From assembly GCA_016758905.1 (NCBI GenBank), contig JAEPQZ010000011.1:826185-890184 (forward strand): a stretch of 64,000 nt of DNA, given 5' to 3'. Within the stretch, counting starts at the first letter, position 1; each line of letters starts with the position of its first letter. Shown here piece after piece: positions 1-64,000 of the stretch. Made by a program: the position numbers and the translations under genes. A model generated the notes under the pieces. It was given only the letters and a program-made list of their open reading frames with translations. It was not told where the DNA came from and ran no database searches. The stretch comes from Umbelopsis isabellina (taxonomy: Eukaryota > Mucoromycota > Umbelopsidomycetes > Umbelopsidales > Umbelopsidaceae).

Positions 1-42
1 GTACTGCGCAAGTAAACTTTAATCATACACTTGCAAACTTAC

Positions 43-518
43 AATTTGAAAAGCCTCTCACATTCAGCTTCAATCGCAACTCCTTGCGTTAAAACATTTT
101 CATGGTAGCTACTCGCCACAGAGACTGGTTTGGCTGTATGATTATCAGACGGTACTGGGCTAGCATCAGTTGGTTGTGGCGTTCCTGACGGAGTAAGGGT
201 ATTCGGATTCAATACTGCTTCTAAAGAAAGCGGTTTCGAAGTTGGTCGAGGTGCCTTGAGGGTGTCCTCGAACCTATTAGGGTCTGGAGAAGAAACTCTT
301 GTATCAAGACAAGCTCGAAAAGGATCATGTCGAGGGGAACGAAGCCTTGAACTTTGGTCACTCCTTTTACGGCCCCGTGCGTGTGGTTTGAATTCACACT
401 GAAAATTCAGCCTCTCACAGCGTATGCACCGCTGATGTTTATCAGATTTATCGCAACGTACTTTGATCTGTCGACATTGCAGGCAAGCTGTTCGAGTAAG
501 AGTTGGCTCTGGTGCCAT
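43..518 (-). CDS. Zn2Cys6 fungal transcription factor, N-terminal exon (partial)
   Basis: First exon of a fungal binuclear zinc cluster regulator. The start ATG is at 518-516. Residues 13-42 hold six cysteines spaced CX2CX6CX8CX2CX6C (CLQCRQIKVRCDK, then CIRC and C), the classic Zn2Cys6 DNA-binding fold, followed by a basic GRKRSD stretch. The rest is a serine/proline-rich linker. The frame hits a stop at position 39, but the exon reaches a strong donor (GTAAGT) at base 42, leaving two bases of a split codon. The gene therefore almost certainly continues beyond the left edge, and any middle-homology domain is outside the window. Target genes cannot be inferred. It is divergent from the RFC gene at 1088. 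Confidence 0.85.
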
Positions 519-1087
519 CGTTTAAGACATGCAATTGGAAATGAGTAACTGAGAATTTAAAAGGCGGTCAAGGAATTGTGGGGAGATCTGGGGTATTGCC
601 GCCTTCCCACGAGATCTCAAGTCACGGTTCCCGCAACGGGGACAATGGCAATATACACAAATTTCGTCTTAAACTCATTTCCATTTGCTTCAGTATTAAC
701 TTCTAAAGTATAACATCTCGGGGTTGCCTTTCGAGCATTAATCACTATAAGCTCAATTTTATTCGGTAGCTTGTATTTTCTTTAGTTTTCAGGAACAAGG
801 GCGACGTAGGCAATAAATTAACAATAAGTTCATCTTGCTACTGATTTAATATGTTAAACCCGAATACGTTCGGTTGCATGAGTCAAACCTGGGACTTGGC
901 TATGATCAAGCTGATATATTTAAGGTTGCTCCACCGCTTTTTAAGATCTGTGATCACCTTAATCTATTTTTCAGTGACGTCGCGACCTTGAATTGAATTA
1001 ACTGCGCGAAACGAATGATATTTTTGAGCATGCGGTCGCGTCGAAAACTGTTCGCGTTAGCAACAAAGTATTTGTTCGATCCACACA
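519..1087. other. Intergenic region between divergent genes
   Basis: About 570 bases between the Zn2Cys6 factor and the RFC subunit, so it must hold both promoters. I see no ORF, RNA gene or strong repeat. A short imperfect inverted repeat (GTTCCCG / CGGGGAC) lies near 627-643; I attach no function to it. Confidence 0.5.
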
Positions 1088-2717
1088 ATGGAAATTGATA
1101 GCAGCTCTCCGGCTAATCTCTCGAACGGCGCTAGTAAGGGGAAAGGCAAGCAAATCGATGCTGGCGTAAAAGATTCTCTGCCTTGGTATATTATTTTTAC
1201 TCGCTTTTGTACCTATTGGCAATGCTGCCAAAGTTCACATAGTTAAATGCTTATATACCTGTATATATTTATGCCTCCAGGGTAGAAAAGTATCGTCCTG
1301 AAAAACTCGAAGATCTCGTCTCTCACGAAGACATTACTTCTACTAGTGAGTTGCTAATTGTCCTGCACAACATATTTGTGGCGACAGATTCACTGATCAC
1401 TTTATACATTGCATTAGTTCAAACCTTCATAGACGCAAATCGATTACCACACCTCCTCTTCTATGGACCGCCAGGAACCGGAAAAACCTCAACTATATTA
1501 GCATGTGCACGAAGGCTCTATGGATCTAACTATAAGTCCATGGTGTTGGAGGTAAGCTCAGCATCATGATATGACTTGGACTGCTTCCTGTTTTTAACCT
1601 CTCGACTACCAGTTGAATGCGTCTGATGATCGTGGTATAGACGTGGTTCGCGAACAGATAAAGAACTTTGCTAGCACAAGAAAGATCTTTAGGTTTGTAC
1701 TTGGGATAACAACACTGATCTAGACATGCAGATGGATGCTCACATTAATTTCCTGTTAGCTCTGGATTCAAACTTATTTTGTTAGACGAAGCGGATGCTA
1801 TGACATCTGCTGCTCAAGCGGCACTTCGTCGAGGTATGCAATGCTGGCAAAATGCTTGGTTTATTGGTCAAATGCTAAACATCAGACCTGTCTAGTAATC
1901 GAAAAGTACACAAAAAACGTTCGTTTTTGCATCATTTGCAATTATGTGAGCAAGATCATTCCAGCGATACAATCGAGATGTACAAGATTCCGCTTTGCAC
2001 CGCTCGAGATGGACCAAGTAGAAGCGAGGCTTAATCACATCATTGACGCAGAGAAGTAGGTGTTGATATTTACTAATTTTTATTGATTGACGGTTTCTAA
2101 CAGGATCATCAGTGTCAATATAACAAAGGATGGAAAGGAAGCCTTACTGCGCCTTTCTAACGGTGACATGCGTCGAGCATTGAATATATTACAAGCGTGC
2201 CATGCAGCTTTTGACCGCATAGATGAAACTGCCATCTATGCGTGCACTGGCCATCCTCAGCCTAAAGACATTCAGCGTATTGTGGATACAATGATGAACG
2301 ACGACTTTACCACAGCTTATTCCAGTAAGTAACTTCTACATCATGTCATTTTTTGGTCCTATTACTTGCATTCATGGCTTTTCGTATTAATTTGGTTCTC
2401 CTTGTAGCCATTGACAAATTGAAGCGTGAAAATGGCCTAGCACTACAAGATATTATTTCGGAGCTGGTATTTTATTTCGAAATGCTCGACTTTCCAACTC
2501 ATGCCACCGTATATCTTCTTTCCGCAGTCTCTGACATTGAGTAAGTTCAATACGCCAGCTTGATAAAGTAGCTTACTTCCATGATGTTTGTATTGTTTGT
2601 CTAAACATCTTATGATATAGATATCGGTTAGCATGCGGAGCCACTGAAAAGATACAACTTGGTGCCTTGATTGGAACGTTTAAGATGGCAACAGACCTTG
2701 CCGCTAGAAAACCATAA
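1088..2717 (+). CDS. RFC3: Replication factor C small subunit (yeast Rfc3 / human RFC5 type)
   Basis: Clamp-loader subunit that helps load the PCNA ring onto primer-template junctions during DNA replication and repair. Nine exons: 1088-1185, 1281-1345, 1418-1551, 1613-1692, 1760-1833, 1896-2055, 2104-2324, 2408-2540, 2621-2717. All splice phases agree and give 353 aa, against about 340 in yeast and human. In order: PWVEKYRP near residue 33, Walker A GPPGTGKTS, LELNASDDRGID, Walker B LLDEADAMTS (DEAD), the arginine-finger SRC motif in IQSRCTRFRF, then the lid and C-terminal helical region with SNGDMRRALNILQ, TGHP and a closing IEYRLACG-EKIQL segment. The wording around the SRC box and the C-terminus fits Rfc3/RFC5 better than Rfc2 or Rfc4. 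Start chosen as the first ATG in frame with the conserved PWVEKYRP. Confidence 0.95.
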
Positions 2718-3347
2718 ATACATCCCCTTGCATTTCTTCGCTTAGACTTAATCATTGAAGTAAAGATAACATGTGTATAACAAAGTACATTTGATGGACA
2801 CAGCCTGAATCTATTCCACTTTCAATTGCGACGTATAGTTTGTTCATTTTGTAATGTAACAAAATAGTGACTACAGGCAGGTCGCTACATTAACATTCAT
2901 TTGTTAGGAATGGTATTAACGTTGTTTGCTAATATGTTTATGTGAACAGCTAAAGAGCATCGATCGGAGTAATATCAATCGATCATATCAATCCACGCAT
3001 CAACGGTTGCACTACACTGTGCTACATCAATCAATTGAGCTGACAACTCATTTGAGGCGATTGCCAGTACTTCTGTAGGAGTTGATTTATCCCACAGCGA
3101 TTCGCGAATTCGTACTTGTCAGAGTAATGATTTTGGTCGGGGCAGGATTCTCTTGATACAAGCTTTTTCTTTTCATAGTCTACAAAGGCGCTCAATAGAC
3201 ACCATTTTCAATTTATGCAATTACTTTAATTGGGGATGCTTTGGAAGAGTTTAATAAACAAATTAATTGGAAATATGCAATTTGACGAAAAAAATATTGA
3301 GCAAAAAGATAGAATATAATATAGGTAACAACTGTATTCACATTACA
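2718..3347. other. Intergenic region with one unexplained open stretch
   Basis: About 630 bases between the 3' ends of RFC and the GT62 gene. Bases 3118-2975 on the minus strand read as 47 sense codons with protein-like composition and no ATG (see findings). I could not build a complete gene around it. No repeat or RNA gene was recognised. Confidence 0.4.
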
Positions 3348-4483
3348 TCAAATGATGTGAAAGATTAGATAGTTTGGCAAGCCCCAAACTTCATAACCTA
3401 ACGCTTTGGCCATTTTGGCCAATCCTTCTGTCTCTACTTGATGCTGAAAAGGAAAAGGCGGGAAAATGGCACCGTCGCGATGCACCTGCGCCTTCACTAG
3501 CGTACAGGTGCCACCTACGCCGTCGAGAGGGATGGTATACATGAGATCGGTGATGCCGTCCGGAAACCGACTGTCAATCAATAATTTGCGATGGGTTTTG
3601 ACAAAATCCTCGTATCCTGCAAAATTTTGAAAATTAAAGGGTTTAATATAAGGAGGTTGTGTAAAATTACGCGTTATTCACAACTGTATGTACCTTCAAC
3701 TAGTACATCATCAGGCTTGAGAGTACTTTGTAAAGACCAGCTTTCGTTGGTTTCTTGCCAATTATTCTTATCATACCCTCCTTCTTCATTATAAGAGTGC
3801 CACCAACAGTTGGGCACAATGACGTCTTTATCCATACTGGTCAGGTCCTCGATAAGGGTGGCAGGGTATTCAATAACATCTCCGTCCAACCACAATACCC
3901 AAGCGATGTCCTCTGTCAGCGCTGATGCTAAAAGATAGTTGCGGCTTTTGGACATTACTTCCCGGCGTTTTATTTGTACTTGGTAATCATGTCGGTCAGC
4001 TTCTGAAAGTACGAAATCAAAGTCCTTTTGAAAGATAGATATCTTGTGAAACCGTTGCCAAGGTTCCTGCTTGTTGTTAACATCGTGCGCATGCTGTTGA
4101 AGCTTTTCTATGGTTCCATCTTGTGAATCAGATACCAGAAAGCCTAACGATATCAAATGGTGTGGATAAGTTAGGCTATTGACGTTTTCAAAATAACGCT
4201 CAATATGGCGAGCCGCTTCCTTGAAGGGAGTAAGAATCAAAACGTGTTGGTTATAATAAGTATCCTGAGCAGAGGCGTTTAATTGATTCATGTCATAGTA
4301 CTTGAAACCTTCGACCTTCGTTTGTCTCAGCACAGATTCCTCTGGTACTTTAGCAACCTCTGGTTTACTGGATTCGTGACAAGTGTACCAATTGCCTTGT
4401 GATGATGTTGATGCTAGCCAAGTCACCAGCAGTATTATTGACATTGCTGCCGCCACCAAAAGTGGTCGTGATGTGGTTATCAT
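3348..4483 (-). CDS. MNN9: GT62 mannosyltransferase, Mnn9/Anp1/Van1 family
   Basis: Predicted Golgi alpha-mannosyltransferase of the mannan polymerase complexes, which extend the alpha-1,6 backbone of cell-wall N-glycans. Two exons on the minus strand (3694-4483 and 3348-3616) joined in phase to give 352 aa; yeast Mnn9 is about 395. A type II signal anchor covers residues 8-26 (LLVAAAMSIILLVTWLAS). The catalytic domain shows HVLILTPFKEAARHIERYFE, the acceptor-side LTYPHHLISLGFLVSDS, and the metal-binding DxD in WVLWLDGDVIEYP. Exon 2 has VGGTCTLVKAQVHRDGAIFPPFPF and the TEGLAKMAKALGYEVWGLPN block, typical of Mnn9. Which of Mnn9, Anp1 or Van1 it equals cannot be settled without a tree. Confidence 0.93.
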
Positions 4484-4588
4484 AATGCACTATTAAACTT
4501 TAAAAGTTGTAATATTATAAAATATTTGAGTTTTTGCTTCTTTTTGCTTAGAATGTACAAGAGCTGAAGATGAAGGAAAGGAAAATTG

Positions 4589-4606
4589 AAAAAAAAAAAA
4601 AAAAAA
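4589..4606 (+). repeat. Poly(A) tract, 18 bases
   Basis: Uninterrupted run of 18 A just upstream of the GT62 start codon (4483, minus strand), so it reads as a poly(T) run in the promoter of that gene. Poly(dA:dT) tracts commonly exclude nucleosomes in fungal promoters; that role here is inference. Confidence 0.7.
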
Positions 4607-4863
4607 GAAAATTTGGAGGTTTCGCCTTTTGATTTCAGAGCAGTGAAATCTGTTCAGGCTGTCAAAAAATTAAGACGCCGAAGTATAGAAGTACACCTTC
4701 TCCCAAAGTGGTTGGTAGTCACGAATAACACCTGTAATACTAGGATTAATGGAATGCACTTAAATGAATTATATATAAAAAGATACTTGCCTGCTACAAT
4801 AGAAATCAAGAATCGGTCCTGAGTTGCTATACAGAATTTTTCCAATCTAGGTCTGGAAAAGGT

Positions 4864-6245
4864 TCAAGTTAAAAAGTCATTCTGAAACCGATCCACACAA
4901 TTACAATTATCTGTGAAGACATACCTTGTATATCGCTCATAAAATTGTCCACGCAATACATTATACCACATTTGATTGAACCGTCTGCTGAGTTCGGCCT
5001 TTTCCAATGCCGTCATAGTGCTCTTGGTTGAACCATAGGGTGATGTAAATGATCGTGTGATAGCAGCTTGTGATGCTGATTCAACTATCATGGAGATCAG
5101 CCATGGACGCCAAGAGTAGCGGCCATATTTGAAAATTGCGAGCACTGCAAATGATGTTAATGTCGCCTCGTCCGAATGCACTTCAAAAGAATTTGGCACT
5201 TACCATAGATCAAGGGACGTAAAATATACAAAACTTCGCCAAGCTTGCCAAGTCGATTGAGAATGCTTACAGTATCTTCTGGCTTTCGTAGTCTCTCTGG
5301 AGTCAAGACCTTTGACATAAGGTACTCTGTAACATCCCCGTATTTACGCTGAGCTTCAGCTGGTGTAAAGCCATTGCTTTCTGGCTTGGCATTGCCGTTC
5401 AGCTCAATAGCTGCGTCCATCTGAGGATGGACCAATCCGGTCTTCTTTCCTTTCCAAGTCTTTGCTTCGACGCTTTGAGCTTGGTATCCATCTGGGGTAG
5501 ACAGCGATGCAGGGTCCACATCACGTTGTAAGTGATTTGGGTTAAGCAACATGCGTTCTTTCGTGAGTTTGAGTAAAGTCAATCTCAACATGGCCCTAAA
5601 GCAGAATTATTCGTTTGTTGGCTTATCTACACATATCCTTTGCTCGTATCTTGTATAAACTTACTTTAGAAGTTCAACACCGAAAACCAAACGCCATTTG
5701 GCACGTTTTCCCAACTTCTTAGTCACAGCCATTTCCAAGACCACCTGAGTGTACGAAATGACTGATAATACTAAGGATATGTTTTTATATACAGAGGACT
5801 TCTTGAACCAATGAGCTGTGTATTTGTTGAACGGAGAAGAATCAATATTATCCCCAGAGGGTAGCTTTCCTTGTGATTTAGCAGCCTTTCTAAGTATGGT
5901 ATCATGATAAAGACCAAGAACATTCAGTGCAGCAAACACTAGAATGACAAAGTTAGCAAATTTTCACAATGCGCTAGTGCACATATTTCGGTAGTAAACA
6001 TACAAGCTTGGGAAGCGAATTCGGCATCGTGGAACCGGCCTATGGAAAGAATGTTGAGTGCGCCGTGTGGGGTAACCAGTCAAATGGTTGCTTATCCTTA
6101 GAGATGTGCAAGCAAAGACCATAACTGGCCGTGAGAATGACTTACCTGGCAGAAAATAGGTCAGGGACCTTAGTGTGCCTTCGATGCCTGTAATTTGCGA
6201 GGCATTACTTATTAGAAAGTCTTCGTATTTCTTCAGTAGCTCCAT
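4864..6245 (-). CDS. PEX16: Peroxisomal membrane biogenesis protein Pex16
   Basis: Peroxin needed to insert peroxisomal membrane proteins and to form peroxisomes from the ER. Five exons on the minus strand: 6146-6245, 6004-6039 (36 bases), 5665-5938, 5204-5595, 4864-5144; phases agree and give 360 aa (human PEX16 is 336). The N-terminal signature runs YEDFLISNASQITGIEGTLR then SLTYFLPGRF, split across exons 1 and 2. Later landmarks are the central RAKWRLVFGVELLKAMLRL segment, the LYILRPLIY motif near the C-terminal membrane region, and RRFNQMWYNVLRGQFYERYT. The open frame extends upstream to 6311 but without an ATG, so I took the ATG at 6245, six codons before the conserved YEDF. The region between 5300 and 5470 is a hydrophilic insert. 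Confidence 0.93.
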
Positions 6246-8231
6246 ACAAAACCGGTCTGTTCTTGCTGACAGCAGCTTTTTTATTTCTGCCCGCACTGAT
6301 AAATTAACCAATCATCTAGCAGTCTTTCACACCCGCTTATAATTGTCTTTTCACCAGCTCACCACATCAACACGTGATATTTATTCCCCACAAACAGACA
6401 AGATGTAACTGACCGACTTTATCAGAAGGTTGGAAAGCGATCGATTAAGCTACAGTTTGACAAAGCTAACTCTGATTATTTAGCAGAACACGATATTCTT
6501 TGATTGGAAGAAATACAGAAACCACTTGTTAGCACAGTATGATAGCATATAAATCCTTTCAGATCCTCCACTCAAAAGGAAATTACGCTGCTTCCAAAAT
6601 TGCTGTGACAGCAATCTTTGCACAACAATGATCTTTCTCAAAACTAATAATCAAAGAAGCCTGTATTATAAGTGACAACAGATAAATCGTATTCATTTCA
6701 TAACAAATTGGTCCAATTGCTCTTTGAAGTCGAAAGCATGGGATGCTTTTCAGGAACTATGCACACATCAGAAATTTGGTGTGCTAGCTACCCAACGAAA
6801 GGTAAACTTTATGTCATCAATGTTCAGCTGCAAACGAGATCTTCTTCCCGATCCACTACTTTGTGCTGATTTATACCGTAGGCGAGCAAACCTGAGACAT
6901 TTGCTGCGCGATAGAGAGAGAGCAATTTAAAGCGAATTATCTCATAAATATATCAAAGTGGATAATCCTGTATATAAAATTTTAAAATGTAGTTTTTATA
7001 GTTTTTAATTTAATATAATATTATATAATACTTATTATTATTTTAAAAATATAGTTGCGATTTACAGTTTAACTTATTTATACTATAAAATGTTATAAAA
7101 GTCATTTAACTTAAAAATCGCTATATTTTTTATAAACATATCATATTTATTATTTTTACATATTGTTATATATAGTTTTAAAGCTTTGAAAAAAAACAGC
7201 GACTAAATTTCCTTCATACTCTTTAAGCGGGCGGAAAAAAAATCCCAGTGGTTTTTTTTTTTTGGTCTGAGAAGTCTTTGCTCCTTGACTCGTAAATGTT
7301 CTAGCTGTTTTTCGTTTCAAAACTTACAGTGAGTGAATACCTTGATTACAATGATCATAAAAATGACGGCTTTTTCAAATCTGGTGCGACGATATTTGAT
7401 TAGCCTTGGATTGATAGGTTTATACTGCCATAGCTATCCGTTTCCGTCCCATGTCAATTATCTTTAATAAGTGTTACAGTTATGAGGAGTGCTTTTATCA
7501 ATGGAACAGGCGTTCGGCATATATATTGCTGAGAGATAAAGCTAATGGTAACTGAACAGACAAATAGGCAAAGGTTTGGGTACCTTTTGCCATTGTCATT
7601 GAACGATACAAAGAGACCATCGAACAAATTGAGTTATGCACAACACAATTCTTGAAAAACTATCATAAGAGTGAACATATAATATTGAATATCATCATGT
7701 GTCGCGCAAAGTTCATTCATGCCATGCCCAACCACGTATAAACCAGCTCTTTTCCATGTTCTGAGTCATTACAACTTCATCGAAGAACTTGATTTTTTTA
7801 TAATGATCATTTGTTCCTGAAGCCTTCTCTGTCTGTCAGTTCAGTCAATGCTCTTTTGGTTGCTTAAGTATTTAATAATTAAAGTTTTCGGCACATGTAT
7901 CACATACATAGGCAAATGGTTGCGTAGCACTGTGAGTCTTTTCTTCGGTCCTGAGGTTCAGTTGATAATGCTGTCCCTTGTTGATGATGATATATCGATG
8001 AATAGAATATGTTATGCATAAAATAAGAGTATGAAATAGTGGGATAACAAATTTGGATTTTTCCAAATAATTTTGCCTGCTTATACCTGTACAGATTTGA
8101 CAAATTTCAGCCGAAGTGCGGACGGAGAAAGCTGTTCAAGATTGAGCCGTCACAGTCGATTGGAACTCAATTCCAGGAACTCACGACAACCCTGGCTTTC
8201 GGCTTGCAAATGCAACTTTCAGTGCATAAGC
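6246..8231. other. Intergenic region with a very AT-rich core
   Basis: About 2 kb between the divergent starts of PEX16 and the Sds3-like gene. Bases 6950-7195 are almost pure A/T (TATATAAAATTTTAAAATG, ATATAATATTATATAATAC and so on), followed by short poly(A) and poly(T) runs to 7262. The open frames at 6672-6930 overlap each other and match nothing I know. I found no terminal repeats that would mark this as a transposon. Confidence 0.45.
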
Positions 8232-9526
8232 ATGACTGCACCTATGGAAGAAAAAGATGCATCACAATATCCAAAACCGAGCAGGGGCCTGCATGTTAAA
8301 GATGAGAACTACGGTTCGATATCTAGACAGGAGAACGAGCCTCCAGGACTTTCGGAGGGCATCACGCTTACCCCGCAGTCACTCTCACCTCAAATGAGCA
8401 GCACGCACACTGTTTCTCAAGAGCCAAAAGAGAATATGCGAAACGGCACTGAAGCTCGCTCTCCCAGTTCAGGTACGTTGGAACGAACATATGTATTGAA
8501 TCTCCATAGCGAGCGGTATCTCATACTGGCAGAAACTGAACCATGAACGCTGCTGCAGACACTCGGCAAGAACAGCTCGCCGTTGAAAACACAGTGCAGG
8601 AAAGCAACCTCTCAGATGACCAAGGACCTTCAGAAGAAAAGGACGACATGGAAGCAGCTGCATATGAAGAATTACGACTCTCTGCGTTTAAAGCATTGCA
8701 ATGCATTGAAGAAGATTTCGCAAAGTTAAGAGAAAGGTACGCACTAGCAATGCTCAATGACTTAGCAATTATACAAAAGATTAAATACGTTTTGGACTCT
8801 GTTTTCCGTAGGTTATATCATGAGCGATTGGCAGAACTTGATAAAGAAGTTCAAGCTATAACATCAGGCAAACATCCAGAGTACGCTACCGCGCATTCGG
8901 AAATAGAGTCAAGACGAAGGAAGTTACTCAAGGAAGCTTCCAAATGGCGGCAGCACAGAGAGACTGATATTGGTCGCCAAGTCGAGAGTTCACTTCGGTT
9001 GGCTCATGTCCATTTCCTGGTAAGCTATCTCACGTCATGTGACGGGCTTTGAAATCTGCCGGAATCCTCTAACACCAAATGTTGCTTAGGCAAAACGAGC
9101 TGAACTACGTAGATCTATAATTAATAACATAACAGAGAAGCGGCGGAAGCTAAGAGATGAGATGGCTTGCTCTGATGATTTAGGTGAGACATTAGCTACA
9201 TTTATACAACTTATGATATCCATGCTCACCAGTTCGTAATGACGAATGGCTTTGTGCAGTTGTCGTACCAGATGCACATATGATTAGGCATATCCGAGAA
9301 CATAATGCAAAGGAGAACAAGGAGGTGGTGGATATCTCTTTGAATATTGGATTTCCCATTGGTGCAAAACCTAGTGGCCTTGAGGAAGCGGAGACTGAAT
9401 CGGATGTGCGAATGGTAACTTACCCCTTTTGACATTCAAGCTGGATATAATTCTAACACATAATTAAATTTCAAGATGCATGCTGTTTCTACTGGAGATA
9501 AGCGTAGTATAAAATATTTGCTTTGA
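8232..9526 (+). CDS. SDS3: Sds3-like subunit of the Sin3/Rpd3 histone deacetylase complex
   Basis: Homologue of yeast Sds3 and human SUDS3/BRMS1, which stabilise the Sin3-HDAC corepressor. Exons 8232-8472, 8559-8736, 8812-9019, 9090-9183, 9233-9414 and probably 9476-9526; phases agree and give about 317 aa. After a disordered acidic N-terminus comes the Sds3-like coiled coil: EELRLSAFKALQCIEEDFAK, LRERLYHERLAELDKEVQAI, HPEYATAHSEIESRRRKLLK, then AKRAELRRSIINNITEKRRK. The C-terminal part has VVPDAHMIRHIREHNAKENK. Start chosen as the first ATG of the open frame (MTAPMEEKD). The last exon is short and the least certain part; an alternative 3' end near 9545-9580 is possible. The next gene, convergent at 10025-10378, encodes another subunit of the same complex. 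Confidence 0.88.
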
Positions 9527-10024
9527 TTCGACTAACCAGTAGACAGAGTCTCGCTGGCGCGTACCCTGTCTTCTGTAAGAAGTGAGGCCACACAAGTGGT
9601 TTGTGAATGGGATGTACATAAGCAATGTAGCCTGCAATCTATACAGGCTGTATCATATCCTGAATCTATTCAGCTCTCACTATCTTGCTCGACTTACCGA
9701 TAAACTTTTGAGGTTATCCAAAAGACATTATATATATTTACTGCCGACCACAGGAACTATAATTACCCTCCATACTTTGTACCATAAGCCAAAAGATGCA
9801 GTCTCCAATTTGTAATTTATAAGATACCGAAATACTCACGTTTTCATTAAAACAATTCTTGTTCGTGCAGACATATCAATTCATTCTGAGTAACTTGATT
9901 TATTATAAAAAATATGAAGATGATGCAAAACGGATTACAGCTTGAAATAGTGAGAATGGTTCATGTTTGATATAGTAGTAAAGTAAACAAATGCGAGCAG
10001 TGCTGTGCTCTTGCGTTCGTCAGT
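9527..10024. other. Convergent intergenic region
   Basis: About 500 bases between the 3' ends of the Sds3-like and SAP30-like genes. Expected to hold both polyadenylation regions. I see no supported gene or repeat. Confidence 0.4.
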
Positions 10025-10378
10025 TCACACATTCAGTGGTAATCGCATAACACTGTCCCGATGTCGAATGGCATAGAGAAAGCATGTCACTGAGTCGGCT
10101 TCCTTAACAGTCTGGTTCAAAAAGTGCCTTGATATGGCTTGAACAAGCTCTTCTCTATCGGCATTCTTGCTTCTCGTCTTGATCTTGTAAACTCGTTTGT
10201 ACTTGCGCAGAACACTGGTTTCCACTGTATCAAAGTCGATTGTTTGGAACTCCTTGCTAAGAGTAGCTGGCTTGGACCTTTTATCTCTTTCTCTCTCCCT
10301 ATTATCATTGGTTTGTCTCATAGATGAATTCGAAGGTAGGTAAGCTGTTGATTGCTGCTTTGGTTTCGAGTTACCCAT
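10025..10378 (-). CDS. SAP30-like Sin3-binding protein
   Basis: Small Sin3-associated protein, expected to bridge Sin3 to the histone deacetylase complex. Single exon, 117 aa, ATG at 10378-10376. Residues 1-45 are polar and disordered. Residues 46-110 form the SAP30 Sin3-binding domain: FQTIDFDTVETSVLRKYKRV, YKIKTRSKNADREELVQAIS, RHFLNQTVKEADSVTCFLYA. This aligns by eye with the C-terminal domain of human SAP30 (DF..L....LR+YKR..K+.TR....+.+LV..+..HF....V.E.D..T.F+Y). The N-terminal zinc-finger module of animal SAP30 is absent, as in fungal members. It shares a roughly 165-base divergent promoter with the gene at 10543. Confidence 0.85.
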   Translation of the reverse strand: MGNSKPKQQSTAYLPSNSSMRQTNDNRERERDKRSKPATLSKEFQTIDFDTVETSVLRKYKRVYKIKTRSKNADREELVQAISRHFLNQTVKEADSVTCFLYAIRHRDSVMRLPLNV

Positions 10379-10542
10379 TAGCGGAAGAGGTGGTCAAAGT
10401 GTCCGAAAGAAAAAAGCTTTTCGTGGCAGAGAAGCTATAACCGTGTCTGACGGAATCTAAATTCCCGTGAGACAGGTTAAAACTCAGTCAATTGCCAGTA
10501 TGTCATGAGGTTTGACGGCTTCTTCCATTCTTTCAAAGTTAC

Positions 10543-11471
10543 ATGCAGACAACGACTTGGACTCTTCCAACAGTCAGTGAGTAGCAAAAACTTCTGTTGA
10601 CGGAATGAAAGTATAATGAACGATCGTTTTCTTATATCTTTTGTTATCGTCTCTATATAGACAAAAGCACAACTCGATTCACTCCCACCATCGTCAAAGG
10701 CCGTCGTCATTCCGCTCCCGCTGCGAGAGCTGAGCTGTCTGTCAACGCTGTCGATATCAAAAATGAGAGTAGGGCCATTGTTAGGCCCAAAGTCAAAGAA
10801 TCGATAAGTGAGCCTGAACGTAAGTTGAAATCGGCGGATTATCTTTTTGGGGCGCTTCGTACACCCAGGGGATATTATAAGAAAAGATCTGTGCACCTGT
10901 AATCTAACTCATCTCTGGCAATACTTACTTGGTACAGGGAACCACAGTGGAAGTTCATCTCATCCAAAATCCATATTGAAGCGAGAAAGTCAAGGGAAAC
11001 CAGCTTTATCTCATTCTCGAAGAGTGAGATTCCCTTCACCCGACATTGATTTGTCTATCGTCAAACAAAAGACCAGACGTACTTCGGCAAATCGGAATTT
11101 GCAACCCTTCAATTGGATGGCAAAACGGCCAAAGAGGAAAGCAAGAAAGGTTGATATTGATCGCTTATTGGAAGAAGATGTTGCAGGTGATGATGACTGG
11201 GATATCATCGATATTGAGGACACATCGGATCACAGTCTGAAAGAAATTAGAAACAGAGAAAAAGGCGTTGATTCAACTATAACCTTGAAAGAAAAGTAAT
11301 TATGACTCAATTGACTGCGAGATCCACACACCTTTTTATTAACATATTTATTCAAGCCCATTTGCGCCTCAAATTCGGCTGAAAGATGGTCGTATTGTCC
11401 TGGAGACTGGCCATGATTCTTCATCAGCTATAAGCAATGAACCGGAAACAATGGAAATTGTAGAAGAATAA
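10543..11471 (+). CDS. Hypothetical protein with PP1-docking motifs (SILK and RVxF)
   Basis: Four exons: 10543-10576, 10661-10819, 10938-11295, 11357-11471; phases agree and give 221 aa starting MQTTTWTLPTVNKSTTRFTP. No folded domain is recognised. Exon 3 contains KSILKR and, 14 residues later, RRVRFPSPDID. These match the [GS]IL[RK] and [RK]VxF motifs that together dock regulators onto protein phosphatase 1. A basic block (MAKRPKRKARK) looks like a nuclear localisation signal and is followed by an acidic stretch (EEDVAGDDDWDIIDIED). The C-terminus has PFAPQIRLKDGRIVLE, which resembles the short motif before the SANT domain of TFIIIB subunit Bdp1, but no SANT domain follows before the stop. 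Likely nuclear PP1 regulator; identity unresolved. Confidence 0.72.
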
Positions 11472-12641
11472 CAACATTTTTATATAATCTCATACTCTAA
11501 TTTAATATCTAATCTGTACAAAGCTCACACATTGCCCACAATAAAACTGTCACATAGCCATGTGATCAATATATGATCCTTTCGGCTCACAGAGACAGCA
11601 ACACATTCACACTACAGTTTGTGTTTGATACCACGAGTTGTGCTGATTTTCAAACACTCTTATATGACACTTGGTCGTCCTACATGTCTGCCGCTTCAGC
11701 CCAAACATGAAATTTCCCTTCCCATGATCATTTCTTCGAAACGTAATTGAAATCGGATGTTATGATTCTTGCAGCATATAAGCTTAAGAATTTAAGGAAA
11801 TAATTTAGACCAGTGTATAGTCATAGTTATCATTACATTATCTAAAATGAAGAGCTTTGGAGATAGGAGCAGGCTGGGCGAGACAAATTACCTTTCTTGT
11901 GATTTTGCATAACGATACGACCGGCATTCTTGTTGAAATTTCCAGGACATAGCCCTGAACTCTCCTTATACGGTAGCAGCAAATGCCTATGTATGCTGAA
12001 CATCTCTCCTATAGATTTTTTTTTTTTTTTGCTTGGAGGTACTTGGCTCCTCTTAATCTCGATATATCACCTTATTTCGAAGCGAAAAATGTTTTTGGTT
12101 TTAACACAATAAACTAAATTGTTACCAAGAAGCACGTAAATTAAGGAAGCCTAAAGTTGAAGTGGAACCGTAGTAGTTGTTAATGCGATGACAGCGGCTA
12201 TGACAGCTTCATATCATCAAGTCATGACCTATAATCTTGGTTATTGACCAAAATGCGTTACACTGTATATTTGATTTTGTACCGTTGTCAGAATTTAAAA
12301 ACACTCCAACCCCAGTAGCAATTATCAACGTGAGGGGCTCCTTGGCTAATTTGTATCTCCAATTGCATTCTTAAATTTTAACCCCTGCATAGTTCGAGCA
12401 ACATGAGTGAACAGAGATCCCTCACTCCTTAAGATAGCCTCGTAAACGTCGCGTTGGGAAGTTTATTCGGATATCTTTCTTCCATTTACTCATCATAATT
12501 TTATTTGTATCTTTAAAGCCGAGCTTGTTCTTTATCTTACATTGAACCCCAACTTATCATTTCCAAAACAAAACAAAAAACGGTTAAACCACACTTCCCA
12601 TTCTTTTAATACTTAGGTTCTTCAACCTGAACAGTACCACC
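11472..12641. other. Intergenic region
   Basis: About 1.2 kb. It holds a run of 15 T at 12016-12030 and, just before the next start, an A-rich leader ending in ACCACCATG, a good eukaryotic initiation context. No gene is supported. A short minus-strand open stretch near 11900-11990 with a GTAATT donor was examined and left uncalled. Confidence 0.4.
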
Positions 12642-14047
12642 ATGTTCAAACTTAAATCTAGAAAAGCGACTCAACCACTGTCCGCTACACCACCAACAAT
12701 AGCCAACATCGTAGATCTATCAATTCTTACGACCCACGCTAGCATCATTGAATCCTTTTCTGACGATCTTTTGAAGCAATTTGATCATAAGCGTTCTACC
12801 ATTGTAGCCATGCCTTATTACAGTGAGGTACATCTCTAAAAGGTTTGCGTGATTAACGATTATTCTCATGAAATAACCTGTCTTACACCTATCACCAGAT
12901 TGTTAATGAACCACAGCCAGCCGAGGAAAATCAAACAGTCGATGACCAACCATCTCAAGAAGAAAAAGTAGTTGTACCAGCAGCTGAAGAAGAAGAAAAA
13001 GAAGTAGCGACCGAGGTGCCGCCCGAAGTACCTCCCAAAGATATTTATCAAGCTGTGCTTAAACCCACAAAAACTGAAGTAAAAAAATCCTTGGATGCAA
13101 ATATGTTAGAACTTGATGATGCATTTCAAAGATTCATTAATGGTGGGGATACGCCTGATCTCACTGTTGAATCTCGTACCCCTTCCGTCGCTAGTGAGAA
13201 TGTCGTGATTAATAACGTGCCTGGACAAACAGCTTCGACATTCGCAAAAGATATCGATACTCAATCCGAAAGAAATAGTTTACTTCGCAAGTCTTCTTCG
13301 TATCTTCGTTCAAAATTTAAGAAATTCAGAGTAGTCAAATCAACAGACAGCTTAAGGAAAGCAAACATTGCGGATGATGATACACCCTGCCAGCAGCCCA
13401 GTCCTGCTCTGGAAACCTTGAAGAACAATAAATTCAGTCTCGACGCCGCACGCTCTTTTAAACTCTCAGCATTTACGCAGAACTTTAAAAATAATCCATC
13501 TCGCATGACAGCACAAGATGCATTGCGTCCGAGTATCTTGGAAGAGGATGCCCAGTCTCAACAGCCCATACCTGTCCTCACTTCGCCTAAGATTGCCTCC
13601 ACTTTATCACAGAATACTACCATCTGCATTCCACAGTATTCTAATCGAGCACCTCCATCTCCGGGTGTGAGTACTTCGACTAGTACGTCTGTACCTCAGG
13701 CTCCAATTATCGCCTACTATCCACCGAAACCGCTCAGGTATTCACCTGTTGAACTAAAAGACGACAACGAATTGCCATCCACATATCAACGACAAAAGGC
13801 ATACAGCGCTTCCAGAAGAGTCTCACTGCCGGCAGTGATTATGAGGAGCCGATCAGCCTCACATGGTGTGGCTACTGAAAGGGCGCAATTCGACCTTCAG
13901 GCGCTTGAAAAAGCAGAAAGGCGAAAATCGGATTCAAATATGTTGCCTATGACTGGAACATTTGGACGAGGCGCTAGAATGTTGCAAAATTTCGTTTCCG
14001 GTAATGACAGACGTTTGAAGACTGACTCTGGCATAGTTGAACATTGA
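12642..14047 (+). CDS. Hypothetical serine/proline-rich protein
   Basis: Two exons (12642-12827 and 12899-14047) joined in phase 0, giving 444 aa. I recognise no family. An N-terminal segment with predicted helix (NIVDLSILTTHASIIESFSD) is followed by an acidic, glutamate-rich linker and ELDDAFQRFINGGDTPDLTV. The middle has basic, phosphorylation-prone stretches (SLLRKSSSYLRSKFKKFRVV, SASRRVSLPAVIMRSRSASH). The C-terminus is basic and glycine-containing (TGTFGRGARMLQNFVSGNDR). R-x-x-S and S-P sites suggest a kinase-regulated cytosolic scaffold, which is inference from composition only. The start ATG lies in an ACCACC context. Confidence 0.75.
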
Positions 14048-14308
14048 GATGTGCAAGTTGACCAATCGACTCTCTCTCCATACATGAAAACAAATACTTT
14101 ACTCCCGGTACCATCAGATACTGCTCATTTTCCTTTGCTCACAAAAATATAAACATATTCTTTAGACTTTCACGACAATTACCGTTGTGTAAATCTTTAT
14201 ACCTATAGGATAAGCCCCTACCACAATTCAAGTGCATATAAATATAATATCATTAAATGCTAATATCTTTAAAGACTGATTAATGCGAGTTATAATTGTG
14301 TTTGGTTT

Positions 14309-14416
14309 ACATGTGAATATGGCTATATACGTTTTTCTACAGTTTATCAGAAGATTTTCCTAACATGTGAATATGGCTATATACGTTTTTCTACAGTTTA
14401 TAAGAAGATTTTCCTA
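14309..14416 (+). repeat. Tandem duplication, 2 x 54 bp
   Basis: Two adjacent copies (14309-14362 and 14363-14416), each beginning ACATGTGAATATGGCTATAT and ending AAGATTTTCCTA, with one difference (TTTATCAG versus TTTATAAG). It lies in the convergent space between the gene ending at 14047 and the 3' end of MUS81 at 14441. Confidence 0.95.
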
Positions 14417-14440
14417 TGCTCAATAAGTAAGGCAAGCTTA

Positions 14441-17214
14441 TTAGTATTCTTTAGCTCGCCAAATCCCCCAAAGTTTTTTGCTCAAAGATGGTCCCCAACG
14501 TCGCCTTGGGATGCTGGAGCTCGTAAACCGTTTGGCAAGAAATTTTTCTTCTCCAGCGTCGACGCAATCATCAAACGCTTTCATAAGCATGTATGGCGTC
14601 TGAAATGTTTTTTTGAGCTCAAATGCCTTTTCAGCACTAACGCCTCTTATAGTCATTAAAAATCTAGCAAACATATCCTCAAGCGTGAGAGTCCCAGATT
14701 TGCTGCTCAGTTGATTAAAGAGACTGTAAGAGATCAAATGGCTCTGGTCCGATGATTTACTGTTGAAGTAGCGTTTCATGACTATGTAGTCAGATTTGTC
14801 AACTGCAGAACTCGGGATTTGGTAAATCGTTTTTGCCTAAATTCCACAAAGAACTGGGTCAGCCAACGATAGATAAACGTGAATCATATAGATATGCACC
14901 TCGTATGTCGCTTTTACTAAATTCGTCAATCTCTCCAAATATTCTATGCTCTCATCTATTGAAGCAGTGTGCTTCACAAAGAATCCGTCCACAACTTGTG
15001 TTTTTGCTAAAGCGGTCTGTATAGCGCTTTGCCCAAAGCGAAGAGCTTCGTCTTTGTTGAATTCTTCGATAAGGTAAAACACTTGTTTTGCAGCTGCTTT
15101 TTTTAGTCGATACTGTCATCAGAAAGTTCAGTAATCGGAAATACATGATCAAAGAGCTTTGCATAATCGTAACTAACCTTTTGTTCCAAAAATCGCCCAT
15201 CTTTAATGCTCGCCACTAAGTCATCCATGCGCTTACGTTCCAAGATAAAATCCAGAAAGAGATCATCAGGCGGTCCTTGGTCGTTAACTTTTTGTGCGAT
15301 CCACACTACATCGCCGAGTTCCAATGCGCACACCAAAACATTAATACCTCGTTGTTGAAGTTTGTCTTGTATATAATCGCGATCTCGTCGAGACTTAACC
15401 TCGCGTGTGTCCAGCACTAACACTATTTTAAAAGATCCGGGCGGATACGATTTGCATATAATACTTTCGAAATCTCGGGTTGTATCTTCAACTAGACTTT
15501 GTGATAACGTTGGTATTGCCTCAACCTGTGAGAGCGACTGACTCTCATTCGGAAAGTCTTCAATCGATATTTCCGAGATTTGTGATGGTGGAATTTCGAA
15601 TTGATTTAGCTTGCCCCCCTCTAAATCGAATAATTCGGTTTGTGTATCTGAATGATAATAATTGTCATCAACTTGCTGTTGTAGGGTCCATAAATCATCG
15701 CTGGATAGAGCTTGTGGGTCTTCATCACCTTCAGTCACTTGTGATGCAACGTTCTGCAATGACTTATCTACATTGCTCGTGTCAATATCCTGTGAGCTTT
15801 GATGTAATTTTGTGTCTGGTGAGTAAGGTTTGGCGGCCACTTCATTAATGTAGCCAAGGCAAAAGCCATCTTCTGTGTGATCAAGAAACTTAATTTTGCT
15901 GGTGAACTCTTTGGGCACTTCATTGGCAAGGAACTTGATCTTGTATGATATTTCGAAAGTAGATTCATTAAACAAAACATCTGCCTCATAGCACTTTGAG
16001 ACTATCTGGTCACTCATATCGACATAAGAATACCAGTCCAATTCAGTCGTTTGGTTTTGGTTTGATGTGTTAACATGGTCGACATTTTCGAGAGTAAAGC
16101 TGCTTGAAAGATTTTTGTTGGGAGTAGATGATTGAGAACCTAACGGCTTTGCAAGATCGGCGTCGTCTTCATCTGATGATATGATGTAAGTCTCTTGGGT
16201 ATTTGGTATTTCGGACATGGACTGGGACAAAGCAGCATTGGTGGGTGTTACTGGGTATATTAGTGATGATACAGGTTGATTAGTGTAATCGTCGCCATTG
16301 CTTGTTCGGCCATTCTTTGCACTCTTATAATTGTTTATTGGTTGCTTTGAAGAGTTGCTATTGTCCGCATTGTTCAGTGATGTCTCCTGATTGTTGTCCT
16401 GTGCTACTTTCTGTAACTGAGCTGCCATCGCCTTACCAGTATCAGTCAAAGTATATCTAGGCGGACTACCTTGTTTCCATATGTATCCCTTATCCAACAA
16501 TGTTTTCATACTAGACCATGCAGTATATGATTTGCCTGCTTCAAGCATGTCGTAGGATGAGTCAGAATGATGCTGACCCAAAGCTATAATCTCCTCCTTT
16601 GACAGCCGAGACTGACTACCGTACTTCTCTGCGTTCTCATAAAGAGCTATCATTATACCATAGGCGCCAGACCGGTAGCGAGGTATATACATTGCAGGTT
16701 TTCGTTTAGCTCTGGTTTTATTTTGAGTACCTTGTGTCTGTTCTGTGTCATTTGCTTGGCCAGTCATTTGTGAGTGTGTGCGCTTTGTTTTTGCTAAAAT
16801 AGATACACATTTATATTAGCTGAATATACAAGTAAATATGCGTAATGGATGTGCCTACACTTTACACGTTCCGGGCGAGGCAAATTGTTCTCATCACAGT
16901 ATTGATGCATCCTTTTCTCTAGTTTCATGGCGAGCCCGTTGCCAATGCCATGTAGCTTTACAGCTTCGGAAGGGTGGTCAAATGCTGTTGGGTATGTAGC
17001 CATTGAATTGTAAGCCTGCAAGGACGTTGTCAGTCCACACTTGTTGCGGCATTCACAGTCGAAACAGGAATCTACAATTACAAACCTTTCTATAGGTAAA
17101 GTATGCTTTACTTTGCATGCCTTGAGCTTGCTCCATCCATTCTGCAAGCCAATCACGTAGTAGCGGATTTCCGCATTCTGATGCTTTTGACTTCCCTTTC
17201 TCATTTTGTGACAT
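14441..17214 (-). CDS. MUS81: Structure-specific endonuclease catalytic subunit Mus81
   Basis: XPF-family nuclease subunit that, with an Eme1/Mms4 partner, cuts branched DNA at stalled forks and recombination intermediates. Minus-strand exons 17086-17214, 16868-17015, 15178-16793, 14900-15112, 14441-14836 give 833 aa; yeast Mus81 is 632. The N-terminus has NPLLRDWLAEWMEQAQGMQS with KAYFTYRKAYNSMATYP, then an HhH at LHGIGNGLAMKLEKRM. A winged-helix region follows (YIPRYRSGAYGIMIALYENA through SPPRYTLTDTGKAMA). After a long polar linker comes the ERCC4 nuclease: VLVLDTREVKSRRDRDYIQ, FILERKRMDDLVASIKDGRF, LEQKYRLKKAAAKQVFYLIE. The C-terminal (HhH)2 includes IRGVSAEKAFELKKTFQTP and RRRWGPSLSKKLWGIW. 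The first ATG in frame was taken. The exon 2 donor (GTGTAA) is the weakest splice site. Confidence 0.92.
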
Positions 17215-17303
17215 GACCTTCTCATGCAGCTCCTGCAATGGAGCGTATCAGATATTTTAAGCCCAACAAGTCGCGTTCGCGTGGTATAATTTTTTTAATA
17301 AAT

Positions 17304-19008
17304 TTATTCAACTACCATTTCGTCGGGGTCTAGAGACTGAACAAACATTCTGCTTGTATATGACCGCCAGAGTTTTTCTGAAGCGATATCGTCTTCACTC
17401 AAGCGTCCGGCTAGCTCTAACCAGCTGTCAATGGTCAAATCCGACATCTCATAGTCATTCAATGTGTCATATTCAACTTCGTATTCCATGTGGGGCAGCT
17501 TGACCAAATTCTTGTATTCTCTATTGGAGATTTTTGAAACTTTTTGCTCATACAGCCGAGTAGGTACGATATCTCTTTGGTTTCTATTCCAAAACGTCAA
17601 ATTGGAGTACCACTGCGTATATCCATACATCCTACCGAATGCCATATCAGCTTGATTAGATTCATAGCGGAAAATTCGGTAAGTTGGGTTCATCTTTGGA
17701 ATTATAGAAGGAGAGATATTAATGATTGCATGCTTTGACTTGCCACTAATGTGACTGATTGAGCGGTATGATTCTCTCAATGCATTTAGATATCTTTGGA
17801 TATCGCGATTAATTGTAACCATATTCTTCACACCATCATCGTGGGCGATGGTGTTGTCTATTGTCGTAACATCGTCGCCAATAACTATAAAATGATCCAT
17901 GTTCATATGGCCATATAGATGACTTGTTATGATCTCGTTATATTCAAGAGCCAATTTACTGTACATCTGTAAGCAGCTGTTGTAGTAAGCTTTACGACTT
18001 GGGGGAATATGACCGACTAGAACCACTTTCATGCGTTGTTTCTTTGCTTGTTTTAATTCAGCTTCGAGCCATATCAGTTGTTTATGTCCAGGAGAAGATG
18101 TCTTCCGACAGTTATGAACAGCTGCGTTCGAATTGTAAAAATATATAGTGTTGAGAGAAATGACCTTGAGATGACCTGGTACCACGTGGTTAGCAAAATA
18201 GCCGCCATATGCAAAAGTATGTCGCTGATCTTCTGGTATGAAAGGTCGCCAAATATCCAAAAACTTTTTAAAAACTTTTCTTCCTTCAGAGCCTCCGTAT
18301 AAAATATTATGAGGATAAATGTCGTTATTGCCAAAAGTTGGTATGACTGGCACTGACTGATTCGGATATTTTCTGAGATGAGAAAATGAGTCAAACATAA
18401 TGTTTGCAACTAACTGATTAGTTTCGTATACTTCTTTGCGGGTGCGCCTAATCTGGTTGTCGGAATCATGTCTGGAAGAGAGTTGACGTTAGATAATGAT
18501 AGGTTACAAAATAGCTAGCGGCATCTCATTTTAGTACCTTGCACTATCTCCAGTATATACCACGAAATCGATTTCGTTTCCGTGGTGAGTTTTAATCCAC
18601 TCTAAAGTCGACTCAATGAGATATATGGGAGAATCACATTCCCTATCTCCTAGTGGCCCAGCTACATCGTTCTTCTTTTTGGATTTCTTTGTTGTGTTAA
18701 TATGACAAGAAGTCTTTACTCTACTCCCAGTTTGGTAATACGGATCAACCTAGATGAAACTATATTAGTCGTTTTAAACAGTAGCTCGCAACAAATGTAA
18801 GCTTCCATTTCGTTACATGAAGATCTGTAATTTGCAGAAATTTCCCTTCGCTACGAGTTATGTGGAATTGAGTGGAATTTGCTTTGTCTAGCGACAACGT
18901 AATGAGATTGGTATAAATTTTAAGGTGCAATGGCAATAGGATTGCTAAGACTGAGGCTGTTATGACGACAATGCCTTGTCGAGATATCGATGAACTTGTC
19001 TTTGTCAT
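17304..19008 (-). CDS. PPN1: Endopolyphosphatase (Ppn1/Phm5 type)
   Basis: Calcineurin-like metallophosphoesterase that cuts internal bonds of inorganic polyphosphate in the vacuole (EC 3.6.1.10). Three minus-strand exons (18817-19008, 18538-18749, 17304-18471) give 523 aa. A single membrane anchor lies near residues 12-30 (GIVVITASVLAILLPLHLKI), consistent with a type II vacuolar protein. Metal-site motifs are visible in order: FLQITDLHVDPYY, VVYTGDSARHDSD, FGNNDIYPHN, VVLVGHIPP and HLYGHMNMDHF, with the conserved IPEDQRHTFAYGGYF and PGHLKVISLNT between them. N-linked sequons occur (NST, NQS, NLT). The next gene downstream on the same strand, MUS81, starts 90 bases past the stop. Confidence 0.93.
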
Positions 19009-19768
19009 ATTAGAAAAGATGGTTCATACACTATCACAAGGGGTAGGAGTGATGGCAGATATTAAAAAACTGAAAACCTTGCCCTATATGTATTCTACAA
19101 TCTGTCCCTGAACAGACCAAAATATCCTTAGTCTTGTGATGACGTGAGGAACACTTGCTCGTGGGCATTTTTCCATATGAGCCAGCATCAAGCTCATTGA
19201 ATGACCAGCATAATTTCAACAATAGATGATCGATTTTCTGTTCGTCTTTGGAATTTTCCTGTTAAGAGCTCCTGCTTCATCATTATGAAAAATGCAAAAG
19301 GAAAATGAATATGTGTTATTTACATATTAGTCAAGCGGGAAGAAAAATCTGAGGTCCTGACATGGCATTGCTATTCGTTCAGCTGTTATGATAAGACTAA
19401 CAATATGACAAATATTGAAGCAGATTACAGATCAAAATTTATAAGTGCCTGACAGCCAAGGCGAAACGTTATTGATAGGTTTTATCGCTAAGCTAATTGC
19501 CCCTACGGTACATTAGTAAGACTCGACGTATTAACTTCTCTTTGACTTCCAATATACAATATCCATGTTACCAAAGCCATGCTGCACCTCTTCACAATTA
19601 CAATCCAGCACCTTGGTAACACATAGTCTCCTGGTGAAACTCCTAACTCCATTTGAATAGAGAAAAAGGGGATAAAATTTCAATTTTCCTACCTACCTTG
19701 AAACTCCTTCTTGTGTTATATAACGGAATACCTTTGCAGTTTAAGAGGTGCTGGTAACAATTGCAAAT
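19009..19768. other. Intergenic region between divergent genes
   Basis: About 760 bases shared by the promoters of PPN1 and the hypothetical gene at 19769. No ORF, repeat or RNA gene stands out. Confidence 0.4.
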
Positions 19769-20548
19769 ATGTCATTCAGAAGATCTTCTTCCACAGTGCA
19801 GCGTGATCTTTCATCTTTAGAAAGTGGAAAAGCTTCAATCATTATCAGATCCCACAAAGGAGAATCGCGTTACGACTCTCAAACAGCTTCTGCATTATCT
19901 GCTAGCAAGTCAAGTCTTACGGAAAAGCATACATTACACACTGATGTCAACTCGATAAACTCAAGTGACATTATTGACTTGCAATCGGAAACTGCCGATT
20001 TTGACGCAGCGTCACAACAAGCGCTGGCCAATGTTTTAGCAGCAGCAATACAATTTTCGACGATACCTGTAAATCAAAGATCTAGTCTTTCAAGCGGTAG
20101 AGCATCAGTTGTTTTGCCCACAAGTCATTCTGAACAACCTATATGCCGACGTGACTCTGGTAGCAGCATGTCCTCTAACGATTCAACCAGTCCCAAGACG
20201 CCGACAAATATTAGACGACTGTCTTCGTTTTTTGGGCTGAACGGCATCAAGTCATCATCACAGCAAAGGAGGCCATCAACTAGTACATTGGATGGTAACG
20301 ACGAATGTAATATAGTCAAGACGAACGACACTTTTGGTTTGCAGGATTTGCTTGATCGCGGTATTCAAGTAAAGGAAATTTCTGCTACACGACGAAAAAT
20401 GGTTGTTCCAGATAATATTGTAAATCCTATGCCAAGCATCAGTGTTGCGAGGCCAAGCTTTGCAAGGTAAGCTTGAGCAGCTTGAAACTAGGATCCGTCG
20501 TTTGTTTCTCATTTTTCTCATCGCATTTTTCTGTTTAGAATAAATTAA
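19769..20548 (+). CDS. Hypothetical serine-rich protein
   Basis: Main exon 19769-20466, then a strong donor (AAG|GTAAGC) and a tiny second exon 20539-20548 that adds two residues before TAA, giving 235 aa. If the intron is retained, translation ends one codon after the donor, so the protein barely changes. I recognise no family. It is rich in serine with repeated R-R-x-S or K-x-S contexts (SFRRSSSTVQRDLSSLESGK, NIRRLSSFFGLNGIKSSS, QQRRPSTSTLDG). There is a helical segment FDAASQQALANVLAAAIQFS and a C-terminal FGLQDLLDRGIQVKEISATR. The frame opens upstream from a CTG, but the ATG at 19769 is the only sensible start. Confidence 0.65.
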
Positions 20549-20673
20549 ACAACAACAGGGCAGGAACCTTAATTTAGATGTTAAGACGAAATTGCAAATA
20601 ACAGTATTAATCGTTGCTTAACATTTGTATCGTCACCATAAATAAAGTGCATTTCACATACAGGTAAACAAAA

Positions 20674-21020
20674 TTAGATATAAATGAAAGGGAACGAGAG
20701 AAGAAAACAGATGATGATAACACATTGGAGTTGCGAGGGGGAAGTCAGTTCAGCCTGATTGATATTAAAAACATGAAAGATTTGATAACAACTTGTTAAT
20801 ACTGTTGTACAATAACAAAGTCTCGCCAAATGCATCGTCCCAATAAAAACCGCATAAAACACTTCAACGGCTTGTCGAGCAAGTGTAATTGGACGTTGCT
20901 CCTGGAAAAGGAAATGCATAAGCCGATACTCAAAAATATACAAAAAATTACCAGTCTATTGACTTGATTGGAAATGAAGAAGACTTTTATCAGAAAAGCG
21001 AAAGCTACGGGCTGGACCAT
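20674..21020 (-). CDS. Putative small membrane protein
   Basis: Two possible exons on the minus strand (20952-21020 and 20674-20901) joined across a 50-base intron (GTAATT to TTCCAG) in phase 0, giving 98 aa. The product would begin MVQPVAFAFLIKVFF and carry hydrophobic segments at both ends (VEVFYAVFIGTMHLARL; CVIIICFLLSFPFIYI). I do not recognise it. Its start is 242 bases from the divergent mitochondrial gene at 21263. The intron is near the minimum size and there is no family support, so this is a tentative call. Confidence 0.35.
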
Positions 21021-21150
21021 CGTGCACTGTTCTAGAGAGACAGACCTCGGCGTTATTTAGTAAATTACATTGCTATGTAATCAATGTGTTGTAATCAATG
21101 TCTAGAAAATTGCTGTACCGCAAAATAATTCGCAAGTCCCAGGTAGCCGG

Positions 21151-21220
21151 GTTGAATTCAACAAAAGCTCAAGCACGGCAGTCACACGTAGTCGGTGTGA
21201 GCCCCGTTGTCACCGACTAC
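21151..21220. promoter_or_regulatory. Palindrome and hairpin in a divergent promoter
   Basis: GTTGAATTCAAC at 21151-21162 is a perfect 12-base palindrome. GTAGTCGGTG (21188-21197) and CACCGACTAC (21211-21220) form a perfect 10-bp inverted repeat with a 13-base spacer, followed by ATTTTT. The block lies between the starts at 21020 (-) and 21263 (+). It could be a protein-binding site or a small RNA hairpin; nothing decides. Confidence 0.5.
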
Positions 21221-21262
21221 CATTTTTGTTCCAACAAGTAGAGATATTAAGCTACAGTAGTT

Positions 21263-22018
21263 ATGAATATCATTTTAAAGCAGACTGCCCGTACTGGCTA
21301 TGCAGGCGCCTACAATATACCACGCAATATGACTCGTAGTTACTCTACACATTCGCCAAAAGTTACCGGGGCAGTCCGGGGCGGGTAAGCATCCAATCTG
21401 GAAAGATTCCCGTAAAGTTTGGACAAATGCTCACGCTCAATCTTAGTCTATTGGGATTCTTACTGGGCGTCACTATTTCTGGGGGAATTGGATATTACTA
21501 TCTTTTGGAAGAATACAATGAGGCATCAGCAAGTCTCCTGCAATCAGTGAAGGATCTTCAGGACTCTACTGATAAAGTAAGCTGATAACTGAACACTCTT
21601 TCGCTTCTTTCAATATATTTTAATCAAATACATGTATAGGTAAGAGACTATGCGCGAAAAATTGAAGCAATAGATAGAGATCTTGCCAAGTTGAAGGATT
21701 CTGCTGCAACGTCACAGCAATTGACTGACCTTCGACATGAGTTCAAAAAGCTTTATGTAAGTGGGCGAACAATATGCTTAAATAGCCGATAAGTTACGAC
21801 AATGACTGTTCAACGAGAGAGCTGACATTGTTAATAGGATGGTCTCAATATCGAGCATTTGGAATTGAAAACGCACGTTTGGGGCTTGGGTAAGTAGATT
21901 TAAGCATATTCATCACCTCGAGCATGGGCCAGTATCTGATTGATCACGGTTTGCAGAACAAGATATTGCACCAAAGATAAACTCAAGTATAAACAGAGCT
22001 TCAGACGCACCAAAATAG
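21263..22018 (+). CDS. Mitochondrial membrane-anchored coiled-coil protein
   Basis: Five exons: 21263-21384, 21447-21576, 21640-21756, 21838-21889, 21957-22018; phases agree and give 160 aa. The first 40 residues (ending RNMTRSYSTHSPKVTGAVRG) look like a cleavable mitochondrial presequence: basic, hydroxylated, no acidic residues. A glycine-rich membrane span follows (GLLGFLLGVTISGGIGYYYL), then a coiled coil (EEYNEASASLLQSVKDLQDS, KVRDYARKIEAIDRDLAKLK). The C-terminus has LYDGLNIEHLELKTHVWGLE. The architecture suggests an inner-membrane protein with a soluble coiled coil. I believe related short proteins occur in other fungi but cannot name the family. Confidence 0.78.
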
Positions 22019-22167
22019 AGCTAATGTTTAGAAGATAATAAATCGTCCATTTGCCATTTGTATCTTATGCCTCGTTTTGAAAAGCAGCTTTTGTTATACT
22101 GCTTCTAATTTCGAAATCCGCACACGCACAAGTTTTCACGAATTCCAACCATCCACACTGATCAAAC

Positions 22168-23448
22168 ATGTCACAGGATAACGGTGAAACGACTAATTCC
22201 TCATTAACTGCTGCACAGCAATTCCTGGATTCCATTGATGCAGATGTAGGCCTTTCGTCTGCTGACGGAACCTCAGAAACAAGCACTCAGCCTTCCAAAC
22301 CTGCAGACGCCAAGGAAATCATGTCGTTCATCGACGAATGGACCACCACACCTGTTACTGCTGACAATGACCTTCCAGAAAAGAAAGAGCAAGAAGTTCA
22401 GCAACCCAAGACAAGCAGTGTGCCAAGCAGTGGACAGCAAGCGGCCCAAATTGATTCAGGAGCTGGTTGGGCATCCTGGGGTACCTCACTTTGGTCACAA
22501 GCTAGCGCAGCTGTTAAAGCAGGTACAGATCAGATCAACAAAGTCACACAGGACTCTGAAACGGCCAAACTTTTTGAAGGCCGCGTAAAGGATATTCAGT
22601 CCTTTGTCAATAAGGAAAATATTGGGAAATTAGGTAAATGATTGTTATGTAATTTGGGTCTTGCTGAGACGCTCAGCTGATACTAATGGGCATAAACTTC
22701 AAGGTAGCGAGCTCCGCAATCTTACTTTGACTGGCGTCAACACCTTCTTAGATACCGTAGCTCCTCCACTCTCAGATGAGGAGATCGTGGAAGTATGGTT
22801 GAGTAAAGGACAACTAGGATATCTTGGCCTGGAACAGATAACCTATCGAGCGTGGGCTTCATTACTAGAGCAAACTGCCACTGGAGATATTGTGGTGCAA
22901 ACGGACGACAAAGAAATCTCCAACAGCGAGCAAAGCACCGGTGGCGCTTTTACAATTGGATTACATAAAGGCTTGGCAGTGGCAAAGGCAGCGGCCAAGG
23001 TAACAAAATTGTTAAATCTTTTCCTTCAACAACCGAATCAAATCCAACTAAGTTCTTTTTTTATTGTTCTTATTAGGAGGATGTTCAAGCACTAGCAGAG
23101 AAACACCCATTTGTTCAGCCAGTTGATTCTTCTGAAGCTAATGGTGGACAGTCAGAGGAGTCACACAACGAGATACGGATATGCCCTGTGTATCTCTCTG
23201 TGCAAGCCACTAACTTGGATCTAGTTGAAGAGCAAAATAATCAAATGGCTTTTACGCTTTTATTGTCTGATCCCCGGCACAAGTTGGAATTTCAGGGGCT
23301 ATCTCAAAGCATTCCTAAACGATGGCTGGAAATTCCTTATGAAGAAAATGAATGGGTAGAAGAAAAATTAGTCAAGATACTGAGACTTTCATTGACCACT
23401 ATAGCCCAGGAATATGTTTGGACAAGAATGAATCACACCGAATCGTGA
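22168..23448 (+). CDS. MTC1: Maintenance of telomere capping protein 1 family (MTC1)
   Basis: Three exons (22168-22633, 22704-22999, 23077-23448), phases consistent, 377 aa. The N-terminal half is polar with FLDSIDADVG and EIMSFIDEWTTTP. The family core is GAGWASWGTSLWSQASAAVK, then AKLFEGRVKDIQSFVNKENI and LRNLTLTGVNTFLDTVAPPL. The C-terminal half has VWLSKGQLGYLGLEQITYRA, IRICPVYLSVQATN and IPKRWLEIPYEEN. In yeast, Mtc1 was named from a telomere-capping genetic interaction but behaves as a cytosolic/COPI- or Golgi-associated protein; that is family knowledge, not shown here. No catalytic motif is visible. Transcribed in tandem with the genes on either side. Confidence 0.82.
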
Positions 23449-23539
23449 AGGTTATCATTGACGGAGTTTAGAATAAAAATCATTTTTCAAACTTGTGTCT
23501 CGCAAAAGCAAAACCAACCCGTTGTCTTACTGTTTCATC

Positions 23540-25143
23540 ATGCCGATGCAGAGAGTAGTGATTATGCTTGTCGTCCTTGTGTCGGCGACAGTATCACTGC
23601 TCCTACTTTACAGTACTGGGTCCTCGAAGTCAATATTTTTCTCGAGCCAATCTGAGATTGATGCGCTGTCTAAGCTTCAGCCTGCACACTACGAAGATGC
23701 CATGCCGGATTGTATGGCCAACACAGCCACTCGAGATAACATAACGGCAACCAAGGAACAATGGGCGACTTGTTTAGATGGGGGCTCACAGTCATCAGCA
23801 TATCTATCCATTGTGATAGTTACTAGAATGGATGATTATGCAGGTATGTCACACTTGGCTATGATTTTTTTGAATGCAACAGATTTACTGGTAGAAACTT
23901 GGGCAGTACTAATTTGGAAATTTCATCCTATTGCCACTTTCTTTGGTATCAAAGGAAATCAATTTCATAGATTCCAAAATTTCGTCAACAGCGCCTATTT
24001 ATTAGCAGAGCATACGAAAGAACATATCGAACTGCTCATCATTGAATGGAATCCGCCGGCAAACACACGACGGGTTTACGATGTATTGGTAGGTTTTCAA
24101 TCTTTGTGCGTCCTTGTTCGGGTGAAGTTTTTCTCAGACTTCGTTACATCTTTTGTGTAGCGTTTTCGGCGTTCCAAATACTTAAGCTACAGAATTATTG
24201 CTGTGCCAAAAGCTTTGCACAACGTCATTCCTAATGTAGGAAATGCACCTTTGCACGAGTTCGAAGGCAAAAATCTTGGCATTCGCTTCGCTCGCGGAGA
24301 ATACGTTGTGTGCACTAATCAAGGTTTGAAAAAATCTTTTTTCTGGTTCCTGGATGTGTAAAACCCAATCTAACTGGAAATATTTTACCCAGATGATATT
24401 TGGTCAGTCAATTTCCATAATGCCATCAAGTCACACTACTTCAAGCAAGGCATTATCTATCTTCAACACCAAGATCGTCATAACATGTAAGTTCTATCTC
24501 TCCTTTTACCCAATGCAAATCATTGTGTTGTACACCAAGTGACTCATTCTTTTCTTGGCTCAGACACGACGACTTGCCTCCATCAATTGTCAGGCTACCT
24601 TCATACCCTGACGATGATACATTATATAATGCCTGCGTACCTACGCCACAGGATTGGGGAAACTTTAAGTCTAGAGGTCCTATTAACGTGAATTTGGATA
24701 ATATCTTGCAAGTAGCCGATCAAGCCGGCGACTTCACACTTGCACATCGAGACACGTGGAAACATGCCCGAGGATATCGAGAGACTGGAGGAGTAGCATG
24801 GTTAGTGTGGAGTATTGTCTTATTTTCTACATAGCGGGACTTGTAACTGATAAATTTTTTTTGGCACCAAAGGGTGGACATTGAATTTGTTTGTACCGCC
24901 GCATGGACTCTAGGATTAGAGGTAGAATACATCGACGAAACTTTTGCTTGTCATCAAGATCATCCAAACATATGGGAGACCACTCCCGAGCGACATACAG
25001 ACAACACACATATAGATATGGGCGAAATCATGCGCAAAGAGAAGGTTTATATTAATGACGCGGACGCCTGGGGCATGCAAAAAATAGACATTTGGCACTA
25101 TGGATTAGATTGCCATCAATTCGGTGGAGGACTTTGCTGGTAA
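23540..25143 (+). CDS. Golgi-type membrane-anchored putative glycosyltransferase
   Basis: Six exons: 23540-23843, 23955-24088, 24161-24323, 24393-24486, 24564-24800, 24873-25143; phases agree and give 400 aa. The first ATG in frame starts a short cytosolic tail followed by a signal anchor (VVIMLVVLVSATVSLLLLYS), the type II layout of Golgi enzymes. The lumenal domain resembles a GT-A fold: SIVIVTRMDDYAGNQ at the nucleotide-binding start, LLIIEWNPP, NLGIRFARGEYVVCTNQDDI (a possible QDD variant of the DxD metal site), then RGYRETGG with WVDIEFVCTAAWTLGLEVEY, and a C-terminal HDMG-like metal-ligand context. Sugar donor and acceptor cannot be read from sequence. It is not one of the large named families I know. 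Confidence 0.7.
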
Positions 25144-26561
25144 CTGGGCCTCCCAATTCTGAATCTACTCTCATCAAGGTTTCATTTTCGTTGTTTTTAA
25201 ATTTTTCTAGTCATGTAACATCATTAATTGGGTGAGGTCCAATAAATACCTCGTTTTCTTGAAATGGCCACATTAAATAAACGGCAACAAACAATAAGAG
25301 TGTTCCCGAGTAGTGGCAGGAACCATTGGTGCGGTGTTATTGCGGTTGTTGCTGTAATTCGTATGCTGGTTTGCAGATCTGTCTATCTGCTTGATTTGTT
25401 TGACGTGGCTGTACCATTGCAAACTTGTTTTATATTGATTTGGCATTGGAAATTGGAAGCTGAGCTCCATTTTTGACGTCTTCACCACGAACACTACCCA
25501 AAAAATTGACCGGTACCTGAGCGTTTCTAGTCAGTAAAACGAAGCTCAAAACTGTTTAATTTCTGCATTCCGTTGGCTGTCAACCGACAGTTTGTATGAT
25601 GTTTGTGGGAGGGCTTGGTGGGAAAATCGTATTCTTTTTATATCATGTTCATTACTTTAGCATTGAGCCGTGCCACATATTCAAATATAGTTTGAAGCAC
25701 CAAAACAAATGTGTCAAACAGCTGGATTACTGCTGACTTCTTCCAAAATTGACTTCTATCCTGTTTGAAGGCATGCAAATCATTGGTTTAAAAACAGCGC
25801 CCTGGCTACGGAGCCACTTCCTCACGTTTTTCCTACCTACATAACGAAAGGATGGACACCTGGATTCTTCTTTCCTCTTTGTACATCCACTTGTTCTGTA
25901 GGATCATCCTATCCGTCCAGAATTGTACTAACGGCTGAAAAGCGTGGAATTATGCATGAGAGAAAGGTACAAATTTATCCGTTATTGGACATGTTTATAG
26001 GTAAAGATGACAGGAAAATGGAATGCTGGATATGCTGTGAAATTATTATTACTATGCCTTAAATTTAAGGGAAACATGTTCCTTTCGTAACTTAAAGGAG
26101 AATGCTTAGTTGCATAGGAGACGGATCAGACCCACTTCATAGACATAAGCAGATACCTACCAATTTGCTGCTAATGGCTTTTTTTTTTTCGTTTAGTCAC
26201 AAATCAGGAACAGGAACAAGTTAATTGGTAGTCTCCTTAAAGCCACCCTATTCTTTTTCACCTGTTCTATGCGTCTTAGCTATATGTATCGAGACTTTTG
26301 ATGTCGCACATGTGCCCCTTGGCCATGCACCATCTGCACACAGCCCAATGTTGACTGGTGCACATATTTTGAGACCAAGTAGTTGAAGAACGCCAACAGT
26401 TATTTTTGTTATTGGGGCTGCTGTCCTGCCTACCAGGAATTACCTTGGATACAAAAGTACAAATTGGATCTGTGGCCCACAGTTTCAATTATATTTTAAC
26501 TTTTGGTTTGCCATTCGTTGCCCCTTTACATCTTTCTTCCTTCTTCTTATCTTTATCAGAC
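25144..26561. other. Intergenic region
   Basis: About 1.4 kb ahead of the acetate-transporter family gene, so it holds that promoter. Frames at 25264-25494 and 26276-26488 have no usable start or recognisable product. Just upstream of the ATG at 26562 is a pyrimidine-rich stretch (TCTTTCTTCCTTCTTCTTAT), common in well-expressed fungal promoters. Confidence 0.4.
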
Positions 26562-27293
26562 ATGGCTGATCTTGAATCAAAGCAAGAGCATTCCTATTAC
26601 ACTACTCCTGCTCCTGCACCAGCACCTGTGCCAGCTCCAGCACAACAAGTCATTGCTAACCCTGGTCCTCTTGGCCTCTGCGGATTTGCATTGACTACCT
26701 TTGTGCTGTCACTGCACAATGCTGGTGCTGGTGTACCTGCCGCTGGTCCCAGCAATGTTGTAGTTGGCCTTGCCTTTTTCTATGGTGGTCTCGTCCAGGT
26801 AAAGTATGATTGTGTATGTCTGTCATTTGCGCTCTTGTGCTCATTGTTTTTCAATTAGCTTTTGGCTGGTATGTGGGAATTCAAGACTGGTAATACCTTT
26901 GGTGCCACAGCATTCTCTAGCTATGGTGGTTTCTGGTTGTCCTTTGGCTTGATCTTTGTACCTGGTGCTGGTATCCTTGATGGTTATGCAAAGTCCTCCA
27001 CCCAAACTCTGGAAAACTCGCTTGGTATCTACCTTCTTGGTTGGACTATCTTCACTGGTATCATGCTTATTGCTAGCCATCGATCCACTGGAGGACTCGT
27101 GGCGCTCTTCTTCTTCCTTTTCATCACCTTCGTCCTTTTGACAGCTTCCAAGTTCAATGCCAATACTACTCTTCAAGTTGCTGGTGGTGCATTTGGTGTT
27201 GTTACTGCTATTATTGCTTGGTATAACGCTCTGAGCGGTCTTTTGACCAAGGAGAGCAGCTACTTTTCTCTCCCTACCGTCCCTCTCCGTTAA
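26562..27293 (+). CDS. GPR1/FUN34/YaaH family (acetate/ammonium export) membrane protein
   Basis: Homologue of yeast Ady2/Ato1 and Yarrowia Gpr1, six-helix plasma-membrane proteins involved in acetate uptake and adaptation to acetate. Two exons (26562-26798, 26859-27293) joined in phase, 223 aa; Ady2 is 283, the difference being a shorter N-terminus. The tail is an Ala-Pro repeat ([14 protein letters not shown]). The family signature [18 protein letters not shown] marks the start of helix 1, followed by [20 protein letters not shown], the conserved [20 protein letters not shown], and helices with [32 protein letters not shown] and a small C-terminal loop. Codon choice is biased, hinting at good expression. 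Confidence 0.93.
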
Positions 27294-28079
27294 GCTGTGT
27301 ACCCCAAGCCCCGTCCTTGACGTTTTCTGCTGTTCACTTTTCTTTAATAATACTTACCAGTCCAAGGCAGCTAATAAAATTTGCTCTTATTTAACTAATT
27401 GAAAACTGCGGCATACATATTAGCAGTTGCTCTGCAACTTTGACATTTGACAAAAAGTTATGGTTTATCAGAGTCATACGATGTGGAAAGGCATCAGCTC
27501 CCTTTATTTTCCAAAAAGGCATAAAAGCCATTTGCCAAAACGGCATAAGCATCTCTGAAAGGAAGTAAGTTTTCTAAAATTAAAGACGTCAACAAAGATT
27601 GACAATTGAAGATCAAGTGGGCGTACTTCTTGGTTGCTGTCTGCTTTGTGTCACTCATTTATGAAGTTTGTAATCTCAGTTTTGTAAAATTTAACTTTCA
27701 GGAAATCGTAGTGTAAAGAACTGCAACTGCTCATGACCACAAACAGCCGGCTACCTAAAGAAAGAAAAGCACTAATGCATGTTAATAGTATGTCAAAAGC
27801 TGTGTCAATTTCGTAAGAGTCACAATAGTTATACCACGGTTCAGAATGTTCTGAGCCACTTGAATAGACGAGATCCAAAAGGATCGCGTTATTAGAGTCA
27901 TTGTAGATAGCGTAGCAACCAGAAGTATATAACTCGGAAAAAATGCATGACAACTACATTGAGAAAAGCTTGCATTTTCATTGGCTAGTTTACACGATAA
28001 ATGATAGTATGCCTAAATTTCTCTCACTCGTTTCATAGACTCAGTAGAAGCTGGGAAATTCAGGTGTCGATCAAGTTTC
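27294..28079. other. Intergenic region
   Basis: About 790 bases. A minus-strand open frame at 27651-27953 starts at a non-ATG codon and has a good splice-acceptor-like tract (CTTTTCTTTCTTTAG) inside, but no gene model could be completed. Confidence 0.35.
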
Positions 28080-29120
28080 ATGCCACCAGATAACATAAAT
28101 CCAGTCATACCTGACGTACCCAAGGTACCGGCACCCGCACAGCCATCGCCACTGCCACCGGAACCTGTTTCTGAACCCAATGTACAACCGTCGCCTCCGG
28201 AAGGAAGCAATCACCCACCACCCGACCATTTACCTCAACCTCCACCACAGAGCGTTCCACCACCGTACAAAGGGATCCGAGCGACTCTTAGAGAGATTTT
28301 TGAAGGAAGAAACATATCTGGAGCTCCTGAAAACAACAAATCCAATGATAAATGGGACGAAACCTGTATTCAGTGGTGTAAGCAGCAAAAAGATGCAAGG
28401 AAAGAGGGCAAGGAGCCAAGCTGCAAAATGGTTTGTTTCCGCCGAAAAGTGGACGAAATTACAAGCCAAGATACAAGAGATTCTAAAGATACCAAAGACC
28501 AAGAGAACGACCCGCCAACCCGGTGGAATCCTTTACGCGGATATTCGATTGTGGTAGTGGATGGTAAAGCAAGCTGCGAAGATCATGTCGATGGTATGAC
28601 TTCATATTTATGTATCAAGAGGCATCAAATTCAAGTTATAGTTTAAATTAATTAACGAATTCATAGATATGAACAAACATTCAATGCAAAACCCCAAGAA
28701 CATAGAGTGAGTGTTGACTCAAATGTTGACTCCTTGAAAATACTACTGAATTAACAATTGAGTATTGACCCAGAGGTCCAGCTAAATATGAGGTTGATTT
28801 AGGCGAACAAGTTGAAAAGGGTGAAGCAGAAGGTAGGAATGACAATGGCGGAGTTGAGAGCTTGGATCCAATACTAAGATATGAATCCGTTTGTATTAGC
28901 CAAGAGGTTGGTTGCCAAAACCTTCACACCAATGTATGTCATGACTCAGCGTTATATTAATTCCTGGACGGATGGTACGCAAGCGGCATTTTTTGAACGC
29001 TTTGCTGAAAGTGTTAAACGTGCCGATGCCTATCACATTGTTTGCGATAGTGCCAAGAAAGTGTATGATAACACGTTCAGAAACTCCAAAGGCAATGATG
29101 ACGATGGAAAAAGGAAATAG
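28080..29120 (+). CDS. Proline-rich protein with twin CX3C motif
   Basis: Four exons (28080-28593, 28667-28706, 28774-28832, 28879-29120), phases consistent, 284 aa. Residues 1-65 are proline-rich (PPPDHLPQPPPQSVPPPYKG). A compact cysteine module follows: WDETCIQWCKQQKDARKEGK then EPSCKMVCFRRKVDE, that is CX3C-X13-CX3C, the spacing class seen in small Tim chaperones and other intermembrane-space proteins. Further on are RWNPLRGYSIVVVDGKASCE, and a basic, aromatic C-terminal region (MNPFVLAKRLVAKTFTPMYV; QRYINSWTDGTQAAFFERFA). I cannot assign a family. The CX3C pair suggests a disulphide-linked hairpin, perhaps in mitochondria, as inference. Confidence 0.68.
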
Positions 29121-29269
29121 AACAAGTCGTATGAAAAACAGTTAAATCTCATCGGTAGTCGTTTGAGTTTATTGTAATAATATGATACATTTTGGAAATA
29201 CTTTTAGAGAAAATTGTACATAAAGGTAATATGAATAAGGGAATATGATGGCATAGCATAGTCTACGCT

Positions 29270-29587
29270 TTACTTGGACAAAATGCCAGATCTGCGCTTG
29301 GACTTGCCATTGTTATTAAACATGTCCTTGAAACTGTTGGACTTCTTGGAGGAGGAGGAAAGTGGGTTATTGGACTTCTTGGAGGAGGAGGAGAATGGGT
29401 TGCTGGATTTCTTGGAGGAGGATTTGTTGAATGGGTTGGACAGTGTTCTCTCCTTCTTATTGCTCTTAAATGGGTTCTTAGAGGTGGTTGATTTGCTTGA
29501 CTTGGTGGGCAAGATATGGACCTTGTTGTCCGACTTGGACTTGCCGAAGAGGGAGTTAGACTTGGTAGATTTTTTGGAATCGAACAT
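29270..29587 (-). CDS. Low-complexity Ser/Lys/Asn-rich protein with NPF motifs
   Basis: Single exon, 105 aa, ATG at 29587-29585. It is almost wholly Ser, Lys and Asn, with an internal repeat of the type SNPFSSSSKKS / NNPLSSSSKKS. Three NPF tripeptides (KNPFKS, SNPFNK, SNPFSS) and a decayed fourth (NPL) are spaced through it. NPF binds EH domains of endocytic adaptors. The opposite strand is also open because of the repeat, but encodes an implausible Leu/Glu-rich product. Predicted disordered. Function unknown. Confidence 0.6.
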   Translation of the reverse strand: MFDSKKSTKSNSLFGKSKSDNKVHILPTKSSKSTTSKNPFKSNKKERTLSNPFNKSSSKKSSNPFSSSSKKSNNPLSSSSKKSNSFKDMFNNNGKSKRRSGILSK

Positions 29588-29737
29588 ATTGTGATGAGAT
29601 GATATGGTTTGAAGATTTTCTTGGTGTCAGCGTACCATTTTTATACTTCTTTTTAATTTTTACTTTCGTGTCACCACGATTTTTAAGTCACTTGCCATGA
29701 AGTCATGGTAGTTACTTTATTTGTATGTACCACCATT

Positions 29738-32700
29738 CTATGATTCTATTACTTTCATTGACGACTTGGCAATACCTAATAAAGTCCAAGCTTTGGTATC
29801 CCAAGGGGCTAGCATGACCGCACGTTGAGCAGCTTCCTGTATCTCTTGGCGATGATCTGGTGGTGGACCATCTTTTGCTTTTCGTTTTCTAGACTTTGAA
29901 TCCTCTTGCTGCTTCAATAAACTTTGTGCATAATTATAATATGCCATTGATTTGTCCTGCGCCGACGCAGTACTGGATGAGGCTAGCATAGATAGACCAG
30001 TTGTGGATACAGCAATAGAAGCTGTCAAATAAGGTGCCTTATAGTGACGTTTTCCCATCATCTGACTTGCCATTGCTATCCACAATGACGCATTATTGGG
30101 CGTTTGGTGTACGAAATTAGAAATTGCTCTTACTGCGTCGTCCGTAGATCCCTGAAGAATGGCATAGAGATACGTAAATATGTGTTGGATTTAGGCATCA
30201 TGATCGTATTCATTATGTTTTCTTTACCTTGATCTCATAATATTTGCTCAATAACCACGCTGCTAAGCCATCGTGATCTTCAAAACCTTAAAAGTTTAAA
30301 ATGTTAACATTGCGTTATCGAATTGATCGCTAGTAATGACGTTCTATACCTTCTTGACCAATGGGTAATTTTAGCATTTCTTGAATAGCTGCCTCCGTTA
30401 GTGTATCGTTATCTTGGATCAGCCCCATCGCACACAGGCCAAATATTGATGGTAAATGGTTGGGGTTTTCCTCGATGCTGGAAGATCATTGAAAAATTCG
30501 TCATATCATGAGCTTGTTTCCTTTTAAGTTTAGCCACACATAATTCAACATACCTTTTGAACAGTTCTTGTTGGGCAAGTTCTCGTTGCTCTTCACCGCC
30601 TAGTGCCCAAAGGACTTGACTAAGAAGTACTGATAGCTTTTGGCGTAATTCAGCATTTTGTCCTTCGGCATTGGACAATGCTTGTTCAAACATGGATAGT
30701 GCTTCATCCAGCTGATCATTAAAGTAGTATGATATGCCAGCGCCTAACTCACAATATACCTTGGTAGTATGATCTTCCAAACATTCAATAGCAATGTTAT
30801 AGCTGGAGATAGCTCCTTCAAAATCACCACTGGCACATAACGCTCTTGCAAGATTAGCGTGTATCATGGTTATGTGCTTTTGGCAAACCTCGTCCTGAGA
30901 ACTATCGCGTTCCATGCGTTCTTCCGCCGCAAGTACGGCTCCAGCAAATGCCTCTGCAGCTTGTTCGTATTGTTGTAGACGTTCCAAAAGCAAACCATAG
31001 AGATTAAGAGCCGCCGGATTATCCGGATATTGTTCTGTGAGCTTTTGCAGGGCAAATGCAGGTGGTACTAACAATGTCGGGTTGGGAGCATGTGTATCTT
31101 TTGAGGCTTGTGAAAATACCGTACTTGCATATCCATAATTGGCTTTGAGCTGGTGCATCGAAAAGTGTTAGTTTAGGCTATTGAGGTTTCAAAGTTAATG
31201 GATTACGGAAGACTTACGGAAGACCCATTCGACAAACCATAAGCTTGCTCGAACAAAGTCTCAGGACTGTTGTTCCATAATTGAGCAACATATGCTTGGC
31301 CAATCCAAGTGGCAGTAAATTCAGGATCAATGGCTTGCGCTGTTTCAAACGCCTGAGCTGCAAGCTCAAAATCGGCCTGAATGAGACAGAGGTATCCATA
31401 ATTGCTCCAAGCTACTGCGCTCCGCGTGTCTAATTGCATGGCTCGGATGAAGGCATGCTGACTTATCTTGGCATCATGTTCTAATGCAATGACTCCCAAC
31501 GTATTCCAAAACGCCGGTGAATCGTCATCGGCTTTGATAGCGAGCTTCATGCAGCGCAAAGCCATTTTCAATTGGTCTTCACTAGATGGTTCGGTACGAT
31601 TGTTTTGCCAGTACCAATAATATACCAAAGCAAGATTGTGCCAATAGTGCTTGCCATGCGAACCCTTCTGACTGGCCAGCCAAATGGCTTGCTTGTAAGC
31701 GAAGGATGCGCAGGACAAGAGCACGTCAGCACATTCCTTGCGGGGTAAAGCAAAGTCTTCAGTGATATCAAGATTGGAGAAATCAGTTACGAGCTCAGCA
31801 CAAGAATCAGAAGGAAATTTAAGCAGCTCATTGGGAGATGGCGCCAATAAGATCATCAATTCTTGAATATCGTCATAGGCGAATAGATTGGCGTAACTAA
31901 GTACACTCTGGTATTGGCAAAGTGCTCGACCAACCGTCTCCCAAAAACTTTCCAAAGAACTGTGCTTTATGGCTACCAGACATGCATTTATAACAGAGTT
32001 ATAGCACTCGGCAGCACGTCCAAAGAATCCCTGTTGAAAATTGTCCCGTCCTTGAAGCAGATAAGTGTCTGCCAAACCCTTTAGAGCTGGTATATATGGC
32101 GATTCATTTTGATCTTCTGCTAATGCCAAAGTTTGAAGGTATTCCTCAATTGCTTCTTCAAAGGAGCCAATTTTTTGCTTCACAAGAGCAGATTGGTAAC
32201 TTGTATAGATATTTTTGGGAGCCAGTTGTCGTGCACGTGTAAACGCTTTCGAAGCTGCAATATATCGGCCCTCTTTCAAATACGATTCGGCCAGACCTTC
32301 CCAGCATGGAACATCGCGAGAATCGCTGCGTAAGGCGTTTTGGAAGCTTGGAATGGCCTTCAAATATTCCCCTCTCTTCAGCTGCAAGAAACCAAGTCGT
32401 CGCCATGCCCAACCTGTTCTACTAAGTAAGCTCGTGATATCTGTCAAGATTGTTTCAGCTTCGTCCAAATCGCCCGATTCCTGGTAGTACTCAGTCAAAT
32501 AGTATGCAGCATCCACAGCAGATGGATCTAGTATTAATGCCTTCTGGTAGCACTTCATAGCCTTGGTGACAGTTTCTTCAACAAGGCGATAGTAGTGACC
32601 AAGATGAGTGAATGCAGGTGAAAAGTGAGGATCGATTTTGGCGGCTTTGATAAAATGCGTATATGCATACTCTTTATCGCTCTTGTAAGGATCTGAAAAT

Positions 32701-34727
32701 GGATAATTAGAATCGTTTGACTGGCATATACAATGTGTATAATAGATCAACTTACCACCCATTTCCCAGTAGACTCGACCCAAGCGATAGTAGTATTCAG
32801 GAATCCCTTCCTCACTTGCCTCAATTGCATCTTGAATTAATTGTAGAGCCTCCTCATATTTTCCTTGTTTGCAGTATATCCACCCTATTTCAACTTTGGC
32901 AGATGATCGAGTCGGTTCCAATTGTAAGATGGCATTGAATTGCTCAAGCGCTTCTTTCTGTCGATCCAGCTCCGAAAGCATGAGGCCATAGCACTAATAA
33001 GAGATAATATCGTTAATCAATAGCTAGGAACACGTTGATTTTCCTCAAACGTACCTCTAAAGTTGCAATATTGTCCTTGAATGACACAAGTATTTTTTTA
33101 CATAGAGCCATAGCATCAGTATAATACTTGCGACTCAATCTACGATAGCATTGTGCCATGCACAATTCCATGGAAAGCAATACCCTAAAGACGAAATTAG
33201 CTGCTTATTTCCATGCAGCGGCAAACATGGTGGCTGACTTACCTATCTAACGTAGCACCATAGAACTTTGCATGCTCAAGAGCAATATCCCGGCCCTTAG
33301 TAGCATACTCTAAACCCGATTCATATTCTCCAGAATTGTAATAAAGCCAACTTAGGCATTGGTGCCCGAAAAGACTTTCGGGAGACATCTCCATGCCATC
33401 CTAGCAAGGGTATAGATGTCAGATCAAGAAATATGCCTAACATGAGACTCAAAACAAGACATACCGAGATTAAATCAAATGCTTCATCAGCTTCGCCTGC
33501 TTCGTAGAGTTTGTAACCTTCTATAAGTTTTGACAAACCATGATCTGGGAATTGGGATGCGAAATTATCGCATAAGCTCTTGTCATATAAATCTAGAATT
33601 AAAATTTATGATTTCAAATAAGCGAACTGACCACATAATGTATAGTAATGGCGAAAGCTTCAGTCCTACCGTAACTTTCAACATTGCTAGATTCAATCAA
33701 AAATTCATATGGTTCAGGAACATCAACATTGGAATCACAAAGCTGCTTTGCAAGATCATGTAACTTTTGATATGCCTAAGGAGGAATGATAGTAAAAATC
33801 GGCTGATAACTCAAGTATAATTAAGAAATATCAAATACCTCATCCTTTTCCTTATCAGATCTGATGCGCTTCCTTAAGAAATTGAAATACTGCGCTTTTA
33901 AATCTTGAACATCTGCCTGGACTTTATCACTCGTCTGCGCTTCCTTAAGTACTGTTTCGAAGATAGAGCCTAAATGAGATTTAGCTGCCACCTCTGCTTC
34001 TACTTGAGCCCTGATTTTGGCTGGCGTTCCAGCGTTCATACGCATTCGCCTAGCTTGCGTTTCTCTGTCGATCTGCTTTTGTTCTTGTCCGCTTTTGATC
34101 TTTAATATTTCCAGCCAAATTGAACATAAATCGGGCATTTGCTCAGAGTCAGATATTAACGCATGGTACTTGCTGTCAGGTGTATAGTAGTAAAGTGTTT
34201 CCAGCAGCTACGTGCAAGTTGGTTAGATGGGATTGATATGCTAAGGCTAAAATTTTATAGAGACTTGCCTTAGATTCATCAGGTTCCTTGCTTCGATAGA
34301 TATCAGCAAGCTTATTGATGTTATCTAGAAGGCGGGTTCCGTCGTTTGATACAGCGTATATCTCATTAAGCTTGTTCAACGTCTCGGCCAAATCGGACCA
34401 CTTTTCGCGCTTTTCGTAAAAGCTAACCAGACCCTGCCAGGCAAGTAACTGCTCTGGATTGATCTCGATCGCTTTTTTGTAATCATTCTCGGCATTGTCG
34501 TACTGTTCTAAACCGTTATGCGCCACACCAAGAAAGACATACCTAACGTTTGCATGTGGGGTTAGATTTACTAGTTAAAGGCATAAGCGATGGAATGTTT
34601 CGTGCACGTACGCATTATAATTTTGTGACTCAAAGTCAAGAACGCGATTGCAAAACTTTACAGCCTCTGCATATTTCTTTGCTCCAAGTGCTTCTCGAGC
34701 GTTTTTCAAGTTGGCCTTGGTGTTCAT
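29738..34727 (-). CDS. SKI3: Ski3/TTC37, TPR scaffold of the Ski complex
   Basis: Tetratricopeptide scaffold that, with the Ski2 helicase and Ski8, feeds mRNA 3' ends to the cytoplasmic exosome. Thirteen minus-strand exons: 34612-34727, 34269-34542, 33839-34207, 33670-33775, 33465-33592, 33243-33400, 33055-33184, 32756-32993, 31218-32692, 30554-31149, 30350-30477, 30228-30286, 29738-30151. Phases agree throughout and give 1396 aa; yeast Ski3 is 1432. It begins MNTKANLKNAREALGAKKYA, the Ski3 N-terminal TPR, and continues with many TPR pairs (EQFNAILQLEPTRSSAKVEI; YQKALILDPSAVDAAYYL; AAQAFETAQAIDPEFTATWI; AAEAFAGAVLAAEERME). The C-terminus ends with an alanine/serine linker and a final helix (AAQRAVMLAPWDTKAWTLLG). 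Exon 2 uses a GC donor (AAG|GCAAGT). Confidence 0.95.
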
Positions 34728-34857
34728 AAGGTCCTACCGTTGCTTGGTCGAACAGGTAGTAAAGTCAGTCAATAATCTGACAGTCACAGCACACATAATG
34801 ACCCCATTGTCCGACTGTAATTGTCAGCACAGCAGTTTTTTTTATCAAGTGCATTTT

Positions 34858-35585
34858 ATGACAGTAGAGACGGATACAACGGGAAAGCCGGAAGCGAAGG
34901 ACGCTTCCAGGGCTAAGCATGGACCTGAAAGTGGCATGTCCATTTACATTGATCCTGTCACAGGTCAAAAGATTCCAATGAAGGACGGAAAGCCATGTCG
35001 CACCTGCATTGACATGAAGACTTGGAAACGACTCGGCAAGGTTGCTTCTGCCAAAGACGCTGCCGAGAGCCCAAAAACCACCGAGGATGGCAAGAAAGAT
35101 GCCACAAAATCTGTAGCAGAGTCTAATGCTACAGCAAAAAGCGTCTCTCCAGCCGATGATACCGAATGGCGACGAAAGAACTGCCCTCCCGATGTGGAAG
35201 CTCTTGGCAGCTCCACGTGGACTCTATTGCATACCATGGCAGCTTATTATCCTGAAAGACCCGCTCCATCACAGATGGACTCTATGAAGATGTTCTTTGA
35301 GGGATTTGCTCAACACTACCCTTGCTGGTTTTGTAAAGTAAGTTATAAAGCTTCTTCCATTGTCTATGGCAAAAGCCATGTATTAAAGCCTAAGCTCTTC
35401 TACAGGGTGATTTTCAAAAGTCAGTCGCTGCCAATCCAATACAAGTTGGTAGCAGGAAGAAGCTCAGTCAATGGCTTTGTGACCGTCATAATGAAGTGAA
35501 CGAGAAACTTGGAAAGCCCAAATTTGACTGTACCAAAGTATTTGAACGCTGGTTGGAAGGTCCACCAAATGGCAAATGCGATTAA
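34858..35585 (+). CDS. ERV1: FAD-linked sulfhydryl oxidase Erv1/ALR
   Basis: Mitochondrial intermembrane-space oxidase that re-oxidises Mia40 and passes electrons to cytochrome c. Two exons (34858-35337 and 35406-35585), 219 aa; yeast Erv1 is 189. The N-terminal arm carries the shuttle disulphide in KPCRTCIDMKTWKRL. A long charged linker leads to the catalytic domain: CPPDVEALGSSTWTLLHTMA for FAD binding, then the active-site CXXC in HYPCWFCKGDFQKS at the exon junction, then SQWLCDRHNEVNEKLGKPKF with the CX2HNXVN flavin motif, and the structural DC before the end. All cysteines expected for Erv1 are present. Only 130 bases separate its ATG from that of SKI3 on the other strand. Confidence 0.95.
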
Positions 35586-35780
35586 TGATTGTAATTGATA
35601 TGCTCATAGATATAGAAGAAAAAAACCGTGCGTTCCTTAATTCAAAGCGCATTACGTGTCACTTACGTGTAACTACCACTCGGCATAAAATAAAAAGGAT
35701 TTGAGACTTCGTGCCAGTCTCTGTACATTTTGGAATCTTTAACATTGGAACTCCTACTCCTCTATTCTCCAACTCCAGCC

Positions 35781-36875
35781 ATGTTACTTGACATTGCTCC
35801 TGAATTAACCAACGCAATATTTTCATTTCTGTCAATACAGGACTTATATTATGTGAGAGGAGTTAGCAAACGGTGCCAGGCCGTAGCTGAACAAGCCATT
35901 TGGAATCACACTTCTCGGAGTGAGCATACCATTCTACAATTCGGCGACAAGGATAGTGGCAAGAATCTTAATCTTTACCCACATACCTACGACGCCGAAC
36001 ACAGGGTAGTAGAGTTTCGACCAAAAACCATAGAGCCGATTAGCCTAACCGACCGATCAGCTGCCTCGGGTGACTTGATGATACGAACTTTCAGATTATG
36101 GTTCAGTGGGTGGCAAAAGCATGATTTTCTAGGAGGCGCCAATTGGACCGAGGTTGAACCAAAATTGAATGCATTCGATCGCGCACACATGCTTTTTCAC
36201 GGCACGTATAATCCTGCTCACGAAAAAGTTTACATTCTACCCTCAGTCCATGATCCCGGCCCGCCCCGACGTACTCGTTACGTCGGAGATGCAGACATGG
36301 TCTTATCGCTGTATTATACAAGCAGAGGAGACGATGTGATGCAGTGGAATTATGCTAGGACTACAGATACCCAGTCCACTGTCACAGCTCTGGCACCTCC
36401 ACCAGAGCGTTCAGCCAACATAACCTCTCTCAAAGTTTCCATATCATGGATTATGTCTGGCATCCAGACCAATGTTTACACCATCGAGCTTTATGATTCG
36501 TACCGTCGCCATCTCCACGATACGTTGTCATCGAATTTGGCCTTCAATTATGATCCAAATTGCGAGCAGGTTCTGGAATGGCTGTTATCTGACAATGCTA
36601 GCAATGCCATTGTTCCCCATCAGCTGATTACATTTTTGAAGGAGCATACGCATGAATCGCTTTCAAGACAGGCGGAGCTGCAACGACTGCTAGAGAGCGC
36701 AGGAGTTGATGCTTCTGTTTTGTGGAAATATGGGTTTGCTAAACGGTGGTTGGCCGGAAAAGCTGCTTTCGAGCCTGAAGACGTGGTGCGGCGGATACAG
36801 ATGACCGAGGAGAATTGGCATAAGGACCAGCAGTCTTTGAGACGACAACTGGCTAAAGAGAATATATCAATTTGA
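35781..36875 (+). CDS. F-box protein
   Basis: Single-exon gene of 364 aa. The N-terminal F-box (MLLDIAPELTNAIFSFLSIQ, DLYYVRGVSKRCQAVAEQAI) should bind Skp1 and place the protein in an SCF ubiquitin ligase. The rest has no repeat or recognisable substrate-binding domain: a beta-rich middle (VYILPSVHDPGPPRRTRYVG; NITSLKVSISWIMSG) and a helical C-terminus (ELQRLLESAGVDASVLWKYG, VVRRIQMTEENWHKDQQSLR). The open frame extends 17 codons upstream from a TTG, but the ATG right before the F-box is the likely start. Substrate unknown. Confidence 0.78.
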   Translation: MLLDIAPELTNAIFSFLSIQDLYYVRGVSKRCQAVAEQAIWNHTSRSEHTILQFGDKDSGKNLNLYPHTYDAEHRVVEFRPKTIEPISLTDRSAASGDLMIRTFRLWFSGWQKHDFLGGANWTEVEPKLNAFDRAHMLFHGTYNPAHEKVYILPSVHDPGPPRRTRYVGDADMVLSLYYTSRGDDVMQWNYARTTDTQSTVTALAPPPERSANITSLKVSISWIMSGIQTNVYTIELYDSYRRHLHDTLSSNLAFNYDPNCEQVLEWLLSDNASNAIVPHQLITFLKEHTHESLSRQAELQRLLESAGVDASVLWKYGFAKRWLAGKAAFEPEDVVRRIQMTEENWHKDQQSLRRQLAKENISI

Positions 36876-38614
36876 GAGTAGTTAAACCAGCTAGAGGTGT
36901 AGATTGGTTAGTATTTAACATTGTAAATATATGCAAGAGTGCCATCATGTATATGTGGCTCGTACTGGGAACCTATACAATATTTGTATATATATCTCTA
37001 ATTAACTTCATATTATCTTTAAACAAGACTATGGATTTGCTATGGGTTGCTTTCAGTTACAATGTTTTCGGATGGCTTTTAAGCGTTGGCATTCCATATT
37101 TTGAGCGGGGAAACTGAGCTGGGATAAAATTATTGGAAGTCCACTAACAAATTGGCATCTGAGCTATCAAGCCAGCCTCTAATGAATAAAGCCGTACATT
37201 GTATGAGGCAAAGTTCGGTACAAAGAAACGGTTATAATATGCTGGCTATGCTGGACATAAAGCAATAGTTCAGCAACTTAACCCTACTCAACCTTTTCTG
37301 ATGTTGTGTCACACTACATGATCTAACCTTCAAATAAGGATTCGTTAGTTTTGGTGGAATTAAATAGACACCTGTGGCAGTTTTAAGCCTTTTCTGGTTT
37401 CTACAGCGGACCTCATATTCTCATTGGCTTGATTTCTTTGCTTTCTTGTCAGCGAAATTGCTTTCTTTTCTGCTTGCTACTTGATTCATGCGATTAAACA
37501 TAGATAATCTGCTTTATCACCATGTCACCTTCAACTCCATCTGTGACTCAATAAAAGATTTTGCATGGAAGCAGTCCCGCCTGAAGAGTATAAACTGGCA
37601 GGCTATTCCATGAGTTTTTTGTTCTTTTTAACCGCTTATTAGAACAAAAAACGCAAAGTCCTCAATTGGACAGATGAAATATCCGTGTCGTGGGTCGGAT
37701 GCATCGATCTCAGCGACTAGATCAAGACTGTCATTATTTGTCTGAAGGCTCCCTGCGACAGCCCTTCGGATGTCTTGATCTAGGGAACCAGGTCCTTCTA
37801 AGGGAAGAGTTCTAAGGCACAACCATTGAGTTGCGGAATAGCAACATTCCTTAGGACCTTGAGTTCTGAGGTCATGGCTGCCTTAAGCCATCTGATGAGA
37901 CCTTTGGCATGGTCGAAACCTCAAAAATCTCATTTTCTCTTTTCACTATTCTCCTCTCATGTTTTCTTAAATAAAAATTTTTAGAGATTATGAGTAAAAT
38001 TATTCACATAATAAATTTTGGCTGCACAATTCTTTGCCTATATTACTTTGTTACAACTCTCGATCGTACCCTGTGAAGCTTTAATAACAAGGTAGACCAT
38101 ACTCTTTAGAGTGCCACAGGGAGACTTTCAAACTGCTCCAGCTCTCTCGCTTCTGGAGCAGAAGCCCTAGCTGACCTGGTCCGAAGGATCAGAAGTTCAC
38201 TGACAATGCTGCACTACGCAAATGTTGGCTATTGCTAAATTGCGCCGTCGCGTGAGCGAAGTAGGCTCTATTAACTTGACAACACCTGACGACTTGCTCT
38301 TATTGGCTCAAATATATTTCTCTTTCCATTAAATATGTCTTCTCTTTGCCTACTTCTTTGACAAACCGCCTATAGATAGCTCACCGGATTTCGGACGACG
38401 TCATGTTGTGATTTATGGGATAATTTCGTTCCAGCTCTGCGAAGAGCAAATCAATCTGTTTATTTTACAGTGTTTTTAAGAATTTTTGAAAAACAATTTG
38501 GCAATTAAAAGCGGGACATAAGACGTACAAGGAAGTATAGGTCTAAAGGTCAATTATAATACAGCTTTTCAATCACGTTTGAATATCTTGATTATATAGT
38601 ACAGATAGACGCGT
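36876..38614. other. Long non-coding interval between F-box gene and topoisomerase III
   Basis: Both flanking genes end here (convergent), so promoters are not expected, yet the interval is 1.7 kb. It contains the hairpin run at 37564-37902 and a second hairpin cluster at 38069-38259 (TGCTCCAG/CTGGAGCA, CTGGTCC/GGATCAG, CCCTGTG/CACAGGG, TCGC-GTGA-GCGA). The open frames at 36872-37117 and 37628-37822 start at non-ATG codons and look like noise. Confidence 0.5.
37564..37902. ncRNA. Candidate structured non-coding RNA locus
   Basis: Inside 1.7 kb without a supported ORF, a run of nested or adjacent helices fills about 340 bases. 1: CATGGAA/TTCCATG (37564-37570, 37606-37612), with GCCTG/CAGGC inside. 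2: an 11-bp arm (37615-37625 with 37641-37651). 3: ATCCG/CGGAT (37681-37700). 4: CTAGATCAAGAC/GTCTTGATCTAG (37717-37728, 37772-37783), a perfect 12 bp enclosing a 10-bp helix (37741-37750 with 37760-37770) that has a G-T pair and one bulge. 5: AGGTCC-TTC-TAAGG with CCTTAGGACCT (37790-37803, 37849-37859), enclosing GTTGC/GCAAC. 6: GGTC-ATGGCT with AGCCAT and GACC (37870-37902). Strand and boundaries are unknown. I could not match it to RNase P, MRP, SRP or U3. Confidence 0.45.
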
Positions 38615-41600
38615 CTATCGTTTATTACGGGTAGGACAGAGTGGGGCATAATGGCCAGGCTGTAAAATAACAAAGCAAATTAGAAACCAACACATACACC
38701 AATGACGCATGTATGAAGCTTACCTTTCCACAGAGATAACAATTGTTGCCTCCTCCATTGGCTTGGAAATTATTGGCAGGTCTAGCTTGATTGTTATCTT
38801 CCACAAGTTCATAAAAGTTGCATCGAGAGATCCTGGATTCTTGAGGACAAGTATAGAACATCTTGCCGGCGTTGGCACTAGTTGTCTTCTTGATTGTTTT
38901 AGTAACCGCTGTTAATCCACATTGACACACCTTTCGCTGGCCAGAAGAGCCACCAGCTTTCTCGTGTACAGATCTATATGTTTTCATCGTGGTTGGAGAC
39001 TAAAATTTTCAAAGAAAACATGTTGAGGCATTGAAATGACCATTTTCTCCATACGTCAATAATGGAAACTTACAGTGTTCATAGCAATGGCTTGGGTCGC
39101 TGAAAAAGGAGTATCTTGAAATTCAAAAAACCCACATCCCGACCCATCTTGTTCAAAATCAGCTGCACATTTGAAGAAAGTTCTGCCTTTGTTAGGTCCA
39201 TCCCTAGTCACGTTCCTTTGTATGGTAGATTCTCCGCATGAACATTTTGGTACAACCGTGGCTTCGACAGTGGGTACATTAGATGGTGGAGGTGGTCGAC
39301 GGCTTTGTGTTTTCAACTCATCCTCCCAAGCAAAGTATTGGCATCTTGTAGAATGACCATTCGGCGTTGAACAAGAATAAAATATCCTGCCATGGTTTAG
39401 GCCATGATTTGTTACTAGTCGACCAATAGTTGGTTTATTGCAGTCGCATTTTGGGCCATCTTTTGGTGGCCTTTCATCCGTCCACACAAAGTATTCACAA
39501 TCGTTTAGACTGTTGACACAACGATAAAAGTCACGGCCCTTGTTTGGTCCTTCCTTCTTCGCTGTCATGCGGCCTGTGGGCAAACCACACTTGCAGTTAG
39601 GATTATTTTGATTTCCACTATTTGGTCCCGGAAGCCCGAAACTATTTGACCTGTGGTTATCATCATTATTTCTTGGTCCTCTCCTTCCTCCTCCTCCAGC
39701 GGAACCGCCGTTTTCACCACCCCATGGTGAAGGAGGACCTCCGGGTGGTGGATTCCCAGGTGGCGGCGGACGACCATTACCGCTACCATTGGCATGATTG
39801 CTTCCATCACCATTTGCGCCTAGTTGTTTATGGAAGGAGTCAATTATTTTTTGGAACTCATTGCTTGTCTTCATAAACATGTTGCGGTATCGTAGAACAC
39901 TCTGTTGCACTACATTGTCCTTGGTTTTCTGGCCTTCACATATCCGTTTTAAATCGACCTCCATCTCGCGACGTAAAAACGGCTTGCTTAAACTCATATC
40001 GAGGCCAATTTCATCGTAGCCCAGAACCAGAGCAATGCCGGTGCTAGTAGGATGAAAGTATATTCCTTGCTTGAGAGCGTAGTCGCGACTTAGGACAGTC
40101 TTGATATGCTCGTGAATCGTAGCATCTGTTCCAATTTCATTCTTTTCCATGAGACCGATGAGATCAGTCTCCGTCAACATGTTTGGTGCAGTGGTGTGAG
40201 ATTCAGTCATTTCAAAAATAGTGGGTATAAAAGTCTGGTTTTGTTGAAAGTTGGGTATTTGTGATCCAGACCATTTATCATAAGTATAAATGTCGAGATA
40301 ATTGCGCTCCAAAATGACCAAGCCCTTGGTATCAAATTGCTCTTCAGCAATGTCAATTTCTACCACTGTTTCTGACCCTTTGGCATCTTTAGAACAAGCA
40401 GCTAGAAACGATCGGGCAATGAACTCATATACTCTTCGTTCCTTGCCGGTAAGTCCGTCGCCAGGTGCGGTGGGATGGATAGGAGGATGGGCTTTGTCGT
40501 TGTTACGACCTGTTCTTGGCCGCTCAAATCCCGTGTCTAACAGTTGTTGGGCATACCTACCCAATGCACGATCTTCACATTGCTTGGCAATGAAGTTTTT
40601 CAAGTCAAAATTTCCATCGAACTGATCAGTCTCTGTTCTTGGATAGCTAATGAATCCTTTGGTATACAAGTTTTCAGCCACCTTCATGATATCGTCGGAA
40701 GTCATATTAAGTATACGACAGGCCTTCTTGGTCATCTCGATCGTGGTCAATGGCAGTGGTTTCCTGTGAACATCGCGGTGTCAGTTTAATCAACTTGCAA
40801 GGATGGCTTATTCATACGAACTTACCATTTAGATGTGAACTTTTCTTGCACTCGAGTTACAAGTGCTACTGGATTTTTCATACATTTGTCATACAGAACG
40901 AAACACATTCGGCGATCAAAGAGATGGCCCCGCTTCCAATTAAACGTAGTTTTCAGAAAATTTTCGTTTTGCCCAGTACCATACTGGTTTTGTGTTGGTT
41001 GATTGTGGCGAACATCCAGTTTCCAGAACTTCTCAGGCACGAAATTTTTCACCGCCAAATGCCTATCCACAATAAATCCTAAAGTGGGAAATTGGCAACT
41101 ACCATAGCTGATGACCTTTTTCTCCATCGAGTTGAAAGAGGATTGTATCCTTAAGGACTGAAGGCGAGTAAATGCTGCTCCTATTCGTAAATCTAGTTCT
41201 CTCCTAGCTTTCACTGCATTGACAGTTCGCATATCGAGTTCCGAAGGAGTTTGTGCTGCACGGTTGAGGTCTCTGTATATAAATGTATCAGCAAATAGAA
41301 ATCAAAATTTTCAGCAATGTGTTGTGAGCACGTACGCATATTGCATGGCTGAAAAGCGGGCTCGCCATACTTGAATGTTTCGGCGAACAGATTGACAAAT
41401 CTCGGCCACATCAAATCCAATTGCCTCGCCTTCTCGATCACAATCTGTCCAAATAAATAATACGTCTGCGCTTCGAATCTCTGTTCTCAAATTCTTAGCA
41501 ACATTTTCATTGTCCTCAGGAATAGAGGTCACGAGTGGTGCCTCGAACAGTGTATCTATGGGGCAGGACTTCCAACCTCGGTACTGTTCAGGGAAGTCGA

Positions 41601-41860
41601 TAGAGGCAATGTGACCCCTCACACTAGTCATGGTTATGGACACATTGCGATTGTTGATACTGTAATCAAAGTCATAGTTCTTAATGTACAGATTGTCGCT
41701 ATTGCGCTGCAGAGCATGACATTAGTTTTTTTTGTAAGTTGGTAGAAAGGCAACCGCTGTGAATACCAAGAATCCTTACAGTTTGATATCGCCCTTGTGA
41801 CAGTATTCCAGATATTTGCTTGGCTGCACTGGGTTTCTCAGCCACGCACAAGATGCGCAT
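38615..41860 (-). CDS. TOP3: DNA topoisomerase III (type IA)
   Basis: Type IA enzyme that, with a RecQ helicase and Rmi1, dissolves double Holliday junctions. Minus-strand exons 41780-41860, 41336-41706, 40826-41272, 39074-40763, 38724-38999, 38615-38659 give 969 aa in one frame. The Toprim domain starts MRILCVAEKPSAAKQISGIL and has TSVRGHIASIDFP and the acidic triad region FIWTDCDREGEAIGFDV. The cleavage domain holds the catalytic tyrosine in KGFISYPRTETDQF, preceded by SYGSCQFPTLGFIVDRH and followed by DKAHPPIHPT and NEIGTDATIHEHI. After a Gly/Pro/Asn-rich linker come four zf-GRF zinc fingers (starting CKCGLPTG, CDCNKPT, CSCGEST, CQCGLTA) and a CCHC knuckle, CYLCGKPGHYAPLCP, completed by the last 45-base exon. 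Confidence 0.95.
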
Positions 41861-42419
41861 AGATTATCACCAGTGGCAAAGTCAGGAATGCAGACGTGCT
41901 TTCCTAATACACCAAAGAAAGACAAAAACGTGTCACTAACGCGTGTCCCTACTTTTTCTGGGCTTCTCACAAAAATTTGCGGCTTCTCGACGCGAAAATC
42001 TCGGATTGAAAAAATTCTCGTGCCTTAGGCAATAAATCTACTATCAACAAATCCGTTTCAGTGCAGCTTTTTCCTTTAAAGAGATGAAATTGTATAAGTC
42101 ATTGGGCAACGATCAGTGTTCATTAAAGCACCTTTTATGCATTTCAAACTTAAAATGCAATAACGGACGTGCCGGGTACTATCGAAGGAGTGTCTTGGTA
42201 TTTAATGGTACCACAAACGAGCTCTCAGCGATTAAAGCTCTAAAAGATTTCTTGCTACCAATAGGTGCTACTCTGAAATGCGTTTGTATTGGTCCAGTAT
42301 TTGTTACTGACTCTTTTGGGTCATACATGTTACCCGTCCCAGGTTTCGCATTAGCAGTCACATGGATTTCCATCTGACAAGGTTATCGGAATGCTAGGTG
42401 AAGCAATGTAGTGCCTGTT

Positions 42420-44573
42420 ATGCCTTACATTTCGGCAAAGCTTTTATATACGTTTTTGTTCGCATGTCAAGGCTCGGCTCCAGTGTACCTTGCGCTTTTT
42501 TATTCCGAGCAGCTTGGGCTAAAGCGGGACCAAATAGGCATATTGGCAGCTATCGGTAACTTTTCTTGGCTATTTATGACACTACAGCATGACCATTCAC
42601 AAACCTAACGCCTCTTGTGTTCGTTTATAACAGCTCCGTTTGTATCAGCTATTGCCTGTCCATTATGGACGGCTGTTGCAGATAAGACGAAGACACACCG
42701 CTATATCATGTGTATCATACATACTCTTGCTACCATTGCCATTGTGAGTGTCATGGGCATCCCTGTGCTGGTACAAAGTATCGAGGACGAAAAAGCTCGC
42801 AACTCTCTCACCATTGTCTTAGCCGGAGCGGCCTCTTTATGCTTTGCATTCTTTGGTGTTCCGGTAGGCCCATTAGTCGATGGTGGTGTTCTCAAAATTT
42901 TAGGAAAGAACAAGGATCAGTATGGTAAGTGAAAGAAGCGGAACGCTAAGTTATACAGCAATTGGTTGTTCGGATGAGGCGAGCACTAAGCAATATTTTA
43001 CCAAATAGGCCGACAAAGAATGTTTGGGTCGATTTCGTTTGGCATTGCATCGTCGCTCGTCGGAGCCATTGCAGATTGGACGCAAGACATGAATGCGATA
43101 TTTTATGTATATGCAACGTCATCTGTATTCTTCATACTAGTGGCAGGCAACACATTCTTTAAAGCGGAAAAAGTCGAACTTATAGCTGGGGCAAAACCAT
43201 TCCTGATGCGTCCCAGTTCTCGCAGTAGTGGGTTCCGAGCCAGTCCATCAGCCGTAGGCTCGGATCTCCGATCCAACCCAGAAGCTGACGGATCAAGAGC
43301 GCGGCGGAAGGTCATTAGCCGGTTTTCGGTACAAGATCCTGATATCCCAGATATTGAGAGCAGTGATGAAGAGGACCTCATTCCCATTCGTGAAAATGAA
43401 ATACAGCGATTGGTGCAGTTTGCTACCGAATCAAGTATTATTGAAGCTGTTAATTTGAGCAATCCTCCGGCGTCACGAAGACGGTCTTCCGCGACCGATA
43501 ATGCATCTATCGACAGTAGCTACAGCGCGCTTGAACCTATACCCACTACATTTTTAGAGTTAATCAAGCAACCTAAAGTATTTCTGTTCTTTATCACCAT
43601 GATGTTGATGGGAGTGGCCATCAACATGGTTCTTAGCTTCTTTTTCATCTTTTTGAGAGATGAGTTGGAAGCTAGTTCAACGCTAACAGGGATGACTGGT
43701 TTGGTTGGAGCTGCCACGGAATTGTTATTTTTCTTCTACAGCAAAGATGTAAGAATATTAAATTTTAATTTTTTTCAAACTACACGCTACCGGTCCCCAT
43801 AATGAGGAAATTACTAACCTAACGCACTAAAAAAGCTAATTCGAGCTATAGGAATCAAAAGCTTAATTGTTCTAGGCCACGTACTGACTATCGTAAGGGT
43901 GTTTGCTTATACACTCTTGCCCAAAAGTCCCAGTGCAGCATGGATTGCTCTTGGTCTTCATCTTCTGAATGGTAACATTGTTTTTTTAATCTGATTTGTC
44001 GGGCATGGTTGAAACTGCATTGAAGTCTAAACTCCGAGTTATTATTTTCTGTCAACAAGGCATCGCATTCTCAGCGTTATGGAGTGCCGGGGTAGTCCAA
44101 GCAGATGAGTTGGCACCACCTTCTCTGCAAGCCACGTCCCAAGGTTAGTTAAAGTGGAGGTACCTTGAAATGGGCTTTTTTCCCATTCATATTACTGCAC
44201 ATTTATTTTGATCCTAAACAACATACATATTTTCCATTTTCTCACGCACGTTCTCATTTGTCATGTAGGAGTACTCGCTGCCATGTACGCAGGAATTGGG
44301 GCAGGCCTGGGAAGTTTAATAGGAGGGGTGGTGTACCAGCACTTTGGAGCCACGGCCATGTTTTATACTGTGATTGCCGTCACGTTATTCAGTTTAGAAA
44401 TCTATTTGGAAGCCAACACACAGTATGGATTGCGAAGCGCCTTCAATGCGACGTCCAAGATTTTGAAAGGTGTATGGCAATGGATCGAATACAAGCGGGG
44501 TCGGGGCCGAGTGGTACCTCGATGGCGAGCAGGCACAGGGGCAATCCGGCTAGAGGATGATGAACAGCAGTAG
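42420..44573 (+). CDS. Major facilitator superfamily transporter, MFS_1-like
   Basis: Six exons: 42420-42555, 42634-42924, 43009-43748, 43836-43971, 44060-44143, 44269-44573; phases agree and give 563 aa. Resembles the MFS_1-like family (MFSD6-type and bacterial nucleoside/sugar permease relatives). The N-terminal half has YTFLFACQGSAPVYLALFYS, LAAIAPFVSAIACPLWTAVA followed by DKTKTHR (the loop 2-3 motif), and GVPVGPLVDGGVLKILGKNK then YGRQRMFGSISFGIASSLVG. A long acidic and serine-rich cytosolic loop (about residues 200-310) separates the halves. The C-terminal half has VFLFFITMMLMGVAINMVLS, IALGLHLLNGIAFSALWSAG and LAAMYAGIGAGLGSLIGGVV. Substrate unknown. It starts 559 bases from the divergent TOP3 start. 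Confidence 0.85.
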
Positions 44574-47236
44574 ACATGATCCTCATTGCAAACTTACAAA
44601 CAACCAGCTGTACATTATACCAATTTAGCATATGTTCACTTGCTTTAATTTTTTTTCTTACTCTACACTAATAAAAAAAAGGACAATGCAATAGCATTGC
44701 AGTTGACAAATATAGGGTGCATTACATGTGCAAAACCGCTTGGTACCGAATGATAATTCGATCTATCTCTGTTGCAATTTATATGATCATGCGGTGCTTA
44801 TTTTCCCTTTTTCGTTGTTCTATACACGTGGAAGCAATCTTATTCTAGCAAGCAATGTATGTATTTCTCACAGACGAAATAGGCTCCGACACTAGTTTCT
44901 GTCGATCGCATTTAAAAAAGCAAACTCCAGCGTGTTCTAGTTGCATACGACATGATTAGTTAATGGAGGAAATTTGGGGAGTGTTTCAAAAAGCAGAATG
45001 GGAGAGAGAGAAGCATGTATGATTAATGAACCGATATTGGGAACTGTCAAGGATCGATCACCATGGTATAAAGTACGTCAGGGCCAATGAGGAACCCTGT
45101 CTGATAGCTTGGTGCGACTTGCGGAGAAAGAAAAGGAAGGTTTGGCGCGCGCGATACGGACAACAGGTTTATTGAATAGCGGTTTTTTTTTAATTATTCT
45201 GATTTCGAAAATAATGGCCGGTGGACCTTTGGCCATGGAGTAAAAATCATCAGCCGGTCTTCGAAAAAAGGCACGAATGTACGACCTAGTGTATATACAT
45301 AACAGTGATTTTGTTCTGCGCTGCGTTATTTACTCCATATTATTTGGTTTAGATTTTATCTGGTCTCTTGCTAATTTACTTTGGCGGATAATAATTTTTT
45401 AACCTTTTTCCTTCCCAAATTTCCCACTTTTTACAGCCCTCCATTTTGCAAACATTGAAACTCCATTGCTAAGTTACCAAATACGTGCCATGTATCCCTA
45501 TCAGTGTTATTTCAACGAGGTTGGTCAGAGCACACACACAAGTGCAACCCACCACATCACCTAACTTGGCTAATTATTCTAATCGCGTCCTGAAATGCCT
45601 CACTCTAACCCCCCTATAGAAAAATCTCTCGTTTCTCTCTTACTCAACATATTGATAAGCAGGGTTTGATTCAGGTGGATCGTAATGAGAAAATCGGACG
45701 GAATTTAAGGCAAAACTATGGGGGACGATAGATTCCGCTCGGGGCGGGGCTCGCGGGGAAGTTTGATCGGGAAATGGTTTTAACCAAGACGTGAAAAAAA
45801 AAATTGGTCTTTTGAGGCGATATTCGGGGTGGGGGGAGAGGGGATTCTGCGCTTGGAAAAGACGGGAGAAGGCAATTACAAATTGTTGCTTGATATGATG
45901 ATTCCATGTTACTTGGTAAATAAAACAATTCAAAACATATCCAACGCCCAGCAAGATAATAGAAGCCAGAGACAGAGCGGCCAGGTTTTATATTTTGCAC
46001 CACTCACAAAGCAGCAAGCTTTGAGAAAAAAAAGCGCCCAGTTTTCAAAACATTGCACGCTCACCAATGAATTTGATACTCCGGCAGCACACACACTCCA
46101 CGTGGCGGTAGTACGAGTAAGCCTCCACCCTCGCTGCTCTACAAAATGGCTGATCGAGTTTACAAACATCAGGTTCAATTTCACGGCACCATGATAAAGC
46201 GATTGCCGGGTTTGTTGCTGGAATTTTTCCTTGCCTTTTACTGCTCCAAATTAGCTATTGGCTAAAATAAAATATTATTATTGGGCCAAACTTCTCTAAC
46301 ATGATATTTCGGGTGAAACCATTTAGCGAGAAACAAATACATAACGCCGCTACATAACCAGTGAGAGGGGAGAGAGTGATATTCGAACCCTACCAACGGC
46401 AAACGATCGAAGAGAGGATAGGATGGATATACGTTCAGGAACAGAATATGTTTAATGAGTTTTTGGATAATATGGGTGGGTGTACAAGTGGAGGTTATAC
46501 CTTTTAGCCGCCAATAGGATTATCGAAATTTTAGCCGTTCACCGCGAACGGTGGTCCGCTTATAGATCAGATTATGGCCATTATTAACCATGGATGAGGC
46601 ATATTTGCTTCCAAAGCGTCGTAGGCATAGTGATTATGCAGACCTCATTTGAATGTTTAGACCAAACAATCCATGAAAACTAATGTTTCTCCTCTTTCCA
46701 TTGGAAATGTAAATTTCAACCACCCACCATACAGCGTCGTTACCGCTTGTGTTTTTGTGATCGATTGATTGGTTTTCGGGGGGTAGGGTGCAACAGCAGC
46801 AACGGCACAAGTCCTGTCGTCTAATTACTATGTCGGGCAATAGAGCCTATGTTTGTTCGTATTCCGAGCCGCTTAAAGCCTCTACGCAAAACACGGGAAT
46901 GATTAGGCAAGCTTGGGCTATGGGACGGGGGTATCTCCACGTGACTTTGGATGACATCACTTATCTTATGGAACTGAGTGTCGGAGTGTCGAGGATTGAC
47001 GATATGCCATTGGTTAGAAGCCGAGATGAGACCAAAGGAACAGACACTAAAAAAAAAAAACTTATTACCGTCCCGAGCCAAACTCAACATCTAAAGCGGA
47101 ACCAAAAAAAAAAAAAAACGTGCAGGCAAGCCATTATAAAACGAAGACTCGAATTCCGTTAAACTTCTGTTCTCCCGTTTCCTTTCCCTCTCTCTATCTC
47201 CCTCTTTTTCTTCTACCCTCTTTCATAATCTCTGCA
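44574..47236. other. Long intergenic region upstream of the H+-ATPase gene
   Basis: About 2.7 kb. The open frames at 45640-46194 overlap on both strands and match nothing. The proximal part is the H+-ATPase promoter. I see no transposon ends, tRNA or long repeat; several poly(A)/poly(T) runs occur (for example 47049-47060 and 47106-47118). Confidence 0.4.
47134..47236 (+). promoter_or_regulatory. Core promoter and CT-rich leader of the H+-ATPase gene
   Basis: A TATAAAA element at 47134-47140 lies 103 bases before the ATG. It is followed by a long pyrimidine-rich block (47165-47226, for example TCCCGTTTCCTTTCCCTCTC). A TATA box plus CT block just upstream of the start is typical of very highly expressed fungal genes, and the coding region downstream has strongly biased codons. 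Confidence 0.6.
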
Positions 47237-50200
47237 ATGGCATCCACCGATCCCAGCGCTGAGAAGCAGGAACCAAAGGTTGACCAGCAGCAATCGCCTG
47301 CTGAGAAAGTTGATATGCCCAACGGTATGACTCTTACCGTTGAGGAATTGTACGACAAGGACAAGTTCGACTTGTCCACTATGGAACCTGGCGATGTTTT
47401 CCAACTCTTGCAGTATGTATTTGAATGGAACCTGATTGTTGCAATGAATGAATTATTTTTTTGTTGTTGTTTGGATTCAACCTATCATGTCCCCCCAAAC
47501 AGTCCCCCTCTTTTCCCGTGCCCTGGATAGTAATAATTTATTTATTATTACTGTCCCTGAGCTTCTTATACTTCTTTGATCGCAATTCCATTACTTCCAT
47601 GGCTTCTAAAATTTTGATACTAAATCATGTCTCCTTGATTTTACTAGAACCACTACTGAAGGTTTGACCAGTGAGGAGGCCGCTGCTCGTATCGAGAAGT
47701 TCGGTCATAACCGTCTTGAGCACAAGGAGGTTAACCCTATCCTTCAATTCTTGGGTTTCATGTGGAACCCTCTTTCTTGGGTCATGGAGGCTGCTGCTAT
47801 TGTCGCCATTGCCGTTTCCAACGGTTTTGGACGTCCTCCGGACTGGCCTGATTTCATTGGTATCGTCCTGTTGTTATTGGCTAACTCTATCATTGGTTTC
47901 ATGGAAGAACGTCAAGCTGGTAACGCTGTCAAGGCTCTCATGGAGTCTTTGGCTCCCGAAGCCAAGGTCAAGCGTGATGGTGAATGGAAGACCATTGAAG
48001 CTGCTGATCTTGTCCCAGGTGATGTTGTCTCCATCAAGCTCGGTGATGTTATCCCCGCTGATGGTCGTCTTGTTGCTGTAAGTATTTCAGTCAGAAATTT
48101 CCCAACAAAAATTTTTTTTTACCGCCTCCTCGTAATCTGGTTGGCTATCGGCATTTGAAAAATTGACCTTCTTACTGATGTTAATTTCTAATAGGCCCAC
48201 GGTCAAGTCTCTATTGATCAAGCCGCTTTGACTGGTGAATCCCTTCCCGTTACTAAGGAAGCTGGTGATGAAATCTTCTCTGGTTCTACCTGTAAGCAAG
48301 GTGAAGCTCAAGCTGTCATCATTGGTACTGGTCTCAACACTTTCTTCGGTCGTGCTGCCAAGCTCGTTGGTGACGCCGGCGATGAAATGGGCCATTTGCA
48401 AATCATTTTGGCCAAGATCGGTAACTTCTGTATGTGCACCATTGGTATCTTCTTGGTTCTTGAACTCGTCATCATGTACCCCGCTTTCAAGTATGACTAC
48501 CGTCGTGGTATTGACAACTTGCTTGTCTTGCTCATTGGTGGTATTCCCATTGCTATGCCTACTGTCTTGTCTGTCACCCTCGCTATTGGTGCCAAGCAAC
48601 TTGCTGAGCACAAGGCTATTGTCACCCGTATCACTGCCATTGAAGAAATGGCTGCTGTTACCATCCTTTGCTCTGACAAGACCGGTACTTTGACTCTCAA
48701 CAAGTTGATTGTTGACAAGCCTACCATCAAGACCTATGCTGAATTCAACGGTGATGAGATCATCCAACTCTCTGCTTATGCTTCCCGTACTGAGAACCAA
48801 GATGCTATCGATTTCTGTATTGTCAACTCTCTTCCCGATGCCAAGATGGCTCGTGAGAACATGGAGGAACTTGAATTCAAGCCCTTCAACCCTGTTAACA
48901 AGCGTACTGAAATCACTTACAAGGATTCCGAAGGTGTTGTCCGTCGTGTCACCAAGGGTATGTCCCACACCATCTTGGATCTCTGCACCCGTGATAAGAC
49001 TGAAGAGACTATCAAGGCTCTTAACGATGATGTCGATGAATACGCTCGTCGTGGTCTTCGTGCTCTTGCTGTTGCTGTCGATGAAGTTCCCTCCGGTGGT
49101 GTTGAAGATGAAGGCAAGGGCTTCCGTCTTGTTGCTCTTCTTCCCATCTACGATCCCCCACGTTCCGATACCAAGGAGACCATTGATCGTGCTATTGCTC
49201 TCGGTGTCCAAGTCAAGATGATTACTGGTGATCAATTGGCTATTGCCAAGGAAACTGGTCGTCGTCTCGGTATGGGTGATAACATGTTCTTGTCCAAGAC
49301 TCTTAAGGAAGGTCCCCCTGCTGGCTCTGGTTACGCTGATATGGATGAACTTGTTCTCCAAGCTGATGGTTTCGCTGGTGTCTACCCTGAACACAAGTAT
49401 GAAATTGTCGAGCGTCTCCAAAACATGGGCCACATGACTGCTATGACTGGTGATGGTGTCAACGATGCTCCCGCTTTGTCCAAGGCTAACGTCGGTATTG
49501 CTGTCGCTGATGCTTCTGATGCTGCTCGTTCCGCTGCAGATATTGTCTTGACTGAGCCTGGTCTGTCCGTCATTATTGAAGCCATTATTGGATCTCGTCA
49601 AATTTTCCAACGTATGCGCAACTACTCTATCTATACTTGCTCTGTCACTATTCGTGTTGTCGTCGGTTTCGCTATTCTCTGCTTTGCCTTCCAATTCGAT
49701 TTCCCTCCTTTCCTTGTCCTTATCTTGGCCATTCTTAACGATGGTACCATCATGACTATCTCTACTGATCGTGTCAAGCCCTCTCCTTACCCCGATCAAT
49801 GGAACCTTCGCGAAATTTTCTCTTATGCTATCGTCTATGGTCTTTACTTGACTGCCTCCACTGTTGTCTTCTTCGCTGTCATGTTCAAGACCAGCTTCTT
49901 CCAAGACAAGTTTGGTGTTTCAACTATCACTGATGCCAACGACCCTGTTGCTCACTCTGTTATCTACCTTCAAGTCTCCACCATTTCTCAAGGTCTTATC
50001 TTCATTACCCGTTCCCGTGGCTTCTTCTTCACTGAACGTCCTTCCGTTATGTTGATGTGTGCTTTCGTCATTGCTCAGCTTGTTGCTACCTTCATTGCTG
50101 TGTATGCCGACTGGGGCTTCACCAACATCTCTGGATGTGGTTGGTCATGGGCTGGTATTGCTTGGATCTGGAACATTGTCTGGTTCGCTCCTTTGGATCT

Positions 50201-50501
50201 TGTCAAGTTCGCTATGCAAAAGGTCTTCGAGCCCAAGAACACCCTCAAGGAGACTGGTCACGCCGAGATGCCTGGACGTCGTTCCCGCCGCAGCTCTGCT
50301 GTCTCCACTGGTGCCGCTTCCGCTCGCTACTATGCTAACCGCACTCGCAGCCTCAAGAGCTTGGACCAAAGCCGTAACTTTGGCAAGAAGCTCCTTGGTA
50401 TGAACAAGAAGATGGATGCTAAGGAAATGCGTCGTTTCTCCTCTGTTCAGACCAACCACGCTGCTCAGATCTTGAACTCTGACTCCAACGCCAGACAATA
50501 A
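47237..50501 (+). CDS. PMA1: Plasma-membrane H+-ATPase (P-type, P3A)
   Basis: Proton pump that energises the plasma membrane. Three exons (47237-47412, 47648-48077, 48195-50501), 970 aa. Landmarks in order: [20 protein letters not shown] (M1); [20 protein letters not shown] and [15 protein letters not shown] (actuator domain with TGES); [20 protein letters not shown] (M4); [12 protein letters not shown] with the phosphorylated Asp; [11 protein letters not shown] for nucleotide binding; [20 protein letters not shown]; and [15 protein letters not shown]. The C-terminal tail (about 100 residues) is basic and serine-rich with RRSRRSS and RRFSS sites and lacks the plant YTV 14-3-3 end. The loop after TGES ([29 protein letters not shown]) and the [20 protein letters not shown] segment resemble the plant-type branch more than yeast Pma1. 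Codons are strongly biased (AAG, CGT, GGT). Confidence 0.97.
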
Positions 50502-52609
50502 GCGCTTAAAGTGTATATAATCCTTATATATTTTTTCTTTCTATTCAAGCAAACTCAATCTATCACCAAATTTGAAGGGAAGAAGAAACACCCAAATTTT
50601 TTTTCTTTTAAAAAAAGAAACAATGAGAATTTATAGACAACCATCCAGGTTTGAATAAACTTAGATAACCTTTGGGTGTTTATGTTTTTAATCCATTCTA
50701 CCTTTTTTTAATTTATTTGTTCTATTCCATTATTGTAGACAACATTGAATGATTTGTTCATATAGACTTCTGTTCAATCAAAGATTTAATAGAAAAGGAA
50801 CAATTTATTTACCAAAAATTATGTCTGATTTAAGCTTAGTATATGATCATCCTTTTGGTGTGGAGTAACATTTGTGGAGAGACAATACACACAACTGTCT
50901 CGCCAAACATGATGTTGCCAGCGCTCAACTCTTTACATGTTTGATATCACTTGCGTCAGACGATTCGGCTGTTGATATCCACATGCAGCTTTGCTCCCAA
51001 AAATTACAATCCAGCCTGTTTGATGTGGATGCTGATTTAGCCTGAAGCACTACCTGATTTAGCGTGAATTCCATGGGTTCACCCACTTTAGGGCGACCAA
51101 GTTTCATAAGACTAGTCCCAAAATATGACCCTTATGAGGATGGTAAGACCAGAGAAAAATCCTTCAACACAAGTTATCTCGGACAACGTAAAATTTGCCC
51201 AGTGGATTGCTGCGATGGAAACCTCCGTTGGTTACCAACCTTACTTAGTGTATTAATTTTTCTTTTTTAACAAACAAATTATCTTATATACCCCTTATGG
51301 TAGGCCAAAGCTGAAAGAGCCGTAATGGCCGGTACAAAGGCAAACCGGACTTAGGGCGCGCGTACTGCTCGGTGTGGCGAGCCAATAGATTTGTGCTTGC
51401 TTGAAGGACTAAATGATCGGTTGTTTAAAATTATACTTGCAAGATTAAGCGAATGAAAGCAAGCAGCAGCAAGCTTAGCAACATCATTCGAGTTACCGAT
51501 CTCTTCTCAATCGCCCTGCCAAATTGAACTCACTCTTGGTAATTGTTTTGCCTTTCTTTCAATTTTTTTCTTATTAGCTTTTCCCACTCAGGCTTAATAA
51601 GAAAAAACCCACCAGAATAAAAAAGTAATAAAAAGATAATTCTCTATTTTCATTACGGTACACAAGCGATAACATAGATGTGCGAGATAGACGTGACGGG
51701 GTTTGCCGTAATCTGGTGTGACCGAAAAAACGTCTGCAGCTTTAACTCCCATGAGTGGGGGCCACACGTCGGGTGGCAGTTTTGGTTTGTAATGGGGGTC
51801 CCATATCTTGTGAAAAACAAAAACCCCACCGGAAGCATAGTTCATCCCGCTAACATTTACCTGCAATCATACAAACCTGGTTCAACATTTTTCTTTGCTG
51901 CCCACCTTAATCTCATGGCTTACGGGATTTAACAAATTCCAACAAGCACGCCCATTAGGCAGTGCACCATGTTCCATCCAGTGTGCATATGTCATTTGGA
52001 ACCATGCTAAACTGCCAAAACGTTTTCTTTGTTTTATGCAAATTATTATAACAGACCACGTTATACAAGTATTGCATTATAATTTGGTTGTGTCACTAAA
52101 CCTTTTTTTGTTTTTTTCTTTTGTGGATTACTCATTTTTTATTTTTATTATACAGGAACATAGACATGGAGTCTGATGGATAATGGTAAATGATAAACTG
52201 GTATAAGAAAAGCGATTATTGAACAAAGAAAGTAAATATTGTACAGAGAATTGAAATAAAAGAGGTGATTGTCGACTCTGGTCGATCGATAGTGACATTC
52301 AGTAGGATTGGCCTGAGAAATTTGATCTTTTTCTTTTTGTTGGAAAAGTTGAGTGAAATGTAATGGTTTTTTTTTTTGGCAAACATGGATCGTCATCCGC
52401 AGCAGAGCAAGATCAACTTTGAATAAACTGCTGCTGACTGGCTTTTTTTTCTTTGGTGAATATGAGGAGTGTGTATATGAAGATAATGGACAAGGCGAAT
52501 TCTAAACATCACTCTTGCCAATGGAATGCAACAATTGATTTTCTTTTTTCTTTTGTGTGAGGAGTTGTAGGGTTCAATGCATGCAATATAAAGACGTTAT
52601 TTGAACGTT
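50502..52609. other. Intergenic region, convergent
   Basis: About 2.1 kb between the 3' ends of the H+-ATPase and GATA-factor genes. It holds the two 3' UTRs and T-rich and A-rich runs. Open frames at 51594-51932 overlap on both strands with no family resemblance. No RNA gene or repeat was recognised. Confidence 0.4.
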
Positions 52610-53749
52610 TCACAATGAGTCAGTGGTTAAGCTTGGGGTGGTGCATGCACTGGAAGGATCTTCAGGCGAGGAGATCATGGATGTGGGTTGTTCGGGAGTG
52701 ACTCCTAAAACGGCCTTTAAAATGGCGCATCGACGTTCAAGCATGCCCAAGAAACCTTCCATTTGAGCATGGTTCATTCTGCTCAACAATTCTCGGAAAC
52801 GACCGTCTTCCAAGCCATCCAATTCCTTGGACGCTGCCATGGTGGCTGGCGCAATAGGTTGAGGGCTAGTTCCGTTTTGCTGTCTTTGCATCTGTTCAGC
52901 AGCCCAGTCTCGACGGCGACGCTGAATCTTGGTTTTACGCATAGCCGCTGGTCTAGCCTTTTGATGCAATTTAGCATAAAGACCGCAGGCGTTGCACACT
53001 GGTTCCCCTTGCGCATTTTTTCTCCATAATGGGGTTTGCGTTTGCATACAGTTGACGCATTGAACATGAGGCTCATCTTCCTCTTGTGGAGGAGGAGGAG
53101 TGCGCGACACAGAATGGGGTTTGTGGCGAATGTGAAGTGGTCGATGGGTAGAGTATTGCTTATAGTACAAGCCGCAGGCATTGCAAAGCGAATGAGCTCG
53201 ATCAGGAGTACGACGCCATAATGGAGTCTTGGTCACACCGCAGTTATAACAAGAAATGTTACGAGCCGGTCGACTGGGATGGGCTGGTAAGCAGGGCACA
53301 GCTGAAGTAGGGGTGGTGGGCATGGATGGAGGAGGGGTCTGAGGAGAAGGAGGAGCAGTCATCATAGGACATTCGTCATCGTCATCATCGGTATTCTCCA
53401 TCTTGATCATATTGTCTGAACCGTCTTCATAGGACACAAATTGATCAAAACTGTCTTGATCTTGTTGTTGGGAAATGAATGCATGCATGACCGATGATGG
53501 ATCAATGGTCAAATTGTGACCGTGGCCATTCAAATTAAAAGCAGTAGCATCGTCAAATGCCGTCGGGCTTCCCATGCTGGCCGCTGATGATGTTGGAGAA
53601 GGCATCATGGCTGATTCTTGAAGAAAATCCATGAGGTTGTCTTGTTTATCCATTTGAAAGCCTTCCATAGGGGCTTGCAGGAAGTATTTATCAGAGGAGC
53701 GAACAGAGGAAGCTTGTATGTTTTCGTTGCCCATGATATACAGGGACAT
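52610..53749 (-). CDS. GATA-type transcription factor with two zinc fingers
   Basis: Single-exon gene, 379 aa, ATG at 53749-53747. The first 165 residues are an acidic, Ser/Pro/Met-rich region (likely activation domain) ending in a [17 protein letters not shown] stretch. Finger 1 is [20 protein letters not shown] then SLCNAC, spacing CX2CX18CX2C. Finger 2 is [20 protein letters not shown] then VCNAC, spacing CX2CX17CX2C. Both keep the TPLWR core and are followed by basic tails; finger 2 ends [12 protein letters not shown]. The C-terminus has a helix ([20 protein letters not shown]). Two-finger GATA factors in fungi often repress iron uptake, but the cysteine-rich segment between the fingers of that group is missing here, so I do not assign that role. 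Confidence 0.92.
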
Positions 53750-54830
53750 TGCTTTTCAAGAGTAGGGGGATGAGGGTTGGTGTTATGTTATGAGATATTG
53801 TGAAATATAGAATTGGGAACGAATAGACAAATTGTCTATTGGTAATAGAGAGAAAGTTATATGAAAAGGGTTTACGGAACCAAATAAAAACTATGTAAGC
53901 TACATTTATATGCTCATGACTCTTATAAGTGACTCGCACGCTGATTGGCTGGAACGAACAACTTTACTGACGATGACTCTTCTCTTTGGAACATACTCCG
54001 ATACGACCAAAAAATTTGGCCCCGGGGCGGACTATGAAAATCCCTTTTTTGATTTTCGCGTTTACTAAAACTCTAAACAGATATTTGAATATCAGTGATC
54101 GTGATAAGACGTACCACAACTGCACAATATGCATAGTATGACATTAATACTACATATAGGTTCAACGAACAATAGCACTTGGATACTTCATGCTAAGCTA
54201 GGTGGAAAAAGATTGGAAAGATTAAATCGTCTAGTTCCCCGTTCCACAGGTGTGCCACAACAAACATGTACACAGAATCGCTTCAAAACCGGTCCTCTCA
54301 CCCCCAAACGCCATATAACCTACAGAAACAACAAATTGTCAATAGCTTCGGCCTTAACTGCTGCCCACCGCCAATAAATTTCAGCACGTCCTGTGCATGG
54401 TCATTTCTGCCAGCAGTGGCTTCCACACTTGGTCGATGATGCGGGTAGCTTCATCATTGCAGCATCAGTTATACTTTTTTAGAAATGAATTTCAATATCC
54501 TTCTGAAATGGTCTTTTTTTTTAAACCCAAGTCATCTATCATTTGTTGGTTAGAAACAACATGTACAAAGGGCCAATGCGGAGCTTCTTGTCCCAGTGTT
54601 ATCTTCATCCAATAGGAAGCCACATTTAAATCTCCGTGCTATGGCGTGCCAGTAGGTCGCGTGAACAAAAAACCACTTAGGCTCCCTTTATCGGAATCAG
54701 CTTATCATTATTGGCTTGAGGTTGCACTCACACCAAAAACATTCCAATAAAAAAAAAAAAAAAAACCAAGTCCTTATGGTACAAAATATGCTTTAATGAT
54801 GGTATATGGAACAAGTGCAAAGATTAAAAT
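53750..54830. other. Intergenic region
   Basis: About 1.1 kb between the GATA-factor start and the aquaporin 3' end (both minus strand). It should contain the GATA promoter. A poly(A) run occurs at 54750-54766. The open frames at 54129-54615 have no recognisable product. Confidence 0.4.
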
Positions 54831-56058
54831 CTACAATTTATGATGAGCCATCCAGCGATGTGTAAACGCTCGATTGGTGGATGAATCAATGAACAATTCA
54901 TAAATGAATCCACCCAAAACGCCTCCAGTAAGTGGACCTAAAATGGGAACCCATGTGTAGCTCTGGTGAAGTGTAAAGACATTGGAGCCCCATCCGGCTG
55001 AGTTCAAAGATATGGTTAACTGATAAGATTCCACAAATCTACGCGTTTGGTGATAATAAAATCACCTATTATAAAAAAAAATACAAGATTATATTTACCT
55101 AGTGCAGCGAAACAACGCCCTCCCAGGTCAGCGGCAGGATTTAATGAAAAGCCTGTTTCCCAACCAAAGCTAACGCCTATGCTCAGAATCACCAAGCCAA
55201 TTACAAACGGCGAATTCCTTCCCGCCGGCATATTGTTTTCATCACTTTGGCCAAGCACCACCAGCAACATGATGGCAGTGCCTATCATTTCTACGAAAAA
55301 TGCTGATCCATTGGACATATAGGGCAGAGGATTGGTATAAAATATGGTTGCGGCAACGTTCACATCGTCAGGTGTTTTAGAGTATTCAAGGATGCTTTCA
55401 TGATAAGCGCCAAACACGATGGCTGCTCCCGTGAAAGCTCCAAGTAATTGGGCTGCAATGTAGACTGGCACTTTACGCCACGGAAAACGTCGAAAACAAG
55501 CAAGCGTGAGTGTTACTGATGGGTTCAAATGTGCACCCTAAAAGGATAATCTTTAGCCAATTAATGCAAAGGTGTCCACCTCATCTTGAGAGTGTGTAAA
55601 TTGCTTTTAATTATTATCATTTTTCACTTACGGATACACCTCCAGATATGTAAATAGGCATCATCAACGCCAAAGCACGTCCAATATAAACATTGCCTGC
55701 TTGACCATGAGATAATGTGACTTGTGCTATAGCGCCACAAGCTAGTGAAAGAAGCATGCATGTACCAATGAATTCAGACAGCGGTTCTCTAAACTATTTG
55801 ATTTAGAATTTGAAGGAGAAAATGCTGTTAGTGATAAGCTGTTCTACATTAAACGAGTTGCGTTTCTCTGTTTCTCCCCAGTTTTTGCCCAACCTTCTTT
55901 CTAAAGTGACCAAAAACGTTCAAAGGATCAGGCAAAACGGCATGATTGCCTGATGCTTCAGGTAGAGTATGGATGGTAGTATGTTTATCTGGAACAATAG
56001 TGGCAGTTGGACTGTGCGGCTCTCTAAGCATTATATTTTCTATCAACGTATCGGCCAT
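54831..56058 (-). CDS. Aquaglyceroporin (MIP family)
   Basis: Channel for water and/or glycerol in the plasma or an internal membrane. Four minus-strand exons (55855-56058, 55632-55793, 55099-55537, 54831-54997), phases consistent, 323 aa. A 68-residue hydrophilic N-terminus precedes helix 1 (FREPLSEFIGTCMLLSLACG). The first half-helix motif is an NPS variant in GGVSGAHLNPSVTLTLAC; the second is NPA in ETGFSLNPAADLGGRCFAAL. The Asp after the second NPA region and GGR place it with glycerol-permeable members (GlpF has NPARD-GPR). The last exon gives AGWGSNVFTLHQSYTWVPIL then GPLTGGVLGGFIYELFI. The exon 1 donor is GTTTAA, weaker than usual. Substrate is inferred only from motif class. Confidence 0.9.
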
Positions 56059-57790
56059 AATGATAAGGGTATAAAATTTTTGCAAAATGGGGCAATCTGT
56101 CCAATGGCTCGTCTTGTTATACCTTTTATTTGAATCACCGATCCGACAATACAAAATCGTATTCGTGAGAGTAAATACTTTCCGAAAATTATACCCTACA
56201 CTGAAGCTGGTATATTTTCCCCAGTTTTGACCCCATAGCCCCATGGGCTATAAGTAATTAAACCTTTTCCATACCTGGCTATATATTGTCGAGAATGCGT
56301 TTTCTGTATTTGACCTTTACTTGTCGCTGAGGAAGTTGTCATTAAGTCATAACCGTGGGCAAATAATTGTAAAAAAAAGAAGGCGTATAAATAACATCAC
56401 CGTGCGACTCAGTCAACTGTCCGCGTTATTTCCGGTGTTCGCTGGTCAAGACGCTACTGTAAAAATGTTCTTAATGGGCTTTACTAGTTCAATGACATGC
56501 TCACGCTATGCTGAATTCGTACTCGTAATTTGTCAAGCCGCTGGCACTAGCGATTTGGTCGATCCTACATGCCGTGTGCTTCACAAAGAAGGGTTCTTGA
56601 CAATGATCATTTCTGCCTTGTTGAGCCTAGAGCTTGTATAAAAATAACCCAGTCGAAAAGATTTTCCCCCGCATGAACCAATGATTTTCGTCTTATATCG
56701 CTTGTTCAACATTTTGGAACCTCGACTGGGTTGCAACAGCACTACGCAGCATCGTACATTACTTGGTAGCGCTGCAAACGGGGAGCTTTGAAGGATGTGG
56801 AGCAATGCCTTAGAGGTAAATGGATGGTACACGCGCATTGTTCATATTCCAATGTGATTCAATAGCGGCCAGAATAGCGACAAGACTAGCGACAACACTT
56901 GTTGACATAAGCGTAAAAACGGAGCCGTGCGAAAATCATAACATGGTAGATCACAGAAGCTGGTCATGGTAACCTCAACTGAGCAAACAAGCTATATCAG
57001 GTGTGCATGTCTTATGCCAATGTAAACTATATATGTTCCAATGCATATACAACTATTTTACAATAGTAAAGATAATTCTGTTCAGTTTTGCTGGCTGTAA
57101 ACGCTTATGCAATGACTAAAGAAATCTTCAAACTCCATACTCGTTTTCGTATTTGGAAACCTTGACGGACAAAGTATATAGTATGCAGAAGATATAAGGT
57201 GCCGGTAAGACAAGTTTTTGTTACCAACTGTTTTGAAAGCTTTTCGCTAGTACGCAACTTGTTTACGATTTTGTATACATGGCAGATCCTTTCGGAATAG
57301 CTCAATTAAGGAAATAAAATTCGGAATATGCAGTGACTAGGTACATGTAGAGCTGTACGGACCACGCTGAGATCGTTTCACCACACAAGTTCTCCTAGCT
57401 TGAAAATTGTAAGCGAATAAGTGCATTGGGAAACGTTAATTTCATCAACAAACCTCGTGACTTAATGTGGCCGGTGTGTATCGCATGGTAGCGAGCCGCG
57501 AAGCACATCAGACACAGATTGGATATTAATTTGGACAAAACAAACATTGGGCCATACATGAGGATAATAGCTTGAACTGGGTCATCAAAAGCAAAGAATA
57601 TGATTTATTATGGCCATCAGCCTGCGGTATTGTGCGGGCAGAGGATGTGGGCAGGAAAATTTTCAAAGCTTGAAACAGGGAAAGGTGACCTCACGACACC
57701 TGACGAGAAAGCGCGCTCACTCAGTTAGTGGTGGTGAAGCAGGAAAAAAAAAATTACACTCATTACACTGCTCAGTTTATCTTCAACACT
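56059..57790. other. Intergenic region between divergent genes
   Basis: About 1.7 kb holding the promoters of the aquaporin and the RanBP3-like gene. The open frame at 56321-56641 starts at TTG and is not supported. No repeat or RNA gene was recognised. Confidence 0.4.
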
Positions 57791-59862
57791 ATGTCATCAC
57801 CACCTGAAGCAACTGGTTTTGGTACGGATCATTACGTTGTTTGCAGCCACGGGCTCGGCCAGGATTTATAATTAGGTGTTGCAATGAATCATTGGGCACC
57901 CAAAGATATGGATTCCAATCTAGGACCCCTATTTCACATTGCTTGCTTGTGTGATTACCCGACTTATGCCACCTAATTATATCCACGAGCTGATCGCGCT
58001 GTCACCAAGAATATGTTACTGACTTGCTTAATACGTTTTAATTATCCTTAGACGATGCAGCCACGAGAAAGCGAGAGCGAGCCACATCAGTAGATCCCGC
58101 TCCAGCCGAGCACGCTGACGATAATGAATCTGTGGTATGTACAATATGCCAATCGCCCTGTTTTTTGCCTCGCTTTATGCGTGTTATTGACTCTTGCTTG
58201 TAGGAAAAACAAGAAATTGCAAAAGCACCTGTCAAGAAAACGTGAGCATCATTCCCCCTATCATGTTATTTGTTAGTTAAGCAAATATCAGTATTGAAAA
58301 CTGAAATGCTTTTTTATCATAGGAAACATGCTGAAAACACATCAGTTCGAACGATACGCAAAAACTTTAAAGATATGAAGACAACCGACATGACGTGGGC
58401 AACTACTGAAGAAGAACCTGAGGGTGGTGAAGATATGCATACAGAAACTGAACAGCATGAACCAGAAGATGTTGCCATGAATAGCTACAATGATAAGAAG
58501 AGAGGCCCAGACGAGGTCACCGATACCACTGACAATGATGCCGTACTAGCATCTAAAGATGCATCTGCTACGGCCCCATTATCGCCACGAAAGAAAGCAA
58601 GAGATGCAGACGATACGGAAGAGACAAGCAACAGCCAGGCAACCGACAGCAATGTTGATGAAGATGACCAAAAGGATGCTTCCGCTGGAAAGAAAGGCAG
58701 TTTTTTTGCCCAGTTCGCCGGCAAGCCCTCAGGTAGCAATGGCGATGACTGGGGTGACTTTGCTGAGGAATCTGATGTCTCAGCGAAAGATAAAGAAGAG
58801 GCAGCAAAAAAACCTCAACCGAAGTATGCCTTTGGTGCATCATCAGGTTTCGGTAGCAAAGGTTGGGGCGCTGTACATCAAACTGCCCCTGTCACTGGCG
58901 GTTCAGCTTTCGGCACCACTGGAAAGTCTGGCTTTGGTGGATTTGGAAGTTCTGCGTTCGGATCCTCAACCACCTCGTCTTCTCAATCATCTACACCTTC
59001 AAATGCACCATCTTTCAGTTCGTTTGCCAATTCAACAGCTTCACCATTTGCTTTATTAGCCGCCAAAGGTTCAACCTCCAATGCTTTGGCGAGCCATCCC
59101 AAAAAGTCTTCTTCCGAGGAGAAAGATCAACCCAAGTCAAGCAAGTCTGATGATGATAGTGACGGTGATGACTCTGGAGATGAAGAGGGTAGCAAGACAT
59201 CGAGCGATAGGGGAGCTAGCCCAAAAACTTTTGGTGTGGAACCTAAAGTTAGAGTGCCTGTATTGAAGCCCCAAGAATGTAAGTCAAAGGCTTCTTCTTT
59301 TTATTTACACCAACTATTGTCATAGCACCAGTTAGGATTGTGTGGAGGTAATGCCCTGTGTCTGACGCTATCTGCTTTGATTATAGTGACCACAGGAGAA
59401 GAGGATGAGTATACTGTTCATAGTGTCAAAGCCAAGCTTCTTGTTATTGACGGTAAATCGGAAAATTGGAAAGAAAGAGGCACTGGCACATTGCGAATCA
59501 ATACCAAAAAGACCAATGGCACTTCAGCTACTCGATTAATTATGCGTGCTGATTCCGTTTTTCGAGTTATACTTAACGTACCATTGTTCCCTGGTATGAA
59601 AGTGTGGATAATGCAAGAGAAATTTGTACGGTTTGCTGCATTTGAACAGGCTGACCCCTCAGAAGACAAGAAGAATGATGACTCTTCTGCTCTGGGAAGC
59701 AGAAAGTTGGTCAACTATGCTGTCAAGGTATGTTTTTCGGTGTAGAATCTCCTGTAGTTTCGTTTTACCTTTATGACTGACATTTGTTGACAGGTGGCTA
59801 GCTCCAGCTCAGCACAAGATCTTTATGACATGATAATAGCGCATTTACCTCGGTCTGAATAA
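57791..59862 (+). CDS. RanBP3/Yrb2-like Ran-binding protein
   Basis: Nuclear cofactor of Crm1-dependent export, similar to human RanBP3, yeast Yrb2 and S. pombe Hba1. Six exons: 57791-57815, 58052-58134, 58204-58241, 58323-59278, 59387-59727, 59794-59862; phases agree and give 503 aa. The N-terminus has a basic KRER segment and an AKAPVKKTKH block, then a long acidic region. The middle holds FG and GFG repeats (FGASSGFGSKGWG; FGTTGKSGFGGFGSSAFGSS; FSSFANSTASPFALLAAKGS). The C-terminal RanBP1 domain reads EEDEYTVHSVKAKLLVIDGK, WKERGTGTLRINTKKT, TRLIMRADSVFRVILNVPLF and VRFAAFE. The first exon is short with a weak donor (GTTTTG), so the exact start is the least certain point. Confidence 0.88.
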
Positions 59863-60686
59863 AGTAGATTATTACGGCTCGTTGCTTTTCATAAAATTTT
59901 AAGTGTATATGGCGACGCGATCAAATGCCCTTAGCTGTGTTCATTTGAAGAAGCTGCTGACGGCTCCGCTCTCTTGTGTATAGCAATGCCTCAATTTAGT
60001 ATGATTGCCTTTACGTTAACAACTTTTACGCCGCGTGATTTAGGCTTTTTATAGTCATGACATGATCCCTTCTCATCATCCACATTATACCGCATTGATA
60101 TTTGACAATGTGAATTTGCTGCTTTTGGGACCTGAGCTGCAAGTGCATTTTATGCCAAACGTTTATATATAAATCCGGAGCAAGACCTGGTACATCACCG
60201 CGCTGATGCTACTACTGATCATAGCAAGTCCGACGGCGTTTTTTTGACATCGAAACAAACAAAGAGTAGATATTATAGCGAGAGTTTGACTAAGTTCGGG
60301 TCACTGCAACATAAAAACAATAACGAATCGCTTAACTTTTATGTGCCCTTCCAGATGATTCAGTATAATCATTTTTCTTAAGCCACCAGCCGTTCGGTAC
60401 GTGTAATACATAACATGAAAGCATTGGAATTAACAGTTAAGGCATCATTGTATTGCATAGGTGATTTGATAGATCACATACGCAAATGCCATTTCTACTC
60501 GGTCTTCTATTCCCTGGTACTCAAACAAATGTGACGATAACCAAAAAAAGAGCCTAAAAGAGAGCAGATAGCCTTATTAGACGAAATGGGTTTAGGTATG
60601 CACGAAGGCCGCGTAATCGCTCATACGTCTAAAATTAATTAATTTTAAGCTGAAATGTCCCAAACATACTTTTTCTTTACTATCAT
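59863..60686. other. Intergenic region
   Basis: About 820 bases upstream of the short-chain dehydrogenase. No gene, repeat or RNA gene is supported. Confidence 0.4.
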
Positions 60687-61887
60687 ATGCCTCTAAGTGT
60701 TGAAAAAAGAGATTTGACTGGGCTTACTGCTATTGTCACAGGTGGAAACGCCGGTAGGTTGTTTAGAGCGTGTCTTTTCTGTGGGGGTCCGAAAGCTTGG
60801 ACCTGTGTAGATGAGCTTGACATGCACGTTCCACACATGTCAGTCCATGGTGAACACGACATGCTAACTGACATGTTCAGGTATTGGTTATGAAACCGTT
60901 AGAATGCTCAGCGAAATGGGCGCCACTGTTACTATCGCCTGTCGCAACGCTGAGAAAGGTCAAGCTGCTGCTGAAGGTATTGAGAAGATCACTGGAAACA
61001 AACCCGAAGTTGGTTCCATTGATCTCTGCAGTTTCGCCTCCGTTGCTGCTTTTGTCGAATCGTTCAAATCAAAGCATGATCGTATCGATATCCTGGTCAA
61101 CAATGCCGGATTTGTTTCAATGGCCAAGGGCGATGAAGCGTACACCGGCGATGGTTTGGAGACAGAGTAAGATATTTGATGGTGGTTCTTCGATATTTTC
61201 GATTGACCATGCTAATTAATTTACGTTATGCAGTGCACAAGTCAATCATCTTTCACAATTCCTCTTGACCAGCCAATTGATGCCTTTACTCAAGCATGCC
61301 GCTCAGAATAAGATCCGAGACTTTGTTCCTCGCGTTGTGGTGGTTTCATCTGACGCTGGTAAGGTTGGAAAAGTCAACACCAGCTATTGGGAGAAACAAG
61401 GACAGGACAAATTGCCCTGGTTCTTTGGCAGATATGGAGACACAAAGTTGGCTTTTGCCATTGTCAGCAAAAAGTTGGCAGACATCGTTGAGTCCGATGG
61501 TGTTTTGGTGCATATGGTTCATCCTGGATATGTTGCCTCCGGTAAGTATCAAGCTGTTATGTATTTTACATTCATTCAGGTTACACCAATACTCATCGAC
61601 GGTATATAGATATTCACGCTAAAAACGATAATGGACTGCCCCAATTTATGACTAAAACTATGGGCTGGATTATGAACCTTACCGCTCGCACTGCTGCTCA
61701 AGGTGCCATGACTAGCGTTTACTGCGCCGTCTCTGTCGAAGCTGAAAAATCCACTGGCAAATATTGGTACTCTAACAAGATTGCAAATTATCCCAACAGC
61801 GTTATCACAAATCAAGAAGCAGCGGATAAGTTTTGGAATGACTCCGTTAACGTCCTCAAGGAGAGAGGCTACGAAATCTTAATTTAA
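60687..61887 (+). CDS. Short-chain dehydrogenase/reductase
   Basis: NAD(P)-dependent oxidoreductase of the SDR superfamily, of the retinol dehydrogenase/WWOX-like type. Four exons (60687-60753, 60881-61166, 61234-61541, 61610-61887), phases consistent, 312 aa. The Rossmann motif TGGNAGIGYET is split by intron 1. Further motifs: TIACRNAEKGQAAAEGIEKI (the Arg after strand 2 favours NADP), LCSFASVAAF, DILVNNAGFVS, the catalytic Ser in RVVVVSSDAGKVG, and YGDTKLA providing the YxxxK pair. The PG motif follows in VHMVHPGYVAS. Substrate cannot be told. A decayed copy of exon 2 lies about 180 bases downstream. Confidence 0.9.
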
Positions 61888-62060
61888 AATAGTTATATCA
61901 CATTAGCGTAATTGCAGCTGGCAAGAGACGACTATTGTTTCTATGTCGAAGTAATAAAATTTAATAGGTAAGCCATATAACATGAGCAAATAGTGATGAA
62001 TAGGTATCAATGGTCCACTATTCTGTTGCTATAACAAATGTGATATCAACCCATCCGTTT

Positions 62061-62200
62061 GGCTATTGGCTTATAAACCATTAGAAAGCTCAGCAAAGTA
62101 ATAGCCAATGTCATGATTGCCTGTTACAGTGTCGACAGGTCGAGCTATTACCAAAGACATTAACCACATATGCGAAGAATCGCTGAATTGGTTCGCTGAA
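62061..62200 (+). pseudogene. Decayed partial copy of the SDR gene
   Basis: Matches the start of exon 2 of the SDR at 60881, for example CTATTGGCTTATAAACCATT against GTATTGGTTATGAAACCGTT, and ATGATTGCCTGT against ACTATCGCCTGT. Translated in the parent frame it reads AIGL-stop-TIRKLSK and VMIACYSVDRSS, against GIGYETVRMLSE and VTIACRNAEKGQ. A stop replaces the Glu after the glycine motif. Similarity fades after about 62165 but GAATTGGTTCG near 62182 still fits. No other exon copy was found. Confidence 0.65.
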
Positions 62201-63093
62201 CCCGGCCATTTTTCGCATTTACATAATCGTTTGTGCGATGCTATCAATATATGCAGTGTCAAAAGGTGTCTATATGTAATTTGATAAGCCAGAATGATTG
62301 GCTTTGATTAATATCATGATCACTTGTTGGGGTATGGATAATTATTAAAGCAGCAGAGATATGGCTATGAGCGATTGTAGATAACAGAGATTAAATCATA
62401 ATACGACTCCCTGATATTTCCTACAACCTTTTATACGAACATCCATTGATATCACAGCATGTGAAGCAGATGGCCGACATGGTACAACGGATGGCAAATG
62501 TTCGCTCACTGATACTTGAGATAGTAAAGGAACGGCACTATAACCCATTCAAAGTTCTTCTACGAGTGAAGCAGTCTTTTTGTCAACAGACGATCTTGCC
62601 GGATGGATAAAGCGAAGGAGAGATATAATTTTCGCAAATGAAAATGCAGAACAACTGCAAACAACACGGTATGTTCTTAGGATGGCATGCGAGAATGATA
62701 TCTAGAGGTGAAAATGGATAACTTTATTGAATAAAAGAGGCTATGACTACCATCTATATTACTATATACTAAACTAAAGATCATCAATATGGCTGGAGAA
62801 ATCTTGAAACTGATGCATGCTCCAAGAACCTACAATATGGAAAAGAATTTGGAAAAGAAGTATACTTACCGAGACAGTAGCTACTACTGGCAAAGTCCAA
62901 TTCAAGCAAGCGATCAAGACTTTTAGACTAGTAATAGAAGGTTAATAGTGATACAAGGTTAATAGTACTTGACCTTACTCATTTCTAAACTAAAGGTTCT
63001 CATTTCTAGCTAAACTGTACTTGGCCCACCACACCGCCTACGGAGCCACAGTACCAGGGACCTTTGGGCACCCACTATCCCTCCACCCGAACA

Positions 63094-63126
63094 CACCACC
63101 ACCATCACCACCATCACCACCACCAC
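63094..63126 (+). repeat. CAC/CAT trinucleotide microsatellite
   Basis: Run of CAC triplets with interspersed CAT (CACCACCACCATCACCACCA...). It lies in non-coding sequence. Confidence 0.9.
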
Positions 63127-63660
63127 TTGAAAAATCACCAACATTTTGAAAATATCTAAAATACCTCAGGGGATGGTGCTTCTAGCTATGCACTTACCTC
63201 GAGTTTATAGTCTTAGCTTGAGCTTGGCTAACGAGTCGTGTTTATCACACTCTGTCAACAAAAAAAACAAAAAAACAAATGAGTTTTTTATGCTTTGACT
63301 TTTAAGAGGTTAGGTCTTGGAGCATGCAATCAGTAGTCTTGGTCAGCCTATAGACAGGACAATCCTTAGGGTCAAGCCTTGAGTGAGGATCCTTAGTTCT
63401 TGTACTTTTTTATACGCGTTTCTTGAAAATCTTGAGCTCTTTCAAGATCCCTCCCTTTTTTTTTGATTTCAGACGGGGCATAATGTGTCTGAGCGGCACA
63501 AAAAGCGGAGGTGGCACGAAGGGGCTGATCAGTGCGGGGAAAGAGGTATAAGCAAGATAAGGGCTATTGGAAAATGATAGGGAAGAGGAGAAAAAGGTAA
63601 CGATTGAGAAAAAAACGACGTGTCTTTTTATAACAAAACATCGCGAGCTTCGCATCGTTT

Positions 63661-63688
63661 TTCGTGTTCGTGTTCGTGTTCGTGTTCG
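63661..63688 (+). repeat. TTCGTG hexamer repeat
   Basis: Four perfect copies of TTCGTG followed by TTCGTCGTG. It explains the Thr-Asn and Thr-Arg repeats in the minus-strand frames here. Confidence 0.9.
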
Positions 63689-63880
63689 TCGTGTTTCGCG
63701 TTTGGTATTTCGTGGTTTGCAGTATTCGCGTTTTGCGATCCGTGATTTGCTGTTTCCGCGGTCGTGAACTGAGCGTTGATACTTGGTCGTATTTTTTTTG
63801 ACATGTGCTTTTGACCGTGTTGCTCCCCCGCGATGTTTTGTCTGCGACCCCCGTGTTATACGTTATTTTAACCAAGCTAG

Positions 63881-64000
63881 ATTTTAGTGAGAAAGTACTA
63901 TACTTTGTGCAAGAAAGCCGAAGGCAAGGCTAAAGTGAAGTTGAAAGATGTGAACTGTCAAACCAAACAAGCTTTCTTTGTTCCAAATATGGTACACAAT
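63881..64000 (+). mobile_element. Ty1/copia-type retrotransposon polyprotein fragment (partial)
   Basis: The last 120 bases are one open frame of 40 codons that runs off the window. It contains GKAKVKLKDVNCQTKQAFFV then PNMVHN. This fits the pattern between the aspartic protease and integrase zinc region of copia elements (G-x-V-x-L, then LYVP-x-L/M-x-x-NL), where a ring of short beta-strands leads to VP and N-L. An in-frame stop lies directly upstream, so the element may be truncated, spliced or decayed here. Only a short stretch is visible. Confidence 0.5.

Follow-up and report, generated by a model that had tools for sequence, protein, structure and literature searches.

Predicted type III hammerhead ribozymes behind two conserved structured RNAs in Umbelopsis isabellina

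A structured interval and its predicted ribozyme

The window analyzed here, 64,000 nucleotides long, is the final 64 kb of contig C3 in the 22.0-Mb genome of Umbelopsis isabellina (24 contigs). The best match of a neighboring topoisomerase III frame among named sources is Umbelopsis sp. PMI_123, at 56% identity over 100% of the query, and one sequence without a named source reaches 81%. An open-reading-frame scan of the window found no frames of at least 100 amino acids at 36875-38625. A protein-coding reading of 37564-37924 was rejected, as zero frames of that size overlap it. The initial annotation had described 37564..37902 as a dense run of hairpins and a candidate structured RNA, and both of the helices it singled out are present: CTAGATCAAGAC (37717-37728) is perfectly complementary to GTCTTGATCTAG (37772-37783) over 12 bp, and AGGTCCTTCTAAGG (37790-37803) forms an 11-bp helix with CCTTAGGACCT (37849-37859) around a three-base bulge. 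The 339-base interval also folds more stably than shuffled sequence, with z-scores of -4.23 on the forward and -4.75 on the reverse strand and 0/100 shuffles equally stable on either. Across the whole window, 250-base windows starting at 37626 and 37501 (z = -3.94 and -3.86; 20 shuffles each) rank 3 and 6 among 510, so that the fold strength of the interval is unusual, not unique. Comparably strong folds lie at 10376-10625, 35001-35250, 26626-26875 and 44501-44750 (z about -3.9 to -4.1), and a hairpin, GCTCCAG...CTGGAGC, is found at 38131-38160 in a fold window with z = -3.0, just 3' of the unit shared with other loci (Table 1).

Scanning an 86-base stretch gave a forward-strand match to the type III hammerhead family RF00008 (38.3 bits, E = 1.4e-7), below the Rfam gathering score of 48.5, which is a curation cut-off and not a chemical feature. 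The predicted ribozyme reads GAGGUC/AUGGCU GCCUUA AGCCAU CUGAUGA GACC UUUGGCAU GGUC GAA ACCUC (slash, predicted cut). All of the expected core features (CUGANGA, GAA, the A15.1-U16.1 pair and H at position 17) are present in the window copy, and three stems with stem III open are found in the Rfam match, the motif fold and the alignment of copies. Position 7 of the hammerhead core may vary. Folded alone, the motif adopts the hammerhead as both its minimum-energy and its centroid structure (z = -2.63; 2/200 shuffles equally stable).

Broader Rfam searches did not recover the motif: there were 0 matches in the whole window at gathering thresholds, and the hammerhead was missed in a scan of 1.7 kb. 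A scan of the 12 units described below, taken together, also missed the type III hammerhead, returning three weak matches, none above cut-off; a weak type I hammerhead match appeared at C13b only (16.9 bits, E = 4). Scan filters can therefore lose matches, and the absence of RF00008 matches at E ≤ 1 across the genome (68 of 3,535 candidates scored) is taken as a false negative, given the match on the 86-base stretch. A complete hammerhead can escape a default Rfam scan.

The hairpins of the initial annotation are thus real, but the conserved structured unit occupies 37655-37924, starting and ending later than proposed; the run's initial hairpin (37564-37612) is missing from the minimum-energy folds of the related copies C8, C23a and C13a, and the end set at 37902 splits the hammerhead in two. 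The judgment that no known family fits holds for the body (37650-37875; no Rfam family, best E = 3.4) and fails for the 3' end, where the predicted hammerhead lies. The observation was right, its interpretation half so: the structured RNA is conserved but ends in a known ribozyme class.

Table 1. Features of the window copy and of the unit around it
Feature	Position	Strand	Basis or remark
Unit common to window and C8 copy	37018..38066	+	84% identity
Conserved upstream block	37415..37560	+	Peak 37475-37534; column conservation, 4 copies
Conserved RNA body, predicted upstream cleavage product	37655..37873	+	15/219 columns vary, 4 copies
GAUCUC	37706..37711	+	Predicted post-cleavage partner of 3'-end GAGGUC (37868-37873); closes three-way junction
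Body hairpin 1 (perfect 12-bp arm and inner helix)	37717..37783	+	
Body hairpin 2 (11-bp helix, three-base bulge)	37790..37859	+	
Predicted type III hammerhead ribozyme	37866-37924	+	RF00008 match, fold of motif alone, 12-copy alignment
Hammerhead stem III	37867-37872 with 37918-37923	+	Stem III open
Predicted cut site	between 37873 and 37874	+	Expected from hammerhead match
Hammerhead stem I	37874-37879 with 37886-37891	+	
Loop I GCC, possible kissing partner of loop II GGC	37880-37882; 37906-37908	+	Standard pairs possible
Hammerhead core CUGAUGA	37892-37898	+	
Hammerhead stem II	37899-37902 with 37911-37914	+	
Hammerhead core GAA	37915-37917	+	
Poorly conserved stretch after ribozyme, then AATAAA-containing stretch	37925..38050	+	

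Twelve ribozyme loci and two structured bodies

DNA searches placed the ribozyme at 12 loci in the genome, one copy each, dispersed over 10 contigs; the window copy is labeled C3 and the others are likewise named by contig (C8, C23a, C13a and so on). The 28-base core was found with up to three mismatches at 11 loci versus 0 for a reversed control, and the twelfth copy, C5, is degenerate. In the 12-row alignment the canonical core is kept in 10 copies, the exceptions being C23a (core nucleotide C3 to G) and C5 (G12 to A); C13a has an intact core and mismatches in stems II and III. Standard pairs fill 90.1% of 192 pair cells and three pairs are changed on both sides, a modest covariation whose score is reached by 10/500 shuffles. 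A GCC/GGC contact between loops I and II is possible in 12/12 copies, once as a G-U variant, and counts as weak support because the loops are nearly invariant; such a loop pseudoknot is described as important for hammerhead speed (PMC3088659). No second ribozyme was found at any locus on either strand, the next best model match having E = 7.6 (165 kb searched). In IMG/VR the exact 28-base core had 0 matches, and a looser hammerhead pattern occurred in 92 IMG/VR stretches and one bacterial contig.

Four loci (C3, C8, C23a and C13a; group A) have about 0.8-1 kb in common with the window, and their conservation is very uneven. Variable columns number 75/170 at 37245-37414, 15/60 at 37415-37474, 9/60 at 37475-37534 and 49/120 at 37535-37654, fall to 15/219 in the body and 4/51 in the rest of the ribozyme, and rise to 49/66 at 37925-37990 and 28/60 at 37991-38050. 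The step from the body and ribozyme to the sequence directly after them indicates that the conserved block ends with the ribozyme. Folding energy and conservation within the genome both came out in favor of a structured RNA, and the claim of selection on RNA can be upheld for 37655-37924 by the pattern across these four paralogous copies. Its original grounds, the G-T pairs and bulges, proved a weak sign: 0/96 pairs predicted by RNAalifold are changed on both sides in the four copies, so folding energy and conservation, and not covariation, support the fold of body A. The variable columns of the body number 15: 5 are in unpaired positions, 4 leave pairing intact in every copy and 6 disrupt it in one copy. 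Ribozymes are damaged at two of the four loci (C23a and C13a) and the bodies there are still conserved, which suggests that the body may matter without the cut.

The conserved upstream block is probably a promoter and/or the 5' part of the transcript. A 29-mer from it matches the genome at the four group-A copies only, and a promoter common to other genes was rejected on that basis. By eye, ATTGG (37423-37427) and TGACTCA (37544-37550) are each seen in three of the four copies; a scan for sigma-70-type promoters and terminators is not meaningful for a fungus. Downstream of the ribozyme, AATAAA occurs at 37970-37975 and 38010-38015 (by eye), and the stretch containing it may end the primary transcript. 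Inspection by eye for snoRNA boxes found none that were convincing. A ribozyme is reportedly located near a yeast telomerase RNA; copy number argues against a telomerase RNA identity here, and the best 15 of 45 open-access literature matches included no paper on such a ribozyme.

At seven further loci (group B: C23b, C1, C13b, C7, C22 and the decayed C19 and C5) a different structured body stands in front of the same ribozyme. That groups A and B are one was rejected, as their body profiles do not find each other above chance. A profile of body B built from C23b, C1, C13b and C7 with the ribozyme left out finds C5 (E = 2.3e-18), C19 (7.2e-12) and C22 (1.5e-11) directly before their ribozymes (E-values over the loci searched). 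For the pair analysis, five of the seven copies were aligned, the 5' parts of C19 and C5 being unalignable. Among 101 RNAalifold pairs, count_structure_pairs scores 35 as differing at both positions in one or more sequences (RNAalifold's own count, 34) versus 18.8 ± 2.9 in shuffles; 0/500 shuffles reach as high a count, and slid controls give at most 10, a comparison in which the predicted structure has an advantage, being derived from the same five sequences. A helix, GCUCA/UGAGC, closes body B just before the ribozyme, and in two group-B pairs the similarity begins abruptly near -360. Against Rfam, body B of C22 has weak miRNA-hairpin matches only (best 22.4 bits versus a cut-off of 90, E = 0.09). 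With body A and the bodies of C1, C22 and C13b as queries, no ribozyme-free copies of either body were found among the best candidates, which were those scored.

Proposed 3'-end formation and alternative origins

Groups A and B have the same anatomy: a structured RNA, a short linker and a hammerhead. The simplest role of such an arrangement would be 3'-end formation by self-cleavage, and we hold it fairly probable that the loci are genes for non-coding RNAs which acquire their 3' ends in this way, the window RNA being one of four paralogous genes of this kind. A transcript would start in or after the conserved upstream block and pass through the body into the ribozyme, which would cut at the predicted site and give the body a defined 3' end in place of a poly(A) tail. 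Hammerheads leave a 2',3'-cyclic phosphate, which the new end of the body would presumably carry. The freed GAGGUC would then leave stem III of the ribozyme and pair with GAUCUC, closing the body's three-way junction; with this re-pairing, the end would be shielded and the cut could not easily be undone. When the 219-nt product is folded, GAGGUC lies on GAUCUC in C3, C8 and C13a, not in C23a, and RNAalifold of the four copies agrees.

Predicted folds of longer transcripts complicate this mechanism. The minimum-energy fold lacks the whole hammerhead in 11/11 long transcripts (C5 left out), and enforcing it costs 1.4-13.4 kcal/mol; with 60 nt of upstream sequence, only C1 among the 11 folds freely into the hammerhead. 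In the window copy the predicted competitor is 37683-37705, which pairs with the ribozyme core. Cleavage may take place co-transcriptionally, ahead of any competing fold; it may also be gated, or be absent in some copies.

At the C4 locus the ribozyme lies about 290 nt past the stop codon of the ribosomal protein L22 (RPL22) gene. Since the ribozyme both ends the unrelated RNA B and sits behind RPL22, it behaves like a portable 3'-end cassette. As a tentative extension, which we would sooner doubt than adopt, the dispersed hammerhead cassette may mature the 3' ends of two or more unrelated, undescribed conserved structured RNAs, the released end being locked into the body and cleavage perhaps gated by the competing fold; on this view, self-cleaving ribozymes would belong to the host's own RNA processing instead of serving mobile elements. 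The C4 hammerhead (L028 3793-4584) possibly lies within the RPL22 3' untranslated region.

The main rival account, rather unlikely though of some weight, takes the loci for ancient copies, most of them dead, of a non-autonomous retroelement with a hammerhead (retrozyme-like or SINE-like), whose RNA the ribozyme formerly processed and whose remains, perhaps partly recruited by the host, are the bodies. Eukaryotic genomic hammerheads are often described in such elements (PMC3088659, PMC7761336), those of Yarrowia are reported with interspersed repeats (PMC3088659), and plant retrozymes are described as carrying type III hammerheads in long terminal repeats (LTRs) of about 300-400 bp (PMC9695139). 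The dispersal over 10 contigs and the decay of two units (C19 and C5) are consistent with this, and the sharp left edge near -360 in two group-B pairs is the best point for an origin by insertion. Each locus, however, holds a single ribozyme, both in the 165 kb searched and in single matches genome-wide. Nine loci show no clear target-site duplication, their longest flanking direct matches of 5-8 bases being equaled by at least 24/200 shuffles; the edges are fuzzy, and short duplications may have escaped notice. None of 20 frames around the other 11 loci, and none of 6 in the window, encodes a transposon protein, and of six RVT_1 matches in the genome none lies closer than about 349 kb on a common contig. 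The very uneven conservation in group A and the two-sided changes in group B point instead to long selection on RNA. Descent from a retroelement with later recruitment by the host would be consistent with all the data, and also with genes whose 3' ends are made by self-cleavage.

Two further explanations have little to recommend them. Ribozyme-bearing ambiviruses and viroid-like RNAs have been reported from fungi (PMC10237039, PMC13343976), and the interval is self-complementary on both strands, as might be seen if a viroid-like circular RNA or a hammerhead-carrying fungal virus had been copied into the genome; yet the core has no exact IMG/VR match, the sequence shared by group A reaches several hundred bases further upstream than the RNA and has a conservation peak outside the body, and a second ribozyme is absent from these loci on both strands, so that there is no circle-making pair. 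We regard such an origin as highly improbable. That chance hairpins adjoin a degenerate, functionless hammerhead-like motif is scarcely credible and already disfavored: other windows fold equally well and the Rfam score is under the gathering cut-off, but chance would have to yield 12 copies with 10 intact cores against 0 in the reversed control, conservation limits that match those of the RNA, and the two-sided changes of group B.

Relation to known hammerheads and surroundings of the loci

The predicted ribozyme resembles type III members of RF00008 in its CUGAUGA...GAA core, its U16.1-H17 cleavage site, its stems I-III and its open stem III, and differs in its setting, which is the 3' terminus of structured non-coding RNAs and not a viroid or an LTR. 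Eukaryotic hammerheads with a well-understood role mostly serve mobile or infectious RNAs. Plant retrozymes, too, are dispersed, structured units of a few hundred bases, non-coding and bearing a genomic hammerhead of type III; as described in PMC9695139, they have two LTRs with a ribozyme each, a PBS, a PPT and 4-base target-site duplications, whereas we found one ribozyme per locus and, at nine loci, no clear duplications. Penelope-like elements, Terminons and animal retrozymes are also cases of genomic hammerheads in eukaryotes, but theirs are described as type I, often minimal and tandem (PMC7761336, PMC9695139), while those reported here are type III and single, with full stems and no reverse transcriptase nearby. 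The hammerheads of Yarrowia lipolytica also occur as several dispersed copies in a fungal genome; the passages on them in PMC3088659 describe no shared structured body in front, a distinction by description and not by sequence. Among the open-access literature matches listed, there were no hammerheads in Umbelopsis and no hammerhead-ended structured RNAs in fungi. The arrangement is new; its part, the hammerhead, is known. If 3'-end formation by self-cleavage is correct, these loci would clearly exemplify a host that uses a ribozyme to generate RNA ends, and an early-diverging lineage of fungi would gain two hitherto unknown RNA families.

Several features were noted around the loci. The decayed group-B unit C19 lies between the second and third of three consecutive FAD-binding/BBE oxidase frames (L027 3-7935), and a 713-aa frame with an Eco57I-type methylase domain (L030 7362-9500, reverse strand) is located about 2.5 kb from the C22 ribozyme. 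At 5 of the 12 loci, long-period tandem repeats lie upstream of the ribozyme at a distance of up to about 1.8 kb, with periods of 125, 73, 36, 206 and 194 bases (L023 3210-4454; L024 3628-4194, reverse strand; L029 1-831, reverse strand; L030 3752-4191; L021 3380-3733), and the arrays at C1 and C5 are alike and in opposite orientation.
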